64,000 nt of DNA. It comes from Nitrosopumilus sp. GTDB lineage: Archaea; Thermoproteota; Nitrososphaeria; Nitrososphaerales; Nitrosopumilaceae. The notes under the pieces are model-generated. The model saw only the letters and a list, made by a program, of their open reading frames with translations. It was not told where the DNA came from and searched no databases. Shown here piece by piece: positions 1 through 64,000 of the stretch. Position 1 is the stretch's first letter. Each line of letters begins with the position of its first letter. Location of the stretch: assembly GCF_025698945.1 (NCBI RefSeq), contig NZ_JAILWM010000005.1, positions 1 through 64,000 of the forward strand. Direction: 5' to 3'. The position numbers and the translations under genes were made by a program.

Positions 1-168
1 TCTTTGAGATCAGCTTGTAATTGTTCTAATAATGTATCTTTTTCTTTGAGATCAGCTTGTAATTGTTCTAATAATGTATCTTTTTCTTTGAGATCAGCTT
101 GTAATTGTTCTAATAATGTATCTTTTTCTTTGAGATCAGCTTGTAATTGTTCTAATAATGTATCTTTT
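1..168. repeat. 42-bp perfect tandem repeat, at least four copies
   Basis: Units begin at 1, 43, 85 and 127 and are identical at nucleotide level; the array is cut by the window edge. The period is a multiple of three and lies in frame inside the minus-strand methyltransferase gene, where each unit encodes 14 residues (two heptads). Perfect nucleotide identity, including third codon positions, points to recent expansion by slippage or recombination. The plus-strand reading of the array is an antisense artefact. Confidence 0.97.
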
Positions 169-1121
169 TGTTGTGATTCATTTTGATAATGTATAATTTG
201 TTTTTTTCTTTCTTCGATTTCATTGTTTAGATCTAAAGCCCATTTAGAACGTTCTTCAAATTCTTTTTTTAATTGAGAATAAGTTGCATCTCTTTCAGTT
301 AATTCATTATCAAGTAAACGTACTTGTTTTTGTAGAATAGGAAAATTTTTTAAGAGAATTGTATCTTCATCAAATAAAAATAATTTACTAGAGTAATGAG
401 GTAATTTAGAATCAGAACAAATTGCCAAAAAATATAATGCAGAATCATTTTGATCAGATTTTGTTCCTTCAACATCTAATTCTTGAATAGTGGAATTACT
501 TTTTGAATCAAAAATTGCAAGTGTTGAGGGATAAGATTGATGAAAAATTGAAACGTATTCGAATTTAGTTTTTAGAAATTCTTCTAGTTCTTCTCTAGAA
601 TATTCTTTTTCATGGAAGGGGTTTACAGAATTGTAAGTTTTTTTGTTAGGAGTTGATAAAATAAGTAAACCATTATTTTTTAAAATTCTTTTAGCATGTG
701 ACAAAAATTGTTCTGGATTTTTTAAATGTTCTAAAATTTCAAATGCTATTACAACATCAATGCTAGAATCAGATACTTTTGGGTTAGTACAGTCATCTTC
801 TTTAAATTGGACATTGTTTATTTTGAAATTATTTTTACAGAAAGTAATTGCTTCTTTAGATGTATCTATACCCAGTACAGATTTTGCTCCTTTTTGTGCA
901 AGTAAATAAGATCCATATCCAGTCCCACATCCTGCATCTAAAACAATTTTATTTTTAATAAATTGGCATGAGAACATATAACGAATAATATGTTCTTGAA
1001 ATAAATTTGCCAGTTCAGGACAAAAGGGTACAAATCGTTCACCGGTAAATTTTAGACTTAAATTCTGGTGTTCAGTCTTTTTGGTTAAATTTTCAAGGAA
1101 TTTTTTGTATTTTTCTTCCAT
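1..1121 (-). CDS. SAM-dependent methyltransferase with C-terminal coiled-coil repeats (partial, runs off left edge)
   Basis: The reading frame starts at an ATG at 1121 on the minus strand and is still open at position 1, so the C-terminus is missing. Residues 60-70 hold a class I methyltransferase SAM motif (VLDAGCGTGYG), followed by an acidic strand end (GID) and the IAFEILEHL region, as in UbiE/Methyltransf_11 enzymes. After about residue 200 the protein becomes charged and helical. It ends in the window in four perfect copies of a 14-residue unit (KDTLLEQLQADLKE, two heptads), which predicts a long coiled coil. It is the last visible gene of a minus-strand operon with an ABC glycan exporter and two sulfotransferases, so a glycan substrate is likely. 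The methyltransferase fold is clear; the substrate is inferred. Confidence 0.85.
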   Translation of the reverse strand, partial: MEEKYKKFLENLTKKTEHQNLSLKFTGERFVPFCPELANLFQEHIIRYMFSCQFIKNKIVLDAGCGTGYGSYLLAQKGAKSVLGIDTSKEAITFCKNNFKINNVQFKEDDCTNPKVSDSSIDVVIAFEILEHLKNPEQFLSHAKRILKNNGLLILSTPNKKTYNSVNPFHEKEYSREELEEFLKTKFEYVSIFHQSYPSTLAIFDSKSNSTIQELDVEGTKSDQNDSALYFLAICSDSKLPHYSSKLFLFDEDTILLKNFPILQKQVRLLDNELTERDATYSQLKKEFEERSKWALDLNNEIEERKKQIIHYQNESQQKDTLLEQLQADLKEKDTLLEQLQADLKEKDTLLEQLQADLKEKDTLLEQLQADLK

Positions 1122-1206
1122 TATTTAATTTATTTTTGATTTGTATTTTAATTATATGAACCATACAAATAGTTTTGAATGAAAACAGAAAAGTATACAA
1201 ATATAA

Positions 1207-1911
1207 TCATTTTTTGATTAAGCCTAATAAAGAAAAATCTGAATTTGGATAATATTCTGAAAATTCATAAATTCTTTTTTTAAGGTGTTCTGGTAAATTA
1301 GTACCTCTTCCAGAGATACATACATTTCTTCTTGTAGGTTGTTGAGATGTTTTCTCAACAGACAATTCGATGTCATTAATAGTACATGGAATTTTTGCAA
1401 ATTCTGTTATTGCAGATAAAACGTGTTTAGGATTATTTTTGAGTTCTTCATATGTGATGAGAAATTTTTGATCGTAAATTTCCCAAGAACAATAAAAATT
1501 GAAATACCATGGTATGATCATATCTACAATAAATTCAAATGCCTTAATCTTATCCCATTTCAAAATATCTTCAGGAACAAATGCCATAGGAATTGGGGTT
1601 CCAAATAGTTTAAAATGATCATAAAAGCTTTCTACTACATCAAAAATATTTCTTACAATTATTACAGGTTTTATTGAAAATTTTTCCAAATATGTTTTTG
1701 TTGCTTTTGAAAATCTGGTATGTTGATGAGAGACATAATTAATATCATTAAAACGTTCAAGAAAATCAATAGAGAGTTCTTGTTCACGTCTGTCATGAGA
1801 AGGAACCAACTGTACCAGATTCATTGTAGGTAAATTTTCAATGAGTTTTGTTAACCAAGTAGATCCACTTTTTGGCATAGCTGATACCAAGACATGGATT
1901 CTAGAGGACAT
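1207..1911 (-). CDS. Sulfotransferase family protein
   Basis: This 234-residue protein opens with the 5'-phosphosulfate-binding loop of PAPS-dependent sulfotransferases: MSSRIHVLVSAMPKSGSTWL, with PKSGSTWL as the PSB loop. A central IIVRNIFDVVESFYDHF segment matches the R-x-P-x-D-x-x-x-S 3'-phosphate-binding region, with Asn-Ile in place of the usual residues. Transfer of sulfate from PAPS to a hydroxyl group, probably on a glycan or lipid, is the family role. It lies between the coiled-coil methyltransferase and a second sulfotransferase, downstream of an ABC glycan exporter. ATG start. The acceptor cannot be told from sequence. Confidence 0.85.
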   Translation of the reverse strand: MSSRIHVLVSAMPKSGSTWLTKLIENLPTMNLVQLVPSHDRREQELSIDFLERFNDINYVSHQHTRFSKATKTYLEKFSIKPVIIVRNIFDVVESFYDHFKLFGTPIPMAFVPEDILKWDKIKAFEFIVDMIIPWYFNFYCSWEIYDQKFLITYEELKNNPKHVLSAITEFAKIPCTINDIELSVEKTSQQPTRRNVCISGRGTNLPEHLKKRIYEFSEYYPNSDFSLLGLIKK

Positions 1912-1940
1912 GATTTTATAAGAAAATACATATTAAAAAA

Positions 1941-2768
1941 CTAATTTAATTTTTGACATCTATTTCTAAAATCAATTAATTTATTATTAAAATCATGTAT
2001 TTTTTGAATTTTTTGATTAAGTTCATCATTTCCAAAATTATATAATTCTAAATCATATTTATTAAAAGATAATAATTTATCGAAAAGATTTTCACCAATT
2101 TTTTTTCGTCCGTCATTTATTCTTTCTTCTAAAGTATTCTTTCGATCATGACTAACATTTTGGCTTTTATAAGAAAGGTCAATTTTTGGGAAGAATTTTT
2201 TTAATTCTTCTTCTGCAACAACTAAACTTTCATCTAATCTATCAACAATACCCAAAACAGTACAATTTTGGAGTCTTTTAAGTGCTAAATGATAATCCTC
2301 TAATGTGATAGGATTATTATCATATGATGATTTGGAAAGATACAATACCTGAAAGTTTTTCATTACAGCGTATTTTTTTAGACTTAAACTCCAATTAACA
2401 AATTCTTTTAAAGTACCAGTTTTCGCAATAATAGTTGCAATAGAATTATCTGAATCTCTTTTTTTAAAGCTGTACACAGAAAATGCTCTATCTATAGGAT
2501 GTCTGATGAAAACCATTGGCAAAAAATGAAAAGATGATTTTTCAGGTATTGGAAATCTAATAATATGACTAGAAAACGCTTGTACATCAGAATGTTTTTG
2601 TAAAAAATTTAAAATATTTTCCCAATTAAAAATTTCAGCAGGGTTTGTTGCTTGATCATCCATAGTCAAATGATTTTTTGAAAAATTCTTTTTTAATATC
2701 CAATCTATAGTAGTTCCAGCATTCTTAAAGATGTGAAAATGCAAACATACAGGTTGTTTAGAAAGCAT
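1941..2768 (-). CDS. Sulfotransferase family 2-like protein
   Basis: The motif VCLHFHIFKNAGTT near the N-terminus is the variant P-loop (HIPKTAGTT-like) of the heparan-sulfate 2-O/chondroitin type sulfotransferase family. VFIRHPIDRAFSVYSF further on is its R-x-P-x-x-R-x-x-S PAPS-binding segment. This suggests sulfation of a polysaccharide. I chose the ATG at 2768 because the P-loop normally starts within about ten residues of the N-terminus; a TTG at 2822 would add 18 residues. It is not closely similar to the neighbouring sulfotransferase, so the two probably modify different positions. The operon also holds a polysaccharide ABC exporter upstream. Confidence 0.82.
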   Translation of the reverse strand: MLSKQPVCLHFHIFKNAGTTIDWILKKNFSKNHLTMDDQATNPAEIFNWENILNFLQKHSDVQAFSSHIIRFPIPEKSSFHFLPMVFIRHPIDRAFSVYSFKKRDSDNSIATIIAKTGTLKEFVNWSLSLKKYAVMKNFQVLYLSKSSYDNNPITLEDYHLALKRLQNCTVLGIVDRLDESLVVAEEELKKFFPKIDLSYKSQNVSHDRKNTLEERINDGRKKIGENLFDKLLSFNKYDLELYNFGNDELNQKIQKIHDFNNKLIDFRNRCQKLN

Positions 2769-2822
2769 CAAACAAAATTGAAAATTAGTATTATTAATTC
2801 TTTTAAAAAATATAATTCTCAA

Positions 2823-3509
2823 TCAAAAATAATCTTCATATTTTTTAATAATTTCCTTAGGTTTACCATCATGAATGAGTCTCCCTTTATCAAGAAAAAT
2901 TACTCTATCACATAATTTTGAAACCATATCTAAATTATGGGAAGAAAACAAGATAGTTTTACCACGTTTTTTAAATGAAATAAATGCATCAAAACTTTTT
3001 TTTCTAAACGAGATATCTCCAACGGATAAAACTTCATCCACAACTAAAATATCAGGATCTATATGCATTGCAGTAGAAAAAGCAAGTCTAGAGCGCATTC
3101 CTAATGAATAATTTTTCAATTTCATGTTAGTGAATTTGTCTAGCTCAGCAAAGTGAATAATTTCATTAATTTTTAATTTAATTTCAGATTTTCTTAATCC
3201 TAACAATAGACCATATATCATAATATTTTCACTAGCAATTAAATCTCCATGAAACCCTGTACCTATTTGTAATAACGGTGATAGTTTTCCCCTAACAGAA
3301 ATTGAGCCTGAATCAGAAGGATAAATTCCAGAGATTGTACGAAGCAGGGTAGTTTTACCACTTCCATTTTTTCCAATTATTCCTACCATTTGTCCTTTAG
3401 GAACATTAAAAGAAATATTTTCAAGTGCGGTTAATTTTTTGTTTCCTGTGTTTTCACTATTTCTTACAGAAAATGTTTTTGTAACATTTTTTAAAATTAT
3501 AGAATCCAT
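2823..3509 (-). CDS. ABC transporter ATP-binding protein, polysaccharide export type (Wzt/TagH-like)
   Basis: All ABC ATPase motifs are visible: Walker A (GIIGKNGSGKTTLL), a degenerate signature NYSLGMRSRLAFS typical of glycan exporters, Walker B with catalytic Glu (ILVVDEVLSVGD) and the H-loop (LFSSHN). The spacing and the YSLGM-type signature match the Wzt/RfbB/TagH group, which energises export of finished polysaccharide. The C-terminal carbohydrate-binding domain of some Wzt proteins is absent, since the protein ends after the nucleotide-binding domain. I prefer the ATG at 3509, 7 nt after the permease stop; an ATG at 3545 would overlap the permease. Partner: the permease immediately upstream. 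Confidence 0.93.
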   Translation of the reverse strand: MDSIILKNVTKTFSVRNSENTGNKKLTALENISFNVPKGQMVGIIGKNGSGKTTLLRTISGIYPSDSGSISVRGKLSPLLQIGTGFHGDLIASENIMIYGLLLGLRKSEIKLKINEIIHFAELDKFTNMKLKNYSLGMRSRLAFSTAMHIDPDILVVDEVLSVGDISFRKKSFDAFISFKKRGKTILFSSHNLDMVSKLCDRVIFLDKGRLIHDGKPKEIIKKYEDYF

Positions 3510-3516
3510 AATGTCA

Positions 3517-4335
3517 CTATAGTTTTTCAGATACCTTATTTTCATACTTTTGGAAAATTGTATAGCCTAAGAATAAAATACCAAATACTATTGAAGTAGT
3601 GTAAATCCATTCTTCAAAGGTAGGAACAATTCCAAAGATAATTTTGTGACCTAATTCAATTAATTGCCCAAGAGGATTTATTTTATGAATTTCAAGTAAT
3701 ATTCCATTTGCATCTTGAATATACCAAAATACAGGTGATATAAAGATCAACGAATAAGTAAGAACCCCCCAAATAGGGTGAATATCTTTGAAAAACACAT
3801 ATGTGATTGAAAGGATATATGATATTCCCAAGACTAGTGTAAGAAATAGCGCCATAAGAAATGGCAAGAAAACAATTGTCCAGCTTAGTGAAAAATTAAA
3901 AATTGGCACTAAGATAAAGAATACAGTTAGTTGTACAAACATTAATAGTAATACAGAACCCGTGTTGACTACAGGAAAAAATTCTTTTTGTATATTCATA
4001 AAAGTCAAAATATTACTATTAACTTTCAGACTTACTAATCCATTCATACTTCCTCGTATGAATAAATGGTAGAGGAAAACTCCAAATATAAGATATATTG
4101 CAAAATCATCTTGTTTACTGACATCTTTAATGCTAGTAAATACAACATATAGAATCAAGAAAATAAAAAGAGGTTCTAATACAGACCAAAGTAAACCCAA
4201 ATAGGTTCCTTTGTATCTCATTTTAATATTCAATACTGAGAAATAGAAAATAAGAGATCTTTTTTCCCACAAATTTACCAATGGAACGAAAATCAATTTA
4301 GTCAATTGAGATGTTTTTTTATTACATTTTAGCAT
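3517..4335 (-). CDS. ABC-2 type polysaccharide export permease (Wzm-like)
   Basis: A 272-residue membrane protein with about six hydrophobic helices. The segment MRYKGTYLGLLWSVLEPLF before the first helix is the typical N-terminal signature of the ABC-2 permease family (RfbA/Wzm/TagG), which moves undecaprenyl- or dolichol-linked glycans across the membrane. It is the first gene of a minus-strand operon: permease, ATPase, two sulfotransferases, methyltransferase. ATG start at 4335. In an archaeon the exported product would go to the outside of the cytoplasmic membrane, next to the S-layer. Confidence 0.92.
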   Translation of the reverse strand: MLKCNKKTSQLTKLIFVPLVNLWEKRSLIFYFSVLNIKMRYKGTYLGLLWSVLEPLFIFLILYVVFTSIKDVSKQDDFAIYLIFGVFLYHLFIRGSMNGLVSLKVNSNILTFMNIQKEFFPVVNTGSVLLLMFVQLTVFFILVPIFNFSLSWTIVFLPFLMALFLTLVLGISYILSITYVFFKDIHPIWGVLTYSLIFISPVFWYIQDANGILLEIHKINPLGQLIELGHKIIFGIVPTFEEWIYTTSIVFGILFLGYTIFQKYENKVSEKL

Positions 4336-4609
4336 TTCTTGTAAAAGGAAATTACATCTAAAAATAGATGATTTAATAAAAGGAATTAAGTCTTAATTAG
4401 AAAAATAGAAATATGTAAATTAATAGAATCGTATTCAACTTTGGCTCAATAACGAAAAAATGCTATTTTGTCTTATGCCAAGAAATGGAAATCAGAGTTA
4501 AGGTGTAGGAGACATTGTATGGGGATTAATAGTAAAATACAGATATACAAAATGATTCGCCAAAAACTATAGAAATAATTTTTTTATATATGAAAAATGG
4601 ACTATGTAA
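4336..4609. other. Intergenic region, no clear gene
   Basis: This 274-bp stretch separates the exporter operon from the next membrane-protein gene; both lie on the minus strand. A plus-strand reading around 4490-4560 gives two short protein-like pieces broken by stop codons (MPRNGNQS and, after the stop, GVGDIVWGLIVKYR), which could be a decayed gene fragment. No tRNA, terminal inverted repeat or long ORF is visible. The promoter of the exporter operon must lie here. Confidence 0.4.
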
Positions 4610-6643
4610 TTATTTTTCAAAATTTTCAATTGATGCTAATATTATTCCACGTTTACCTAAAAAGATTTCTTTATAACTATAAATGGAAAATTCTAAACTC
4701 ATCTCAAAACTATGATCATTACATGAAAGATGTTTGTTACACAATATTACAATATAGTCAGGAAGAAGTTCTTTTGTTTCTAAATTGTCAGATTCTTGCA
4801 ATATTTCCAATAAACTTTCTTCTGTATGATGAATTACAGTATGTTGAAAATTATTTCCATAAAATGGATGTTTAGGAGGTAAAGACCAAGGCCTAGGAGG
4901 TTCTTCAAGTAATGCAATTGTTGAGGACGGGAGATAATATACTTCCATAATCACATCATTCCAATACCAATGCCATGTGTCTCTTTGTTGATCAACTAGA
5001 GTAGGTGCAAATACAAAAATTAAAAACATAAGCGAAATAATAATTGAAACTTTTGCTTTAGAAGATAAAGAATTTTTTAATAACAAAATAATGATTGAAA
5101 CAATTATTGGATAAATTATGAAAGATAAGTCAAGGTATGGGTAGATTTGCCAGTAAAAACTAACTAGTCTAGATACAAGATTAATTGAAATTATGCCAAA
5201 AATAATTAATTGTGGAATTCGTATTTTCCACAAAAAATAAACAAAGAAAACCTCTGTAAGAATAATTGTTCCTACTGCATATCTTAATGTGTTAAAAGTT
5301 TCTATGTGCCAGAAGTCATCAGGTTTGGGACCAGCACTAAGTGGAGTAATTAAAAATATCAACCATCCTAGTAAAATAAAAATTGACAAAAAGAGGATGT
5401 TTGATTCAAAATGTTTTGTTTTAAAATAAAATCTAGTAAAGTAAAAGAGAGTTCCCAATGTGCCAATAAATCCGAATAAAACTATTGCAGAAAATAGAAA
5501 GCCTGCTCGTTTAATGTTTGGTTCATAATATAATAGATATTCATACATTTTTTCATTATTTAAATTAGAAAAGATGGATGTATTTGCCAAATCTTTAAAA
5601 ACATAGTCAGAACGAGTTTCAAACATAGTGCTGGCTAAAGGATGACCAAATTCTATCAGATTTTCTACATAATAATGACCACTGGTCAGAAATACGACAG
5701 CTATACCTATAGGAATTATTAGTAGAAACTTTTTATGTTCAAATAAAATTTTGTTTTTATTAAATAAAATTAATAAAATTATTGAGCAAAATAAAATTGC
5801 AAGACCATTCCATTTTGCAAGTACAAAAATTATTCCAGACAAAAAGAAAACCAGACTAGTTCTGTTAAAGTCACCGCGCATAACTCTTAAAATTGCAAAA
5901 GCAAAAAGTATTACACCTGCACCTAGAAGTAGATCAGCTTTTAAAGTCGATACTCCAGAAGTTCTAAACCATAAAATAAAAAACATGGAACAGCTAAATA
6001 CAGTAAACCAATTAAGACGGTTAGGTAATCCTATAGCACGTCCAACCAGATAAGAGACAGTTACTATAATAAAAAAGGGTTTGAAAGAAGTTATCCAGAA
6101 AAATGAATCATTATTTGTGATTACTAATGAAGGAAGGTAAGCAAGTTCCCAATATCCTGGACCTCTAGCAGTTATAATATACGGATTAGTTTCATTTAAC
6201 AACCAATCAAACATGTAATTTAATACTTGAGAAGAATCAGCTTCATCAATAGGTCTAATTACAAATAATATAACTGGCAAAACAAGAGAAAATACCACAA
6301 TAGCTTTCCAATTTAAAAATTTATCTATAAAAGAAACAACCAGTGAAGAAATTTCTTTATAATAATTTTTTAAATTTATTTTTTTATCTATATGAGAAAT
6401 TATCAATATTGTTAAAGCAGATAACATGTATTGTAATTCTCCATTGAAATGAAGAAACGAAAAAAGGGACGCAATACTAATAGAAAGTATGATTGTACTG
6501 ATTAACCACAATGTAACTAATTCAGATTTATGAATTTCTTTTTGACTGTTTTTTGTAATTAAGAAGATTAAACGTATGCTAGTAAAAAAAAGTAAAAATT
6601 CAAAAATAAAATATAAAAATATGTGGACAATATCAAAAGTCAT
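4610..6643 (-). CDS. Polytopic membrane protein, putative GT-C type glycosyltransferase
   Basis: A 677-residue protein with a dozen or more hydrophobic helices and a smaller hydrophilic C-terminal domain (about residues 560-677). The first large loop after an early helix carries an acidic motif, PIDEADSSQ. An acidic pair at this place is typical of GT-C enzymes of the GT39/ArnT/PMT type, which use polyprenyl-phosphate sugars and act on the outer face of the membrane. Neighbours are the glycan exporter and an LPG-synthase-like flippase family protein. The membrane topology is clear; the enzymatic role is an inference from topology, loop motif and context. Confidence 0.65.
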   Translation of the reverse strand: MTFDIVHIFLYFIFEFLLFFTSIRLIFLITKNSQKEIHKSELVTLWLISTIILSISIASLFSFLHFNGELQYMLSALTILIISHIDKKINLKNYYKEISSLVVSFIDKFLNWKAIVVFSLVLPVILFVIRPIDEADSSQVLNYMFDWLLNETNPYIITARGPGYWELAYLPSLVITNNDSFFWITSFKPFFIIVTVSYLVGRAIGLPNRLNWFTVFSCSMFFILWFRTSGVSTLKADLLLGAGVILFAFAILRVMRGDFNRTSLVFFLSGIIFVLAKWNGLAILFCSIILLILFNKNKILFEHKKFLLIIPIGIAVVFLTSGHYYVENLIEFGHPLASTMFETRSDYVFKDLANTSIFSNLNNEKMYEYLLYYEPNIKRAGFLFSAIVLFGFIGTLGTLFYFTRFYFKTKHFESNILFLSIFILLGWLIFLITPLSAGPKPDDFWHIETFNTLRYAVGTIILTEVFFVYFLWKIRIPQLIIFGIISINLVSRLVSFYWQIYPYLDLSFIIYPIIVSIIILLLKNSLSSKAKVSIIISLMFLIFVFAPTLVDQQRDTWHWYWNDVIMEVYYLPSSTIALLEEPPRPWSLPPKHPFYGNNFQHTVIHHTEESLLEILQESDNLETKELLPDYIVILCNKHLSCNDHSFEMSLEFSIYSYKEIFLGKRGIILASIENFEK

Positions 6644-6720
6644 ATTATGAGTAACAGTACATCAATAATATAATACTGTATTTAAAATATGTTAATCTTG
6701 TTTAAAAAAATTTTAAAATA

Positions 6721-7638
6721 TTATTTGAAAAATAATTTTGTAGATATAAAACCAACTATTGTTAAAAACCAAGTACCAATTAATCTAGACATTACCATAA
6801 TGGATGTTGCAAGAGATAACTCAATTCCTTTGTCAGTTAATAAACTAACAAAACTTATTTCAGTGATTCCTATACCTCCAGGTAAAAAAGTAATAATTCC
6901 AAGAAGATATGATGAAAAGGCAACAAATGTTGTAAAAATTATACTTAAATCTACATTAAAACCTTGAAAAATAAATAAGATGGCGATAGCATCTGCAATC
7001 ATTGAAAGAATTGTAAAAAATAAATTTTGTGCTAAATTTTTTTTTGATGTTAATAATTGAAATAAGTGGTTAGATTCATCAAAAATTAATATATATTTTT
7101 TAAAAAAATTTATTTTATTTAATTTTCTAGAAATAAAAAGGAAAACAGATTTTGATTTAGTAAATGAATAAACTAATGTTAATATAATTATCATAAATGA
7201 AATTAGTATAAAAATTTCTATAGATTGGATAAAAAAAAGAGTAAAAGAAATAATAATTATTACGCTTGTCAAATCATAAAATTTTTCAAGAATAAAGACG
7301 GGAATGCTTTTAGATAAATCGTATCTAAATTTTTTTTTTAAAAAATAAGATTTGATCACTTCGCCAGAACTACCGGGAGTTACAGTCATACTAAGACCAG
7401 ACATATAAAGTAAAATATTTTTTTTAAACGAAATTGAGATGTTAGCAGTTTTTAATAAAAAAAATTGTCTAATGCTTTTGATGAATTTTCCTAATAAAAA
7501 TAATCCAAATACAGGAAATAGATATTCAATTTTAAATAATGAAATACTTTTAACAAAATCATCAAAGTCAGAATATACGATAAAAGCAGTATAAAACAAA
7601 ACAAAAACTAAAACTATTATGAAGGATTTTTGAAACAA
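6721..7638 (-). CDS. Lysylphosphatidylglycerol synthase TM region/UPF0104 family membrane protein (AglD/YbhN-like)
   Basis: A 305-residue protein with about eight membrane helices. Two hallmarks of the LPG_synthase_TM (PF03706) family are present: a TPGSSGEVIKSYFLKK motif after the third helix and LPGGIGITEISFVSLL near the C-terminus. Archaeal members include the C-terminal domain of AglD and are often encoded with dolichol-phosphate glycosyltransferases, as here, where such a gene lies divergently on the other side of a 147-bp spacer. A role in lipid-linked sugar handling or flipping is inferred. The start is a TTG at 7638, and no better start lies nearby. Confidence 0.8.
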   Translation of the reverse strand: MFQKSFIIVLVFVLFYTAFIVYSDFDDFVKSISLFKIEYLFPVFGLFLLGKFIKSIRQFFLLKTANISISFKKNILLYMSGLSMTVTPGSSGEVIKSYFLKKKFRYDLSKSIPVFILEKFYDLTSVIIIISFTLFFIQSIEIFILISFMIIILTLVYSFTKSKSVFLFISRKLNKINFFKKYILIFDESNHLFQLLTSKKNLAQNLFFTILSMIADAIAILFIFQGFNVDLSIIFTTFVAFSSYLLGIITFLPGGIGITEISFVSLLTDKGIELSLATSIMVMSRLIGTWFLTIVGFISTKLFFK

Positions 7639-7785
7639 TTGTGTTTACCTAATATAATGTCATGAATTCAACGTTATAAAGTAAAATATTTTAAGTTACA
7701 TTTAATGGTATTCGTAAGTTATTTCACAAATTATCATTAATTTTGTTTTTTAATTTAAATATGACAGTAGATTTTTAGATAAATT

Positions 7786-8724
7786 GTGAATAAAATATCA
7801 ATAATTATTCCAGTATTTAATGAACCAAGTTTGCCAAAGACAATTCAACGTTTACTAAATCTTAAAAATAAAATTTCTCAATATGAATTTGAATTAATTT
7901 TTGTAGATGATGGTTCAAAAGATAATTCATTAAAATATTTACTAGAGTTTAGGGAAAAATTTCCTGAAATAATTAAAGTTGTAAAACTTTCTAGAAATTT
8001 TGGAGGTCATTCAGCAATCAGAGCCGGATTAAAAATATCAGAAGGTAATTGTGTTGGTGTGATTAGTGCAGATTTGCAAGATCCTCCAGAATTATTTTTA
8101 GATATGATCAAGTACTGGGAAAAGGGTTCCAAAATAGTTTTAGCTGTTCGTAAAGAACGCCATGATTCCATCACATCTAAAATAACTGCAAATATTTATT
8201 ATAATTTATTAAAAAAATATGCAATTCCTAATTTCCCTAAAGGGGGTTTTGATTTCTATTTAATAGATAGGCAAGTTGTAAATGAATTGAATCGTTTACC
8301 AGAAAAAAATACAACTACAATGAATTTACTTGTTTGGTTAGGATTCGATTATGTAACAATTCCATATGTAAGAGAAAAAAGGGAAGAAGGTAATTCAGGT
8401 TGGAGTTTAAGCAAAAAAATAAAATTAGTTATTGATTCATTTATTGCATTTTCTTATCTCCCAATCAAATTACTACCTATTCTAGGAGGAATTTTTGCAA
8501 TAGGTTCTTTTGTTTATGGAGGAATCGTATTTTATAATTGGTTTATAGGTAAAACACCAATAGAAGGGTGGACATCTACAATAATTTTAGTCACTTTTAT
8601 TGGAGGAATACAAATGATCATGCTTGGAATTTTAGGCGAATATTTGTGGAGAACATTAGATGAAATTAGAACACGTCCTACATTTGTTATCGATAAAATA
8701 TTTGACAATAAAAAAAATAATTAG
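7786..8724 (+). CDS. GT2 family glycosyltransferase, polyprenyl-phosphate sugar transferase type (DPM1/GtrB-like)
   Basis: The N-terminal GT-A domain has ISIIIPVFNE, the nucleotide-binding FVDDGSKDNS, RNFGGHSAIRAGL and the acidic SADLQDPPE motif, exactly the layout of dolichyl-phosphate mannose synthase, ArnC and GtrB. Two membrane helices follow (about residues 225-290) and then a short cytoplasmic tail. Enzymes of this type load a nucleotide sugar onto a polyprenyl phosphate for later transfer outside the cell. The start is a GTG at 7786 directly before the conserved ISIIIPV strand. It overlaps the stop of the convergent nucleotidyltransferase by 4 bp and is divergent from the AglD-like gene. 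Confidence 0.9.
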   Translation: MNKISIIIPVFNEPSLPKTIQRLLNLKNKISQYEFELIFVDDGSKDNSLKYLLEFREKFPEIIKVVKLSRNFGGHSAIRAGLKISEGNCVGVISADLQDPPELFLDMIKYWEKGSKIVLAVRKERHDSITSKITANIYYNLLKKYAIPNFPKGGFDFYLIDRQVVNELNRLPEKNTTTMNLLVWLGFDYVTIPYVREKREEGNSGWSLSKKIKLVIDSFIAFSYLPIKLLPILGGIFAIGSFVYGGIVFYNWFIGKTPIEGWTSTIILVTFIGGIQMIMLGILGEYLWRTLDEIRTRPTFVIDKIFDNKKNN

Positions 8725-9578
8725 TATTTTTTTGATAATGTATTATATGAATATTTTAAAGCTTTAAAATAATTTGTAGGAGTTCCCATATCTATACAAA
8801 TTTCTTTAGAATTATGTTTAAATCCAAGAATTTTATAGTTCATTTTCATCATAGTCTGAACACAATCCGTTAATTCAATTTCACCCTTTTTACTTTGTTT
8901 AGTTTTTTTTGCTGCATTGTATATATCATGATCAAAAATATTTATTCCAGATAATCCCAAATTAGAAGTAGAAATTTTTGGTTTTTCAATTACTTTGGAA
9001 ACAGCATAGACGTTTTTTGATATTTTATTTCCATATGCAATTCCATATTGTTTGGGATTATCAATTTTTTTTAATCCTATTATTCCTTGAGGAGAATATT
9101 TTTCATAAGCATCAAACAATTTTTTATAGAATGATTTTGATGGAAGATACAAATCACCTAAATGAAATAAAAAAGGTTTATCACCAACAACGTCCTTAGC
9201 TAATAATACAGTATGACCAATGCCTAATTGTTTATGTTGTCTTTTCCAAATAATTGAAGATTTTTCAATTTTTCTATAAAGATTGTTTAAAATTTTTATA
9301 TATTGATTGTTACCATTTTTTTTAAGAAAATCTAAAAACTCATAATGTGGAGTAAGATGATTTTCTATGGTCTCTTTTCCTCGTCCCACAATAATACAGT
9401 AATTTCGTATTCCAACATCATATAAATTTTCAAAAAGTATTTCCAATAATGGTTTTATTAAATAAGTATTATCAGGATTTTTTTGAAATATAGGTAACAT
9501 GATTTTAGGGATTTCTTTAGTTACAGGTATTAGACGGCCACCTAATCCAGCTGCTGGTATCACAACAGTATCGATCAT
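8721..9578 (-). CDS. Sugar nucleotidyltransferase (GalU/RmlA-like)
   Basis: The N-terminal signature TVVIPAAGLGGRLIPVTKE with a following PKIMLPI is the nucleotide-binding loop of UTP-glucose-1-phosphate uridylyltransferases. FHLGDLYLP holds the metal-binding Asp, VIEKP the sugar-phosphate contact, and GEIELTDCVQ is typical of GalU. It makes an NDP-sugar, probably UDP-glucose or a relative, for the neighbouring transferases. I prefer the ATG at 9578, which places the glycine-rich loop at residue 8 as in the family; a start at 9635 would add a hydrophobic leader that does not belong to this fold. Confidence 0.85.
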   Translation of the reverse strand: MIDTVVIPAAGLGGRLIPVTKEIPKIMLPIFQKNPDNTYLIKPLLEILFENLYDVGIRNYCIIVGRGKETIENHLTPHYEFLDFLKKNGNNQYIKILNNLYRKIEKSSIIWKRQHKQLGIGHTVLLAKDVVGDKPFLFHLGDLYLPSKSFYKKLFDAYEKYSPQGIIGLKKIDNPKQYGIAYGNKISKNVYAVSKVIEKPKISTSNLGLSGINIFDHDIYNAAKKTKQSKKGEIELTDCVQTMMKMNYKILGFKHNSKEICIDMGTPTNYFKALKYSYNTLSKKY

Positions 9579-9656
9579 AAAAGGATAATGATATGTGGTT
9601 ATAAAAATAATTAGAAAATAAATTGTTATAAGCACCTTACCGTATGTTCATGATTA

Positions 9657-10787
9657 TTGAAAATTCCATTATACATTCCATCAATTTCAAGGAAAGATAA
9701 GCATATGATGTTGAATGCACTTGATGATCCTCAATTAACAGATGGCCCAAGATTAAGAAAATTCGAATCTAAGTTTGGTTATTTTACAAAAAGTAAATTT
9801 TCAATGGGAGTATCAAATGGAACTTCGGCAATCCATTTAACACTTAAAGCATTAGATATCAAAAAAGGCGATGAGGTTATTGTTCCGGATTTAACATTTA
9901 TTGCAACTGCAAATGCAGTTCTACATTGTGGGGCAACACCCATTCCAGCAGATATTGATTCTACATTAAACATATCCATAAAATCTATTGAGGAAAAAAT
10001 TACTAATAAAACAAAGGCCATAATCCCAGTTCATTTTGCAGGTAGTGTATGCAATATTATGGATATAATAAAAATTGGAAAAAAAAATAATATAAAAATT
10101 ATTGAAGATTGTGCTCATTCATTAGGGGCATTTTTCAAAAATAAACATGTAGGAACATTTGGTATTGCTGGATGTTTTAGTTTCTATCCAACAAAAAACA
10201 TCACGACAATAGAAGGGGGAATGGTAATTACAGATTCAAACATAATTTCAAAAAAAATCACTCAAGCAAGGAATCACGGTTTATCTAAGTCATTAATTGA
10301 GAGACATATGAAAAATAAACCATGGATTTATGATATGAAGGATTTTGGATATAATTTTAGACTAGATGAGGTTAGATCGTCTTTAGGTTTGTCCCAATTA
10401 TTAAGAATTAAAGATTTAGAAGCAAAAAGGATTAATGCTGCTAAATACTATAATAAAAAATTAGAAAATGTAAAAGGAATAGAAACACCATCAACATATG
10501 TTGGAAAAAATCATATCTACCATCTATACATAATAAAAATAAACAAATCTTTTGGAATTAGTAGAAATAAAGTTCATGAAAAATTGATAAACCAAGGAAT
10601 ATTTACAACGGTACATTATAAGCCAATTCACAAATTCAGTTATTTTAAAAAATTAGGTTTTAAAGATAAAGACTATTCTTCTACTATGGATGCATATAGA
10701 GAATGCTTAACATTACCATTATATCCAACTATTAAAAGAATAGAACAAGATTACATAATTTCAAATTTATTAAAACTTCAAAAATGA
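9657..10787 (+). CDS. DegT/DnrJ/EryC1 family PLP-dependent sugar aminotransferase
   Basis: The 376-residue protein shows NGTSAIHLTL (phosphate binding), EVIVPDLTFIATANA, IIEDCAHSLGA (PLP-binding Asp) and FSFYPTKNITTIEGGM, where the Lys of PTKN is the Schiff-base residue. It would transfer an amino group from glutamate to a 3- or 4-keto sugar nucleotide. It opens a plus-strand cassette and overlaps the WbqC-like gene by 4 bp. The downstream RmlB would supply the keto-sugar and the small formyltransferase could act on the amine. The start is a TTG at 9657; the only ATGs just upstream are out of frame. Confidence 0.92.
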   Translation: MKIPLYIPSISRKDKHMMLNALDDPQLTDGPRLRKFESKFGYFTKSKFSMGVSNGTSAIHLTLKALDIKKGDEVIVPDLTFIATANAVLHCGATPIPADIDSTLNISIKSIEEKITNKTKAIIPVHFAGSVCNIMDIIKIGKKNNIKIIEDCAHSLGAFFKNKHVGTFGIAGCFSFYPTKNITTIEGGMVITDSNIISKKITQARNHGLSKSLIERHMKNKPWIYDMKDFGYNFRLDEVRSSLGLSQLLRIKDLEAKRINAAKYYNKKLENVKGIETPSTYVGKNHIYHLYIIKINKSFGISRNKVHEKLINQGIFTTVHYKPIHKFSYFKKLGFKDKDYSSTMDAYRECLTLPLYPTIKRIEQDYIISNLLKLQK

Positions 10788-11506
10788 AATTGTCTTATAC
10801 TAAAAATGAAAAAATTGTGGTAAGTATAATTCAACCTGCCTTATTTCCATGGTTAGGATATTTTGATATTATTAACAAATCAGATTTTTTTATATTTTTT
10901 GATAATGTAAAATTTGAAAAAAGAAATTGGCAAATGAGAAATAAGTTGAAAATTATTTCAGAACAAAATGAAAAAGAAACTTGGATCAGTCTACCTACAA
11001 AAGAAATTTCTCAAAAAACATTAATTAAAGATGCATTAATAGACAATACAAAAAATTGGAAATCCAAACATATGACTATGTTTCGTAGTAACTACGGCAA
11101 AAATGTCAACGAGATTAAATTTTTGATAGAGATGTATGAAAAAAATTGGGATTATATTTCTGATTTTAATATTGAATTCATTACAAAATGTTCTCAATAT
11201 TTACAAATTGATACTAAATTTGTTAAGGCATCAAGTTTGAATGTAGATGGTAAAAGAAGTCAATTGTTGTTAAATATATGTAAAAAGCTTAATGCCACTG
11301 AATATCTTTCAGGACCTAAAGCTAAAACGTATCTTGATGCTGATAAACAATTATTTGAAAATGAAAATATAAAAATCACATATCATGATTATAAACATCC
11401 TATTTACAATCAAAAAGGTAATTTATTTATAGAAAAATTATCAATTTTAGATCTACTATTTAATGAAAAAGAAAAATCCAGAGAATATTTCCAATTCAAT
11501 AAATAA
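10784..11506 (+). CDS. WbqC-like family protein
   Basis: The segment VSIIQPALFPWLGYFDII, followed by a Ser-Asp and then DNVKFEKRNWQMRNKLK, is the conserved N-terminal signature of WbqC-like proteins (PF08889), found in O-antigen and other glycan clusters. Their chemistry is not settled, but they are frequently encoded beside aminotransferases and are thought to act on amino-sugar nucleotides. The gene starts at an ATG overlapping the aminotransferase stop by 4 bp, so the two are probably translationally coupled. Full length (240 residues) for the family. Confidence 0.88.
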   Translation: MKLSYTKNEKIVVSIIQPALFPWLGYFDIINKSDFFIFFDNVKFEKRNWQMRNKLKIISEQNEKETWISLPTKEISQKTLIKDALIDNTKNWKSKHMTMFRSNYGKNVNEIKFLIEMYEKNWDYISDFNIEFITKCSQYLQIDTKFVKASSLNVDGKRSQLLLNICKKLNATEYLSGPKAKTYLDADKQLFENENIKITYHDYKHPIYNQKGNLFIEKLSILDLLFNEKEKSREYFQFNK

Positions 11507-11544
11507 AAGGGTCAAAATCATATGAAAAACTCTTATGCCCATAT

Positions 11545-12186
11545 TTGTTTTCCAATTTATTGGATTCAAAAACCTTCAAATCCATAATTAGGCATTATAC
11601 AAAGCTTCATGAGGAATATGGAACAACTCCTGCTGGAATTGGATGGATGAAAGGTAAACAAGACATTAGATTTAATGCTGTATCAAAAATTGGAGTTTTA
11701 AAAAATTCAAGTGTAATTGACATTGGATGTGGCTATGGTGATTTTCTTGCTTTCCTAAATAAAAAAAGGTTTAATGTAAAATATACTGGAATTGATATTA
11801 ATGAAAGATTTATTGATATTGCAAAAAGTAAACATCCGAATTCATATTTTGATGTAAGAGATATAGAGAAAAAGCCACTTAAAAAAAAATTTGATTGGGC
11901 ATTTGCAATAGGAACTACAAATCAAAATGGGAGTTACTCATACATAGAAAAACTAATGAAAGAAATGCTTAAAATTTCAAAAAAAGGAATAGCAATAGAC
12001 TTTCTTAGTACTTATGTTGATTTTAAAAAACCTTCAAATTTTCATGCTTCACCAGAAAAAGTTTTCAAAATTGCAAAAAAATTCTCAAAAAGGGTGGTTT
12101 TAAAACATGATTACTTACCATTTGAATTTTGTATTTTTATATATAAAAATGATAAAATTTCAAAAAACATATCATTTTTAAAATAA
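11545..12186 (+). CDS. SAM-dependent methyltransferase
   Basis: VIDIGCGYGDFLAFL is a canonical class I SAM-binding loop, followed by the acidic GIDINERF. The TTPAGIGWMKGKQDIRF segment before it is commonly seen in methyltransferases of bacterial and archaeal glycan clusters. It probably methylates a sugar in the pathway of its cassette neighbours. The start is weakly defined: the frame has a TTG at 11545 and no ATG upstream. An out-of-frame ATG at 11522 opens only a 21-codon ORF that overlaps the start. Either translation begins at the TTG or the first bases carry a frameshift. Confidence 0.8.
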   Translation: MFSNLLDSKTFKSIIRHYTKLHEEYGTTPAGIGWMKGKQDIRFNAVSKIGVLKNSSVIDIGCGYGDFLAFLNKKRFNVKYTGIDINERFIDIAKSKHPNSYFDVRDIEKKPLKKKFDWAFAIGTTNQNGSYSYIEKLMKEMLKISKKGIAIDFLSTYVDFKKPSNFHASPEKVFKIAKKFSKRVVLKHDYLPFEFCIFIYKNDKISKNISFLK

Positions 12187-12197
12187 GGTGGATATTA

Positions 12198-12689
12198 TTG
12201 ATTAGAGTATATACAAAAACAAGACATATAGAAAAAATTCAAAAATTTTTAACCAAGAATAATTTAAAACATGAAATTTACACAATATATGACAATCCTC
12301 CAGATACAGATTTTGAACTAGGAATATGTTATGTTTATACTAGAAAAATTACAGAGCCACTTTTGTCAAAACCAAAAAAAGGTTTTGTAAATTTTCATCC
12401 AGGTCCACTACCAAAATATAAAGCAAGCCCAGGGATTTCCCAATGGAATGTTGCAATTGAAAATAAGGAAATGAATTGGGGAGTCACAGTTCACTACATG
12501 GATGAAGAGTATGATACAGGACCAATTATAAGAGTAAAAAAAATTCCATTACATGAACCACCTACATCCTATGAAGAGCTCGCTGCAATTTCATATTATT
12601 TTCTGTTTGAATTATTCAAAGAAACAATAATCGATATTTATAATGAAAAAATAAAACCAATATCTCAAGATGAATATGAAGAAGAATAA
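12198..12689 (+). CDS. Small formyltransferase-domain protein, putative sugar N-formyltransferase
   Basis: Only the catalytic domain of the formyltransferase family (PF00551) is present in 163 residues. GFVNFHPGPLPKYKASPG contains the catalytic Asn and His (N-F-H), and MDEEYDTGPI the catalytic Asp, so all three active-site residues are intact. There is no C-terminal tRNA-binding domain, which argues against Met-tRNA formylation (also absent in archaea). Its position between an aminotransferase/WbqC/methyltransferase run and rmlB suggests N-formylation of an amino sugar with 10-formyl-tetrahydrofolate. Start: TTG at 12198 with a good ribosome-binding site (GGTGG, 7 nt upstream). Confidence 0.82.
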   Translation: MIRVYTKTRHIEKIQKFLTKNNLKHEIYTIYDNPPDTDFELGICYVYTRKITEPLLSKPKKGFVNFHPGPLPKYKASPGISQWNVAIENKEMNWGVTVHYMDEEYDTGPIIRVKKIPLHEPPTSYEELAAISYYFLFELFKETIIDIYNEKIKPISQDEYEEE

Positions 12690-12764
12690 TTAATGAAAAA
12701 TAATTCGATATTTATTCGATTTTAAAATAAAGGTAAATATGTCAATTAATAATAGTTTAAAATT

Positions 12765-13757
12765 ATGAAAATTTTAGTTACTGGTGGTTGTGGTTTTATA
12801 GGAAGTAATTTTATAATTGAATTTTTAAATTCAAAAAAAAATGCATCCGTCATTAATCTTGATGCAATGCTAATTGGGTCAAATCCTTTGAATTTGCAAG
12901 GAATTAAAACTAAAAACTATAGATTCGTGAAGGGGAATATTTGTGATAAAAAAATCATTGAGAAATTAATACCCAAAGTAGATTGTGTTATTAATTTTGC
13001 TGCACATAGTCATGTAGATAGAAGTATTAAAAATTCTATGCCATTTCTAAAATCAAATGTGCAGGGAGTACATACCATTTTGGAAACGTTGAGAAAAAAT
13101 AAAAAAGTAAGACTAATTCAGATTTCTACTGATGAAGTTTTTGGGGAGACATTATCAGGTATGAATAAAGAGAATAGCCCATTATGTCCTTCAAATCCTT
13201 ATTCAGCTACAAAAGCTTCAGCTGAAATGCTTGTAAAGGCATACGCTAGAACATACGAGCTTGACACCATAATTACAAGGTGCACAAATAATTATGGGCC
13301 AAGACAATTTCCTGAGAAATTAATTCCAAAAACAATAATTGCAGCATCAAGAAATGAGAAAATTCCAATACACGGAGATGGTCAAACTACAAGACATTGG
13401 ACTCATGTTTTTGATCATTGCAATGCATTACTAAAAGTAGCACAGCAAGGAAAAAGTAATCAGATATACCACATAGCAGATCCAAATGAGATAACCGATC
13501 TTAAAATTGTGAAAAATATTTTAAAATTAATGGGAAAATCTGAAGACTTGATTGAATTTGTACCAGAGAGACCGGGTAAAGATAAACGGTATTCATTAGA
13601 CACAAATTTAACAAAGAAAAAATTAAGATGGAAACCAAAGATTCCTTTGAACCAAGGAATTAAAGATGCAATAGAATGGTATCTAGCAAATAAAAAACAA
13701 TGGGGCTCAATTTCAAAAAAAGCTAGAAATCCAACTCCTTGGTTAAAGTCTGATTAG
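12765..13757 (+). CDS. rmlB: dTDP-glucose 4,6-dehydratase
   Basis: An extended SDR enzyme: TGGCGFIGSNF binds NAD, NFAAHSHVDRSI and QISTDEVFGE (Thr-Asp-Glu catalytic triad) are specific to RmlB-type dehydratases, YSATKAS provides the Tyr-x-x-x-Lys pair, and RCTNNYGPRQFPEKLIP is the sugar-nucleotide pocket. It converts dTDP-glucose to dTDP-4-keto-6-deoxyglucose, the entry point to many deoxy-amino sugars. With the upstream aminotransferase and formyltransferase it could feed a 4-formamido-4,6-dideoxy sugar. The 3' end overlaps the convergent isomerase gene by 4 bp. A 75-bp spacer separates it from the formyltransferase. Confidence 0.92.
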   Translation: MKILVTGGCGFIGSNFIIEFLNSKKNASVINLDAMLIGSNPLNLQGIKTKNYRFVKGNICDKKIIEKLIPKVDCVINFAAHSHVDRSIKNSMPFLKSNVQGVHTILETLRKNKKVRLIQISTDEVFGETLSGMNKENSPLCPSNPYSATKASAEMLVKAYARTYELDTIITRCTNNYGPRQFPEKLIPKTIIAASRNEKIPIHGDGQTTRHWTHVFDHCNALLKVAQQGKSNQIYHIADPNEITDLKIVKNILKLMGKSEDLIEFVPERPGKDKRYSLDTNLTKKKLRWKPKIPLNQGIKDAIEWYLANKKQWGSISKKARNPTPWLKSD

Positions 13758-14764
13758 AGATTATTTTTAATATAATCAATAGATCTAACTGGGGAAGGAT
13801 CCGTTTTGTCCATAACTGCCTTAAAAATTGATGAACAGTCTAGCAAATAGATCATGCAAATTAGTTTTGTAAAAATATGGCCATCTACAGAGCGAACTTC
13901 TAGGTATTCAATACTATTTTCATCAAAGTATTTTTTTACGATAGACCATCTCTCCTTGGTTTTCACATAATCATCTTTACCCTGAATCAAAATAGGTTGT
14001 ACATTAGATTTTGTTTCCCAAGCAACTATTCCGTTATGACAAGCCTCAATAATATCCTCAGTTATTGCATGAATCTTTACATTTTCTTGTAAGGAAGATT
14101 TGAATCGAATTGCTACAGATTGTAATCCATATGGGTAATAGATCAAAGGAATGCCAGTTATCCAAGTTGCAATTCTCAGCGATTCGTTAGAGGTAGATAA
14201 ATTTCTAAAAGAAATTTCATTACAAATTTTTTCGAGTTGAATAAATGATTGCTCAACTTCTAATTTTGAAATAGGCAATATTTTATTTAACACTTTGAGA
14301 ATAGAGTATACATATTTTACAAATGAGGCTCTAGGGGAATGAATTTTTTCAATTTTTCTAAAATTTATGTTATTTTTAGAACAAATTTCTTCTATTTTTC
14401 CCCCTGATGAGAATGCAATTGTATGACAGTCCATTTTAATGGATGATTCTAAAACGTTTAGCGTTTCTTTAGAATTTCCCGAAATACTTGTAACTACAAC
14501 AAGTGTATTTTTATCAATGGTGTTTGGAAGTAAATATCCCTTGACTAGTGTAACATGAAAATTGGTTTTAGAAAAAATTGACGCAAACAAATCCCCTATC
14601 GCACCAGATCCTCCCATTCCTGCAAAAACAACATGATTAATTCTCTCCAATGAAACCTCATCAATATCAGAATAGAATGCCTCTTTAGCAATCTGTGGCC
14701 ATCTATCATACACCTTATGCATACCACTTGGATCATATTTTTCCAGATCAGAAGGAGTAATCAT
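13754..14764 (-). CDS. Bifunctional phosphoglucose/phosphomannose isomerase
   Basis: A SIS-domain protein of 336 residues. VVFAGMGGSGAIGDL begins the first SIS domain and VVVTSISGNSKETL carries the Ser-Gly-Asn-x-x-Glu-Thr phosphate-binding motif. The C-terminal HNGIVAWE segment (His-Asn) is typical of the PGI/PMI family of archaea and some bacteria. It interconverts glucose-6-phosphate, fructose-6-phosphate and mannose-6-phosphate, linking gluconeogenesis to nucleotide-sugar synthesis. It lies convergent to rmlB and divergent from the GT4 gene, so it is likely transcribed alone from the 81-bp spacer. Confidence 0.88.
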   Translation of the reverse strand: MITPSDLEKYDPSGMHKVYDRWPQIAKEAFYSDIDEVSLERINHVVFAGMGGSGAIGDLFASIFSKTNFHVTLVKGYLLPNTIDKNTLVVVTSISGNSKETLNVLESSIKMDCHTIAFSSGGKIEEICSKNNINFRKIEKIHSPRASFVKYVYSILKVLNKILPISKLEVEQSFIQLEKICNEISFRNLSTSNESLRIATWITGIPLIYYPYGLQSVAIRFKSSLQENVKIHAITEDIIEACHNGIVAWETKSNVQPILIQGKDDYVKTKERWSIVKKYFDENSIEYLEVRSVDGHIFTKLICMIYLLDCSSIFKAVMDKTDPSPVRSIDYIKNNL

Positions 14765-14845
14765 TTAGATGAAAGGTTCAAAGTTTACAATATAACAATT
14801 TGCCATACCGACATGCTCTTATGATTCCAGTCTAAATGCAAAATA

Positions 14846-16027
14846 TTGAATGTTTTACTCCTCTCACAGTTTTATTCTACAACAAAGGGAGGTGGAGAGT
14901 ATGTATTCAAAACAATTGCAGAGAGCCTAGCAAAAAATAACCACAAAGTATGGGTAATTACAAGTAAAATCAAAGACGAAACATATCAAGAATCCGAGAA
15001 TGTTAAGATAATCACCATACAACCAGAACTAGCTTACAAAGGAGGACTTCCACCATCATTTACAGACAATATCAAGTACGTCCTAAATTCCTACAAGCAA
15101 GGAAGAAAGATCATAAAAAATCATAATATAGACATAATTCATTCAAACAACTTCTCACCAGCCCTTGCAGGCTCCATACTATCATATTTTACCAAAGTGC
15201 CTCACATAACTACGATTCATGATATCTTTTCCATTTACGATAAAGAGTTTTGGAAAAAATGGGCAAGCCAATCAAATGTATCTTATACAAACGCTAGACT
15301 GATTCCATTCTTTGAAAAACTAATGATGGGATTCAAGATTAGACTCATTCATACAGTTAGTGATGCAACAAAAACAGATATTGAAAAGTTAGGTACAAGA
15401 AAACCAATCCATGTAATTCCAAACTGCATAAGAGATGAAGAAGTAATAATTGCCAAACCAAAGAATAATCAATTGGCATATCTTGGAAGACTTGTCTTTT
15501 ACAAGAACATTGAAGTAATCATTAAAGCATTCAAAATAGTTTCAAAAGAATTTCCTGATGTTATTTTAATAATTGCAGGAGATGGCCCTCACAGATCATC
15601 ACTGCAAAATCTTGTTGCAAAGTTAGACCTGCAAAACAATATCAAATTTACAGGATATGTAACTGCAGATGAAAAAAAGATTCTCTTAGCAGAATCAAAT
15701 GCATTGCTATTTCCTAGCACCATAGAAGGCTTTGGTCTTGTAATATTGGAAGCATGGCAGCAAAAAAGACCAGTCATAGCATCAGACATGCCACCAATGT
15801 CAGATATCATACAAGATTCCAAGACAGGATTTCTAATTGATCCAAATAATGAAAAACAATGGGCTGAAAAAATTATAGAATTAATCAAAAATCAAAACAT
15901 CTCAGATGAAATGGGAAATGCAGGTTACCAAGTACTAAAATCAAAATACAATGAGGCGTTATTCTATCAAAATTTAATTAAAATGTATGATAATGTGTTA
16001 AAAACTACAGATCAGAAAACATCCTAG
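14846..16027 (+). CDS. GT4 family glycosyltransferase
   Basis: A GT-B protein of 393 residues: the glycine-rich N-terminal loop (STTKGGGEYVFKTI), IIHSNNFSPALAGS, and in the C-terminal half YLGRLVFYKNIEVIIKAFK and EGFGLVILEAWQQKRPVIAS, with the E-x7-E nucleotide-sugar binding motif of GT4. It transfers a sugar from a nucleotide donor with retention. No membrane helix is evident. Its 3' end overlaps the convergent orc1/cdc6 gene by 23 bp. It marks the boundary between the left glycan island and the core-gene block. Confidence 0.9.
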   Translation: MNVLLLSQFYSTTKGGGEYVFKTIAESLAKNNHKVWVITSKIKDETYQESENVKIITIQPELAYKGGLPPSFTDNIKYVLNSYKQGRKIIKNHNIDIIHSNNFSPALAGSILSYFTKVPHITTIHDIFSIYDKEFWKKWASQSNVSYTNARLIPFFEKLMMGFKIRLIHTVSDATKTDIEKLGTRKPIHVIPNCIRDEEVIIAKPKNNQLAYLGRLVFYKNIEVIIKAFKIVSKEFPDVILIIAGDGPHRSSLQNLVAKLDLQNNIKFTGYVTADEKKILLAESNALLFPSTIEGFGLVILEAWQQKRPVIASDMPPMSDIIQDSKTGFLIDPNNEKQWAEKIIELIKNQNISDEMGNAGYQVLKSKYNEALFYQNLIKMYDNVLKTTDQKTS

Positions 16028-17306
16028 AATATTTCCTAAGAGGGCTTGTTCTTGGCAATAGTTTCTCAAGATTTTTTGCCCTATCAAGGCTGATTTTTTT
16101 GTTCATCACAGATGCAAACCATTCTGAATCAATTGAAGGCCCTACAAGTTCAGGGGACACCTTCAGCTTGTATTCTTTGCCATATCCATTCCTACCACGA
16201 GAGTATGCACGAGATGCCAAAAGTCCAGAGTTTTCAAGCTCAACTAGCAAATCAGATACACGTCGATACGATAAAGGATTGTCAGTTTTTGATATAATAT
16301 GAGTATATTTCTTGTAAATAGAAGATGTTGCACTCCATGACTCTTGGTTAATTATTGCAAGAGAGCAGATAGCAGCTGCCACGCACCTCAAGTGGTGTGG
16401 TGCGGAACTTACAATCTCATCAACTCTGTCTTTTTGTAGATTCCTTTGAGCAGAGTCAACATCGTCTTTTGTAATTTTTCCATTACAAATTTCACCTGCA
16501 GTTCTAAGCAAGTCAAGTGCACGTCTTGCATCTCCATGGTCAGAGGAAGATAGAGAAGAACAGTATTCCAGCACATCTTTTGGAACAGATACCCTAAAGG
16601 CCTTTTTTGCGCGGTCTTGCAAAATAGCTAGAATGTCTGATTTAGAATAGGGCAAAAACGAGACATCAGCAGATCCCATTCTGGATTTTACTCTGTCATC
16701 AAGATCATATCCTTGCAGCATATTGTTTGATATTGTAACAATACATATCCAAAATCCATTCTCGCGTAGATTCTCCTCCATCTGTAACAGCTTGTATACA
16801 AAATCAGATGGATTACTGCGAGTGTCAGAAAACACTACATCATACTCATCTAATACTAATACAAAATATTTTTTTCTTTCATGTTTCATGATTTTTTCAA
16901 TTTGTGATTGCATGCAATCAACTGCCTTGTTCAAGCCCTGTGCACTTGACAATAACTCTTCGCCAAGATTTCCTAGAATCATATTGGCACAGCCAAAGAC
17001 AGTCTTTGCTTTTCGTAGATTTACAAATCTAAATGAGATTAAATCCAATAAATTCTCACATACAAATTTTACAACAGTAGACTTGCCAGAACCACTTCGT
17101 CCATAAACAGATACAAGTGGAACTACAAAACCATCCCTGAGACTTAGTATGTTGTTTAGCAGTTTCTCAGTTTCTGCCTCTCGTCCTATAATTTTAGAGG
17201 GCAATATCATAGAGTCAAGATATCTCTTTTTTGCAAATACAGAGTTTTTCTGTTCTATCTTTTTTCTAATATCTGCGATCTTTTTCTTTGATAGTTCCAC
17301 TGGCAA
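16005..17306 (-). CDS. cdc6: Orc1/Cdc6 replication initiator
   Basis: An AAA+ ATPase of 433 residues with Walker A SVYGRSGSGKSTVVKF, Walker B FVLVLDEYDVVF, sensor 1 in CIVTISNN and the sensor 2 region DARRALDLL, followed by a C-terminal winged-helix domain (about 320-410). This is the layout of archaeal Orc1/Cdc6, which binds replication origins and loads MCM. The N-terminal basic stretch and the linker YLDSMILPSKIIGREAE are also typical. The start is taken as TTG at 17306; a GTG two codons in is possible. Such genes often sit beside an origin, but no clear origin motif is seen in the 97-bp upstream spacer. Confidence 0.9.
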   Translation of the reverse strand: MPVELSKKKIADIRKKIEQKNSVFAKKRYLDSMILPSKIIGREAETEKLLNNILSLRDGFVVPLVSVYGRSGSGKSTVVKFVCENLLDLISFRFVNLRKAKTVFGCANMILGNLGEELLSSAQGLNKAVDCMQSQIEKIMKHERKKYFVLVLDEYDVVFSDTRSNPSDFVYKLLQMEENLRENGFWICIVTISNNMLQGYDLDDRVKSRMGSADVSFLPYSKSDILAILQDRAKKAFRVSVPKDVLEYCSSLSSSDHGDARRALDLLRTAGEICNGKITKDDVDSAQRNLQKDRVDEIVSSAPHHLRCVAAAICSLAIINQESWSATSSIYKKYTHIISKTDNPLSYRRVSDLLVELENSGLLASRAYSRGRNGYGKEYKLKVSPELVGPSIDSEWFASVMNKKISLDRAKNLEKLLPRTSPLRKYSRMFSDL

Positions 17307-17403
17307 CGCATGTAAGTAATGTATTCATTGAAATTATTTATTGTGAATCCAAAAAAAATGACCCAAAGTAAGCTGCAAATTCATCACCGTTCAGATTTTA
17401 TTC

Positions 17404-18660
17404 ATGTATGAGAACCAAAATCTAGGCATGGCAAAGAAACAGAGTGCCAAAAAGATGGATTCAGGCACAAAAAGAACCGTTATTCCATGGATTGTGTTTG
17501 TTTTCTCAACAAGTGTAGTTCTAATCAGCTTTGTATCAGTGATATTTCCTGCTTTAATTTTAGCATCAGATACTGTTCAAATTCCAGGAATTCAACCAGT
17601 AACACCAGATCCTTTTGAGACGGGTATCTGGTCTGGCGGTGTAATCATCACAAGCATCATTATTTTTGGACTGGCATTTCTCCACCACAAAAAAAAGATT
17701 ACACCACTATCCAAACTATTTGAGAGAATATTCTCTTTTGAGATATCAAAAAAAGTATCTGTAATTGCTTTAGCAATCTTATTGATAATCTACATTGCAG
17801 CAACAGCAGGTGAATTATCATCACAAGAGCAATTTGAGGACTATATCGGAGTCAAAGAGAGACTAGATACTTGGTCAATTGATACCATATCATCATTTGA
17901 GCCACATGTCAGATATGCTCTCCTATCTGCATCAATGGAGATTTTTGGAAACTATAAGGTAGCAGCATTTCTAGCAAGCATTGCACTACTAATTACAACA
18001 TACATAATTACAACAAAAATTACAAACAAAAGATTTGCAGGAATTGTATCTACAATAATTTTACTGCAGAGCTCAGTCTTTCTGACATATGATACATCAG
18101 TCTCTTACACAAACTTTTGGATTTTATTTTATCTAATATCATTGTACACAGTATACAAGTTCTGGCCGCTATCACCAGTATCATATCTTCTATCCATTCC
18201 GTCAAAGGCGCTAACGGTAGCATTTCTGCCAATGTCAATCTACTTTATTTTGAGAAGTCAAATATCAAAAAGACAAAAAATTATTCTATCAGGGATAACT
18301 GCTGGAATGATTCTAGTTGGTGCAATTGCAGCTACTGGAAGTCTATCCCCAACCCAAGGAACAGAGGAATCATTTGATGCAAAAGAGTTCCAGATGGGAT
18401 GGACATCATTTGCATACCAGTTAAGATCAGACGGTCTGGTAATGCTGTTTATCATTCCACTAGTGGTAGGACTATTCATTGTATCAAGAAATGGAGTAAG
18501 GCATGGGGAATCATTAATGGTATTAATCTCAGGTATGCTACTAATTGCACCAATAGTTACAGGCTTTACAACACAGACAAACCAGCCATACAGATTTGTG
18601 CCTTTAGTGGTATTCTTTGCAATAGGTGTTGGAGTATTGCTATCTAAGCGACAGGCCTGA
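17404..18660 (+). CDS. Polytopic membrane protein, possibly GT-C-like
   Basis: A 418-residue protein with a short basic cytoplasmic N-terminus (MAKKQSAKKMD region) and about ten hydrophobic helices. Between the third and fourth helices lies a soluble loop with EQFEDYIGVKERLDTWS, and further on a VSYTNFWILFYL helix. The pattern of a long first extracytoplasmic loop followed by many helices recalls GT-C glycosyltransferases, but no diagnostic catalytic motif is visible. It is divergent from cdc6 and convergent with a small secreted protein, overlapping it by 17 bp. Start: ATG at 17404; an internal ATG nine codons in is also possible. Confidence 0.6.
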   Translation: MYENQNLGMAKKQSAKKMDSGTKRTVIPWIVFVFSTSVVLISFVSVIFPALILASDTVQIPGIQPVTPDPFETGIWSGGVIITSIIIFGLAFLHHKKKITPLSKLFERIFSFEISKKVSVIALAILLIIYIAATAGELSSQEQFEDYIGVKERLDTWSIDTISSFEPHVRYALLSASMEIFGNYKVAAFLASIALLITTYIITTKITNKRFAGIVSTIILLQSSVFLTYDTSVSYTNFWILFYLISLYTVYKFWPLSPVSYLLSIPSKALTVAFLPMSIYFILRSQISKRQKIILSGITAGMILVGAIAATGSLSPTQGTEESFDAKEFQMGWTSFAYQLRSDGLVMLFIIPLVVGLFIVSRNGVRHGESLMVLISGMLLIAPIVTGFTTQTNQPYRFVPLVVFFAIGVGVLLSKRQA

Positions 18661-19084
18661 CAAAGGTCCACATTGATTCCAAAGTATCACCAGGTACAGT
18701 AGTATAGCCGTCATGTGCAAATCTAGCAAGAACGGTTGGCTTGTCATCAATCACATCAGATAAAATGGTACTTGCAACTAATTGTTCAGAATCAAAAGAG
18801 TAGGATTGTATTCTACGAATTACTTGAAATTGCTCTCCATTAATGGTAATTACTGGATCGTTTCCACGAGATGCCTCAAAGTCCAAAAATGATTCTAGTG
18901 CAGGCAGGTTCAGATCAGAGAATTTCGTGGACTCTAGGTATACAACAAGTATTCCATCGGAGTTTCTAATGGTAGTTTGAACAAAAATAAAGATATCATC
19001 ACCAAGTTCAGTCTGAGTGACACCAAAGGAATTACTCAACGGAAATAGCAATAACACAAATGAAAACAGAATTATCTTATTCAT
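18644..19084 (-). CDS. Small secreted protein of unknown function
   Basis: A 146-residue protein starting with a clear signal peptide (MNKIILFSFVLLLFPLSNSFG, cleavage likely near residue 20). The remaining 125 residues are predicted to be mostly beta strand and contain no cysteine. I do not recognise a family. The gene lies just downstream of the MoaD-E1 fusion gene on the same strand (26-bp gap) and could be the last gene of that unit. Its 3' end overlaps the convergent membrane-protein gene by 17 bp. Confidence 0.6.
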   Translation of the reverse strand: MNKIILFSFVLLLFPLSNSFGVTQTELGDDIFIFVQTTIRNSDGILVVYLESTKFSDLNLPALESFLDFEASRGNDPVITINGEQFQVIRRIQSYSFDSEQLVASTILSDVIDDKPTVLARFAHDGYTTVPGDTLESMWTFVRPVA

Positions 19085-19110
19085 AAAATAATTTAGAAAT
19101 ATCTAGATAA

Positions 19111-20445
19111 TTAATTTGCTGGTTTTGAGATTCCAAGCAGTTCATTGTACAATGATACTGCCTCTTTTTCATCTTTTGGCCCGACAATAACTGCAGATCC
19201 TCTCTTCATAAAACTGACTGACACATCGTTTGTTCGAAGTGACAATCCTAGTGAGCCCTGATTATCAACTAGAAACCCTTTCTGCTTTGCAATGTTGGTA
19301 ACGGTATCCACATCAACATCAAATGTACTAGTTGGAGTTATTGAGAATGTTCTCTTTCCACGGTTACGTCCACATAACTCCTCTAGGATTAGTTCCTCTT
19401 TTACAACTTGTTGTGCTTTACCTGCTCCGCATACAGGACACTCTTCTGCTCTAAATGTTCTAGTTGTCGTAAAGTCAAGATTCTCAATATCAATGTGCAG
19501 TATTTTATCAGACAGACTGGGTTTTTTTCCCATTACAACTTTGACTGCTTCTGCAACCTCTATGCCTCCAACTATAGACAGTATGGATGGATGAACGCCT
19601 TCAAGGCTGCATGTAGGCATGGTATCCTCGTTTAGATCAGGAAACATGCAAAAGTAGCATGCACTCTCTTTTGGCAGAATGGTAAATACCTGACCTGATA
19701 CTCCAACTGCAGCGCCAGTTACAAATGGAATTCCAAAATTTACACAGGCTTTATTCAGTGCATATCTTGCATTGACACTATCTAGTGCATCAACTACAAC
19801 ATCACATCCTTCAACGACTTCAAGTGCGGTATATTCATTAACAGAAACAGCTAGTGCTTCTATTTTACAATCAGGATTTAGTTTTTGCAGCTTCTTGGCA
19901 GCAACTTCAACCTTAACTTGTCCAACATCATCCTCATCAAACATCGTCTGCCTGTGCAAGTTTGATAGTTCTATGACATCTCTGTCAACTATACGTAATG
20001 TTCCAACACCCATTGCAGCTAGTCTTGTAGTTATTGGATTACCTAGACCACCAGTTCCAACCACACAAATTTTAGCATTCTTTAGTTTTAGCTGACCGCC
20101 ATATCCAATCTCTTCAAGCATCACTTGTCGTGAATACCTGTCAAGTTCTTTTTTTGATAATTCATCAGAACCTCCTGCAACTGCAGGCAAGATATACACC
20201 TCATCACCATCATTTAGTGCAGTCTCCATGCCACCAGAGAATTTTGCATTCTTGCCATTAATGTAAATATTAATCAAAGATCGAGGAGTGCCATCACCTT
20301 CCAAAACTCGTCGTTTAAAGTCATCACCCATTACATCAGATATCTTTGCAAATGCGTCTTGTAAAGAGTTTGCAGTAATTGGCGTCTTTTTCTCACCTCC
20401 ACCAGAATTTAGAACTGATGGAATTGTAAATGTAATATTTGCCAT
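19111..20445 (-). CDS. MoaD/ThiS-like ubiquitin-fold domain fused to MoeB/ThiF-family E1-like adenylyltransferase
   Basis: Residues 1-92 form a MoaD-type beta-grasp domain (INIYINGKNAKFSGG, then DGDEVYILPAVAGG) ending in Gly-Gly at 91-92. The E1-like domain follows: RYSRQVMLEEIGYGGQ, the ATP loop CVVGTGGLGNP (about 127-137), LSNLHRQTMF, and TCSLEGVHPS holding the conserved Cys. Zinc cysteine pairs are CYFC and CPVC. A further domain of about 80 residues (roughly 365-444) is unassigned. E1-like proteins adenylate sulfur-carrier proteins for molybdopterin, thiamin, cysteine/homocysteine or tRNA thiolation. Here the carrier lies on the same chain. It sits 1 nt after the thrC stop. Confidence 0.88.
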   Translation of the reverse strand: MANITFTIPSVLNSGGGEKKTPITANSLQDAFAKISDVMGDDFKRRVLEGDGTPRSLINIYINGKNAKFSGGMETALNDGDEVYILPAVAGGSDELSKKELDRYSRQVMLEEIGYGGQLKLKNAKICVVGTGGLGNPITTRLAAMGVGTLRIVDRDVIELSNLHRQTMFDEDDVGQVKVEVAAKKLQKLNPDCKIEALAVSVNEYTALEVVEGCDVVVDALDSVNARYALNKACVNFGIPFVTGAAVGVSGQVFTILPKESACYFCMFPDLNEDTMPTCSLEGVHPSILSIVGGIEVAEAVKVVMGKKPSLSDKILHIDIENLDFTTTRTFRAEECPVCGAGKAQQVVKEELILEELCGRNRGKRTFSITPTSTFDVDVDTVTNIAKQKGFLVDNQGSLGLSLRTNDVSVSFMKRGSAVIVGPKDEKEAVSLYNELLGISKPAN

Positions 20446-20446
20446 T

Positions 20447-21667
20447 CTAACTTACTTCCGCCGATATTTCCGAAACATCTGCCTTCATAACATCAGGCTT
20501 TTTGAGTACTTCCATTATTGATTCAGTTGCCTTTAGGCCGTTTCCTGTAACATAACATACTACCTTGTCATTTTTGTCAATTTTTCCCTGTTCCACCATC
20601 TTTTGCAGTACAGATACAGACACGCCTCCTGCAGGCTCGGTAAAGATTCCTTCTGTCTGAGCCAATAACAATATCGCATCAAGGATCTCTTTGTTGTTGC
20701 ATTCTTCGGCAAATCCATTGTACTGTGCCAATCTCTTCAAGACATATCTGCCATCTCCAGGATCACCTATTGCAAGACTTTTGGCTACAGTATCAGGATT
20801 CTCAACAGGAATTACTTCTTTGGAGTTTTTCTTAAATGCATCAACTATTGGTGCGCATCCATGTGGTTGTGCTGCAATCATGTGCATGTTACTTATATCA
20901 CCTAACAATGAAACAGTTTCTAGCTCCTCAAATCCCTTGCAAATAGCATTAAGCATTGCACCACTACCAACAGGAACTATTAGTTGATCAGGTACCTGCC
21001 ATCCAAGCTGCTCTGCAACTTCAAATGAAAATGTTTTAGATCCTTCTACATAGTGTGAGCGCATGTTAATGTTGACTATACCAATTCCTTTTGAATCACC
21101 AATCTGTGCTGCAATTCTATTTGCATCATCATATGTTCCATCAACTGCGATATAGTTTGCACCATATGATAGTGCCTGTGCAATCTTTGCCATCTCAATG
21201 TTGCTTGGTGCAAACACATGACATGGAAATCCGCCTTTTGCAGCATGTGCAGCAGTTGCTGATGCCAAATTGCCAGTTGATGCACAACCAACAGCTGATA
21301 ATCCAAACTCTTTTGCCTTTGATACTGCAACACCTGCAGGTCTGTCTTTAAATGAGAATGTAGGGTTTACAGAATCGTTTTTTATGTAGAGATTATTTAG
21401 TCCTAGTTTTTTGCCAAGATTTTCAGCTTTGGTCAATGGTGTCATTCCTGCATCAATACTTACAATGTTTGATTTACTCTCTATTGGAAGTAGTTCAAAA
21501 TATCTCCAGTACGAATGCTCACGGTTAGAAAAAGCATCCTTGTTTATTGCAGGAAAATCATATTTGACATCCAGTGGACCAAAGCACTCATCGCAGATAT
21601 ACTTGAAGGTATCATCATAGTCTTTTTTGCATTCTCTGCATTGCAGTGAGGTTCTAGCCAAGATCAA
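20447..21667 (-). CDS. thrC: Threonine synthase (or closely related fold-type II PLP enzyme)
   Basis: The N-terminal zinc ribbon (LQCRECKKDYDDT and ICDECFGPLDV) and the PLP-lysine motif NPTFSFKDRPAGVAVSKAKE are typical of archaeal/plant-type threonine synthases. GCASTGNLASATAAHAAKGG binds the PLP phosphate and YVTGNGLKAT is near the C-terminus. It converts O-phosphohomoserine to threonine. Related enzymes such as cysteate synthase share this architecture, so a sulfur-linked role with the adjacent MoaD-E1 protein cannot be excluded. Start TTG at 21667, with an AT-rich TATA-like element about 25 nt upstream and a perfect palindrome just beyond it. Confidence 0.87.
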   Translation of the reverse strand: MILARTSLQCRECKKDYDDTFKYICDECFGPLDVKYDFPAINKDAFSNREHSYWRYFELLPIESKSNIVSIDAGMTPLTKAENLGKKLGLNNLYIKNDSVNPTFSFKDRPAGVAVSKAKEFGLSAVGCASTGNLASATAAHAAKGGFPCHVFAPSNIEMAKIAQALSYGANYIAVDGTYDDANRIAAQIGDSKGIGIVNINMRSHYVEGSKTFSFEVAEQLGWQVPDQLIVPVGSGAMLNAICKGFEELETVSLLGDISNMHMIAAQPHGCAPIVDAFKKNSKEVIPVENPDTVAKSLAIGDPGDGRYVLKRLAQYNGFAEECNNKEILDAILLLAQTEGIFTEPAGGVSVSVLQKMVEQGKIDKNDKVVCYVTGNGLKATESIMEVLKKPDVMKADVSEISAEVS

Positions 21668-21705
21668 TCATTCCTGTTAAATTATACATAAAAAATCCTA
21701 ATATC

Positions 21706-21726
21706 AAGTTAAGTGTCACTTAACTT
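21706..21726. promoter_or_regulatory. Perfect 21-bp palindrome upstream of thrC, likely operator
   Basis: Arms AAGTTAAGTG and CACTTAACTT are exact reverse complements around a single central T. The site is centred 49 bp upstream of the thrC start, immediately outside the predicted BRE/TATA region, which is where archaeal activators such as Lrp/AsnC-family proteins bind. The other flank is 153 bp from the divergent membrane-anchored gene. Regulation of thrC and the MoaD-E1 gene is the simplest reading; the binding protein is unknown. Confidence 0.6.
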
Positions 21727-21878
21727 TAAGCATTAAAAAATATAATGAATGTTATTGCATATATTACAAAAATCACATAGCAGTGTATGTTTTTTTGGAA
21801 AAATAGAGAAAAATACAGATTTTTGTTAATTTTTCATTTATGAGCAAGGTTTTTAGTGATTTTTGAAAAACAAATTGC

Positions 21879-22463
21879 ATGAAAAAAGGCGTAATTGTAG
21901 GTATTACAGCAGGTATAGGAATTTTTGCAGTGATTTTAGCTATAGCAATATCAATTATGGAGGAATCAGATGTGTATGAAGTTGAAGACACATTAGATAG
22001 AGAAGTATCTCCAGACGAAGAGATTACGCCAGAAATTCAAGAAAAACTTGATGAGATTGAAAAAACTAACTTGGAAGAAGAATACTCGCCAAAACCAAGA
22101 GACTGGATCACATCAGGACCATTCCAAATTGATCGTAGTGAATATGTTCTTGGTGAAAAAATATTTTTAGTTATTGGAGGGTTAAGTTCTCAGGAGAAAG
22201 GGCAGGTAGCATTTCTAAGACCACTCAATGATACGTACTATTCTGTTTACCAGACAATTCCGTTTGATGGTGCAAAGAAAAATGCATTCAATTATTACAT
22301 TGAACCTAAACTTTCAAAAACAAGTAAAATATGCTCAATAGATGACATTGTAGGTGAATGGACAGTTGTGTTTAGAGGAACAGATTATGAAAATTTGAAA
22401 TTCAAAATTACAGATGAGATTCTTCCAGGGGAAGAAGAAGATTATCAAGTGCCTGTTTGTTAG
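21879..22463 (+). CDS. Membrane-anchored protein of unknown function
   Basis: This 194-residue protein has one N-terminal hydrophobic helix (about residues 4-27, IVGITAGIGIFAVILAIAIS), then an acidic linker rich in Glu/Asp (about 28-70). A C-terminal domain follows with an ITSGPFQIDRSEYVLGEKIF start that resembles beta-sandwich, Ig-like extracellular domains. It probably sits on the outer face of the membrane. Only two cysteines (in KICSIDD and at the C-terminus) could form a disulfide. It is divergent from thrC and its stop directly abuts the stop of hisI. No function is assigned. Confidence 0.6.
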   Translation: MKKGVIVGITAGIGIFAVILAIAISIMEESDVYEVEDTLDREVSPDEEITPEIQEKLDEIEKTNLEEEYSPKPRDWITSGPFQIDRSEYVLGEKIFLVIGGLSSQEKGQVAFLRPLNDTYYSVYQTIPFDGAKKNAFNYYIEPKLSKTSKICSIDDIVGEWTVVFRGTDYENLKFKITDEILPGEEEDYQVPVC

Positions 22464-22793
22464 TTATTTTTCCAAAGTATTGTGAAAGCAGACTTTCTCA
22501 CCCAAATGGCAAGCAGGACCGGATGGTTCTACAAGATAAATTACTGCATCAGAATCACAATCAACTAAGATCTCTTTGATTTTTTGAGTGTTGCCAGACT
22601 CTTCTCCTTTCATCCAAAGTTTGTTTCGTGAACGACTCCAAAACCAAGAGTTTCCAGTCTTTTTTGCAAGATCTAAAGATTCCTTGTTTGAATATGCAAG
22701 AGTCAGAACATCTTTTGTGTTTGCATCTTGAACTATCACTGGTACTAGACCACCACTTTTCTCAAAATCTATATCATCAATGGTTTTGTTCAT
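22464..22793 (-). CDS. hisI: Phosphoribosyl-AMP cyclohydrolase
   Basis: SWFWSRSRNKLWMKGEESGN is the signature of HisI, which opens the purine ring of phosphoribosyl-AMP in step three of histidine synthesis. DCDSDAVIYLV carries the metal-binding acidic residues, and C-H residues follow in PACHLGEKVCF. At 109 residues it is the cyclohydrolase domain alone, with no fused HisE pyrophosphatase. It is the last gene of the his operon, 23 nt after hisF, and its stop abuts the convergent gene at 22463. Confidence 0.93.
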   Translation of the reverse strand: MNKTIDDIDFEKSGGLVPVIVQDANTKDVLTLAYSNKESLDLAKKTGNSWFWSRSRNKLWMKGEESGNTQKIKEILVDCDSDAVIYLVEPSGPACHLGEKVCFHNTLEK

Positions 22794-22816
22794 TTTATTT
22801 ATTTACCAATCATATA

Positions 22817-23620
22817 TTATAATCTTACAGGAATTTTTTGTTCTTTAAGATAGGATTTTACGCTTTGAACACCATGTGTTGCATAGTGAAAAATGGATGC
22901 AGCCAATGCGGCATCAACATTAGATTTCCTAAAGATATCCACGATATGCTCAGGCTTTCCGCATCCACCTGATGCAATTACAGGAATAGAAACAGATTCC
23001 ACAATTGCTTTTGTAAGTAAAACATCATAGCCATCTTTTGTGCCATCTTTGTCAATGCTGGTAAGCAAAATTTCTCCTGCTCCCAGTTTTTCAGCTTTTT
23101 TAGCCCATGCTATGGCATCCATACCAGTTCCCTCTTTGCCACCATAAATGAAAACCTCAAACCAGAACTGTTTTTCACCATCATAGAATACATTGACATC
23201 TGCTTTGAGTTCATAGTTTCTTTTAGCATCAATGGCAACTACAACACATTGCCTTCCAAATAATTCCATAAATTCTGTAATTATTTTAGGATTTTTTATT
23301 GCGCCAGTATTGATTCCAACTTTATCAGCTCCGTTCAGTAGAATATTTCTTGCATCATCTAATGATTTAACTCCACCACCAACGGTAAATGGAATATCAA
23401 TTACAGATGCAACTTTTCGTACTAATTCTTTTATGGTTTTTCTTTGCTCATCTGATGCAGTAATATCTAAAAACACTAATTCATCTGCACCTTCTTTACT
23501 ATATTTTGCAGCCAATTCAACAGGATCTCCTGCATCTTTGATTGATTCAAAATGTAATCCTTTTACAACTCGTCCATTTTTAACATCAAGACAGGGAATA
23601 ATTCGTTTTGTTAAGGTCAT
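22817..23620 (-). CDS. hisF: Imidazole glycerol phosphate synthase, cyclase subunit
   Basis: A (beta/alpha)8 barrel of 267 residues starting [18 protein letters not shown], with the first catalytic Asp in CLDV and the second in [13 protein letters not shown]. Phosphate-binding motifs [10 protein letters not shown] and [10 protein letters not shown] are present. With HisH it closes the imidazole ring and releases AICAR. The ATG overlaps the hisA stop by 4 bp, so translation is likely coupled. The length is slightly above the usual 250-255 residues, with extra residues near [15 protein letters not shown]. Confidence 0.96.
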
Positions 23621-24324
23621 GATATTGATTTTGCTCCCTCAATAGTAATTTTATTTTCATATAGTGCTTTGCCCAAAATCACTCCAAATGCTTTTTTGTC
23701 TTTAACATCTTTTACATCATCAATATTTGAAATTCCACCACTAGCAATGATATTAGCATTTTGTAAATTGCAAGCTTGTTCTAGATATACTAAATCAGGT
23801 CCTTGCATTGTCCCATCACGATTTACATTTGTGAGTAAAAATTCAGTAAATCCCATTTCAAGGAATTCTTTTACAGATTCAATTAACTTAATTCCAGTTG
23901 TGTCTTGCCATCCATGAATTAGAATTTCACCGTCTTTGTGATCAACTGAAATAACAATTTTTTCAGAACCTAATGATAAAAGTAGCTTCTTCAATAGTTC
24001 TTTGTCTTTAAAGGCCAATGTTCCAATAACTATTCTACTTGAAATTTTTGCAACATCTAGAATTAAAGATTCATTCCTAAGACCACCAGCAATCTCTACC
24101 GGAATTGAAATCTCTTTGAGAATCTCTTTTATTATCTCAAGATTAGAACCAATTCCCAGTGTTGCATCCAAATCAACAACATGAAGCATATCAGCACCTT
24201 TTTCTTCCCATTTTTTTGCTATCTCTATGGGATTATCACTGTAAATGGTTTTTTGTTTTGGATCACCCTTGTAGAGTCTAACTACTTGTCCACTCATTAG
24301 ATCAATTGCAGGAATTATTTTCAT
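23617..24324 (-). CDS. hisA: ProFAR isomerase (HisA)
   Basis: The barrel begins [19 protein letters not shown], with the catalytic Asp of [35 protein letters not shown] (second catalytic Asp) and [11 protein letters not shown] follow in the right order. It isomerises ProFAR to PRFAR, the substrate of HisHF. The gene overlaps hisF by 4 bp at its 3' end and hisH by 4 bp at its 5' end. Length 235 residues, normal for HisA. Confidence 0.95.
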
Positions 24325-24929
24325 CGTTTACACACATCAAGAAAATTATTGATCATTATTTTTCCAACACTGCCTGATTTTTCTGGATGAAATTGAGTTC
24401 CAATAAAATTATTTTGTTCAACAACTGCTGGAACTTTAATTCCATAATCAGATTCAGCAGTAATTACATCATTTGAAGATGGTTTTACTCTATAGGAATG
24501 AACAAAATAAACCCAGGAACCATTCTTCACGCCCTCTAAAATTTTTCCTGTTTTTTTTATCTCAAGATCATTCCATCCCATGTGAGGAACTTTAAGAGTA
24601 GGCGGTAAAACAATCACTTCCCCATCAATTACATTTAATCCCTTTTCTTTTCCTTCCTCACTTTTCTCAAAGAACATCTCCATTCCAAGGCAAATTCCCA
24701 AGACTGGAGTGGTATCTTTAACAAATTCTTTGAAATCTGTTTTGGATGTTTTTGTTATACTTTTAATGGCAGGATCAAAATTACCAACCCCAGGCAATAA
24801 TAACCCTGAATACTCATTAGGTCTGTTAAAATCCGAAATTACATCTATGGTTGCCCCTGCTTTTTCTAGAGAATTCTTCAAGCTGAAAATATTTCCAGCA
24901 CCATAATCAAAAATTGCTAGTTTGACCAT
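24321..24929 (-). CDS. hisH: Imidazole glycerol phosphate synthase, glutamine amidotransferase subunit
   Basis: A class I glutaminase of 202 residues: FDYGAGNIFSLKNSLEKAG at the start, oxyanion region LPGVGNFDPA, nucleophile Cys in VLGICLGMEMFF, and catalytic His/Glu in GTQFHPEKSG. It supplies ammonia to HisF. It overlaps hisB by one base and hisA by four, in the middle of the operon. Confidence 0.95.
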   Translation of the reverse strand: MVKLAIFDYGAGNIFSLKNSLEKAGATIDVISDFNRPNEYSGLLLPGVGNFDPAIKSITKTSKTDFKEFVKDTTPVLGICLGMEMFFEKSEEGKEKGLNVIDGEVIVLPPTLKVPHMGWNDLEIKKTGKILEGVKNGSWVYFVHSYRVKPSSNDVITAESDYGIKVPAVVEQNNFIGTQFHPEKSGSVGKIMINNFLDVCKR

Positions 24930-25516
24930 TACATAGAACCTTTAGTACTAGGAATTCCTTTTTGTTTTTTATCTAATGAGGAGGCATTTCTAAAAGCTAC
25001 TGCAAGTGACTTTATCGCAGATTCTACTTTGTGGTGATCATTATCCCCATACTTTACAGTAAGGTGTACACAGCAATTCAAATTTTGAAGTAACGATTGA
25101 AAAAAGTGTTCTAGATCTTCTTTAGATATTCCTTCTATCTTGCTTCGTTTAACTGATAAAGTTAGTTTCCAAAATGGACGTTTTACCAAATCAATTGATG
25201 CTTCAGCTAATGACTCATCCATTGGAACTGCAGCATAGCTAAATCTAGTAATTCCACTTCTATTACTTAGTGCTTTATCAACTGCCTGACCAATTGTTAT
25301 CGCAGTATCCTCAATTAGATGGTGTTCTATACCATCATTTGATTTGGCATTTACCTTAAGATCCATCATACTATGCTTTCCAAACGAGACAATTAGGTGA
25401 TCAAGAAAATTAATTCCAGTTTTGATGGATGTTTTTCCTGTTCCATCAATATTTACAGACACCTGAACACTAGTTTCCTTTGTTACTCGATTAATTGATG
25501 CCTTTCTTGGTTTCAT
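24929..25516 (-). CDS. hisB: Imidazoleglycerol-phosphate dehydratase
   Basis: Both metal-binding repeats are present: [13 protein letters not shown] with [13 protein letters not shown] in the first half, and a [15 protein letters not shown] segment in the second. The protein is the monofunctional dehydratase, without a fused histidinol-phosphatase. The ATG at 25516 is preferred because GTGAG lies 5-9 nt upstream as a ribosome-binding site; a GTG at 25525 would add three codons. The [11 protein letters not shown] segment differs from the usual Asp-Leu-Ser-Gly-Arg-Pro. Confidence 0.94.
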
Positions 25517-25542
25517 TTTACTCACAGATTATGTAATGTGTC

Positions 25543-26517
25543 CTATTCTAAATTTAATACCTTTGGAAGAAGATTGATAGAATCAAGTATCAAAATTGCC
25601 CCATTGCGCTCAAATAATTCAAGTTTTTCATGAGGATTTTTGCTTGTGCCTATAATTCCACAAAATATGGTTTTGCATCCTTGCTCGGTTGCTTTTTTTG
25701 CCATGATAAAATCCTCCATAGAATCACCAACATAAAGACAAGATTTGCTAGTCATGCCTTTAATAGAATCAACGAGTGGTTTTGGATTAGGTTTTGCAAG
25801 TTCTCTTGATTCATCCTCTAAAAATACAGAATTATTCAAATCAAAATTTTTCAATAATGCCCCTAAAGAATATCTGACAGATTCTTTTCCTCTTCCAGTA
25901 ACCATAGAAATATTAGAATTAAATTTTTTATCTAGTTGTTGCAGTAATAATTCATTTAAAATTACTTTATCATTATCGATTAATCCTGATTGTGTAAAAT
26001 TTGATTGTGATTTGAATAATTTTTCATATAATTTAGGACCATAGAAAAGTTGATCAAATATTTTGTATAGAGGATTATCATGATGGGCACCAGGATAAGA
26101 TAGTTTATTTTTTATTTCAGAAATGTCTACTTTGCTTTGAATGAATTTTTCAACAGATACAATTCCAGTCGAATCAGAATTTTTTATTACATCCCATATG
26201 AAAGCGGTTTGATCCTGATTCAATTTTTTTGATGCAACTAAGGAGATAATTGCTGCATACGTAAGATCAACTTCATCATTAAATCCACCTGTTGATTTGA
26301 ATCCTTCAATAATTTTAAAATCTACATCTATTGCATCATTAATTTTTGCAATATTTTCTAAGACGTACTGAGTAGTCTGAATTATTGCAAGATCATATGA
26401 TTTTGTAATATCTATTAAAACTCCATCACAATCAAAAATTATTGAATCAACATCATCAATCATACTAATTTTAGAATCATCTACGTAGATTCCTTCAGAT
26501 TTTTTTTCTAAAGTCAT
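25543..26517 (-). CDS. HAD-superfamily hydrolase, candidate histidinol-phosphatase
   Basis: Three HAD motifs are visible: motif I IIFDCDGVLID (nucleophile Asp and acid/base Asp), the motif III Lys in ELAKPNPKPL, and motif IV CLYVGDSMEDF. Motif II is probably SMVTGRGKES. A large cap insertion fills about residues 60-200. It lies inside the his operon, overlapping hisC by 4 bp and 17 nt before hisB, exactly where a histidinol-phosphate phosphatase is needed, and no other phosphatase of the pathway is visible. The substrate is therefore inferred from context. At 324 residues it is long for a simple HAD phosphatase. Confidence 0.82.
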   Translation of the reverse strand: MTLEKKSEGIYVDDSKISMIDDVDSIIFDCDGVLIDITKSYDLAIIQTTQYVLENIAKINDAIDVDFKIIEGFKSTGGFNDEVDLTYAAIISLVASKKLNQDQTAFIWDVIKNSDSTGIVSVEKFIQSKVDISEIKNKLSYPGAHHDNPLYKIFDQLFYGPKLYEKLFKSQSNFTQSGLIDNDKVILNELLLQQLDKKFNSNISMVTGRGKESVRYSLGALLKNFDLNNSVFLEDESRELAKPNPKPLVDSIKGMTSKSCLYVGDSMEDFIMAKKATEQGCKTIFCGIIGTSKNPHEKLELFERNGAILILDSINLLPKVLNLE

Positions 26518-27584
26518 CCCAATAAATCACGAATAGCAAGTAAAAATTTTGAGTTCATTTCTTTAGTTCCAATTGTAACTCTAAGACATCCATTGTTTTT
26601 TCCAATTTTCCCCAAATTTCTAATTGAAATCCCTTGCTCTGCAAGAGCAGCATAGATTCGTTTGTAGGAACCATGGGCATCAAATAATACAAAATTAGCC
26701 TTGGAATCAAAGACATCAAAGCCATCATATTTTTTGAGATTTTCAATTATTCTTTTACGCTCTATTTTAATTTGTTTTACTGAATCCATCATAGATTTTG
26801 ATTTTTGTAAAGCTAAAATTCCTGATTCAATGGTAATGGTACTTAGCGGATATGGGTATTGTAGTACATTCATGAAAACATTTGTGAATTTTTTATTTGC
26901 GATAAAATATCCTAGTCTAAGACCTGCCAAGCCAAATGATTTTGATAGTGTCTGTACTACAATCAAGTTTTCTTGAGTTTTAACCATGTTTGCAAGCGAA
27001 AAATCACTAAATTCTCCATATGCCTCATCAATTATTACAAGACCGTTAAATGATTTTACAAGTTTTTGTAACTCATTTTTGGGAAATTGAAATCCTGTTG
27101 GGTTATTTGGTGAATCAAGATATAAAATATCAGCATTACTTGATTCTTTTTCAAAATCTTTGATGTTTAATTTCATATCACTTGAAAATGGAATTGCTAT
27201 TAGTGGAATAGAGTATAATTTACAGCGTTCTTCAAAGAAGCCAAATGTAGGATTAGATGTTAATATTTTGGTATCCTTTGATGCAAAATTGGATAAAATT
27301 AAATCTAAAATCTGATCAGAGCCATTTCCAACTCCAATCATGGATGTGGGAATTTTTGTGAATTTTGATATCACCTGTATTAATCTCTCAACTCCACCAA
27401 GTGGGTATTCTCTCACATCAGAATTTTTTCTAGCTGATGCAATAACATCATTTTGGAATTGCTTTGGTATTACATAATTCTCATTTGAATCAAGTTTTAC
27501 AGCATCCTGAATTAGTTCTGGTTTTTGATATCCACCAATTGAAGAAAATTTATCTATTTTTTCATCAAACCAATTTTTTTTCAT
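26514..27584 (-). CDS. hisC: Histidinol-phosphate aminotransferase
   Basis: A class I/II PLP aminotransferase of 356 residues: KLDSNENYVIPK near the N-terminus (typical HisC LxxNEN), GVGNGSDQILDLI, DSPNNPTGFQFP, VIIDEAYGEFSDF and VVQTLSKSFGLAGLRLGY, with the PLP Lys in SKSFG. The Arg of CLRVTIGT binds the substrate carboxylate. It makes histidinol phosphate from imidazoleacetol phosphate. It overlaps both neighbours by 4 bp. Confidence 0.95.
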   Translation of the reverse strand: MKKNWFDEKIDKFSSIGGYQKPELIQDAVKLDSNENYVIPKQFQNDVIASARKNSDVREYPLGGVERLIQVISKFTKIPTSMIGVGNGSDQILDLILSNFASKDTKILTSNPTFGFFEERCKLYSIPLIAIPFSSDMKLNIKDFEKESSNADILYLDSPNNPTGFQFPKNELQKLVKSFNGLVIIDEAYGEFSDFSLANMVKTQENLIVVQTLSKSFGLAGLRLGYFIANKKFTNVFMNVLQYPYPLSTITIESGILALQKSKSMMDSVKQIKIERKRIIENLKKYDGFDVFDSKANFVLFDAHGSYKRIYAALAEQGISIRNLGKIGKNNGCLRVTIGTKEMNSKFLLAIRDLLG

Positions 27585-28852
27585 TTTAATCTACCTCTTA
27601 CTGCCTCAAAGTGATTTGGGAGTCCTTCTGCATTTGCCAACACTTTGAGATATTTTGAAATCTTTGACATTGATGACTTTGATGCGGAAATCTCAGATTT
27701 TATTTTAATAAAATCAAATACGGATAACGAGCCACGTGTTTTGCCAAATCCGCCTGTTGGAAGGATGTGATTTGAGCCTAGAATATAGTCACTAGCTGAT
27801 GATGGAGTATTTTCTCCAAGTAAAATTAATCCTGATGAATTAATCTTTGATGAAATTGTGGTGGATTTCTTTGTCATTATTTGTAAATGTTCAGGTGCTA
27901 AAATATTTGCAAGTTTGATCATATCAGATTTTGTTTTACAAATAGCAATAAATCCATTATTTTTTAAACTGGATTTAACAATATCATTTCTCTTTATTTT
28001 TAAAATAAGTTTTGAGAGATTATCATTTACAGATTTTGCAAGTTTTTCTGATGTTGTAATTAAATAACAAAAAGTGTCTTTGCTGTGCTCTGCTTGAGAA
28101 ATAAGATCCAATGCAACAAATTTGGGATTCGCAGAATCATCTCCAATTATTCCTAATTCAGTAGGGCCTGCAAGCATATCAATTGATGTTTGATCACTTG
28201 ATAAAAATTTGGCAGCAGTTACAAATGCTCCACCAGGTCCTACAATTTTATCAACTTTTTTAATAGATTTTGTTCCATTAGATAATGCTGCAATTGATTG
28301 AACACCACCTGTTTTGTAAATTTCATTAGCACCGCAAATATCAGCAGCTACAATTGTCAGTGGATCTATTTTTCCATCAGAATTAGGAGGGGATACAACT
28401 ACAATTCTCTTTACACCTGCAACTTTTGCCGGTACAACAGACATGATGACAGAGCTTGGATATTTTGCCAATCCGCCCGGAATATAACAGCCTACACTCT
28501 GAATGGGAATAAATTTTTTTGAGATTTTTATTCCATAATTGACTATTGTTTTATTTGTTAGAATTGATTTAAGAGTAGATTCAGTCTTTTCGAGTTTAGC
28601 TTTTGCTATACGTAATGCTGTAATTTCAGATTTTGATATCTTTGAGTATGCATTTTTTATTTCTGCTTTTGATAGTTGTAATGATGAAATATTTGCACCA
28701 CTGAATTTTTTTTCATATTTTCGAATTGCAGCATCTCCATTTTTTTGAACATCCTTGATAATGGATTCGACTAATTTTTTGTTTTTTTGAGGCTGTTTTG
28801 GGATGGCTTTGGCTGCAAATGTTTCAGGATTATTTACTTTGGTAATTCTCAT
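27581..28852 (-). CDS. hisD: Histidinol dehydrogenase
   Basis: Conserved HisD segments appear in order: SVGCYIPGGLAKYPSSVIM, IVVVSPPNSDGKIDP, IAALSNGTKSIKKVDKIVGP, DMLAGPTELGIIGDD, QAEHSKDTF, LAPEHLQIM and GSNHILPTGG. This covers the zinc ligands (Gln-Ala-Glu-His and the late His) and the catalytic Glu-His of PEHL. It oxidises histidinol twice to histidine with NAD. The ATG at 28852 overlaps the hisG stop as TGATG; a TTG one codon upstream is less likely. Confidence 0.96.
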   Translation of the reverse strand: MRITKVNNPETFAAKAIPKQPQKNKKLVESIIKDVQKNGDAAIRKYEKKFSGANISSLQLSKAEIKNAYSKISKSEITALRIAKAKLEKTESTLKSILTNKTIVNYGIKISKKFIPIQSVGCYIPGGLAKYPSSVIMSVVPAKVAGVKRIVVVSPPNSDGKIDPLTIVAADICGANEIYKTGGVQSIAALSNGTKSIKKVDKIVGPGGAFVTAAKFLSSDQTSIDMLAGPTELGIIGDDSANPKFVALDLISQAEHSKDTFCYLITTSEKLAKSVNDNLSKLILKIKRNDIVKSSLKNNGFIAICKTKSDMIKLANILAPEHLQIMTKKSTTISSKINSSGLILLGENTPSSASDYILGSNHILPTGGFGKTRGSLSVFDFIKIKSEISASKSSMSKISKYLKVLANAEGLPNHFEAVRGRLK

Positions 28853-29829
28853 CAATTCTCTTCGTCACGCTTAATCTCCTCAAGTTCAAGTATTTGACGT
28901 GGTTCATGAACTACTAGTCCCTGAGCAATCTTTCTTAGTTTAGGAATAAGTTTGTGGAATTCATCTTTTTTTATGACTGTATTTACTCCAAACCATCCTT
29001 GCTCACTTAGTGGACTGATTGTAGGTTTTTTCAGAGAAGGCATCTGCACTAGAAGTTTCTTTAGGTTCTTTTCTTCAACGTTAAGATAGATGTGCAAATA
29101 TTTTCTACCATGTACTGCACCTCTCATCAGAGTTACAATATCAAAGATTTTCTCACGCTTTTTGGGATCCTTTAATGATTTTTTATTTGCAATAAGATGT
29201 GCTGTAGATGTTAGAACCTCATCTACAATTTTCAATTTATTTTGTTTAAGAGTGGTTCCAGTTTCTGTTACATCCATTATGGCATCAACATCTTCAGGGG
29301 GTTTTGCCTCAGTTGCACCAAAAGATAAATGAATTTGAACATCTTTGTTAGTTCCTAATCTAACCCAAGGAGTAACAATTAATGGATCTTTTGATCCATA
29401 GTATTTTTTGTAAGACTTTGATTCCTTAATGAATTTGGAAGCAGTTGTAAGATATTCAGATGATATTCGAAGTGTCTTTTTCTTTTTTCCATAATCTGCA
29501 ATCATTGCATCCAAATTTTTGTAGTTATATTTGTCTGGAAAAGCTACAACCAATCTTATTTTACCATATTCTAAATCTAAAATTGGCTCAACATCAGAAT
29601 TAGTCTCTCCAACCCAATCTTTTCCTGTAATTCCAACATCATACAATCCTTCTGCCACCATTGTTGGAATCTCTTGTGGACGGAGCATCTTTACAATAAT
29701 TTTTGGATCATCAAGATACACACGATAAGTTCTATCTTTTCGGTTAACCTTAGTCCAAGATTTTTCCAATAGTTTGAAAGTAGCCGCTTCTAAACTTCCT
29801 TTAGGAATAGCAAATTTTACATCAGACAT
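28852..29829 (-). CDS. hisG: ATP phosphoribosyltransferase, long form
   Basis: FAIPKGSLEAATFKLLEKSW opens the catalytic domain; GITGKDWVGETNSDVE and the AIMDVTETGTTLKQN PRPP-binding loop follow. After about residue 220 there is a C-terminal ACT-like regulatory domain (HGRKYLHIYLNVEEKN), the one that binds histidine in HisG-long enzymes, so feedback inhibition is expected. It is the first gene of the his operon. The ATG at 29829 is preferred to a GTG at 29844 because a TATA box lies 27 nt upstream of it, giving a leaderless mRNA. Confidence 0.94.
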   Translation of the reverse strand: MSDVKFAIPKGSLEAATFKLLEKSWTKVNRKDRTYRVYLDDPKIIVKMLRPQEIPTMVAEGLYDVGITGKDWVGETNSDVEPILDLEYGKIRLVVAFPDKYNYKNLDAMIADYGKKKKTLRISSEYLTTASKFIKESKSYKKYYGSKDPLIVTPWVRLGTNKDVQIHLSFGATEAKPPEDVDAIMDVTETGTTLKQNKLKIVDEVLTSTAHLIANKKSLKDPKKREKIFDIVTLMRGAVHGRKYLHIYLNVEEKNLKKLLVQMPSLKKPTISPLSEQGWFGVNTVIKKDEFHKLIPKLRKIAQGLVVHEPRQILELEEIKRDEEN

Positions 29830-29852
29830 TTGCAATTTTTTCACTTTTTAGG

Positions 29853-29860
29853 TATATAAT
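29853..29860 (-). promoter_or_regulatory. TATA box of the his operon
   Basis: On the minus strand this reads ATTATATA, centred 27 nt before the hisG ATG at 29829, the standard archaeal TATA-to-start distance. Transcription would begin at or next to the ATG. The element sits in the 38-bp gap after the HMG-CoA reductase stop, so his has its own promoter rather than relying only on read-through. Confidence 0.65.
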
Positions 29861-29867
29861 AGCATGT

Positions 29868-31124
29868 TTAAATTTGCTCAAGTAATTCTTTAGCTCTATC
29901 AAGTGAAATTTTCTTTTCTTCAATCATTTTTTGAACAATTTCATCTATCTGTTCAGGTGTAGCTCCTGCAGCTGCTGCAATATTTCTTGCATGCAGACGC
30001 ATGTGACCTTTTTGAATACCTTCAGTAGATAGAGCTCTTATTGCACTGTAATTTTGTGCTAATCCAGTTGCAGTAAGCACACATGCTAGTTCTTGAGCAG
30101 TCGATACTCCTAAAATTTTGGAGCAGACTTTGGCTACAGGATGAACATTAGCAATTCCTCCAACTATGCCTACTGAAAGAGGAATTTCCAAAACACCAAC
30201 CAAATTTCCTTGATCGTCTTTACTCCATTTGCTAAGTGAGTGATATTTGCCGGATTTTGCAGCATATGCATTTGCAGCAGCTTCGATAGCCCTACTATCC
30301 TGACCTACTGCATTTGCAGCAGCTATGACTCCATTCATTATTCCTTTGTTATGAGTAACTGCTCTGTACACGTCATTATCTGCAAACTCAAAGGCCAAGA
30401 TAATATTGTCAACTACTTTTTCTCCTCCAACTGCTTCTTTATCAAAAACTGCCTTTGCTTTTGCAATTCTTTGTGTAGAATAATTTGATAATATTCTAAG
30501 CAGAGTTTTTCCACCAGTGATTTTTTCAATTAATGGAGATACTGCTTCACACATTGTATTAGTAACATTAGCACCCATTGCATCTCCCACATCAATTAAT
30601 AATTCAACAATCAGCATTCTACCTCTAGGAGTATCAATTTCTTTACAAAAGACTTCTTTAGCCCCTTTATTCATTTTTGATAAAGTATTACTTTTTGAAT
30701 TTGCAAGTGTTAGAATATCTATTATTGAATCATTGATTTTTTTAATTGCTAATGGGACATCTACATCTAATACTTGGATTTGACCAATACTGTAAGATTC
30801 ATCTGCAGAAGCTTCAAATCCTCCTTTAATTCTTGCAACTTTTGCTCCCTTTGAAGCTGCAGCAATAACAGATGGTTCTTCAATTACCATTGGAATGATG
30901 TAGTCCTTTCCATTAATCTTAAAATTTGTTGCAATTCCCAAAGGAAGTGAGAAAGTCCCAATAGCATTTTCTACCATTTTATCAGCATTTTCAAATGTTA
31001 TACCACCGTTTGGATTTTGAAGAGTTTCTATTTCATCAGGTGTTAGATTTGCAAAATTGGCCACAATATCTAATCTTTCTTTTCTGGATTTTTCAAATAG
31101 TTTTGAGATTGAAGAGTCGGGCAT
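29868..31124 (-). CDS. hmgA: Hydroxymethylglutaryl-CoA reductase
   Basis: Family residues are in place: ENAIGTFSLPLGIA with the catalytic Glu, EEPSVIAAASKGAK, DVGDAMGANVTNTMCEAV, the catalytic Lys in THNKGIMNGVIAAANAVGQD with the catalytic Asp, and the late His in RLHARNIAA. The sequence fits class II (degradative-like) HMG-CoA reductases rather than the class I form of most archaea. The expected role here is mevalonate synthesis for isoprenoid membrane lipids. It overlaps nothing but follows the sugar dehydrogenase by one base. Confidence 0.93.
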   Translation of the reverse strand: MPDSSISKLFEKSRKERLDIVANFANLTPDEIETLQNPNGGITFENADKMVENAIGTFSLPLGIATNFKINGKDYIIPMVIEEPSVIAAASKGAKVARIKGGFEASADESYSIGQIQVLDVDVPLAIKKINDSIIDILTLANSKSNTLSKMNKGAKEVFCKEIDTPRGRMLIVELLIDVGDAMGANVTNTMCEAVSPLIEKITGGKTLLRILSNYSTQRIAKAKAVFDKEAVGGEKVVDNIILAFEFADNDVYRAVTHNKGIMNGVIAAANAVGQDSRAIEAAANAYAAKSGKYHSLSKWSKDDQGNLVGVLEIPLSVGIVGGIANVHPVAKVCSKILGVSTAQELACVLTATGLAQNYSAIRALSTEGIQKGHMRLHARNIAAAAGATPEQIDEIVQKMIEEKKISLDRAKELLEQI

Positions 31125-31125
31125 T

Positions 31126-32217
31126 TTATTTTATTATCCTCAATAGTTTATCATCCATACTATCTGGAAAACCTTTTCCATCAGTATTTGAAGTAATAAG
31201 ATAAAGACTTCCATCAGGACCTTGCACTACATCTCGTACTCTACCTATTCCACTTAGAATTGATTTTTGGGAACTGAGTCCTTCTTCAAAATCAACTTGG
31301 TATAGATTAGCTGCCCTCATAGAGGCCATGATAAATGGAGATTCAAAATCAAGTTTATCTCCTGAATAAAATAAAATCCCACCTGGCTCTATACTTGGAT
31401 CATAACAAAGAATTGCATCAATGTAATCTTCTCCTCCTGAGCATTCTTGTTCAGGCCAGCCATAATTTTTTCCAGCTTGAACAATATTTATTTCGTCATT
31501 TTTTTCTGGACCAAATTCTGCAACATACATTTTACCATCACTATCCCAAGTTATCCCTTGTGGATTTCTAAATCCCAATGAAAATACTGGTGAATTTGAA
31601 AAAGGATTGTCAATTGGAATAGAACCATCATCATTAATTCTTAAAATTTTTCCAGATAAAGAATTAAGATCTTGGGGAAGATGAGATGCATCTGATACAG
31701 TTCCAGTTCCAATGTATAATTTTCCATCAGGTCCAAATTTTATAAATCCACCATTTGTAAAAGAAGAACCCGGAATCTTATCAAGAATTGTTTTGGCATC
31801 TTGTAATTTATTTTCTTTTTCAGTTATTTGTAAAATCTTATTCCACAGATTGCCATCTTCTTCATATGTCAAAAATACATAGATATAATGATTATTTGAA
31901 AAATCTGGATGAAGTGCAATCCCTAGCAAGCCACCATCAAAAACATTTGCAGAACGAAATACAGCAAGAGGCGATTCTAAAAGAGTGTTATCTTGAATTA
32001 CTCTAATTGAACCATCTTTTTCTGTAACAAAGATTCTATCATCAGATACTGCAATTGATCGAGGCTTGTCAAGATTAGTTGCCAGAATATTAACTGAATC
32101 ACTTTCAGTGTTTGAATTTGGTTTAGGTAATGGAATAGGATCTGATGGAGATGTTAGAACAAATACTGAAAATGTTATAGCTACTACAATTACAATAATT
32201 TGGATTTTTTTATCCAC
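31126..32217 (-). CDS. PQQ-dependent aldose sugar dehydrogenase family protein, membrane-anchored
   Basis: An N-terminal hydrophobic segment (about residues 6-22) acts as signal peptide or anchor. The rest is a six-bladed propeller of the GSDH family (PF07995): FVTEKDGSIRVI, GLLGIALHPDFSNNHYIYVFLTY, FGPDGKLYIGTG, LGFRNPQGITWD, FGPEKNDEINIV and RVRDVVQGPDGSLYLIT. Enzymes of this family oxidise sugars outside the cytoplasm using PQQ, though many archaeal members lack a proven substrate. The GTG start at 32217 has a TTAATA box about 27 nt upstream, implying a leaderless transcript. Confidence 0.85.
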   Translation of the reverse strand: MDKKIQIIVIVVAITFSVFVLTSPSDPIPLPKPNSNTESDSVNILATNLDKPRSIAVSDDRIFVTEKDGSIRVIQDNTLLESPLAVFRSANVFDGGLLGIALHPDFSNNHYIYVFLTYEEDGNLWNKILQITEKENKLQDAKTILDKIPGSSFTNGGFIKFGPDGKLYIGTGTVSDASHLPQDLNSLSGKILRINDDGSIPIDNPFSNSPVFSLGFRNPQGITWDSDGKMYVAEFGPEKNDEINIVQAGKNYGWPEQECSGGEDYIDAILCYDPSIEPGGILFYSGDKLDFESPFIMASMRAANLYQVDFEEGLSSQKSILSGIGRVRDVVQGPDGSLYLITSNTDGKGFPDSMDDKLLRIIK

Positions 32218-32271
32218 AAGGTGTCAAGTTTTTCAAATCCTATTAATTACTTTCAAGAATTTGATAAAGCG

Positions 32272-32277
32272 TATATA
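32272..32277 (+). promoter_or_regulatory. TATA box of the initiator tRNA gene
   Basis: TATATA within AAAGCGTATATACGG lies about 26 nt before the expected transcription start just upstream of the tRNA at 32301. An A-rich BRE-like stretch (GATAAAG) precedes it. The spacing fits an archaeal tRNA promoter. Confidence 0.65.
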
Positions 32278-32300
32278 CGGAAGGGTATCATTTGTGTATC

Positions 32301-32390
32301 AGCGGGGTGGGGAAGCCAGACTATTTAGGGCTAGGTCATCCCGGCGGGCTCATAACCCGCAGTTCAGTAGTTCAAATCTACTCCCCGCTA
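32301..32390 (+). tRNA. Initiator tRNA-Met (CAT) with a 15-nt intron in the D-loop
   Basis: The acceptor arms AGCGGGG (32301-32307) and CCCCGCT (32383-32389) pair fully, with discriminator A at 32390 and no encoded CCA. The anticodon arm GCGGG-CTCATAA-CCCGC gives anticodon CAT. The A1 start with AGCGGG and the three G-C pairs of the anticodon stem mark it as the initiator. The D-arm is too long by 15 nt. Removing 32318-32332 restores a normal D-loop (GGGAAGCCAGGTCATCCC). The T-arm is AGTAG-TTCAAAT-CTACT. The gene ends directly against the tiaS stop codon at 32391. Confidence 0.93.
32318..32332 (+). other. tRNA intron, 15 nt, non-canonical D-loop position
   Basis: The inserted bases AGACTATTTAGGGCT can be excised to leave a standard archaeal initiator tRNA. 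A relaxed bulge-helix-bulge fits: intron bases GACT pair with exon bases GGTC (one G-U), with 3-nt bulges CCA and CTA holding the cut sites. Because the flanks both carry AG, the boundaries could shift by one or two bases without changing the product. The splicing endonuclease would be expected to remove it. Confidence 0.8.
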
Positions 32391-33719
32391 CTAGTTTCCA
32401 TATACATAAAACCAAGAATGAGATTTTTTGAATTTTGATTTTTTATTATTTATTCCCATTCTCTGCATGGGTCTTGTAAGGTGTCTATGAGCGGAGATCA
32501 TTGGAATGTAAAGTTTCTTTTGAATTTTTCTGGGAATTTCAATGGTTTGTTTTTTTGTTGATTTTTTACCACAGCGAACACATTGAAATCCTTGATTTAC
32601 ACCTTCAGATTTCATATTTTTATTACATTTTTTACATAGAGGATTTTTCAAAGTTAGATTTTTTTCTAAATGAATAACTTTTATGAATTCAAGATTAATG
32701 ATTCGAGGATAATTTTTTGATGCTTTTCTTACTCCACCCCCTGCAGAGATTTTATCACCTGGAATCAATTGTATTGCAACGTTTGTCATCCCTGTAGGTT
32801 TGTAAACTGCACACCAGAATTCATTATTTTTTGAAAGTATTTTAAAAAATACATGACCCCCTTTTGCAATTCTTGGTTTGTTTGAAACAATTCCAATAAT
32901 TTTTCCTGATGCATAAGGTTTCATTTTATCAGCAGTTAATTCATTTTTTAAATGATCACCAGTTCCTTGATTTGATTTGAAGATCATATATCCATCTAAT
33001 TTTTCTTTTGTTTTGATAATTTTAGTTGCAGAAATTAATGAAGAAATATTTTCACCCCTAATCCCATAAAAAACAGGATCAGGACCATGAGGGGTAATCA
33101 AAACTCTCCCCTTCTTTGTATCAAAACTATTGTATGTATAAGGATACGTTTTTTCTTGCATATTTTTTACACTTTCTGTGGAAATCTTTCTCTCCTTACC
33201 AAACTTTAGTTTTTTTCGATAGCTCAAAAGCTCTAATGTGTGATCTTTAAAATCATATCCTATTGCTCCAATAGCTCCAACTAATCCTTGACCATTTCCT
33301 TGATAAAAAAATTCCATATTATTTTTTTTTGCAAAAGTTTTTGCATTTTTTCTGTTAATTAATTGCCACAAAGCTAAATTGCTAAATTTTTTTATTTCAT
33401 CTGGAATTGAATCACTTTCAAAAAAAACCAAACCTGGATTTGCACCATTTTTAATATCAGAGTATTTTGAAATTAGATTTTTAATTAGATTTTTTATCTT
33501 TGTTGGGTCATTTGTCTTAACTTTAAGGGAAACTGCTCCATTTCCCCTTGTTTTCCAAGGAATATTTGGATTAAATCTAATCAATCTTGGAAAATCAAGG
33601 AATTCAGTTTTTTGTTTTTGGAGCATGTCAACTACTTTGTATGCAAGAAACGTTGTACACATACCCTTAGGTGAATCTGTATCATCAAATCCAATATTGA
33701 GAATGGTTTGATTATCCAT
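32391..33719 (-). CDS. tiaS: tRNA(Ile2) 2-agmatinylcytidine synthetase
   Basis: The N-terminus IGFDDTDSPKGMCTTFLAY and the RFNPNIPWKTRGNGAV segment are hallmarks of TiaS, which attaches agmatine to C34 of the CAU-anticodon tRNA-Ile so that it reads AUA. A central OB-like domain follows (GKIIGIVSNKPRIAKGGH), and the C-terminal zinc ribbon is CKKCNKN...CVRCGKK. Length (442 residues) matches the family. It is convergent with the initiator tRNA gene, whose last base touches this stop codon. ATG start at 33719, divergent from dph2. Confidence 0.93.
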   Translation of the reverse strand: MDNQTILNIGFDDTDSPKGMCTTFLAYKVVDMLQKQKTEFLDFPRLIRFNPNIPWKTRGNGAVSLKVKTNDPTKIKNLIKNLISKYSDIKNGANPGLVFFESDSIPDEIKKFSNLALWQLINRKNAKTFAKKNNMEFFYQGNGQGLVGAIGAIGYDFKDHTLELLSYRKKLKFGKERKISTESVKNMQEKTYPYTYNSFDTKKGRVLITPHGPDPVFYGIRGENISSLISATKIIKTKEKLDGYMIFKSNQGTGDHLKNELTADKMKPYASGKIIGIVSNKPRIAKGGHVFFKILSKNNEFWCAVYKPTGMTNVAIQLIPGDKISAGGGVRKASKNYPRIINLEFIKVIHLEKNLTLKNPLCKKCNKNMKSEGVNQGFQCVRCGKKSTKKQTIEIPRKIQKKLYIPMISAHRHLTRPMQRMGINNKKSKFKKSHSWFYVYGN

Positions 33720-33769
33720 AATTTACTTGGATAAATCCATCATTTTTAGTTGTTGTAAGGTTCAGTTGA

Positions 33770-33780
33770 TTTAAATTAAT
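33770..33780 (+). promoter_or_regulatory. TATA-like element upstream of dph2
   Basis: TTTAAATTAAT is centred about 27 nt before the TTG start at 33803, which supports that TTG as the first codon of a leaderless mRNA. Confidence 0.45.
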
Positions 33781-33802
33781 AAAGTCTGATTCCAAGCTCA
33801 AA

Positions 33803-34798
33803 TTGATAATTATAGATGAGGACAGAATTTTCAAAGAAATTGAGGATAAAAAACCTGCATCGGTTTCACTAAATGGTCCTGATGGAATTTTACCACAAGT
33901 TCAAGAAACTGCGATAAATATTTCAAAAAGATTTGGAATTCCTGCCTATGTTTTAGCAGATACCACATGGGGAACATGTGATTTGAATTCAAATGGTTCT
34001 AAAGTTCTTGGAGCTGAAATTCAATTCAATATTGGACATACGATTAACACAGAGTCACTTGAAAAAAATCTTGTTTTAATTGATGCATTTGATGATGTAG
34101 AGTTTGATAGTGTTGCAAAAAAATGCACAGATATTCTAAGAGGCAAAACAATTTCACTTGTAACAGATAGCCAGCACTTGCATCAAGTTGACAAAGTTGA
34201 AAAAATTTTATCTGAAAATGGGATTACTGTAAAGATCGGAAAGGGTAAAGGACAGTTAAATGATGGACAGGTTTTCGGATGTGAATTTTATCCAGCAACT
34301 GAGTTAAAAAAAGAAGTAGATGCGTACGTCTTTTTAGGACAGAGTAATTTTCATGCAGCTGGAATTGCATTATCAACAAATTTACCAACATATGTTTTAG
34401 ATCCTTACTTTAATGAAGTAAGAGAAGTAACAGAATTTGCTCAGAAATTAAAAAAGAAGGCAACTCTTGCAATTTACAAGGCAGCAGATGCAAAAACATT
34501 TGGAGTAATTGTTGGACTCAAAGAAGGTCAATTATCCAAAGTCTTTGCTCTAAAAATTAAAAGAGAGTTAGAAAAAGAGGGAAAACAAGTTCAATTATTT
34601 GCATTAACTGATATTACAAATGAAAGATTAAGAAATCTCAAAGGAATTGATGCTTTTATTCAAGTTGCATGCCCAAGAATTTCAACAGATAACCAATTTG
34701 ATAAACCAGTATTATCTACTCCTCAGGCAAATGCACTATTGAAAATTTTACGAAATGAGAGTATTGAAGGCTATTTAGAAATTCCTCATTGGTTATAA
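33803..34798 (+). CDS. dph2: Diphthamide biosynthesis radical enzyme Dph2
   Basis: The three cysteines that hold the 4Fe-4S cluster in archaeal Dph2 are all present in context: ADTTWGTCDLN, DGQVFGCEFYPATE and FIQVACPRISTDNQF. The protein transfers the 3-amino-3-carboxypropyl group of SAM to a histidine of elongation factor 2, the first step of diphthamide synthesis. Length 331 residues is normal. The start is a TTG at 33803 with a TATA element at the right distance; no ATG lies in frame nearby. Its stop abuts the convergent TPR gene at 34799. Confidence 0.92.
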   Translation: MIIIDEDRIFKEIEDKKPASVSLNGPDGILPQVQETAINISKRFGIPAYVLADTTWGTCDLNSNGSKVLGAEIQFNIGHTINTESLEKNLVLIDAFDDVEFDSVAKKCTDILRGKTISLVTDSQHLHQVDKVEKILSENGITVKIGKGKGQLNDGQVFGCEFYPATELKKEVDAYVFLGQSNFHAAGIALSTNLPTYVLDPYFNEVREVTEFAQKLKKKATLAIYKAADAKTFGVIVGLKEGQLSKVFALKIKRELEKEGKQVQLFALTDITNERLRNLKGIDAFIQVACPRISTDNQFDKPVLSTPQANALLKILRNESIEGYLEIPHWL

Positions 34799-35398
34799 TC
34801 AAGATACTAGTTCTTGAAATCTATGATTTGTAGCTAATTTTTCAAATGTTTTAGATTTTTTTGCCTTAATTTTGTATTGAGCTCCTTGAGTAATGGCATG
34901 CTCTAGATTATCAAGGGATTCATCTATTTTGGATAACATGATTAAACTGCAAGACTTGTCATACAATACATCACCATTGTCTGGATAATCATCTAAAATA
35001 AAATTACAACAAGCAATTGACTCTTCATAATTTTTCATTGAAAACAATATTCGCTCTTTATGATAGAGTAAAATATTGTATTTTGGGTTAGATGCTAAAA
35101 GTTGTTCACATATATCTAGTGCTTCTTTGAAATTACCTTGTTTTCTCAGTGATGAAATTTTATTAATTAAAACAGAGAGATCGTCAGGTGAAATTTTAAG
35201 GGCTTCATCATAACATGCTATTGCAGATGAATAATCCTTGAGTTTACTTAGAGCATATCCCTTGTTGTTAAGTGAGCTAATATTTTTTGGATTCTCATTT
35301 AGAATTTTATCATAATATGTAATTGCGTCTTTGTATTGTCCTTGAAGAAATAATCTATTTGCTTCATCTAGAATCGAATTTATTTTTGGATCAGTCAT
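34799..35398 (-). CDS. TPR-repeat protein
   Basis: At least four tetratricopeptide repeats cover residues 1-170, with clear units such as ANRLFLQGQYKDAITYYDKI and LNNKGYALSKLKDYSSAIAC. The Trp-less pattern with Gly8, Ala20 and Pro32 equivalents is regular. No signal peptide or membrane helix is visible, so it is a cytoplasmic protein-interaction scaffold. It follows the MDR dehydrogenase by 6 nt on the same strand. Partner unknown. Confidence 0.85.
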   Translation of the reverse strand: MTDPKINSILDEANRLFLQGQYKDAITYYDKILNENPKNISSLNNKGYALSKLKDYSSAIACYDEALKISPDDLSVLINKISSLRKQGNFKEALDICEQLLASNPKYNILLYHKERILFSMKNYEESIACCNFILDDYPDNGDVLYDKSCSLIMLSKIDESLDNLEHAITQGAQYKIKAKKSKTFEKLATNHRFQELVS

Positions 35399-35404
35399 TA
35401 GTAA

Positions 35405-36481
35405 TCATAATTCTGGTTTCATCAAAATTTTACCAAAAAGTCCTTTACCTGTTAGCATTTTTTTATGTGCCTCAACAGCCCTTTCAAGTGGAAAAACAGA
35501 ATTGATGATAGATTTTATTTTTCCTTGAGACATCCAATAGAGACCTTGTTCTAGTTCTGCTCGGGTCCCTTGAGTTGAGCCTAAAATATTGATTCCTTTA
35601 AAGAAAATATGGCGTAGATCAGTCTTTGCATCATATCCAGTTGTAGCCCCAGTTGTAACAATTGTTCCACCGTAATTTAGCAATGTTAATTCTTTGTTCC
35701 AGTGGGAGCCACCAATATGCTCAAAAATTACATCAACTCCACGAACATCACCATATTGTTTAGGAATTTGCTTTGCAATTGATCGTACTTCTTTGTGCCA
35801 ATTTTCTTTTCTATGATCCACTGCATAATCTGCACCTAATTCTAATAATTGATCTAGTTTATCAGGACTGGCAGTTGCAATCACTGTACATCCAAAAAGT
35901 TTTGCTATTTGGATTCCATAGTTACCAACACCAGAACTTCCTCCCATTATTAGTACCACTTGTCCAGGTTGAATTTTTGCTCTACCAACTAACATATGCC
36001 ATGATGTCAATAGTGTCATAGAAGCAGCAGCTGCATCATCAAATGAAACATTCTCAGGAATTTTTACAACATTAACTTCAGGAAGATGTGTGTATTCACA
36101 ATAACCACCCCATAGAGGTCCTGTTTCAAATCCCCAGATTGTTCTTTTTTTGCAATCATATTCTCGTCCACTAGTACATGCCTTACAAACCCTACAAGAC
36201 ATGTTACCATGCGATACCACTCTATCTCCAACTTTGATATTTTTAACATCACTGCCAACTGCGGTTACTTCACCTGCAGCATCTGTTCCAGATATGTGAG
36301 GTAATGGAACAGCTAAGGGTTTACCTCTCATTCCCCAAATATCATCATAGTTTAGTGCTGCAGTTTTTACTTTGAAAACTACTTCATTAGATTTTGGTTT
36401 AGGAATTGGGATGTCTTTAATTTTTAATATTTTTGCAAAATCATCATATGATGTATATTCTTCATAAACTAGTGCCTTCAT
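35405..36481 (-). CDS. Medium-chain dehydrogenase/reductase (zinc-type alcohol dehydrogenase family)
   Basis: A GroES-like domain with a structural zinc site (CRVCKACTSGREYDC, C-x2-C-x2-C-x7-C) precedes a Rossmann domain (LIMGGSSGVGNYGIQIAKLFG). The usual catalytic zinc Cys is replaced: the loop reads LNYDDIWGMRGKP, as in the NHLD-type branch. It may therefore be a zinc-independent NAD(P)H reductase acting on an aldehyde, quinone or enoyl thioester. A role in the 3-hydroxypropionate/4-hydroxybutyrate cycle is possible but not shown here. The ATG at 36481 fits the family; a TTG at 36493 would add four residues. Confidence 0.85.
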   Translation of the reverse strand: MKALVYEEYTSYDDFAKILKIKDIPIPKPKSNEVVFKVKTAALNYDDIWGMRGKPLAVPLPHISGTDAAGEVTAVGSDVKNIKVGDRVVSHGNMSCRVCKACTSGREYDCKKRTIWGFETGPLWGGYCEYTHLPEVNVVKIPENVSFDDAAAASMTLLTSWHMLVGRAKIQPGQVVLIMGGSSGVGNYGIQIAKLFGCTVIATASPDKLDQLLELGADYAVDHRKENWHKEVRSIAKQIPKQYGDVRGVDVIFEHIGGSHWNKELTLLNYGGTIVTTGATTGYDAKTDLRHIFFKGINILGSTQGTRAELEQGLYWMSQGKIKSIINSVFPLERAVEAHKKMLTGKGLFGKILMKPEL

Positions 36482-36540
36482 GATTTTTTTCAATATTTTC
36501 CAGATATATGATTTGTCTAGTTACTCATTACCACAAACAA

Positions 36541-36547
36541 TTATAAT
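36541..36547 (+). promoter_or_regulatory. TATA box of csl4
   Basis: TTATAAT is centred 25 nt before the csl4 ATG at 36569, implying a leaderless transcript that continues into pheA. Confidence 0.55.
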
Positions 36548-36568
36548 CATAACTACGAAAATCCACTT

Positions 36569-37120
36569 ATGTCTGAAAATTACGTATTTCCTGGTGAAAA
36601 AATAGCATCAATTGAAGAATATGAGGCTGGATTCAACACCTTTGATGATGGAGATATGGTCAGAGCAGCAACCGTGGGTGAAAAAGATATCGATAAAGAA
36701 AATAGAACTGCCAGCATAAAGCATCCAAAAATGCTTTCTATACCAAAGGTGGGTGATATAATTATTGGTACAGTAGCTGCAGTAATGTCATCAATGATAG
36801 CAGTATCAATTGATTACATCAATGGAAAGCCAACTACTTCAAAAGTTGAATGTGTATGCTCAACAAGAAATTTAAGAATAAGAAATGTTGCACTAACAAA
36901 TGATATAGTTACACTAAAAATTATTAGTCATCTTAATGGAACAATTCATGCAGCAATTAACGAACCAAATTTAGGAGTTTTATTTACAAAATGTAGAAAA
37001 TGTGGGGGCAAAGTTGTTCCAATGAGAGACGCCATTAAATGTACAGAATGTGCATGGATTGATGAGAGAAAACTTTCATCAAACTTTGGCAATGGTGATT
37101 TTGTGAATCTGAGAGAGTAA
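36569..37120 (+). CDS. csl4: Exosome RNA-binding subunit Csl4
   Basis: Three parts match archaeal Csl4: an N-terminal beta domain (YVFPGEKIASIEEYEAG), a central S1 domain (about 60-125, VGDIIIGTVAAVMSSMIAVSI) and a C-terminal zinc ribbon (CRKCGGKVV and IKCTECAWIDER). It caps the Rrp41/Rrp42 ring and recruits RNA for degradation or tailing. Length 183 residues is normal. pheA starts 2 nt after its stop, so the two are co-transcribed. Confidence 0.92.
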   Translation: MSENYVFPGEKIASIEEYEAGFNTFDDGDMVRAATVGEKDIDKENRTASIKHPKMLSIPKVGDIIIGTVAAVMSSMIAVSIDYINGKPTTSKVECVCSTRNLRIRNVALTNDIVTLKIISHLNGTIHAAINEPNLGVLFTKCRKCGGKVVPMRDAIKCTECAWIDERKLSSNFGNGDFVNLRE

Positions 37121-37122
37121 AA

Positions 37123-37938
37123 ATGATCAATGTTTCGTTCCAAGGTGAACGAGGGGCATATAGTGAAGCAGCGGCAAGATCATTTTTTAAAGAAGAAATC
37201 CAAACTATTCCCTTTGTTTCCTTTGCAGATGTATTAGATAGCACTACTAAAGACAATACAGAATACTCGATATTGCCTGTAGAGAATTCTATTGAAGGAA
37301 GTGTTGGTGAAAGCTATGACTTGCTTTATTCAACATCACTTTATGCAACAGGAGAAGTTTATCATAGAATAGAGCATTGTCTAATTGGGATTGGCAAGAT
37401 AGAAGATGTAGATACTGTGTATTCACATCCACAAGCATTAGGTCAATGCAGAAAATTCATAGAAGCGCACAATCTCAAAACAATTCCATCGTATGATACT
37501 GCTGGAAGTGTAAAAATTGTTAAAGAGTTAAACAAGAAAAATTGTGCCTGTATTGCCAGTAAAGCAGCATCAAAAATCAATGACGTACCCATAATTGCTG
37601 AGAATATTGCAAATAACCTCAATAACTACACTAGATTTCTGATTTTATCTAAAAAAGAAACAGATGAGACAGGAAATGACAAGACGTCAATAATCTTTTC
37701 AATAAAGCACGAACCAGGATCATTATACAGAATTATTGATCACTTTCACAAAAATAATGTCAATCTAACAAAGATTGAATCAAGACCAACCAAGTCAAAC
37801 ACATGGGAGTATAATTTCTATGTTGATTTTGAAGGACATCAGAAAAACTCTAAGATTTCAGAGATGCTTGAGAATATCAAAAAAGAGACATTATTCATGA
37901 AAGTGCTAGGATCGTATCGTTCAGATAAATTAAGCTAG
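37123..37938 (+). CDS. pheA: Prephenate dehydratase
   Basis: VSFQGERGAYSEAAARSFF opens the catalytic domain; ILPVENSIEGSVGESYDLL follows, and the catalytic Thr lies in NNYTRFLILS. The C-terminal ACT domain has KHEPGSLYRIIDHFHKNNV and LTKIESRPTK (the ESRP phenylalanine-binding motif), so feedback inhibition by phenylalanine is expected. It converts prephenate to phenylpyruvate. It is monofunctional, with no chorismate mutase domain, and overlaps the convergent membrane-protein gene by 4 bp. Confidence 0.94.
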   Translation: MINVSFQGERGAYSEAAARSFFKEEIQTIPFVSFADVLDSTTKDNTEYSILPVENSIEGSVGESYDLLYSTSLYATGEVYHRIEHCLIGIGKIEDVDTVYSHPQALGQCRKFIEAHNLKTIPSYDTAGSVKIVKELNKKNCACIASKAASKINDVPIIAENIANNLNNYTRFLILSKKETDETGNDKTSIIFSIKHEPGSLYRIIDHFHKNNVNLTKIESRPTKSNTWEYNFYVDFEGHQKNSKISEMLENIKKETLFMKVLGSYRSDKLS

Positions 37939-38417
37939 AATCCTTTAGGTTTTCGTATAGTAAAACCCATACTAAATCCAATAATTATCATTCCAGAGAT
38001 AATCACTATAAAGTGATATGAAAATAGAATCGGATCAGTTGTTACATTGAGTGTTGCCTCAACAGTCATATCGGTAGAACCTAGATTTTGTAGTTGAATT
38101 TTGGTAACACCATCTTTTAGATGAACCCAATTTAGTGTCACTTCTTTTTCATGAGTAACAAAAGAATCACCTTCTTTTGGAATTTGTAATCCTGTTCCAG
38201 GACTAGATAATTTTAGATTAAATTTTTCGCCAGTAATTTTCATTTGTTGTACAGCCCCATCAGATGCTGAAATTTGATAAGAGGTTGACTCCCCAACACC
38301 AAATGTTTCATTTACATTTACAGTTTGCAAACCAATTGACGTAATTAGAGAGTATCCACCAATTGCAATAATGGCACTCCCTACAATCAGTCCTATTATG
38401 GTTCGTTTAGTTAACAC
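37935..38417 (-). CDS. Two-helix membrane protein with extracytoplasmic domain, unknown function
   Basis: This 160-residue protein has a hydrophobic helix at about 7-28 and another at about 130-152, ending in a short basic tail (IRKPKGF). Between them lies a domain of about 100 residues predicted as beta sheet, with no cysteines, probably outside the membrane. GTG start at 38417. It resembles small membrane proteins that recur in related archaea, but I cannot name a family. It follows guaB on the same strand by 35 bp. Confidence 0.6.
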   Translation of the reverse strand: MLTKRTIIGLIVGSAIIAIGGYSLITSIGLQTVNVNETFGVGESTSYQISASDGAVQQMKITGEKFNLKLSSPGTGLQIPKEGDSFVTHEKEVTLNWVHLKDGVTKIQLQNLGSTDMTVEATLNVTTDPILFSYHFIVIISGMIIIGFSMGFTIRKPKGF

Positions 38418-38452
38418 AAACTAGTGACTCTAGATACTGCTTAAAAAATTAT

Positions 38453-39883
38453 CTACATCAAAGAGACATCATGGGGCTGACTTTCTGCAAATCCTGCTCT
38501 TGACATTTTGATAAATTCAGCATTTTCTTGCATTTGAGGAATGGAATGAGCTCCACAATAACTAAGACCAGAACGTACTCCACCAGTTAGCTGTTTGAGA
38601 ATATCGGTAACTGTTCCTTTGTAGGGAACCATGGCCTCAACTCCTTCTGCAACATAATCATTAAGGTCATCATCAAGGGATATCGTTCCTGTCTCTTTTG
38701 ATTTTCTTCCAATAGATGCAGCAAGTGATGCCATTCCGCGATAAACTTTGAAACGCTTTCCATTCTTTGTTAAAACAGTACCAGGTGATTCATCTGTTCC
38801 TCCAAGCATACTTCCAACCATTACTGATGATGCACCTGCAGCAAGTGCCTTAGTAGCATCACCTGAAGTTCTAGTGCCACCATCAGAGATAATTGGTACT
38901 CCATGGTCTTTTCCAACTTTTGCACAATCCATAACGGCAGTTAATTGTGGAACTCCTGAACCAGTGATAACTCTAGTAATACAAATTGAACCTGAGCCAA
39001 CTCCAACTTTAACAGCATCAACTCCAGCTTTGATTAAATCTTCAGCTCCCTGTGCCGTTGCAATATTTCCTGCAATTAATTCACAATCAGGGAATGCTTT
39101 TTTGATATTTCTAATTGTGCTTAGTGCATTTTCGCTATGTCCATGAGCAATATCTACAACTAGTACATCAGCTCCTGCTTCTAAAAGAGATTCACTTCTT
39201 TCTAAAAAGTCACCCTTTACTCCTACAGCAGCTCCAACTAGTGGTCTTCCTTTTTTATCTTTTGAGGCATTGGGAAAATCTGCATTATTTGTAATATCTT
39301 TACTTGTAATCAGTCCTTTGATTACTCCAGAATCATCTACAATTGGTAATTTTTCAATTCTGTGTTTGTGCAAAATCTCTTTTGCTTCATCTAAGGTAAC
39401 CCCAGGTTTTGCAGTTACAACATCTTTAGTCATTACTTCATTAATCAGTGATTTAGAGTTTGCAAAAAGTAGGTCTCGCTCAGTCACAATTCCAACTAGC
39501 TTAGAATCAGAGTCAATTACTAGTAATCCAGAGATTTCTTTATCCTCAGCATAATCTAATGCATATTGTACAGATTTATCAGAAGAAATTGAATATGGGT
39601 TCTCTATCATCACGCTACCTGAACGTTTTACTTTAAGAACCTCGTTTGCCTGCTCTTGGATAGTCAAGAATCGGTGAATAATCCCTATTCCTCCAAATCG
39701 AGCCATTGCTACTGCCATTGAAGATTCGGTAACAGTATCCATATTTGCACTAACAAAAGGAATGTTAATTGAGATATTTCTTGATAATTTGGTAGTAAGA
39801 TCGGTTTGACTTCTACTTGTAATATCAGAATATTTGGGTACAAGAAGAACATCGTCAAAAGTTAATCCTTCTTTGAATTCCAA
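38453..39883 (-). CDS. guaB: IMP dehydrogenase
   Basis: A TIM barrel with two CBS domains inserted (about residues 95-205: VGIVTERDLL and KGLITSKDIT). The active-site loop is VGVGSGSICITRVITGSG with the nucleophile Cys; IISDGGTRTSGDATKALAAGA binds the phosphate, and the mobile flap holds YRGMASL. It oxidises IMP to XMP, the first step of GMP synthesis; guaA lies 2.3 kb away. The start is a TTG at 39883 with a TTATAA element about 30 nt upstream. Length 476 residues is normal. Confidence 0.95.
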   Translation of the reverse strand: MEFKEGLTFDDVLLVPKYSDITSRSQTDLTTKLSRNISINIPFVSANMDTVTESSMAVAMARFGGIGIIHRFLTIQEQANEVLKVKRSGSVMIENPYSISSDKSVQYALDYAEDKEISGLLVIDSDSKLVGIVTERDLLFANSKSLINEVMTKDVVTAKPGVTLDEAKEILHKHRIEKLPIVDDSGVIKGLITSKDITNNADFPNASKDKKGRPLVGAAVGVKGDFLERSESLLEAGADVLVVDIAHGHSENALSTIRNIKKAFPDCELIAGNIATAQGAEDLIKAGVDAVKVGVGSGSICITRVITGSGVPQLTAVMDCAKVGKDHGVPIISDGGTRTSGDATKALAAGASSVMVGSMLGGTDESPGTVLTKNGKRFKVYRGMASLAASIGRKSKETGTISLDDDLNDYVAEGVEAMVPYKGTVTDILKQLTGGVRSGLSYCGAHSIPQMQENAEFIKMSRAGFAESQPHDVSLM

Positions 39884-39928
39884 TGAAACCTTGTTAAGAA
39901 AGTAAAATATTGATTATAAGCCTTTGTG

Positions 39929-40780
39929 TTAAGATTTGAGTTTAGAGGCAATTCTTATCGCATCCTTTGATGCTTGGATGTTGTGTGTACGAATGATATC
40001 AGCCCCATTAATAACAGATATTGCTTCAGCGGCAATAGATCCAAACAATCGATCAGATGGATCTTTTTGTGATAAAATATTTCCAATAAAAGATTTGTTT
40101 GATACTGAGATCAACATAGGAAAATTTTGTTTTATTGACTGTAAATTTTTGATTGTAGTAAGATCTCGTTTTACCCAATCAGATTTTATTTTTGTAAAAA
40201 ATGGACCTTTTCCATTTTTTCTAAAAAATCCTATAGCTGGATCTAATACAATTTTTTCTGTAGGGACATGAGATTTTTTTGCAATTTTAATACTTTCATT
40301 TAGAAGTTTTTTTGTTTCAGTTATGAAGTTTCCAGATAGTATATTTTTGCTAAAAGCACATAAAATTAAGGATGGCGAATACTGAGAAATCACATTTTGC
40401 ATATCTTTATCATATTTTAAACCTGAAATATCATTGATTATCTCAACTCCGCATTCTAATGCATTTCTAGCAACATTAGATCTACATGTATCAATTGAGA
40501 TAGGAAGATTTGATGAATTTTGAATTACATTGATTGCATCAAGAATTCGTTTAGATTCTATTTTTTCGCTTACAATAGTTGAAAGATATGGAGCAGTAGA
40601 CATACCTCCAATATCAATAAAATCTGCTCCATCTGATTCCATTTGTTTTACAACATTTTTGATTTGAGATTTGCTTGAAGAGATTGATTTTTTGTAAAAG
40701 GATTCAGGACTTGTATTAAGAATACCCATTATTCTAATAGGATTCGCACCTCCAACCTTTACATTTGCTAGTTTTGCCAC
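39929..40780 (-). CDS. folP: Dihydropteroate synthase family protein
   Basis: IRIMGILNTSPESFYK is the DHPS N-terminal strand (the usual N-x-T-P-D-S-F becomes N-T-S-P-E-S-F). GADFIDIGGMSTAP, PISIDTCRSNVA, EIINDISGL, IVLDPAIGFFRKNG and the late RTHNI follow in the family order. It would join a pterin to an aminobenzoate-type arm. The start is uncertain: a GTG at 40780 leaves 7 bp before the divergent mptE ATG, whereas a TTG at 40804 would make the two genes overlap head to head. Confidence 0.87.
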   Translation of the reverse strand: MAKLANVKVGGANPIRIMGILNTSPESFYKKSISSSKSQIKNVVKQMESDGADFIDIGGMSTAPYLSTIVSEKIESKRILDAINVIQNSSNLPISIDTCRSNVARNALECGVEIINDISGLKYDKDMQNVISQYSPSLILCAFSKNILSGNFITETKKLLNESIKIAKKSHVPTEKIVLDPAIGFFRKNGKGPFFTKIKSDWVKRDLTTIKNLQSIKQNFPMLISVSNKSFIGNILSQKDPSDRLFGSIAAEAISVINGADIIRTHNIQASKDAIRIASKLKS

Positions 40781-40787
40781 ATGATTT

Positions 40788-41549
40788 ATGAAAAACCAAC
40801 TCAATTTGAGTGATATGATGATTTTAGGTTGGAAAAAGAGGTATTCTGAGATTTTAAAAGAATTTAATTACAGTGAAAAAAAGGATAATGAATCAGCTAA
40901 AATTCTAAACTCTATTCTAAAAAATAATAAAATTGATGAAAAAATTTGCAAATTAGTTAAGGGCAAAACAGTTTGTGTAATTGGTTCTGGACCATCTTTA
41001 TCAGATGCAATTACAAAATTAAAAAATTTAAAAATTGTAAAGATTGCAGCAGATAGTTCTGTAAATCTACTTTTAGAGAATAGAATAATTCCAGAAATTG
41101 TAGTTACGGATTTAGATGGTGATATTGGATCTTTTAAAAAAATTGTAAAAACAAAATGTGTTTTTGTTGTTCATGCACATGGTGACAATATTAAAAAATT
41201 AGAATTTGTAAAAAAAATTAAAAATTGTATTGGTACAACTCAAACAAAACCATTTGGTAAAATTAAAAATTTTGGAGGGTTTACAGATGGAGATAGAGCT
41301 GTATTTCTTGCAAATCATTATGGAGCAAAGAAAATTATCTTATTTGGAATGGATTTTGGAGATAGGATAGGAAAATATTCACAAACAAAGAAGGCAGAAA
41401 GAAAAACAAAATTAAGGAAATTAAAAAGAGGAAAATCCCTTTTGGAATGGCTGTCAACAATAACAAATTCAGAATTATTTACTACTTCAAAACCAATAAT
41501 GGGATTCAAGAAAATATCATACAAAGAAGTTGATACTATAATTACCTAG
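40788..41549 (+). CDS. mptE: 6-hydroxymethyl-7,8-dihydropterin pyrophosphokinase, MptE-like
   Basis: The DUF115-type domain is recognisable: TVCVIGSGPSLSDAI, KIAADSSVNLLL, IPEIVVTDLDGD, FVVHAHGDN and NFGGFTDGDRAVFLA, then KIILFGMDFGD. These match archaeal MptE, the non-orthologous replacement for FolK, which makes the pterin pyrophosphate that dihydropteroate synthase uses. The divergent neighbour is exactly that synthase, which strengthens the call. The 5' ends are only a few base pairs apart. Confidence 0.88.
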   Translation: MKNQLNLSDMMILGWKKRYSEILKEFNYSEKKDNESAKILNSILKNNKIDEKICKLVKGKTVCVIGSGPSLSDAITKLKNLKIVKIAADSSVNLLLENRIIPEIVVTDLDGDIGSFKKIVKTKCVFVVHAHGDNIKKLEFVKKIKNCIGTTQTKPFGKIKNFGGFTDGDRAVFLANHYGAKKIILFGMDFGDRIGKYSQTKKAERKTKLRKLKRGKSLLEWLSTITNSELFTTSKPIMGFKKISYKEVDTIIT

Positions 41550-41555
41550 AATGCA

Positions 41556-41562
41556 TTTAATA
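41556..41562 (+). promoter_or_regulatory. TATA-like element before the 41585 gene/guaA unit
   Basis: TTTAATA is centred 26 nt before the ATG at 41585 and would drive a leaderless mRNA carrying the unknown gene and guaA. Confidence 0.45.
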
Positions 41563-41584
41563 CCCATATCCCATTTACAAAATT

Positions 41585-42163
41585 ATGAAATTCTCAGAGG
41601 AACAGGTGAAGGAGATTGTTGCTCTAAAAGAAAGTTTGATCGAACAAATAGATAGACATCAAGAATCGATTGAAATGCTTGAGAAAAACATTTCTACTTT
41701 AGATCTATTCTTAAAAGACTCCAGTTTTACTAAAGCCTCACAGTTAGCATCATCAAAAAGGCCAGAAGATCAGAGTAAAACGGAGATTGTTGAGAAACCA
41801 ATAGTGAATTTAATTCCTATTAAAAGAGGAAACGATGGAAAAGTTCTTGCAAATGCATTTGTTACACCAGAACAGGTATCCATAATTTTATCAAATGAAA
41901 TTGAAATAAATGCCGATACGCCACCTTTCAAATCATTCTTTTTAGATAGAATAATTGGAGAAATGAAAAAGAAAGACTCCATTGAAGCAGAAAATGGAAA
42001 AATCCAAAAAGAATCAATAATTGATTATATAATTAACAAGAAGGGTTCAGACATTAGAGAAATAATTATCAAAAACTACAGACAAAAAGAAAGAGTTACT
42101 GAGTTAATTAACACCGCAGGCTGGTCATTAACTCGAATGCTTGAAAATATTAACAAGGGATAG
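41585..42163 (+). CDS. Conserved-looking protein of unknown function with N-terminal coiled coil
   Basis: In this 192-residue soluble protein, residues 1-45 form a heptad-rich helix (EQVKEIVALKESLIEQIDRH). A low-complexity linker follows, then a mixed domain from about 75 on, with IPIKRGNDGKVLANAFVTPE and a helical C-terminus ending WSLTRMLENINKG. No enzymatic motif, zinc site or membrane segment is seen. It has its own TATA element and is followed after one base by guaA, so the pair is co-transcribed. I do not recognise a characterised family; a regulatory or chromatin-associated role would be a guess. Confidence 0.65.
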   Translation: MKFSEEQVKEIVALKESLIEQIDRHQESIEMLEKNISTLDLFLKDSSFTKASQLASSKRPEDQSKTEIVEKPIVNLIPIKRGNDGKVLANAFVTPEQVSIILSNEIEINADTPPFKSFFLDRIIGEMKKKDSIEAENGKIQKESIIDYIINKKGSDIREIIIKNYRQKERVTELINTAGWSLTRMLENINKG

Positions 42164-42164
42164 A

Positions 42165-43688
42165 ATGGACAAAATACTAGTTTTAGATTTTGGTTCGCAG
42201 TATAGTCATCTAATTTGTAGAAGAATTAGAGAATTTTCAGTCTATGCTGAACTTGTTCCTTTTGATATTAGCTATGAAGAAATTCAAAAACATAATCCTA
42301 AAGGAATTATTTTTTCAGGAGGCCCATCAAGTGTGTATAATCCAGATGCGCCTATTCCAGAAAATAAAATTTTTGAGATGAACTTGCCATTGCTAGGGAT
42401 TTGTTATGGACATCAGTTAATTGTAAATAAATATGGCGGCAAAGTAAAGAGAGCAAATAAAGAATACGGTTCATCACTTCTAACAATTGATAATGATTCA
42501 GATCTGCTTAATGGGGTAGGTGAATCAGTTAGAGCATGGATGAGCCATGGTGATGAAGCAGAAGAAATACCACCAGGATTTCAAGTAATAGGTCATACCG
42601 AAAGTGCAAAAGCAGCAGCAATTTCATCAAAAGAAAAATCTGTATTTGGAATTCAATTTCATCCTGAAGTTGTACATACAGAACAAGGAACAGAGATTCT
42701 CAAGAATTTTGTGTTAAAGGTTTGTAAAGCAAAACAAGACTGGACAATGGAAGGCTTTATCGATACCGCTGTAGCAAAAATTTCCCAAATTGATGGAAAT
42801 GTCCTATGTGGTGTTAGTGGAGGTATTGATTCCACGGTAGCTGCATTGTTAATTCATAAAGCAATAGGAGATAGACTAAAGTGTGTTTTTGTAGATAATG
42901 GGTTACTTAGATTAAATGAAGAAAAAGAAATTGAGGTAATGTTCAAAGATAATTTTAAAGTTAATTTTACTGCGGTTAATGCCAAAGAGCAGTTTCTTGG
43001 AAAATTAAAGGGTGTAAAAGATCCTGAAGAAAAAAGAATGATTGTAGGTGAAGAATTTATTCATGTTTTTACTGAATTTGCTGAAAAAAATGGTCCATTC
43101 AAATGGTTAGCTCAAGGAACTTTGTATCCAGATGTAATTGAGAGTGGAGTTTCTAAAGGCCCTGCAGCAGTAATTAAATCGCATCACAATGTTGGTGGTT
43201 TGCCAGATTGGCTAAATTTAGAAATTCTAGAACCACTAAGAGAACTTTACAAAGATGAAGTAAGGAAGATAGCTAAAATCCTAAATGTCCCTGAAAAACT
43301 TTTCATGAGACATCCATTTCCAGGACCAGGTCTTGCAGTTAGAATAATTGGCGAGATAACTCCAACGAAATTAAATATTGCAAAGATAGCCAGTAAAATT
43401 GTTGAAGATGAGTTAATGGAGGCTGGATTATATGAAAAGGTTTGGCAGGCATATGCAGCAGTTGGAGATGATAGGGCAGTAGGTGTTGTTGGTGATGAGC
43501 GAAAGTATGGCAATATTGTAATGATCAGAGTTGTTGATTCAATTGATGCAATGACAGCAGATTGGACTAGACTTCCTCATGGTTTACTAGAAAAAATGAG
43601 TAACAGAATAACAAATGAGATTGAAGATGTAACTTGGGTAACTTACACAATTTCAAGTAAACCTCCGGCAACCATTGAACCTCAATAG
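42165..43688 (+). CDS. guaA: GMP synthase (glutamine-hydrolysing)
   Basis: The glutaminase domain has LDFGSQYSHLICRRIRE, GGPSSVYNP, LGICYGHQL (nucleophile Cys) and FGIQFHPEV. The ATP pyrophosphatase domain begins NVLCGVSGGIDSTVAA (P-loop SGGIDS), and the C-terminal dimerisation domain holds MRHPFPGPGLAVRI and ends KPPATIEPQ, typical of full-length GuaA. The two domains are on one chain, unlike the split enzyme of many euryarchaea. The ATG at 42165 is used; an upstream in-frame TTG would overlap the preceding gene. Confidence 0.96.
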   Translation: MDKILVLDFGSQYSHLICRRIREFSVYAELVPFDISYEEIQKHNPKGIIFSGGPSSVYNPDAPIPENKIFEMNLPLLGICYGHQLIVNKYGGKVKRANKEYGSSLLTIDNDSDLLNGVGESVRAWMSHGDEAEEIPPGFQVIGHTESAKAAAISSKEKSVFGIQFHPEVVHTEQGTEILKNFVLKVCKAKQDWTMEGFIDTAVAKISQIDGNVLCGVSGGIDSTVAALLIHKAIGDRLKCVFVDNGLLRLNEEKEIEVMFKDNFKVNFTAVNAKEQFLGKLKGVKDPEEKRMIVGEEFIHVFTEFAEKNGPFKWLAQGTLYPDVIESGVSKGPAAVIKSHHNVGGLPDWLNLEILEPLRELYKDEVRKIAKILNVPEKLFMRHPFPGPGLAVRIIGEITPTKLNIAKIASKIVEDELMEAGLYEKVWQAYAAVGDDRAVGVVGDERKYGNIVMIRVVDSIDAMTADWTRLPHGLLEKMSNRITNEIEDVTWVTYTISSKPPATIEPQ

Positions 43689-43696
43689 TGATCGAT

Positions 43697-44050
43697 ATGG
43701 AATACGAAAAAATTTGTGATGAAATACTAGAAGCAGATAAAAAAATTAGATATGTCGGCATTTATGATTATGGAGAACTTTATGATAAAATGAGAAATGG
43801 AATAAAAAGTCATTTATCAAGAGAAGAAACAGAATTATCATTATCACAAGCAGTGTATCGCTGGTCTACAAGAAAGAAAACAGCAGATAAGATAGGGAAA
43901 CCAATTTTTGCATTAGCTAAATATGAAAAAATTTATCGACTAACAATTCCAATTGGCGGGGCAGGATTGATTCTGATTAGTGCAGAACTAGATTCAGATG
44001 TACTTGGAATAGTTGAAAAGATTTTAGAAATCAAAAATAAATATCCCTAA
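43697..44050 (+). CDS. Small protein of unknown function (DUF6659-like)
   Basis: About 117 residues, soluble, with a helical N-terminus (EYEKICDEILEADKKIRYVG), a basic TRKKTADKIGKPIFALAKYEK middle and a beta-strand end (YRLTIPIGGAGLILISAE). The pattern resembles the small thaumarchaeal family I recall as DUF6659, whose role is unknown. The ATG at 43697 is preferred over a GTG at 43688 that overlaps the guaA stop. After its stop codon the same frame stays open for another 47 codons (separate entry). Confidence 0.65.
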   Translation: MEYEKICDEILEADKKIRYVGIYDYGELYDKMRNGIKSHLSREETELSLSQAVYRWSTRKKTADKIGKPIFALAKYEKIYRLTIPIGGAGLILISAELDSDVLGIVEKILEIKNKYP

Positions 44051-44194
44051 AATTTTAAAAATAGGAATTTTCATTTTTCAGACACGTGTGTTAAAGTAAA
44101 AGATGTATATCAAACAATTTTTTGTTCAGTAGAATTAGGAGTAAATTCAACTCCTGTTAATGAGATTGATTTTATTAAACAAAAATTAGAATAA
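44051..44194 (+). pseudogene. Possible gene remnant: in-frame 47-codon open stretch after a stop codon
   Basis: The frame of the preceding small gene reopens right after its TAA and runs 47 codons to the TAA at 44192-44194. The peptide looks protein-like: VKVKDVYQTIFCSVELGVNS, then PVNEIDFIKQKLE. There is no start codon of its own in good position. It may be the decayed tail of a longer or duplicated gene, or chance in a 145-bp spacer. Confidence 0.3.
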
Positions 44195-44195
44195 G

Positions 44196-44630
44196 TTATT
44201 TTTTATTAGTTTCATCATCAAACATCAAATCTTCTTTTTTATGTCTTTTTAAAATATTATCTAAATAAGTTAACATCCTTTTATTTTCTTCAGGAGTTGT
44301 TTCTCCTTGAATTAATCTAATCTGGTATCTTAAAATCCATACAATTGGCCAGTTTTCTTGTAAACCAACTTCTGCCTCAACCACATATTGTTTTCTTCTG
44401 TGATAATATCCAATGATCATTGCAACCGGAATATAAAAACCGATAAAGACCAAAGCAAAAACTATCGTATTATCAAAAAAGTCACTTAAAAATGGTGCTT
44501 TTTTAACTGCAAAATTATAACCGATTAGAATAAAATTTGTAAAGGACATTACAAAAGCTAAGTAAAGTCCATGACCATTTCTAAAATCTAACCAACGTCT
44601 TCTAAAAAAATGACCTGTGATATTAGACAT
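44196..44630 (-). CDS. Small membrane protein of unknown function
   Basis: This protein of about 144 residues has a basic N-terminus (FFRRRWLDFRNGHG), two membrane helices (about 20-40 and 60-85) and a charged C-terminal half with a helical GETTPEENKRMLTYLDNILK segment and a Lys-rich end. It probably sits in the cytoplasmic membrane with its tail inside. The ATG at 44630 starts the conserved-looking MSNITGHFFRRR; an upstream ATG at 44666 would add 12 residues. It sits alone at the border between core genes and the right glycan island. No function assigned. Confidence 0.6.
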   Translation of the reverse strand: MSNITGHFFRRRWLDFRNGHGLYLAFVMSFTNFILIGYNFAVKKAPFLSDFFDNTIVFALVFIGFYIPVAMIIGYYHRRKQYVVEAEVGLQENWPIVWILRYQIRLIQGETTPEENKRMLTYLDNILKRHKKEDLMFDDETNKK

Positions 44631-44782
44631 ATTATGAAAAAGATAACATTTGATAATACCTATCATATCTATAATTATTAGCTTGATTATCTTTGAAATT
44701 AAACTTGGGAAAAGTGATTTTGTAATGTTTTTTTATATATACACAATTTAATCATTATAATACATACAGGTTACTGAAATCT

Positions 44783-46720
44783 ATGAATAATAATTTAGTA
44801 TTTATTTTTGAAGAAAAAAATGCACTAGAATTTGTTAAAGATATAGATTCAAAGGAAAAAATTTTGATTGTATGCAAAAATGAAAAATTGAAGAATTTTT
44901 TTGAGATAAAAGGATACCAAAGCACAACATTATCATCTTATTCAAAATATGGTGACAATGAAAATGAAAAAGCAATTGCATGGCTTAAAGATTGGGCAGA
45001 TATACCTATTTTTAATAATAAAAATTTTAAAGAATTACTTACCTTTGAGGGTTTAACAATTTTTTGGTTTTTAGAAAATCGTTTTTTTTTATATAGAATA
45101 AAAAATTTAATATCAGATATTGAAAGAATTAAGAATTTATTAAAAATTGAAGAGCCAAAAAAAATTTGGATTAAAGGAAATAGGGATATCAATCATATAA
45201 TTTCAGAATTATGTGGTAAAAAGATTCAGAAGACAGAAATAACTAATTTAGAAAATAATGGGAAAAAAATAGAATTGAACATATTAAAATTAATTATACT
45301 AAAAATATTTCGTGGGTTATTTCCTTTTTCAATAAATAAAAAATTTAATGAGTCATCTATAATGATTCTTACTGAGCTTGGGAATTGGAAAAAAGAGTAT
45401 GATAATTTAAGGAAGGAGTATGCATGGAATGATACAATTTTTGGAGGGATTATTAAAAAATTCAACTCCAAGGATGTTGTTCTTGTAGATTATGAAAATA
45501 ATCCCAAAAATCTGATTCAATCATTTTTTATTAACAGATCTAGACAAAAATCAATGGGGGTGGAGGTTATTCCATGGGAAAGATTTCTTACAATTTCTAT
45601 GATTTTAAGAGCTAGAGAACAGCATAAAAAAATTCTAGTTGTGTGGGAAAACTGCAAAAATACAGAGAAATTTCACAATTCATTAACATATGATGGAATT
45701 TCTCTTTATAAAATTATCAATGAAGATATTGAACAGTTGTTAAGAGAGTTGAAGGCTTTTGTTGCTACTGGAATGATATTGGCATCAAAAAAAATTATTG
45801 AAGTTAAGAGACCTTCAGTTATATTGATGCACGATGAATATGGTTCTTTACAATTATCAATCATTAATGCTGCAAAAAAAGCACACATTCCAACTGTATC
45901 AATTCAACACGGAACAATTTTTGAAGGGATCTTACCCTATGTTCACAAAGAAGAGCACATCACTGGTAAAAACAAGGACATACTTTTTCCATTGCCAGAT
46001 AAAATGTGTGTGTGGAGCCAAAATAGCAAGAAAATTCTTTCAGAAAGTGGAAATTTTCCAACTGAAGCACTCATAGTCACAGGAAATCATAGGTTAGACT
46101 TTTTGAAAAATGAATTATCTGACTCAGAGCAAGAAAAAATCAGCGAAAATCTAGACATCAAAAAAAATAAAAAAATAATCACATTGATTTCAGAAAATCT
46201 TCCAGATTTCACAGAAACAAAAGAAATAGTAAATGCGGTAATTTGTTACATAAAGAAAAATCACGAATTAGAATTGATTATAAAACTACATCCATTAGAG
46301 AAAAACGCTAGGTTTTATCAAGAAGTTATTAATGAAAATAAAATAAAAAATTGTAAGATTGTTGAAAATGGGAATCTATATGAAATATTAAAAATTTCAG
46401 ATTTAGTGATTGTGTCATATTCGACGGTAGGATTAGAAGCAATGAGATTGAAAAAACCTGTAATTGCAATGGATTTATTTTCGGCACATACAGAAGTACC
46501 AACAATAAAAAATGAATTAGCATTTGTGATCAGAGATAAAAATGAATTGCCCAATACGATAGAAAAGATTTTGGAAAAGAACAATATAGAAACAAAATTA
46601 GAAAAAGCTCAAGAATTTGCTGAAAAAGAACTAGGAATTATTGATGGAAATTCATCAGATAGACTAATTACAGAACTAAAGGAATTAAAAAATGAAAAAA
46701 ATCATAATTTTAGGCAATAG
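44783..46720 (+). CDS. Large GT-B-like surface-glycan protein, paralogue 1
   Basis: A 645-residue protein without membrane helices. The C-terminal half has features of CDP-glycerol/polysialyl-type GT-B transferases: VSIQHGTIFEGI, VTGNHRLDFL, LIIKLHPLEKNA and SDLVIVSYSTVGLEAMRLKKPVI. The N-terminal half carries the same layout as the next gene and the gene at 57378: a Trp-rich TFEGLTIFWFLENR segment, an EEPKKIWIKG strand and a YDGISLYKII linker. It overlaps paralogue 2 by 29 bp. A glycosyl- or nonulosonyl-transferase role is inferred from the C-terminal motifs and the nonulosonate genes around it. Confidence 0.7.
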   Translation: MNNNLVFIFEEKNALEFVKDIDSKEKILIVCKNEKLKNFFEIKGYQSTTLSSYSKYGDNENEKAIAWLKDWADIPIFNNKNFKELLTFEGLTIFWFLENRFFLYRIKNLISDIERIKNLLKIEEPKKIWIKGNRDINHIISELCGKKIQKTEITNLENNGKKIELNILKLIILKIFRGLFPFSINKKFNESSIMILTELGNWKKEYDNLRKEYAWNDTIFGGIIKKFNSKDVVLVDYENNPKNLIQSFFINRSRQKSMGVEVIPWERFLTISMILRAREQHKKILVVWENCKNTEKFHNSLTYDGISLYKIINEDIEQLLRELKAFVATGMILASKKIIEVKRPSVILMHDEYGSLQLSIINAAKKAHIPTVSIQHGTIFEGILPYVHKEEHITGKNKDILFPLPDKMCVWSQNSKKILSESGNFPTEALIVTGNHRLDFLKNELSDSEQEKISENLDIKKNKKIITLISENLPDFTETKEIVNAVICYIKKNHELELIIKLHPLEKNARFYQEVINENKIKNCKIVENGNLYEILKISDLVIVSYSTVGLEAMRLKKPVIAMDLFSAHTEVPTIKNELAFVIRDKNELPNTIEKILEKNNIETKLEKAQEFAEKELGIIDGNSSDRLITELKELKNEKNHNFRQ

Positions 46721-48374
46721 TCAGAAATTAGACACTATTTCACATTTAGAAAATGTAAATGGCGTTGTGACTTTTGATTTATCTGTAGAATACGAAAAAA
46801 TTGAAAAAAATATTCCTGTAATTTATTTTCACAGATTTGCTCAAGAGAAAAATAATTGGGCACGAATTAATTCAAGAGCTCAGAAATGGTTAAAGGAATG
46901 GCATAAAAAGAAGCTCGAAAATGGAAAAACTATTTTAGAGTTATTCAAATTTCAAGAGCTTTCGCTTTGGTGGATAATATCAAACTTTCTATGGACTGAA
47001 AAAGAAGGAATTTTTGAATCTATTTATTATTTTGAAACATTAAATGATTTACTAAAAACATACAATCCAACTCAAATTGAAATTATAGGAAAGTTTGATT
47101 ATCCCATTTCAAAAATTTTGAAATGTTTTCAATCAAAATATAGTTTTGAATTATTAATTAGAAAATCAGTTATAGACACCAGAAACGTCAAAACGTCTAG
47201 AATATTGTATTTAATTGATATTTTAAAAATGAAAATAATTTCAATAGGTAATAAAAAACCAATTGTGATTTTTTCTGAAAATTCAAATCAATGGTATTTC
47301 AGAGGATTAGAGGAATTTTTTAAAAATAACTCGTCAAAGATTGAATTTATTTCAAATAAAAATTTCACAAAATTTTTTCCCACAATATTTTTGTTAAAAA
47401 GAAAATCGATAGAGAGAAAAATTCAGAAAAAAATTATTGAGTTGGAAAATGAAAATGAGTTTAGAGAAACATGGAATTTTGAAGGAGTTGATGTATATCC
47501 GATGATCCAAAACTTGTTTAGGGAAAAACTTCCAATGTACATATTTTTAGCAAAACTAGAATTACTATCTGCAGAAAACTTTGCAAAAAAATACAAACCA
47601 AAAAAGATAGTAACAACAGATATGTTAAATTTAAGAGCAAAAGCATTAGCGTATACATTTAGAAATTCAAAAACACGAGTGATAGCATTACAAGTTGGAC
47701 ACAAAGCTAAAAATCCCATTATAGATGGAAATTTAATTCATGAAGATTATGATCAAAGATTACTTCCAGAGTTATTCGTATGGGGTGAATTTTACGAAGA
47801 ATTATTTTCGGAATGGGAATATCCAAAATTAAAAATTACAAATGTAGGATTTTTTATGGCAAGAAAAGGAAAAAAGCTACAGTTAGGAGAATATATTTTA
47901 TTTTTAGCAGCGGCAAATTTTGGCAAATATGATTACATTCACAGATTTGATGATGAAATTTTTACGATTAAAAAAATTCGAGAGAAAACACCATCCTCAA
48001 TAAAGATTATCGTAAAACTTCATCCTACACATCCGTTAAATGTTTATGAAAAATTTTTGAAAAATGAAAAAGGTGTATTAATTACCAACGAACATGATAT
48101 TTATGATCTAATAGAAAATTCAAAAATAATCGTCGCAAAATTTACGACTGCTGTACTTGATGCAATTACAAAATGTAAACCGATTATTTTAGTAAATTTT
48201 GGAAATAATTCAGATTTTATGGGAATAAATGACTTGCCATTTGCTCACAATCCAGAAGAGTTTCAAGTTTACTTAGAAAAACTTTTTGAAAATGATGAAT
48301 GGCATATTAATTCAAGGAAAAAATTTTTTCCGATTGGACAAACCAAGAAATTAGTTGAAGAATTACTAAAATAG
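46692..48374 (+). CDS. Large GT-B-like surface-glycan protein, paralogue 2
   Basis: A 560-residue protein closely related to the 57378 gene and more distantly to the preceding one. Shared landmarks: IYFHRFAQEKNNW, FQELSLWWIISNFLW, YNPTQIEIIGKFDYPI, WNFEGVDVYPMIQNLF, RVIALQVGHKA, LFVWGEFYEELF, YILFLAAANFGKYDYI, FTIKKIREKTPSS, KIIVKLHPTHPL and KIIVAKFTTAVLDAITKCKP. The order matches a two-domain GT-B fold with the KLHP nucleotide-binding strand. Transferase activity is inferred. It ends 8 bp before the convergent PIG-L gene. Confidence 0.7.
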   Translation: MKKIIILGNSQKLDTISHLENVNGVVTFDLSVEYEKIEKNIPVIYFHRFAQEKNNWARINSRAQKWLKEWHKKKLENGKTILELFKFQELSLWWIISNFLWTEKEGIFESIYYFETLNDLLKTYNPTQIEIIGKFDYPISKILKCFQSKYSFELLIRKSVIDTRNVKTSRILYLIDILKMKIISIGNKKPIVIFSENSNQWYFRGLEEFFKNNSSKIEFISNKNFTKFFPTIFLLKRKSIERKIQKKIIELENENEFRETWNFEGVDVYPMIQNLFREKLPMYIFLAKLELLSAENFAKKYKPKKIVTTDMLNLRAKALAYTFRNSKTRVIALQVGHKAKNPIIDGNLIHEDYDQRLLPELFVWGEFYEELFSEWEYPKLKITNVGFFMARKGKKLQLGEYILFLAAANFGKYDYIHRFDDEIFTIKKIREKTPSSIKIIVKLHPTHPLNVYEKFLKNEKGVLITNEHDIYDLIENSKIIVAKFTTAVLDAITKCKPIILVNFGNNSDFMGINDLPFAHNPEEFQVYLEKLFENDEWHINSRKKFFPIGQTKKLVEELLK

Positions 48375-48382
48375 ATTAAAAT

Positions 48383-49093
48383 TTAAATTAATTTTCTTAC
48401 CAAAGAAAATGCTTCTGCTGCTTTATAACCAGATACTGTACCCCAACGTTTTGCGTATGATTCTAAAGACTCTAAAGAACGTGGATGTGGAAAACTTCGA
48501 ATTTCGTTTTTGTATGCTTTCATGGCTTTTAGTTTAATTTTGAGTTCTTTTGTGATATCTACGAAAATATTTGGAGAGAAAACATTAGGAAAATTCCATT
48601 CTGATGATGAAGGTACTTCAAATGTGATAACTTCACAAACAGAATTTGAGAAATTTGGTCGGGTTGCAGTTAAAACAGAATTATACAATATACGATGATC
48701 AATATTGATATCAATATTTGAATGAGTATAGATTGAATTTGGCTTAAATTCTTTAATTGAATTTTCTATTGATTTTGTAATTTTCAAATTTGAAACAGTA
48801 TCCATTTCATTATCGGGAAAATCAAAAAAATCAACATTATCAGATCCTAAAATTTTTGCAGCTTTTATTGCATCATTTTTTAATAGTTTGATTTGTTTAA
48901 GCATTTCTTGATTTAAGACTGGAGTGCTCTCATATTTTGATTCATTTTTGTAATTATCAGAACGCCTGGCAGATATACCCGTTGCCATAATGAGAATTTT
49001 TACATCATGTCCAGATTTTGTAAATTTTGCAATTGTTCCACCCATTCCAAGGACTTCATCATCAGGATGTGCAGCAATTACTAAAATTTTCAT
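48383..49093 (-). CDS. PIG-L family N-deacetylase
   Basis: The zinc-binding start AAHPDDEVLGMGGTIAKF and the later THSNIDINIDHRILY (His ligand) define the PIG-L/LmbE family, which removes N-acetyl groups from GlcNAc-type sugars and related metabolites. SFPHPRSLESLESYAKRWG near the end is shared by glycan-cluster members. Its ATG overlaps the formyltransferase stop by 4 bp (ATGA), so the two are translated together. Together they could replace an N-acetyl group by N-formyl on a nonulosonate precursor; that is inference. Confidence 0.9.
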   Translation of the reverse strand: MKILVIAAHPDDEVLGMGGTIAKFTKSGHDVKILIMATGISARRSDNYKNESKYESTPVLNQEMLKQIKLLKNDAIKAAKILGSDNVDFFDFPDNEMDTVSNLKITKSIENSIKEFKPNSIYTHSNIDINIDHRILYNSVLTATRPNFSNSVCEVITFEVPSSSEWNFPNVFSPNIFVDITKELKIKLKAMKAYKNEIRSFPHPRSLESLESYAKRWGTVSGYKAAEAFSLVRKLI

Positions 49094-49752
49094 TCTATGC
49101 TAACCTCACAGTGTAGATTTTTACCATCAAAATTTGCATTCTTAAAGACAATCTTTCTTTTGCCAATTTTAATAAAGGCATTTGGGTATGGATCAGATAA
49201 CATCCTGATAAAATTATACAAGTAAAGCTTTGAAAAATTAAGATTTTTCAGTTCGCTTTGTTCTGGGAGTCTTCTTTTGAAAACTGTTGGGTGTCCATTT
49301 TGTTTTCTTCTACTGAATTTTCCATTGATAATTTCAGAGATGATTTTAAAATCATTTTCTATCATACGATCAAAAATTTCATCAATTGAGCCTTCTAATG
49401 AGAGATCTTTTTGAAGTAAGATATCACCAGAATCTAATTTTTCATTCATGATAAAAGCCGTTGATTTTGTTTTTGTGATTCCACGAATTATTTGGTTTTG
49501 TAATGGACTTCCTCCTCTGAATTTAGGTAGATTTGATTCATGAATGCAAACACATGAAAATGTGTTTACAATTTTAGAAGGTATTATCCAAGACCAATCA
49601 GGAAAAAATATGTATTTTGGTTGAATTTGTTCAAGATATGAAAAGGTAAGAGTTTTAGGATTTTCCAATAGAATAAAGGATTTGTATTTCTTTGACAGCT
49701 TCACAAATAATTTTTTGGCCCAATCTCTGTGAGCACACAAAACATATTTCAT
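49090..49752 (-). CDS. Formyltransferase family protein, variant active site, putative sugar N-formyltransferase
   Basis: CVCIHESNLPKFRGGSPLQN followed by STAFIMNEKLDSGDIL matches the formyltransferase fold (PF00551), with the catalytic His and Asp present. The usual catalytic Asn two residues before the His is Cys here. The C-terminal region (LSDPYPNAFIKIGKRKIVF) resembles the post-catalytic domain of methionyl-tRNA formyltransferase-like sugar enzymes. Archaea do not formylate Met-tRNA, and the 4-bp overlap with a deacetylase gene points to an amino-sugar substrate. ATG start at 49752. Confidence 0.82.
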   Translation of the reverse strand: MKYVLCAHRDWAKKLFVKLSKKYKSFILLENPKTLTFSYLEQIQPKYIFFPDWSWIIPSKIVNTFSCVCIHESNLPKFRGGSPLQNQIIRGITKTKSTAFIMNEKLDSGDILLQKDLSLEGSIDEIFDRMIENDFKIISEIINGKFSRRKQNGHPTVFKRRLPEQSELKNLNFSKLYLYNFIRMLSDPYPNAFIKIGKRKIVFKNANFDGKNLHCEVSIE

Positions 49753-49824
49753 TAATTTATGTTCAAATAACCTTTTTTTGAACCCTTCGTTTAAAAATCA
49801 TTAAAATGAACTGTTCTTAGTAAA

Positions 49825-50286
49825 ATGAAAAGAATTTCTCTAAAGAAAGTAAATGAGAACGACTGGGAAATATTAACATCAATAAGAAATGAACAGGACA
49901 ATAGAGATGCAAGTATTAATTCAAAGGTTTTTTCTATTTTGGGATATAAACAATACATAAAGGATCAATTACAGGAATCAAGGAAAAACAGGCATTGGTC
50001 AATCTGTCTAGATGGAAAGATAATTGGACATGCTAAGATAATAAATCAAGAACTCGGATACATCATATCAAAAAAATTTAGAAACAAAGGAATTGGTACA
50101 AAAGTTATAAAGAAATTATTTAACGAAGCTGCAAAATTAAAATTTTCGAAAATTTATGTAATTGTTAAAACTGATCAACCAATAGCTCTTTGGTTTGCTT
50201 TAAAAAATGGATTTCATATGATAAATCTGAAAAAAGATAAAAAAAAGATAATTGCATATAAACTTCTTAAAAAAATTAAGGAATAG
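49825..50286 (+). CDS. GNAT family N-acetyltransferase, PseH-like
   Basis: A 153-residue GNAT fold: ENDWEILTSIRNEQDNRDAS, the acetyl-CoA pyrophosphate loop ISKKFRNKGIGTKVIKKLF, and the last strand ALKNGFHMI. The RNEQDNR region after the first helix is typical of PseH/FlmH-like and other sugar-nucleotide acetyltransferases encoded with nonulosonate genes. It would acetylate the 4-amino group of a UDP-amino-dideoxy sugar. The next gene, neuB, follows by 43 bp on the same strand. The substrate is inferred from context. Confidence 0.8.
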   Translation: MKRISLKKVNENDWEILTSIRNEQDNRDASINSKVFSILGYKQYIKDQLQESRKNRHWSICLDGKIIGHAKIINQELGYIISKKFRNKGIGTKVIKKLFNEAAKLKFSKIYVIVKTDQPIALWFALKNGFHMINLKKDKKKIIAYKLLKKIKE

Positions 50287-50329
50287 ATTGAAGAATGAAA
50301 ATTTATAATTCAGAGAAGGGAAAGGTATC

Positions 50330-51367
50330 TTGAAGAAGAGAACATTCATTATTGCTGAAGCAGGTTCCAATTGGAAATTAGGTGATTCAAATAGGGATCT
50401 AAAAATGGCCAAAGTGTTAATTGAATCTGCCAGTAATGCCGGCGCAAATGCAATAAAATTTCAAACATACAAATCAGAATCAGTTTATGTGAAAAATGCA
50501 GGTAGTCCAAGTTATCTATCAAAAGCTGGCATAAAGGAATCCATTGGAGATATTTTTGATGATTTATCTATGCCACATAAAATAATTCCAGAATTGGCAG
50601 ATATTTGTAAATCTTTTAACATAGAATTTATGTCAACACCATTTTCAGTTAATGATGCAAAAGCATTAGATCCATATGTTAAAAGACATAAAATTGCATC
50701 GTATGAAATATCGCATAGTAGACTAATTGAATTTGTAGCTAAAACAAAAAAACCACTATTACTCTCTACAGGTGCTGCAACAATGGATGAAATTGAGTGG
50801 GCATTAAATCATTTTAAAGAAAATGGAGGCTCTGATATCACACTGTTACAGACTACTGCGAAATATCCTGCTCCATTTTCATCTCTAAATTTGAAAGTAA
50901 TCCGAACGTTAAAAGAAAAATTCAATGTAAAAGTAGGTTTTTCAGATCATAGCAGAGATCCCATAATTGCTCCTATATCTGCTGTCTCATTAGGGGTATC
51001 GGTAATTGAAAAACATTTTACTTTACACAATAAATTGCCGGGTCCAGATCATTTCTTTGCAGTAACTCCTAATGAATTGGAACAAATGGTAAAAGCAATT
51101 CGAAATTGTGAATTAAGCCTGGGTTCAGGTAAAAAAATAATTCAGAAAGAAGAAAAAGAACTTCGTAAATATGCCCAAAGAGCAATTCAAGCAATAAAAC
51201 CAATAAAAAAAGGTGAAATCTTTAGAGAAAATAGAAATATTGGAATTTTAAGATCTGGGAACCAAAAAAAAGGTATCCACCCAAAATACATTTCTAATGT
51301 AGAGGGTAAAAAGGCAAGAAGGAAAATTGAATACGGACAGGGCATTACAGCCGAAGATTATGAATAA
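50330..51367 (+). CDS. neuB: NeuB-family nonulosonate synthase with SAF domain
   Basis: The TIM-barrel part shows FIIAEAGSNWKLGD, NAIKFQTYKSESVY, FMSTPFSVNDAKAL, LLSTGAAT, KVGFSDHSRD and VSVIEKHFTLHNKLPGPDH, with both Mn-binding histidines. The C-terminal SAF (antifreeze-like) domain covers about residues 285-345 (AIKPIKKGEIFRENRNI). It condenses a hexosamine with phosphoenolpyruvate to a nine-carbon sugar acid; whether the product is sialic, legionaminic or pseudaminic acid is open. TTG start at 50330 with a purine-rich leader (GAGAAGGG) 12-19 nt upstream. The stop overlaps the next gene by 8 bp. Confidence 0.93.
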   Translation: MKKRTFIIAEAGSNWKLGDSNRDLKMAKVLIESASNAGANAIKFQTYKSESVYVKNAGSPSYLSKAGIKESIGDIFDDLSMPHKIIPELADICKSFNIEFMSTPFSVNDAKALDPYVKRHKIASYEISHSRLIEFVAKTKKPLLLSTGAATMDEIEWALNHFKENGGSDITLLQTTAKYPAPFSSLNLKVIRTLKEKFNVKVGFSDHSRDPIIAPISAVSLGVSVIEKHFTLHNKLPGPDHFFAVTPNELEQMVKAIRNCELSLGSGKKIIQKEEKELRKYAQRAIQAIKPIKKGEIFRENRNIGILRSGNQKKGIHPKYISNVEGKKARRKIEYGQGITAEDYE

Positions 51368-52676
51368 AAAAAACGAATGGATAATTTTTGATTTTGATGG
51401 AACATTGGTAAACAGTATGAGTGTGATGAAAAAATCATTCAGTATGTTCATGAAATCAAAAAATCTGAAATTTAATGATGAAGATTTCAAAAGATTAGAT
51501 GGGCCTACACTGAATGAAATAATTTCATATCTTAAAAAGAAATATAGGTTAAAAGAAAAGGAAACAGAATTATATTTACAATATGATAAAATTATTCAAG
51601 AAAATTTTAAAGATGTAAAATTATTTCCTGGTAGAAAAAAACTTTTGAGGAATTTAAAAGATAAAGATTACCACATAGGTCTTGTTACATCTGCCAAAGA
51701 AAATATTGTTTTTCAATATATCAAAAATAACAATATTCATTCAATCTTTGATTCAATTTTATGTGGTGATAAAATAAAAAAATCAAAACCTAATCCAGAA
51801 ATTTATGAAAAATTTCTCTCAAATATCAATAAACCTAAGACAGTAATCGTGTTAGAAGATTCTGAAAATGGGATTAAAAGTGCGCGTAAAGTAGGATTGA
51901 ATTGTATTAATGTGAAAAACAAAACATCTTCAGACATATTGTCTTTAATTGAAAAAAGCAAACAGCATAGTTTTATTGCAAAGGGAGACATCGTGGTAAA
52001 TCTCAAAAAACATAATTTAGTTTTTTCAAAGGAGATTAAAGGAGAGATTGCAAGAATTTGGAAAGAATTAAAAAATAAAAACAACTCTTTGTTTGATTCC
52101 AAGTCGCCAGTTGTTATAGATATAAAAAAAAATAAGACAAAAACAACGATTAATGTTTTTTTTACAGATTATAAAACAATCTTAGCTGATAGAAAGAAGC
52201 CAAAACTAGGAATTAAAGTTAATCAGTTAGGAGTAAGTGGAGTCATATTATTAAATGATAACAAACTTGTTTTTGCTAAAAGAGGTAAATTCAGTACAGA
52301 ATATCCAGGAATGATAGAATTGGTACCTTCAGGAAATATAGATATTTCAGACATAAAAGATAACAAAATCGATTATATTTCAAAGATTAAGAAAGAGTTT
52401 GAGGAAGAAATAGGGATTTCAAATAAACAAATTCTCGAAGTTAAACCACTAGGAATTGTAAAAGATAACAAAAACAAAATTTATGACATATGTTGTAGAT
52501 TAAAAATTAGAATAAATGAAAATGAGTTTTTGCAAAAATTTCAAAATTCTACAGAATATACAAAACCATTTTTAATTGACTTGAAAGAGATCAATACATT
52601 CCATAATAAGAACATAGAAAAAATTATTCCAACATCAAATGCAGTAATTGAATATTTTTGTGAAAATTTCAAATGA
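51360..52676 (+). CDS. HAD phosphatase-Nudix hydrolase fusion
   Basis: Residues 1-200 are a HAD phosphatase: WIIFDFDGTLVNSM (motif I), LVTSAKENI (motif II), KIKKSKPNPEIY (motif III Lys) and VIVLEDSENGIKSA (motif IV). After a linker domain, about 285-420 resemble a Nudix domain: LGVSGVILLNDNKLVFAKRG and a Nudix-like box ending KIKKEFEEEIGIS, with an insertion after the first Gly. The phosphatase could dephosphorylate a nonulosonate-9-phosphate made by NeuB; the Nudix part could act on a nucleotide sugar. The ATG at 51360 overlaps the neuB stop. Domain calls are firm for HAD, moderate for Nudix. Confidence 0.8.
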   Translation: MNKKNEWIIFDFDGTLVNSMSVMKKSFSMFMKSKNLKFNDEDFKRLDGPTLNEIISYLKKKYRLKEKETELYLQYDKIIQENFKDVKLFPGRKKLLRNLKDKDYHIGLVTSAKENIVFQYIKNNNIHSIFDSILCGDKIKKSKPNPEIYEKFLSNINKPKTVIVLEDSENGIKSARKVGLNCINVKNKTSSDILSLIEKSKQHSFIAKGDIVVNLKKHNLVFSKEIKGEIARIWKELKNKNNSLFDSKSPVVIDIKKNKTKTTINVFFTDYKTILADRKKPKLGIKVNQLGVSGVILLNDNKLVFAKRGKFSTEYPGMIELVPSGNIDISDIKDNKIDYISKIKKEFEEEIGISNKQILEVKPLGIVKDNKNKIYDICCRLKIRINENEFLQKFQNSTEYTKPFLIDLKEINTFHNKNIEKIIPTSNAVIEYFCENFK

Positions 52677-53757
52677 ATTTATTTATTTTTGAGATAATGT
52701 AATCTACATCAGAATCAGACAGGTTTGGATGTATGGGAATAGAAACAATTTTTTTGCCAATATTTTCGGTTATTGGCAAGTTTGATGATTTTTTAGCGTA
52801 AAGAGACATTTTATGAATCGGGTTGTAGTGAGTTCCTACTTCAATTCCAGATCTATTCATTTTTTCTATGAATTTGTTTCTATTATTAACCTGAATCCAA
52901 AATAAATGATAAGAACATGAATTATCAAAAGGCATTTTTTGTTCAGTGTTAATTTGTTTAGAATATTTCTTTGCAAGTTTTTTCTTTTTGGAAATTGAAG
53001 TTGCAAGTTTTTTTAATTGTTCTATTCCTATTGCGGCAGAAAATTCATTCATATAAAAATTCCAACCAAGATGAGAAACATCATAATTTGTTCCCTTTCT
53101 ATTTGATATTCCACACCATCGTAATGACTCAAGTTTTTGTTTATTGTGAATTGTAGATGATTTGTTATTAAGGCAAATAGATCCCCCGTTTGGCATGGCC
53201 AAGTTTTTCACAGGATGAAAACTAAAGCATACTGCATCTCCATGCGAACCGATCATCTTTCCATTAAATGAACTGCCAGTTGCATGTGCAGCATCTTCAA
53301 TCAACGGAATTTTATTTTCTTTACAAATTTTTGATAGTTCTAAAATATTTGAAGGCATCCCTCCGAAATGAACGGTTAAAATTGCGCCTGTTTTCTTTGT
53401 GATTTTTGCTCTAACTTTTTTTGGATCTAAGCATAAAGTAGTGGGATCTATATCTACAAACACAGGCTTTGCCTGATTATACAGAGCTGCATGAGCAGTA
53501 GATACAAAAGACATAGATGGTACAATAATTTCTTTTCCTTTAACATCATAGAGTGAAAGTGCCAAATGTAATGCTGAAGTACCACTGTTTACAGCAACAC
53601 ATCTTTTACTGCCAACATATTCAGAAAATTTTTTCTCAAAAAGATTTACATTTCCTTGTCCACTGCCTGATGCCCAAAACCGGCTTTTTAATACTCTTGA
53701 AACAGCTGTTTGTTCATCAGCATTTATGACCGGATCAAATAGTTTGATTTTTTTCAA
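52669..53757 (-). CDS. DegT/DnrJ/EryC1 aminotransferase (PseC/PglE-like)
   Basis: NSGTSALHLALSLYDVKGKE, IIVPSMSFVSTAHAALY, LIEDAAHATGSSF and SFHPVKNLAMPNGG, with the PLP Lys in HPVKN, place it in the sugar-aminotransferase family. The HPVKN type is common in enzymes that aminate UDP-4-keto-6-deoxy-HexNAc. With the UDP-GlcNAc 4,6-dehydratase at 54627 and the GNAT gene it forms the first half of a pseudaminate- or legionaminate-like pathway. TTG start at 53757. The 3' end overlaps the convergent HAD-Nudix gene by 8 bp. Confidence 0.9.
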   Translation of the reverse strand: MKKIKLFDPVINADEQTAVSRVLKSRFWASGSGQGNVNLFEKKFSEYVGSKRCVAVNSGTSALHLALSLYDVKGKEIIVPSMSFVSTAHAALYNQAKPVFVDIDPTTLCLDPKKVRAKITKKTGAILTVHFGGMPSNILELSKICKENKIPLIEDAAHATGSSFNGKMIGSHGDAVCFSFHPVKNLAMPNGGSICLNNKSSTIHNKQKLESLRWCGISNRKGTNYDVSHLGWNFYMNEFSAAIGIEQLKKLATSISKKKKLAKKYSKQINTEQKMPFDNSCSYHLFWIQVNNRNKFIEKMNRSGIEVGTHYNPIHKMSLYAKKSSNLPITENIGKKIVSIPIHPNLSDSDVDYIISKINKFI

Positions 53758-53798
53758 CTGAATTATACGTGTAGTGACTAGTTAAATTAATTTATGCT

Positions 53799-54512
53799 TT
53801 ATAGTTTTGACGAATTAATTTTTAATAATTCAGAATCATTTTGGAGCAAATTCAGAATATCATCTAAAAGAATTGGTCTTGTATGTATTTTTGAGATGAT
53901 TTTTTTTACAAACTCAAGATCTGACTTTGTATCAACAGTCCATCTTAACTTGGAAATATCTTTAAAATATTTTAGATCAAATGTTCGGAATTTTTGATTA
54001 TTCCTGAAATATGGGGTGACATGTTCTTTGTCATTATCAGAATGAGCATTTTTTGAAGCTGATTCTAATGCACGAAATGAAAAAACTTCAGTTTCAGTTC
54101 CATATGGAAAAGTCCGTTCAATACAATTAGCTACATAATCAAAAGATCCTGTTTTAAATTTTGTAATTACACTGTCAACGATCTTTGGATCTATCAGAGG
54201 ATTATCAGAGGTAATACGTACAATATTAGAAAATGAAAATTTTTTTGCACATTCATAATATCGATTCAATACATCAAATGGATTTCCTCTAAAACAATCA
54301 ACCCCAAGATTTTCAATGTAATCAAAAATTATATTGTCTTCAGGCAAGGTTGTTGTAGCAACAACTATTTTTTCTATCTGGCTAGAACCTTTTAACTGAT
54401 CTAATAGAAAATGAATTAGGGGTTTTTTTTCAGTTACATTCTGCATTACTTTTCCAGGCAATCGTGTGGAACCCATTCTAGCCTGAATAATACATCCAAT
54501 TTCTACGGCCAT
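53799..54512 (-). CDS. SpsF-like cytidylyltransferase-family nucleotidyltransferase
   Basis: IIQARMGSTRLPGKVM is the glycine-rich start of the SpsF/acylneuraminate cytidylyltransferase superfamily (CTP_transf_3); FDVLNRYYECAKKFSF and VRITSDNPLIDPKIVD complete the nucleotide and metal sites. It differs from classical NeuA, which begins with IPARGGSKG. In this setting it would activate the nonulosonate as its CMP derivative, or act on another sugar acid. It is upstream of and on the same strand as the DegT gene and divergent from pseB. Confidence 0.85.
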   Translation of the reverse strand: MAVEIGCIIQARMGSTRLPGKVMQNVTEKKPLIHFLLDQLKGSSQIEKIVVATTTLPEDNIIFDYIENLGVDCFRGNPFDVLNRYYECAKKFSFSNIVRITSDNPLIDPKIVDSVITKFKTGSFDYVANCIERTFPYGTETEVFSFRALESASKNAHSDNDKEHVTPYFRNNQKFRTFDLKYFKDISKLRWTVDTKSDLEFVKKIISKIHTRPILLDDILNLLQNDSELLKINSSKL

Positions 54513-54626
54513 ACTAGTATTTCTTTGCGTAACTATAAAATTGAATTTATTCAGTTACAAACAAATTAAATGATTGTAAGTGTGTTGATAAGTAAGACTT
54601 TTACTCTTTACTCAAAAACGACTTTC

Positions 54627-55616
54627 ATGTTTGATGGGAAAAAAATCCTTATTACAGGTGGAACAGGTTCCCTAGGACAAGCCCTCACAGCGAAATTGTT
54701 AGAAACGAATGTAAACACAATCAGAATTTTCAGTAGGGATGAGTCAAAGCAAGTTCAGATGCAATCAGGAATACAAGACAAAAGACTAAGATTTTTGATT
54801 GGAGATATTCGTGATTTTCATAGACTTTCACGTGCGCTCGAAGGAATTGATATAGTAATTCATGCAGCTGCCTTAAAACATGTACCAGTAGCAGAATACA
54901 ATCCATTTGAAGCGGTTAAAACAAATGTTGATGGTACACAAAATTTGATAGAAGCTTGCCTAGATAACAATGTAAAAATGGCTTTAGCTATTGGAACAGA
55001 TAAAGCTGTTTCACCTTTTAACACATATGGTGCAACAAAATTTTTGATGGAAAGATTATTTGTTTCAGCAAATTATTACAAAGGGAATCGCGACATAAAA
55101 TTTTTGTGTGTTAGATATGGTAATGTTTTGGGAAGTAGTAATTCGATTGTACCAATAATAAGAAAGCAGATAGTTGAAAAGAAAAAAATTACTATAACGG
55201 ATCCTTCAATGACTAGATTTACTATTACAATGAATGAAGCTTTGGAATTAATTATGAGAGCATTGAAAAATGGTAAGGGCGGAGAGATATTTGTACCAAA
55301 ACTTAAGGCTTACAGATTAAACGATATGAAAGATGCAATTATAGAATTAACAAATTGTAAGAACCAAGTGGAAGAGATGTCTGTTCGTCCAGGTGAAAAG
55401 TTTCATGAAATTTTAATCAACAGAGAAGAATTCAGAAATACCTATGAAAACGAACAGGATTTTATAATACATGAGAAGCAAACGGGGGGAGAAATAAAAA
55501 TTAACGGAACTCCAGTGGACAAGGACAAATGGAAAATGGATTATTCTTCAGAGAATGCAGAATTATTATCTAAGAAAGAATTAAAAGAAATACTGATTAG
55601 AGAGAAATTTTTCTGA
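54627..55616 (+). CDS. pseB: UDP-GlcNAc 4,6-dehydratase family protein (PseB/CapD-like)
   Basis: KILITGGTGSLGQALTAKLL binds NADP, FSRDESKQVQMQ, GDIRDFHRL and HAAALKHVPVAEYNP are specific for PseB/FlaA1-type dehydratases, and FNTYGATKFLMERLF holds the Tyr-x-x-x-Lys pair; the usual catalytic segment reads IGTDKAVSP. It makes UDP-4-keto-6-deoxy-HexNAc, the start of bacillosamine, pseudaminic and legionaminic acid pathways. About 330 residues, soluble, so not the large membrane-bound form. The ATG at 54627 is preferred to one at 54570, which would add a non-conserved 19-residue leader. Confidence 0.92.
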   Translation: MFDGKKILITGGTGSLGQALTAKLLETNVNTIRIFSRDESKQVQMQSGIQDKRLRFLIGDIRDFHRLSRALEGIDIVIHAAALKHVPVAEYNPFEAVKTNVDGTQNLIEACLDNNVKMALAIGTDKAVSPFNTYGATKFLMERLFVSANYYKGNRDIKFLCVRYGNVLGSSNSIVPIIRKQIVEKKKITITDPSMTRFTITMNEALELIMRALKNGKGGEIFVPKLKAYRLNDMKDAIIELTNCKNQVEEMSVRPGEKFHEILINREEFRNTYENEQDFIIHEKQTGGEIKINGTPVDKDKWKMDYSSENAELLSKKELKEILIREKFF

Positions 55617-55674
55617 ACCCAAAACAGAAAATTTAAAATGTTTTATTTTAATTAATAAAAAAGGTTTTCTAGAA

Positions 55675-57213
55675 TTAATTAGAATTTTTTTCAATTTTTT
55701 TCATATATTCTGATGTCAGGGTTTCAAATTCTTCCTTATGATTATCTAAGAAGTTTTGCATTTGGAAGTCTGTGATTTTAACTTCTTTTGTCATTCCGTT
55801 GAAACCATGTAATTGTGTGGCTATTTCTTGCATTAATCTAAGTCTGTCAAATTCAAAAGAATTTTTTTCGTATAATTCTATGTAGTGATTAAGAGTAGAA
55901 TAATTATATTTTGTATTAAGACATTTTTTAACTAAAGGAAGCAGTTCTTCTCTATTTTTCAATCGGTTAACAAAAGGGAGATAATCATAACTGGTTTCCC
56001 CAAAAATAATGGATGGTTTTTCATAAAATCCAGCTTCAAAAGCAGAAGAGCCTGTAATTGTTGTAACTAATTGGCAGTTTTCCATCAATAATTCTGGTTT
56101 TACGTTTGGATGGATTAAAACAACATTAGGCAAATCTAAAATTTCCTTATAAAATGAAGAATTTCTCCATGCGTTTAGTTTCATAGAAAAGTGTTCTTTA
56201 ACATACAATTGAAATCCAACAGGTATTGATTTTGCAATGTCTCTAATTACCTCGAGTTGATTTGTAAAATAAGGTGAGCTGAAAAGAATGGTTCGCTCTG
56301 GTTCATGATGAAGTGGATAATATACAAAGGGTTTTGATAAATCAACTTCTTGAACTGCATTATTATCCAAGAAACGTTGCATTTTCCAACGCTTAATAAT
56401 GAAAGGTAAAATAAAATCAGATTTTGTTAAAAATTTAATTTTTGTATGTCCCCAATTTTCATAAAATTTTCTATAATCATCATTGCAGACCTTAAAGAGA
56501 AAATGTAAATGTCTTCTAACAATATCAAATTTTGATAGTTTGTATTTTTGGTTAGAGAATTTTTTTTTGATTCCTTTTTCAATATACTCATAAGCAGATT
56601 TTTTTTTGATATAATTTTTCAAATCATCAGGAGAAAGATGTAACGATGATGAAAAATTCACATTCGTTTTATCAAAACCATCTATTTTGTCGTAATCTTC
56701 AGAAATTATTGCTCTATTAGACAATCTTGTTGGGTTAAACATCAGAATTTTAATACCTCTACTTCTACACAATTCACAAAAAAGAAAATTTCTGTGCAGA
56801 TCAGTGACAGAAATACACAAAAAATCAGGGTCTACTTCATTTATTACGGATTCAAATATTTTACATTCATCTTCTGTAACTGACAGAATTTCGTCATAGG
56901 TAAATTTATGATACTCGTTAAAGCGATAAAATCTTCTTTCAGAATACGCCAATTGCCATAAATTAATCATATATTTTTCTTCAAAATATTTTAGATAGTC
57001 AAAATCAATTTGATGAGGTTTTGATGAAAGATAATCTCTGTACAGCCAAAATTTTCTGAATTTAACTATTTTTTGAGTTTTGAAGAAATTTCGTGTAACA
57101 TAATTTGTATCAATTATTGCATAAAGTTCATGCTCATACTTTTTTTGTAAAAAACTAGAAATACCAAACTGTATGAGTCCATCATCAATCCAAAAAAGAA
57201 TTTTCCTTTTCAC
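55675..57213 (-). CDS. Capsule polysaccharide biosynthesis-like protein (KpsC/KpsS-like)
   Basis: A 512-residue soluble protein. The C-terminal half has motifs of capsule synthesis proteins of the KpsS/KpsC type (PF05159): VYYPLHHEPERTILF, QLYVKEHFSMKLNAW, LIHPNVKPELLMENCQLVTT and TGSSAFEAGFYEKPSIIFG. Bacterial relatives are Kdo transferases that start or extend a lipid-linked glycan; here the donor could be the local nonulosonate. The N-terminal half is unlike known domains. GTG start at 57213. It is distinct from the three paralogous GT-B proteins, although the KEH and late glycine motifs are analogous. Confidence 0.75.
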   Translation of the reverse strand: MKRKILFWIDDGLIQFGISSFLQKKYEHELYAIIDTNYVTRNFFKTQKIVKFRKFWLYRDYLSSKPHQIDFDYLKYFEEKYMINLWQLAYSERRFYRFNEYHKFTYDEILSVTEDECKIFESVINEVDPDFLCISVTDLHRNFLFCELCRSRGIKILMFNPTRLSNRAIISEDYDKIDGFDKTNVNFSSSLHLSPDDLKNYIKKKSAYEYIEKGIKKKFSNQKYKLSKFDIVRRHLHFLFKVCNDDYRKFYENWGHTKIKFLTKSDFILPFIIKRWKMQRFLDNNAVQEVDLSKPFVYYPLHHEPERTILFSSPYFTNQLEVIRDIAKSIPVGFQLYVKEHFSMKLNAWRNSSFYKEILDLPNVVLIHPNVKPELLMENCQLVTTITGSSAFEAGFYEKPSIIFGETSYDYLPFVNRLKNREELLPLVKKCLNTKYNYSTLNHYIELYEKNSFEFDRLRLMQEIATQLHGFNGMTKEVKITDFQMQNFLDNHKEEFETLTSEYMKKIEKNSN

Positions 57214-57377
57214 GTCAAAGATATTAGATGGACATTAATTAACATATTTGAGAAATACCTCAAATGGATTAGATGAACATCAAAAAATTTAACATTAGAT
57301 ATGAAAATTTCTAGCCAGAATTTTGTGAGATTATTAAAGATTAAAAACAAATGGAGTCTTTGAATTTTTAGAAAAAC

Positions 57378-59228
57378 ATGAATAAAAATAGAAAAATTAT
57401 TTTCCTTAACAAAAATCCAGACGAGTTAAAGTTTGAAAAAAACCCAAATTCACTTGTTGTTACTTACGATTTACTACGAGAAGAGATTCTACGTAACGAA
57501 AAATACATAGTTTTAAACTTTCATAGATTTGTGCAATCAAAAGAAAATTGGAAAGAAGTAGTTAGTTCATCATTAGAATGGTTTAACAGTTTCACAGAAA
57601 CCAAAATTAATTCAAACAAAACAATTGTTGAGACACTAAATTTTGAGAACACCTCATTGTGGTGGTTTATTTATGATACAGTTTGGGAATCAAAAAACGG
57701 AGTTTTTGACATATTTTACAATATTAAAGGAATAGAATTTTTGCTTAAAAAATACAATCCAAATGAAATAGAAGTAATCGGAACATTTGATTTTCCGATC
57801 AAGGAAATTCTTGAAATATTTAAAAAAAAGTACAAATTTTCAGCAAATTATAATAAATATTTTATGAAAAAAATTTCGAAGGATTCAGATTCTTTATTGT
57901 ATAAAATCAAATTGTTTGTTGAAATGTTATTTTTAAAATTTATCAAGAATCCAAAAAATAAATCTGAAATAGGAGTTTTTTTAAAACATGGGAGTTCAGC
58001 ATTAGAAAAAAATAGAAAAGGTCAAAAATTAATAATAGATCATTATGTAAATGAATTTACAGAATATTTTTTTGAAAATAGAGAAAAGTTTAGTTTTATA
58101 TCTCGCAATTTACCAGGAACAAAAAAAGGAATCAGCAATATTTTACAAAATTTCTTAATGATTTTTTCTGGAATATTTTATCCTTGGATCGGATATTCAT
58201 CTTTTTCAGACTTGAAAATGTTTAAAAATAATACAGAATTTTATTCAAAAAAATTTGAAGAGTTAAAAGATCAACATTCATTTAGAAAGGTATTTCAAAT
58301 TGAAGATGTAGACTCGTTTCAATTATTCAACAGAATTTTTCTTGAGCAAATTCCCCGATTATTAGCATTTGTAAGGCTTGAGTTAGAAATTTCAAAAAAA
58401 TATTTTATTGAGAATAATCCAAGAATTATTTTTACGACTGACTCAATCAGTCCTGCAGGTAGAGCACTTTGTTTTAGGGCATCACAAATACATAAAAAAG
58501 TCATCACACCACAAGGTGGCATAATTAGTTCAGAGATTCCAGTTAACATGGGTTTTTTGATTCATAAAAATTTTGATAAAAAAATTCTTCCAACATATCT
58601 TGTATGGGGAGAGTACCACAAAAAAATATTAGAAAATAGAAATTACCCTTCAAATTTAATAAAAAAAGTAGGGTTTTGGCAAATTCAAAATGAGAAAATT
58701 GAAAATTCAGAATTTGGTAAATACATTTTGTATATTGCTGGTGCAAATCTAAATAAGCTTGAATATATTTTGTCATTAGAAGAAGAAATTTTTACGATTA
58801 AAAAAATCCACATAGTTTTACCAAAGGGATATAGACTTGTTGTAAAATTACATCCATCACTATCAAATCAATTCTATAAAGAAAAAATTGGAGAATTAAA
58901 TAGTATTATTTTGTTAGAAGGTAGTTCAAATATCGATGTAGAGTCATTGATAAACAATGCAGAAATAATTGTAGGAAAGGGTTCCACATTGTTAATTCAA
59001 GCTGCAATTAAAAATAAACCGGTAATCATAATTAATTTAAAAAGCAATTTGAATTTTATAGGAATTGATAGCATTCCATTTGTTACATCAATAGATGAAT
59101 ATGAACAGAAACAAAATGAATTTATTAATGAGGGGTTAACTCCGGACTACCATATTGAAAGATTCATTCACAAAGAGGGTAAAGAGGCAGTCAATTTAAT
59201 CATAAAAGAGTTAGAAAGTTGTGAATAA
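57378..59228 (+). CDS. Large GT-B-like surface-glycan protein, paralogue 3
   Basis: A 616-residue paralogue of the 46692 gene: NFHRFVQSKENW, FENTSLWWFIYDTVW, YNPNEIEVIGTFDFPI, FQIEDVDSFQLFNRIF, VITPQGGIISSE, YLVWGEYHKKIL, YILYIAGANLNKLEYI, FTIKKIHIVLPKG, LVVKLHPSLSNQF and IVGKGSTLLIQAAIKNKPV align segment by segment. It therefore shares the unusual N-terminal domain and the C-terminal KLHP-type GT-B domain. Followed after 20 bp by a nucleotidyltransferase gene. Transfer of an activated nonulosonate onto a glycan is a plausible but unproven role. Confidence 0.7.
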   Translation: MNKNRKIIFLNKNPDELKFEKNPNSLVVTYDLLREEILRNEKYIVLNFHRFVQSKENWKEVVSSSLEWFNSFTETKINSNKTIVETLNFENTSLWWFIYDTVWESKNGVFDIFYNIKGIEFLLKKYNPNEIEVIGTFDFPIKEILEIFKKKYKFSANYNKYFMKKISKDSDSLLYKIKLFVEMLFLKFIKNPKNKSEIGVFLKHGSSALEKNRKGQKLIIDHYVNEFTEYFFENREKFSFISRNLPGTKKGISNILQNFLMIFSGIFYPWIGYSSFSDLKMFKNNTEFYSKKFEELKDQHSFRKVFQIEDVDSFQLFNRIFLEQIPRLLAFVRLELEISKKYFIENNPRIIFTTDSISPAGRALCFRASQIHKKVITPQGGIISSEIPVNMGFLIHKNFDKKILPTYLVWGEYHKKILENRNYPSNLIKKVGFWQIQNEKIENSEFGKYILYIAGANLNKLEYILSLEEEIFTIKKIHIVLPKGYRLVVKLHPSLSNQFYKEKIGELNSIILLEGSSNIDVESLINNAEIIVGKGSTLLIQAAIKNKPVIIINLKSNLNFIGIDSIPFVTSIDEYEQKQNEFINEGLTPDYHIERFIHKEGKEAVNLIIKELESCE

Positions 59229-59248
59229 ACGATTTGGATAGAAAAATT

Positions 59249-60013
59249 ATGAATACTGCTGCTTTTGTTCCAGTCAGATTATCTTCTTCAAGATTACCAG
59301 CAAAATCATTGCTTGACTTATCAGGAAAACCATGTTTTCAACGTCTAGTAGAGAGAATAAAAAGATCCAGAGGAATACAACAAGTTGTATTATGTACAAC
59401 CAACAATTCTGAAGATGATAAAATTGTTAATTTAGCAAAAAAAATGAATATCAAGATTTATCGTGGTAAGGAAAAAGACATCATTGACAGATACTATCAT
59501 GCTGCAAAAGAATTCAACATAAAAAATATAATCAATATTGATGGTGATGATATTTTTTGTGAACCAGAATTTATAGAAAAAACCAACAATGTCCTTTCAG
59601 GAAATAAATATGATTATGTTGCTTGGAAGGATCTGCCTTTAGGCACAACACCCATTGGAATAAAATTTGAAGCTCTGGAAAAAATTTGGGAAAAAAAAGA
59701 TACAAACGACACTGAAACTGGTTGGGGTAAATTCTTTACAGAAACAGGATTGTTTAAAATCAAGTACCTTTCATCAGATAAAATAAAGTCAGATGAAAAA
59801 TCTATTCGTCTCACATTGGATTATCCTGAAGATTATCAATTATTCCAAGAAATTTATAAAAATCTAGAAGAACCATTCTCACTTTTCGACATAACTAAGT
59901 TATTTTCCGATAAACCAGAATTAAAAAAAATAAATGAAGGATTATTAGAAATTTATAAAAAAAATTTTGAAAGCAAATCAACGAAAATAAAACTAAAAAA
60001 TTCAAAAATTTGA
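59249..60013 (+). CDS. Second cytidylyltransferase-like nucleotidyltransferase
   Basis: FVPVRLSSSRLPAKSLLDL is the nucleotide-binding start of the KdsB/NeuA/SpsF superfamily; FQRLVERIKRSRG, IDRYYHAAKEF and INIDGDDIFCEPEFI (metal Asp) follow. A late RLTLDYPEDYQLFQEIY resembles SpsF/NeuA tails. It likely activates a second acidic sugar, or the same one in a parallel route. The ATG at 59249 directly precedes the conserved strand; a TTG at 59234 is possible. Its stop is 1 nt from the convergent acyltransferase gene. Confidence 0.82.
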   Translation: MNTAAFVPVRLSSSRLPAKSLLDLSGKPCFQRLVERIKRSRGIQQVVLCTTNNSEDDKIVNLAKKMNIKIYRGKEKDIIDRYYHAAKEFNIKNIINIDGDDIFCEPEFIEKTNNVLSGNKYDYVAWKDLPLGTTPIGIKFEALEKIWEKKDTNDTETGWGKFFTETGLFKIKYLSSDKIKSDEKSIRLTLDYPEDYQLFQEIYKNLEEPFSLFDITKLFSDKPELKKINEGLLEIYKKNFESKSTKIKLKNSKI

Positions 60014-60014
60014 A

Positions 60015-60410
60015 TCAATCTTTATATGGTATTTTTTTAATTTTTTTAGCTGGAACGCCAGCCCAGATTTCATTATTGGGAACATCCTGAGTCACAAAAG
60101 AATATGCAGCCACAATAGAATTTTCACCAATTGTCACATTAGGCATGACAGTGCTATGAGTGCCAATCTTACAGTTTTTTTTTAGAATAACTTTTCCTTT
60201 TTTAGAGTCTATTGTAGAATTAGAGTAAATGGAGCAATGAGAACCAATCTTGACATTATCTTGGATTTCAACACCATAAGAACTATTGATGTATGAAAAA
60301 GTTCCAATATCAAAATTTTTTCCCAAAATTAATTTTTCAGGATATTGAACAATGTAGTTATATTTTGTAGGTTTTCCATGTTTGATTTCTGGTTTTTTCC
60401 ACACAGTCAT
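60015..60410 (-). CDS. Hexapeptide-repeat acyltransferase
   Basis: This 131-residue left-handed beta-helix protein has hexapeptide repeats with Ile/Val at the turns (VKIGSHCSIYSNSTID, CKIGTHSTVMPNVTIGENSI) and the usual C-terminal IWAGVPAKKIKKI. Members acetylate hydroxyl or amino groups of sugars with acetyl-CoA. Next to neuC it could act as the N- or O-acetyltransferase of the second nonulosonate set (LegH/NeuD-like), but it lacks the N-terminal domain of PglD/NeuD. ATG start at 60410, 14 bp after neuC. Confidence 0.85.
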   Translation of the reverse strand: MTVWKKPEIKHGKPTKYNYIVQYPEKLILGKNFDIGTFSYINSSYGVEIQDNVKIGSHCSIYSNSTIDSKKGKVILKKNCKIGTHSTVMPNVTIGENSIVAAYSFVTQDVPNNEIWAGVPAKKIKKIPYKD

Positions 60411-60424
60411 ATTTTTTCTAAATT

Positions 60425-61567
60425 CTAATATCTAATTTGCTTTTTGAGGATATCGTTATTTAATTTGATATTTTCAAGGTATTTTATAATTATTTTGGAG
60501 GAATTTCCATCACCATAGATCTTATCAGTTTTTCTAACAACATTTGTTTTTAAGCATTTTTTTATGGCTTGGAGAATTTTTTTGCTAGAATGGTCTACAT
60601 CAATTACATTTTTACCATGTTCACGTCCTATCTGCCTTATTCCAATATTTATTACAGGTATTCCAAAATAACTTGCTTCAATCATCCCACTGCTAGAATT
60701 TCCAACTAGAACTCCCCCATATTTTAAAAATCCCAAATAATCATCACGTGGAACGTTACTGTAGAATTTAATAAAATCAAATTTTTTTGAATATTTTTTT
60801 AATGCTCTAAATATAGCGGAGTTTCCAGGATCAGAATTTGGAGCTATAGCAATTGTTTTCTTTCCAATTTTTCTAATTGCATCCAAAGTAGATAGTATTT
60901 GTTTTTCACTTTCATCAATCTGTGTAGTTACAGAATGCTGTAAAAGAATAATCTCATCTCCAGAAAATTTGATATCATATTTTTTTTCTAAAAATTCTTT
61001 TCCGATTATTTTTTTTGATACAACATCATCAATACTTGGAGAACCTGTGAAAAAAACATGTTTTGGATCTTCGCCCATTTTAATAATTCTAGATTTGCTT
61101 TTTTTGGATGCTGCAAAGTGGATATTAGACATTTTTGTTATAGCATGTCTATTATATTCATCAATTCCACCCTTTGAGCGATCTCCACCATGAATATGGG
61201 CATTAGGAATATTCATGTGATATGCAGCTATTGAAGATGCCAACATTTCATCTCGATCTCCTAAAACTAGATTTATGTCAGGTTTAATTTTATCAAAAGC
61301 TTGAGAAAATAAAATAATTGCATGTCCTAACTGTTTTGTTGATTCTAATGTAGAATCTTTGTTTGGCATCATTGGGATTTTTGAGAAAATCTTGAAGCCG
61401 TCTTTTTTAATTTCATTGATTGTTTTTCCATATTTTTCAGATAAATGCATGCCAGTTACCAAAAGGTACAATTCCAAGGATTTGCTATTTTGTATTTCAA
61501 ATAACAAAGGTCGTAAAATTCCATATTCTGCCCTTGTTCCAGTAGTGATTGAGATTTTTCTTGTCAA
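60425..61567 (-). CDS. neuC: UDP-N-acetylglucosamine 2-epimerase, hydrolysing (NeuC/LegG-like)
   Basis: ITTGTRAEYGILRPLLFEI, LVTGMHLSEKYG, LVLGDRDEMLAS, HIHGGDRSKGGIDEYNRHAI, FFTGSPSIDDV, and GNSSSGMIEASYFGIPVINIG are the successive signatures of NeuC/LegG enzymes. The EYNRHA segment is characteristic of this group compared with WecB. It hydrolyses a UDP-HexNAc (or its 4-amino derivative) and inverts C2, giving the free sugar for NeuB. TTG start at 61567, divergent from the second neuB with a 51-bp spacer. Confidence 0.93.
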   Translation of the reverse strand: MTRKISITTGTRAEYGILRPLLFEIQNSKSLELYLLVTGMHLSEKYGKTINEIKKDGFKIFSKIPMMPNKDSTLESTKQLGHAIILFSQAFDKIKPDINLVLGDRDEMLASSIAAYHMNIPNAHIHGGDRSKGGIDEYNRHAITKMSNIHFAASKKSKSRIIKMGEDPKHVFFTGSPSIDDVVSKKIIGKEFLEKKYDIKFSGDEIILLQHSVTTQIDESEKQILSTLDAIRKIGKKTIAIAPNSDPGNSAIFRALKKYSKKFDFIKFYSNVPRDDYLGFLKYGGVLVGNSSSGMIEASYFGIPVINIGIRQIGREHGKNVIDVDHSSKKILQAIKKCLKTNVVRKTDKIYGDGNSSKIIIKYLENIKLNNDILKKQIRY

Positions 61568-61618
61568 ATCATTTAAGAACGGATTAGAGTATTTATATGA
61601 ATTAGGGAGAAATTTATC

Positions 61619-62317
61619 ATGTTTTTTGTAGTAGCTGAGATAGGAGTAAACTGGGACGGAGATAAAAAAATAGCCTCAGAAATGATTCAAGCAGCAAAAA
61701 ATGCAGGATGTGATGCTGTGAAATTCCAATCATTTTCTGAAGACATGATAAAAGATCATCCTGAAAGTAAGCGTCTAATAAAATCATCAATTTTACCAGA
61801 AAATATTGAAATTATAGATAATTTGGCAAAATCAATAGGAATCGAATGGTTTTCTACTCCAATGTTTCCAGAAGCAGTTGAATTTCTTAATCCATTTGTA
61901 AGTCGGTTCAAATTACGCGAATATGATGGCAGAAGTCTTTTGAAGGATGTGGAGACAGAGTTAGTCAAAAAAATAAAAAAAACTAAAAAAGAAGTCATAA
62001 TAAGTTCAGAGAAATCACCTAAGAATTCCAAATATTGGAAAGACCCACAAATTAAGTGGCTATATGTAGTCCCAAAATATCCTTGTGAATTAAATGAGTT
62101 GCAATTTCAACATATAAGGGATTTTGACGGATTTTCGAATCATTGTCCAGAAATTATTGCACCAATAACAGCTGCCGTATGCGGTGCAAGAATAATAGAA
62201 GTTCACATAACATCAGACAAAACAAGATCTTTTGTGGATAATCCAGTTAGTTTTGATTTGAATGAATTGCGATTACTTCTTGAGTATATTAGAAAAATTG
62301 AAAGAATCAATTTTTGA
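61619..62317 (+). CDS. NeuB-family synthase lacking the SAF domain
   Basis: The 232-residue protein covers only the TIM barrel: FVVAEIGVNWDGDKKIA, CDAVKFQSFSEDMI, WFSTPMFPEAVEFL, WLYVVPKYPCE, GFSNHCPEI and ARIIEVHITSDKTRSFVDN. Both metal-binding histidines (SNHC, EVHIT) and the VKFQ Lys remain. The PGPDH-type segment is replaced by SFVDN, and the C-terminal antifreeze-like domain is absent because the frame stops cleanly. Start ATG at 61619 with AGGGAGA upstream. It may be a different aldolase-type synthase rather than a decayed copy. The 3' end overlaps the convergent DegT gene by 11 bp. Confidence 0.85.
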   Translation: MFFVVAEIGVNWDGDKKIASEMIQAAKNAGCDAVKFQSFSEDMIKDHPESKRLIKSSILPENIEIIDNLAKSIGIEWFSTPMFPEAVEFLNPFVSRFKLREYDGRSLLKDVETELVKKIKKTKKEVIISSEKSPKNSKYWKDPQIKWLYVVPKYPCELNELQFQHIRDFDGFSNHCPEIIAPITAAVCGARIIEVHITSDKTRSFVDNPVSFDLNELRLLLEYIRKIERINF

Positions 62318-63440
62318 AGAAATCAGAAATTGAAGATGTAATATACTGAAGATCTTTTTGCTGCAAATCTGGGTAAATAGGTAAGGACAGGATTCTGTCA
62401 GATATTTCCTCAGTATTATCTAGTTTGAATTTATCCAATGTAATTTTTTTATAAAATGGGGTTCTATGTACTGGCTCAAAATAAACTTTAGTCATAATTC
62501 CTCTTTTTCCAAGGAATTGCATTAGATCATTTCTTATTTTTGAATCAGGTAATAAAATAGAGTAGAGCTGGAACACATGTTTATTGTTTTTTGGTTCTGG
62601 TGGAATAGTTATTTCAGAAAATTTCTTTATTTTTGTTGAAATGAATTTTGCATTATTTCTTCTCATTGCAATAAGTTTTTCAATTCTGGAAAGTTGAGAA
62701 ATTCCCAATGCTGCAACCATCGTAGCCATCCTCCAGTTATATCCTAGTTGCACATACTCCGGTTTTTGCGATGATGAGAAATAATTAGAATTTTCTAACC
62801 TTCCATGAGAACGTAGAAGCTTTAGTTTTTCATAAAATTTTTCAGAATTAGTCAGTACAGCTCCACCCTCTCCAGTTGTAATTATTTTATTTGGCGCAAA
62901 GCTAAGTACAGACAGATCACCAAATGAGCCTACTTTTTTCTTGTTTAATATAGAACCTAAAGATTCAGCTGCATCTTCAATAAGAAAAACTTTTTTTCTA
63001 TCTGCGATTTTACGTAATTCTTCAATTTTGCACGGTAAACCTGCATAATGAATGGGCATTATCGCTTTAACTTTTTTGTCAATAGATTCTTCAGTTAAAG
63101 CAGGATCTAATCCGAATTTTTCTTTTTCAATATCAACAAAATGCGGAATTCCACCTGCCATAAGCACAGAATTAGCAGTTGCAACAAACGTGAAAGATGG
63201 AACCAACACCTCTTCATTAGATTTCAATCCAATAGACAGTAATGATGCATGAAGAGCTGATGTTCCTGAATTGAATGTGACACAAAATTTACTTCCAACG
63301 TAGTTTGCTAATTTCTTTTCAAATTTTTCAATTTCAGGACCTATAGCCCAATTCATATTTTTTTTGACTATTTTAGAAACCGAATTAACATCATTTCTGT
63401 TAGTATTGATTTTATATAGAGGAATTTTTCGATGCGACAA
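62307..63440 (-). CDS. DegT/DnrJ/EryC1 aminotransferase (LegC/PglE-like)
   Basis: FNSGTSALHASLLSIGLKSN, VLVPSFTFVATANSVLMAGG, FLIEDAAESLGSIL and LSFAPNKIITTGEGGAV, with the PLP Lys in APNKI, give a clear family call. The FNGNK/APNK type with TTGEGG is the pattern of aminotransferases that aminate C4 of UDP-keto sugars. It would belong to the second nonulosonate set with neuC, the short neuB and the nucleotidyltransferase. The start is a TTG at 63440. The 4,6-dehydratase it needs is either pseB at 54627 or lies beyond the window. Confidence 0.9.
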   Translation of the reverse strand: MSHRKIPLYKINTNRNDVNSVSKIVKKNMNWAIGPEIEKFEKKLANYVGSKFCVTFNSGTSALHASLLSIGLKSNEEVLVPSFTFVATANSVLMAGGIPHFVDIEKEKFGLDPALTEESIDKKVKAIMPIHYAGLPCKIEELRKIADRKKVFLIEDAAESLGSILNKKKVGSFGDLSVLSFAPNKIITTGEGGAVLTNSEKFYEKLKLLRSHGRLENSNYFSSSQKPEYVQLGYNWRMATMVAALGISQLSRIEKLIAMRRNNAKFISTKIKKFSEITIPPEPKNNKHVFQLYSILLPDSKIRNDLMQFLGKRGIMTKVYFEPVHRTPFYKKITLDKFKLDNTEEISDRILSLPIYPDLQQKDLQYITSSISDFFKN

Positions 63441-63566
63441 TTGAATGAGTCTTCTAATTCTAACTAATATGTATTAAAAGTTAAATTTTACACATGAAAG
63501 TAGTGTTTTGTTTTCTATGAAATTACATATTAAGAAGGAAAAAAGCAAGTTAAAAGGATGGAATAA

Positions 63567-64000
63567 TTGAAAATTTTGATTGTCGGTTTAGGTTCAATGG
63601 GGAAGAGGAGAATTAGAAATATGCAGTACCTAAGACAAGAAGAAATCATAGGATTTGATCCTAGGGAAGATAGATGTAAAGAAGTTTTAGAAAAATATGG
63701 AGTTAGGTCTTTTCAAGATATCAATCAGGCACTCAAAGAAAAACCCAATGCCATGATAATATCAACTCCTCCTGATCTTCATATGGCATATGCAAAAATT
63801 GCAATAAAAAACAATATTCATTTTTTTACAGAAGCAAGTGTTGTGCAAGATGATATGCTAGAAGTCATCAAAATGCTTGAGAAGAACGACATTGTTGGAC
63901 TGCCTTCTTGTACAATGCGATATCATCCGATTGTAAAAATGATAAAAACCATACTTGAAAAAAACATCATTGGAAAACCTCTTAGTTTCTTATATCATTC
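63567..64000 (+). CDS. Gfo/Idh/MocA family oxidoreductase (partial, runs off right edge)
   Basis: The frame opens with a TTG at 63567 preceded by GGATGG and stays open to the window end (144 codons seen). ILIVGLGSMGKRRIRNM is the NAD-binding loop, and IISTPPDLHMAYAKIAIKNN with FTEASVVQDDM gives the second half of the Rossmann domain, where the usual E-K-P becomes E-A-S. These enzymes oxidise or reduce sugar and sugar-nucleotide carbons. It points to the glycan cluster continuing to the right. No upstream ATG is in frame nearby. Confidence 0.85.
   Translation, partial: MKILIVGLGSMGKRRIRNMQYLRQEEIIGFDPREDRCKEVLEKYGVRSFQDINQALKEKPNAMIISTPPDLHMAYAKIAIKNNIHFFTEASVVQDDMLEVIKMLEKNDIVGLPSCTMRYHPIVKMIKTILEKNIIGKPLSFLYH

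What the first reader, a model, noticed from the sequence alone, without database searches (positions are those of the whole stretch)
1..1121. Methyltransferase with an expandable two-heptad coiled coil beside a glycan ABC exporter: possible chain-length ruler
Seen: a SAM methyltransferase whose C-terminal part contains at least four perfect 42-bp repeats, each encoding 14 residues with Leu at most core positions. The same operon holds a Wzm/Wzt-like exporter. Known: in bacteria WbdD caps O-antigen by methylation, and the length of its coiled coil sets the polysaccharide length, with an ABC exporter downstream. Inference: this may be an archaeal analogue in which repeat number tunes glycan length. 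Identical third codon positions suggest recent copy-number change.
Basis: partly seen in the sequence, partly recalled or inferred. Interest (0 to 1): 0.78.

Follow-up and report, generated by a model that had tools for sequence, protein, structure and literature searches.

The report
Archaeal glycan terminator-ruler-polymerase with repeat array
In an ammonia-oxidizing archaeon, one large protein appears to join a chain-capping enzyme and the sugar-chain-building enzymes through a rod made of identical copies of a 42-base DNA repeat, so adding or losing copies could change how long the cell-surface sugar chains grow, as rods of this type do in bacteria.

Summary
Window 1-169 holds four perfect 42-bp copies encoding (KDTLLEQLQADLKE)n, inside an open frame (3-1121, minus strand) that starts with a class I methyltransferase (MT). 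The window is the left end of contig C5. The same array ends contig C7, where the frame runs on into a GT2 and a GT4 glycosyltransferase. The assembly broke inside the array, so the protein is MT-coil-GT2-GT4, not an MT with a coiled C-terminus.

The locus lies beside Wzm/Wzt, sulfotransferases, rmlBCD and an S-layer-like gene. In the family, MT homologues occur in 5 of 219 genomes, all within about 7 kb of a Wzm; only 26 of 219 genomes have one. Near such exporters I found ten genes with near-perfect arrays of coil-preserving period (42, 33 or 21 bp), each with a different unit. Random control DNA had no 42- or 33-bp arrays and one 21-bp array.

This matches the bacterial terminator-ruler-polymerase design (WbbB, Klebsiella O7 ORF6, WbdD/WbdA, WsaE). 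Two bacterial MT hits also carry coil repeats. I read it as an archaeal, repeat-expandable version of a known ruler. Capping, ruler function and copy-number variation between strains remain untested.

The parts
1..169 (-). Tandem array, 42-bp unit, 4.0 perfect copies, encodes (KDTLLEQLQADLKE)n; runs off the contig end
   Evidence: TRF; copies identical; continues at the end of contig C7
3..1121 (-). N-terminal part of the fused protein: methyltransferase plus coil (frame continues on contig C7: GT2 + GT4, L003:6144-8591 minus)
612..956 (-). Class I SAM methyltransferase domain (residues 56-170; motif I DAGCGTG), proposed chain terminator
   Evidence: Pfam Methyltransf_31/11/23/25
3..341 (-). 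Continuous helix / predicted coiled coil (residues 261-373), containing the array
   Evidence: AlphaFold2 single-sequence model: helix 261-372, block pLDDT 74-93 from residue 281; 14-residue period
1207..1911 (-). Sulfotransferase (Sulfotransfer_1)
   Evidence: Pfam E=3e-16
1941..2822 (-). Sulfotransferase (Sulfotransfer_2)
   Evidence: Pfam E=3e-7, above cutoff
2823..3545 (-). Wzt-like ABC ATPase, 240 aa, no C-terminal carbohydrate-binding domain
   Evidence: Pfam ABC_tran; NCBIfam teichoic acid / galactan exporter ATPase models are best hits but below cutoffs
3517..4335 (-). Wzm-like ABC-2 membrane subunit
   Evidence: Pfam ABC2_membrane; alignment A1

Best explanation
The gene encodes a single-chain glycan assembly enzyme: an N-terminal methyltransferase that caps the growing chain, a rigid coiled-coil spacer, and a C-terminal GT2-GT4 polymerase held near the membrane. 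The polymerase extends a lipid-linked, probably rhamnose-containing surface glycan; only when the chain is long enough to reach the methyltransferase at the far end of the rod is it methylated and stopped; the neighbouring Wzm/Wzt exports it. The rod is built from identical 42-bp (two-heptad) units, which can be gained or lost without breaking frame or heptad phase, so the ruler can change length in steps of about 2.1 nm. Shown: domains, order, in-frame array, operon context, recurrence in relatives. Inferred: capping, ruler action, glycan identity, effect of copy number.
For: Fused MT-coil-GT2-GT4 across C5/C7, joined in frame by the only two places of the array in the genome. Intact parallels: G182, one 1149-aa ORF MT-(SREIEEK)5-GT2-GT2; G036, complete genome, FkbM MT-coil (42 bp x 6.3) followed by a GT2-GT4 about 50% identical to that on C7, although in another frame. 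MT homologues: 5/219 genomes, all with Wzm within about 7 kb, when 26/219 have Wzm. Arrays near exporters: 10 genes with periods 42 x 8, 33, 21; control 5 arrays with periods 15, 21, 24, 27, 45 (Fisher p=0.004). rmlBCD above NCBIfam cutoffs, heptose-type genes below cutoffs, S-layer-like neighbour: a layout like bacterial slg clusters (PMC2943079). Coil length sets chain length in E. coli O9a (PMC5082667); [quoted passage not shown]
Against: No enzymatic or glycan data. Wzt lacks a CBM, so the export check known from O9a is not evident. MTs can decorate rather than cap. Heptad contrast of single units is not significant on shuffling (combined p=0.07, underpowered). The MT fold was not modelled. 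The C5/C7 join passes through an unassembled array. [quoted passage not shown] Only two genomes carry the full GT half.
Confidence: 0.6

Rival explanations
1. The coil is only a tether or oligomerization rod that keeps the methyltransferase and glycosyltransferases in one complex. The methyltransferase decorates internal sugars, and array length is selectively near-neutral.
For: No capping data; Wzt has no cap-recognizing domain; coil sequence and length are poorly conserved; WsaE methylation was not length dependent in vitro (PMC2943079).
Against: Same order and exporter linkage as bacterial terminators with tested rulers (PMC11231755, PMC5082667). Coils recur between unrelated MT classes (Methyltransf_11, FkbM, Methyltransf_24) and GT modules.
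Confidence: 0.28
2. The arrays are mainly a by-product of slippage in repetitive coiled-coil codons, as for any long coil, and say nothing specific about glycan length.
For: A decayed 126-bp-period coil repeat and other perfect low-complexity arrays exist elsewhere in the same genomes.
Against: Near-perfect 42- or 33-bp arrays were found only by exporters in the sample (0 in 800 kb control); coil repeats also occur in bacterial MT-coil proteins found by MT similarity alone.
Confidence: 0.25
3. Contigs C5 and C7 are not adjacent; the MT-coil and the coil-GT proteins are two genes that share a repeat.
For: The junction is not in any assembled sequence; in G036 the MT-coil and GT parts sit in different frames.
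Against: The array has exactly two places in the genome, one contig end each, same orientation and reading phase. G182 has the whole architecture in one ORF; G036 has the two halves directly adjacent.
Confidence: 0.05

Closest known systems
Klebsiella pneumoniae O7 ORF6 (MT-kinase-coil-GT2-GT2 terminator/polymerase; PMC11231755)
   Same: N-terminal methyltransferase, central coil, two C-terminal GT modules in one chain, beside wzm/wzt and rml genes
   Different: Here no kinase domain found; second GT is GT4-like; archaeal; coil built of perfect 42-bp repeats
WbbB of Klebsiella O12 / Raoultella terrigena (fused terminator-coil-polymerase; PMC11231755)
   Same: Terminator and polymerase on one polypeptide, separated by a coil that acts as a ruler
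   Different: WbbB caps with beta-Kdo by a glycosyltransferase; here the N-terminal domain is a methyltransferase
WbdD/WbdA of E. coli O8/O9a (PMC3482155, PMC5082667)
   Same: Methyl cap, coil between capping site and polymerase, ABC exporter
   Different: Two proteins; O9a WbdD has a kinase; Wzt carries a CBM; no tandem DNA array described in the papers read
WsaE of the Geobacillus stearothermophilus S-layer glycan cluster (PMC2943079)
   Same: N-terminal methyltransferase plus two GT domains; wzm-wzt upstream, rmlABCD downstream, S-layer context
   Different: I had no WsaE sequence: coil and homology not tested; its methylation was not length dependent in vitro

Membership tests
Coil-type terminators of ABC-exported glycans (WbdD/WbbB/O7 ORF6 group) | Terminating catalytic domain at one end of the chain | tested here: inconclusive
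   Class I SAM MT domain with motif I is present; that it terminates chains cannot be tested here
Coil-type terminators of ABC-exported glycans (WbdD/WbbB/O7 ORF6 group) | Extended coiled coil between terminator and polymerase | tested here: met
   Continuous helix 261-372 in the model, 14-residue period; heptad shuffle test of single units not significant
Coil-type terminators of ABC-exported glycans (WbdD/WbbB/O7 ORF6 group) | Polymerase GT modules at, or recruited to, the other end of the coil | tested here: met
   GT2 + GT4 on contig C7 in the same frame; intact one-ORF parallel in G182
Coil-type terminators of ABC-exported glycans (WbdD/WbbB/O7 ORF6 group) | Gene linked to a Wzm/Wzt exporter | tested here: met
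   Window 2823-4335; 5 of 5 MT homologues linked
Coil-type terminators of ABC-exported glycans (WbdD/WbbB/O7 ORF6 group) | Wzt with C-terminal carbohydrate-binding module recognizing the cap (O9a type) | tested here: not met
   Wzt is 240 aa; only ABC_tran and AAA_21 matched. So it is described as working like the group, not filed as an O9a-type member
Coil-type terminators of ABC-exported glycans (WbdD/WbbB/O7 ORF6 group) | Coil length determines glycan chain length | not testable with these tools
   Needs glycan analysis of length variants
WbdD (O9a) / O7 ORF6 methyltransferase-kinase | Kinase domain next to the methyltransferase | tested here: not met
   No kinase family in the Pfam scan or the listed NCBIfam hits; O8 WbdD also lacks one (PMC3482155)
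WsaE-type multifunctional methyl-rhamnosyl enzyme | N-terminal MT plus two GT domains, cluster with wzm-wzt and rml genes | tested here: met
   rmlB, rmlC, rmlD above NCBIfam cutoffs
WsaE-type multifunctional methyl-rhamnosyl enzyme | Sequence homology to WsaE and rhamnosyl specificity | not tested
   WsaE sequence not at hand; donor specificity needs biochemistry

The most novel reading that the evidence does not exclude
Array copy number changes rapidly within populations and acts as a heritable stepwise rheostat for surface-glycan length: a tandem-repeat contingency locus that changes a ruler by quanta of two heptads without switching the gene off, shared by ammonia-oxidizing archaea and some bacteria.
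Probability: 0.3. Interest if true: 0.8.

Novelty: new variant of a known kind. Interest (0 to 1): 0.62.

Why it matters
It would extend the terminator-ruler-polymerase logic of bacterial surface polysaccharides to archaea, next to a gene resembling the S-layer protein that coats marine ammonia oxidizers and is implicated in ammonium binding (PMC11153153). The near-perfect arrays suggest how ruler lengths evolve: by whole-repeat steps that preserve frame and heptad phase. They give a natural length series (units of about 2.1 nm) with which to test ruler theory. They also warn that short-read assemblies break exactly in these genes, so the fused proteins and their lengths are missed.

Tried and rejected
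The one genome-contig scan with the MT gave only four distant bacterial loci, two of them useful. The genus search with the MT found only G072; family-wide searches were needed. My simple heptad caller marked 176 of 693 control ORFs and was discarded as non-specific. Shuffling single 14-mers gave no significance, so the coil claim rests on period, helix model and context. Assembly artefact rejected: intact arrays occur inside contigs in G036, G070, G103, G139 and G182. On/off phase variation rejected: units are multiples of three. The continuation of the G072 array was not found in its other contigs. The paper on the ruler experiment itself (PMC4650267) was not held; no paper in the library combined variable tandem repeats with such coils under the terms tried.

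Full report
Observation. The window starts inside a perfect 42-bp tandem array (1-169, 4.0 copies, 100%) that encodes KDTLLEQLQADLKE on the minus strand. The four copies are identical at every position. The reading frame 3-1121 begins with a class I methyltransferase and goes, after a linker, into a helix of at least 112 residues (AlphaFold2 single-sequence model: helix 261-372, block pLDDT 74-93 from residue 281; the MT itself was not modelled).

The missing half. The window is the left end of contig G000:C5. The array has one other place in the genome, the right end of contig C7 (135 bp, 100%). There it is in the same orientation and phase and continues as KDKPINNLQSEIVNLNFELYVIKNSLIFK..., then a GT2 and a GT4 domain. 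The simplest reading is one protein, MT-coil-GT2-GT4, split by the assembler inside the array. The 169 bp at the C5 end equals 127 + 42, which is what a k=127 assembler would leave; this is inference, since the assembler is unknown. The true copy number is therefore unknown, and at least about four.

Context. On C5, same strand: two sulfotransferases, Wzt (240 aa, no CBM) and Wzm. On C7, same strand apart from one methyltransferase: GmhB-, HddA- and GmhA-like genes (hits below curated equivalog cutoffs), rmlC, rmlB and rmlD (above cutoffs), a sugar nucleotidyltransferase, and a giant protein whose N-terminus matches the N. maritimus S-layer protein (8c8k, E=5e-243). This resembles the bacterial S-layer glycan clusters with wzm-wzt, a central MT-GT enzyme and rmlABCD (PMC2943079). 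The archaeal origin is supported by that S-layer match and by a Cdc6/Orc1 gene in the window.

Relatives. The MT alone, searched in 219 genomes of the family, hits five (G000, G072, G105, G149, G168), each with a Wzm on the same contig within about 7 kb, although only 26 of 219 genomes have a Wzm at the threshold used. All five MTs are followed by coil-like sequence: perfect 42-bp arrays at contig ends in G000, G072 and G168, degenerate 14-residue repeats in G105 and G149. The GT half has one full-length relative, G036 (about 50% identity), a complete genome in which an FkbM-type MT and a 42-bp x 6.3 array of unrelated sequence precede it. Thus MT type and array unit differ while the polymerase and the place of the array are kept.

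Survey. Around the 26 exporters I found ten genes with near-perfect arrays (at least 100 bp, at least 95%): periods 42 bp (G000, G072, G036, G070, G139, G168, G181, G187), 33 bp (G103) and 21 bp (G182). All units differ in sequence. 800 kb of random stretches from family members gave five arrays by the same rule, with periods 21, 24, 15, 45 and 27. Coil-preserving periods: 10/10 against 1/5 (Fisher p=0.004); period 42: 8/10 against 0/5 (p=0.007). The sample is modest, the control was not matched for gene type, and period classes were chosen after seeing the first arrays. The array genes carry an MT (G000, G072, G036, G139, G168, G182; in G187 the MT follows the coil and part of the repeat region reads N), or lie between an MT-like and a GT gene (G070), or follow a GT domain (G103); G181 is cut by the contig end and was not assigned a domain. 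In the five cases with sequence beyond the coil (G000/C7, G036, G070, G139, G182) a shared segment follows (around NSxIFKxxKxIxxxID...R...), a candidate docking or membrane segment; its function is untested.

Bacteria. Two of the four bacterial MT hits, found by MT similarity alone, are MT-coil proteins with repeats: a Lachnospiraceae MAG (MT - 42 bp x 4.6, 95% - NSTHWRLTYPLR - GT4 - GT2, domain names of the last two by my reading of the sequence) and Legionella parisiensis (84 bp x 4.1). So repeat-built coils in this enzyme class are not restricted to archaea.

Mechanism. In E. coli O9a, insertions or truncations in the WbdD coil lengthen or shorten the O-antigen (PMC5082667), and in Klebsiella O4, O7 and O12 the terminator sits at the distal end of a coil from the polymerase (PMC11231755). 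By analogy, the MT here caps chains that have grown past the rod, and each 14-residue unit (about 2.1 nm, roughly four sugars at 0.5 nm each) adds a step. Shown: sequence, architecture, linkage, recurrence. Inferred: capping, ruler function, glycan type. Not shown: copy-number differences between strains of one species, because only one genome per species is held.

Verdict. The protein is the fused type, and the repeat-built ruler is a recurring variant. It is a new variant of a known kind, with the variable-ruler hypothesis open and directly testable.

Noticed in passing
L004:1-8277 minus (G000:C7): Giant S-layer-like protein (over 2759 aa, cut by the contig end in a 138-bp repeat) with N. 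maritimus SLP-like N-terminus followed by FN3-, NHL- and TolB-propeller-like parts.
   Followed up: partly
L016 about 11811-11883 (G036): MT-coil and GT2-GT4 halves sit in two frames that overlap at a run of nine A; sequencing error, separate proteins or frameshifting.
   Followed up: no
L021:12484-13848 (G008): Wzt of 455 aa with an N-terminal extension before the ATPase, possibly a carbohydrate-binding domain at the unusual end.
   Followed up: no
L020:4624-6003 (G070): 460-aa protein without Pfam hits next to an array-bearing coil protein; has a SAM-methyltransferase-like stretch and looks, from memory, like bacterial kinase-methyltransferase terminators.
   Followed up: no
L052:10292-11251 (G061): MT-like protein ending in degenerate 11-residue (hendecad) coil repeats, a counterpart of the 33-bp array in G103.
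   Followed up: no
window 1207-2822: Two different sulfotransferases between the fused gene and Wzt; sulfotransferase-like proteins also sit beside the exporter in G072: the exported glycan may be sulfated.
   Followed up: no
L011:1-469 (G072): Surface-type protein with long Asp/Asn/His-rich short tandem repeats at the contig start.
   Followed up: no
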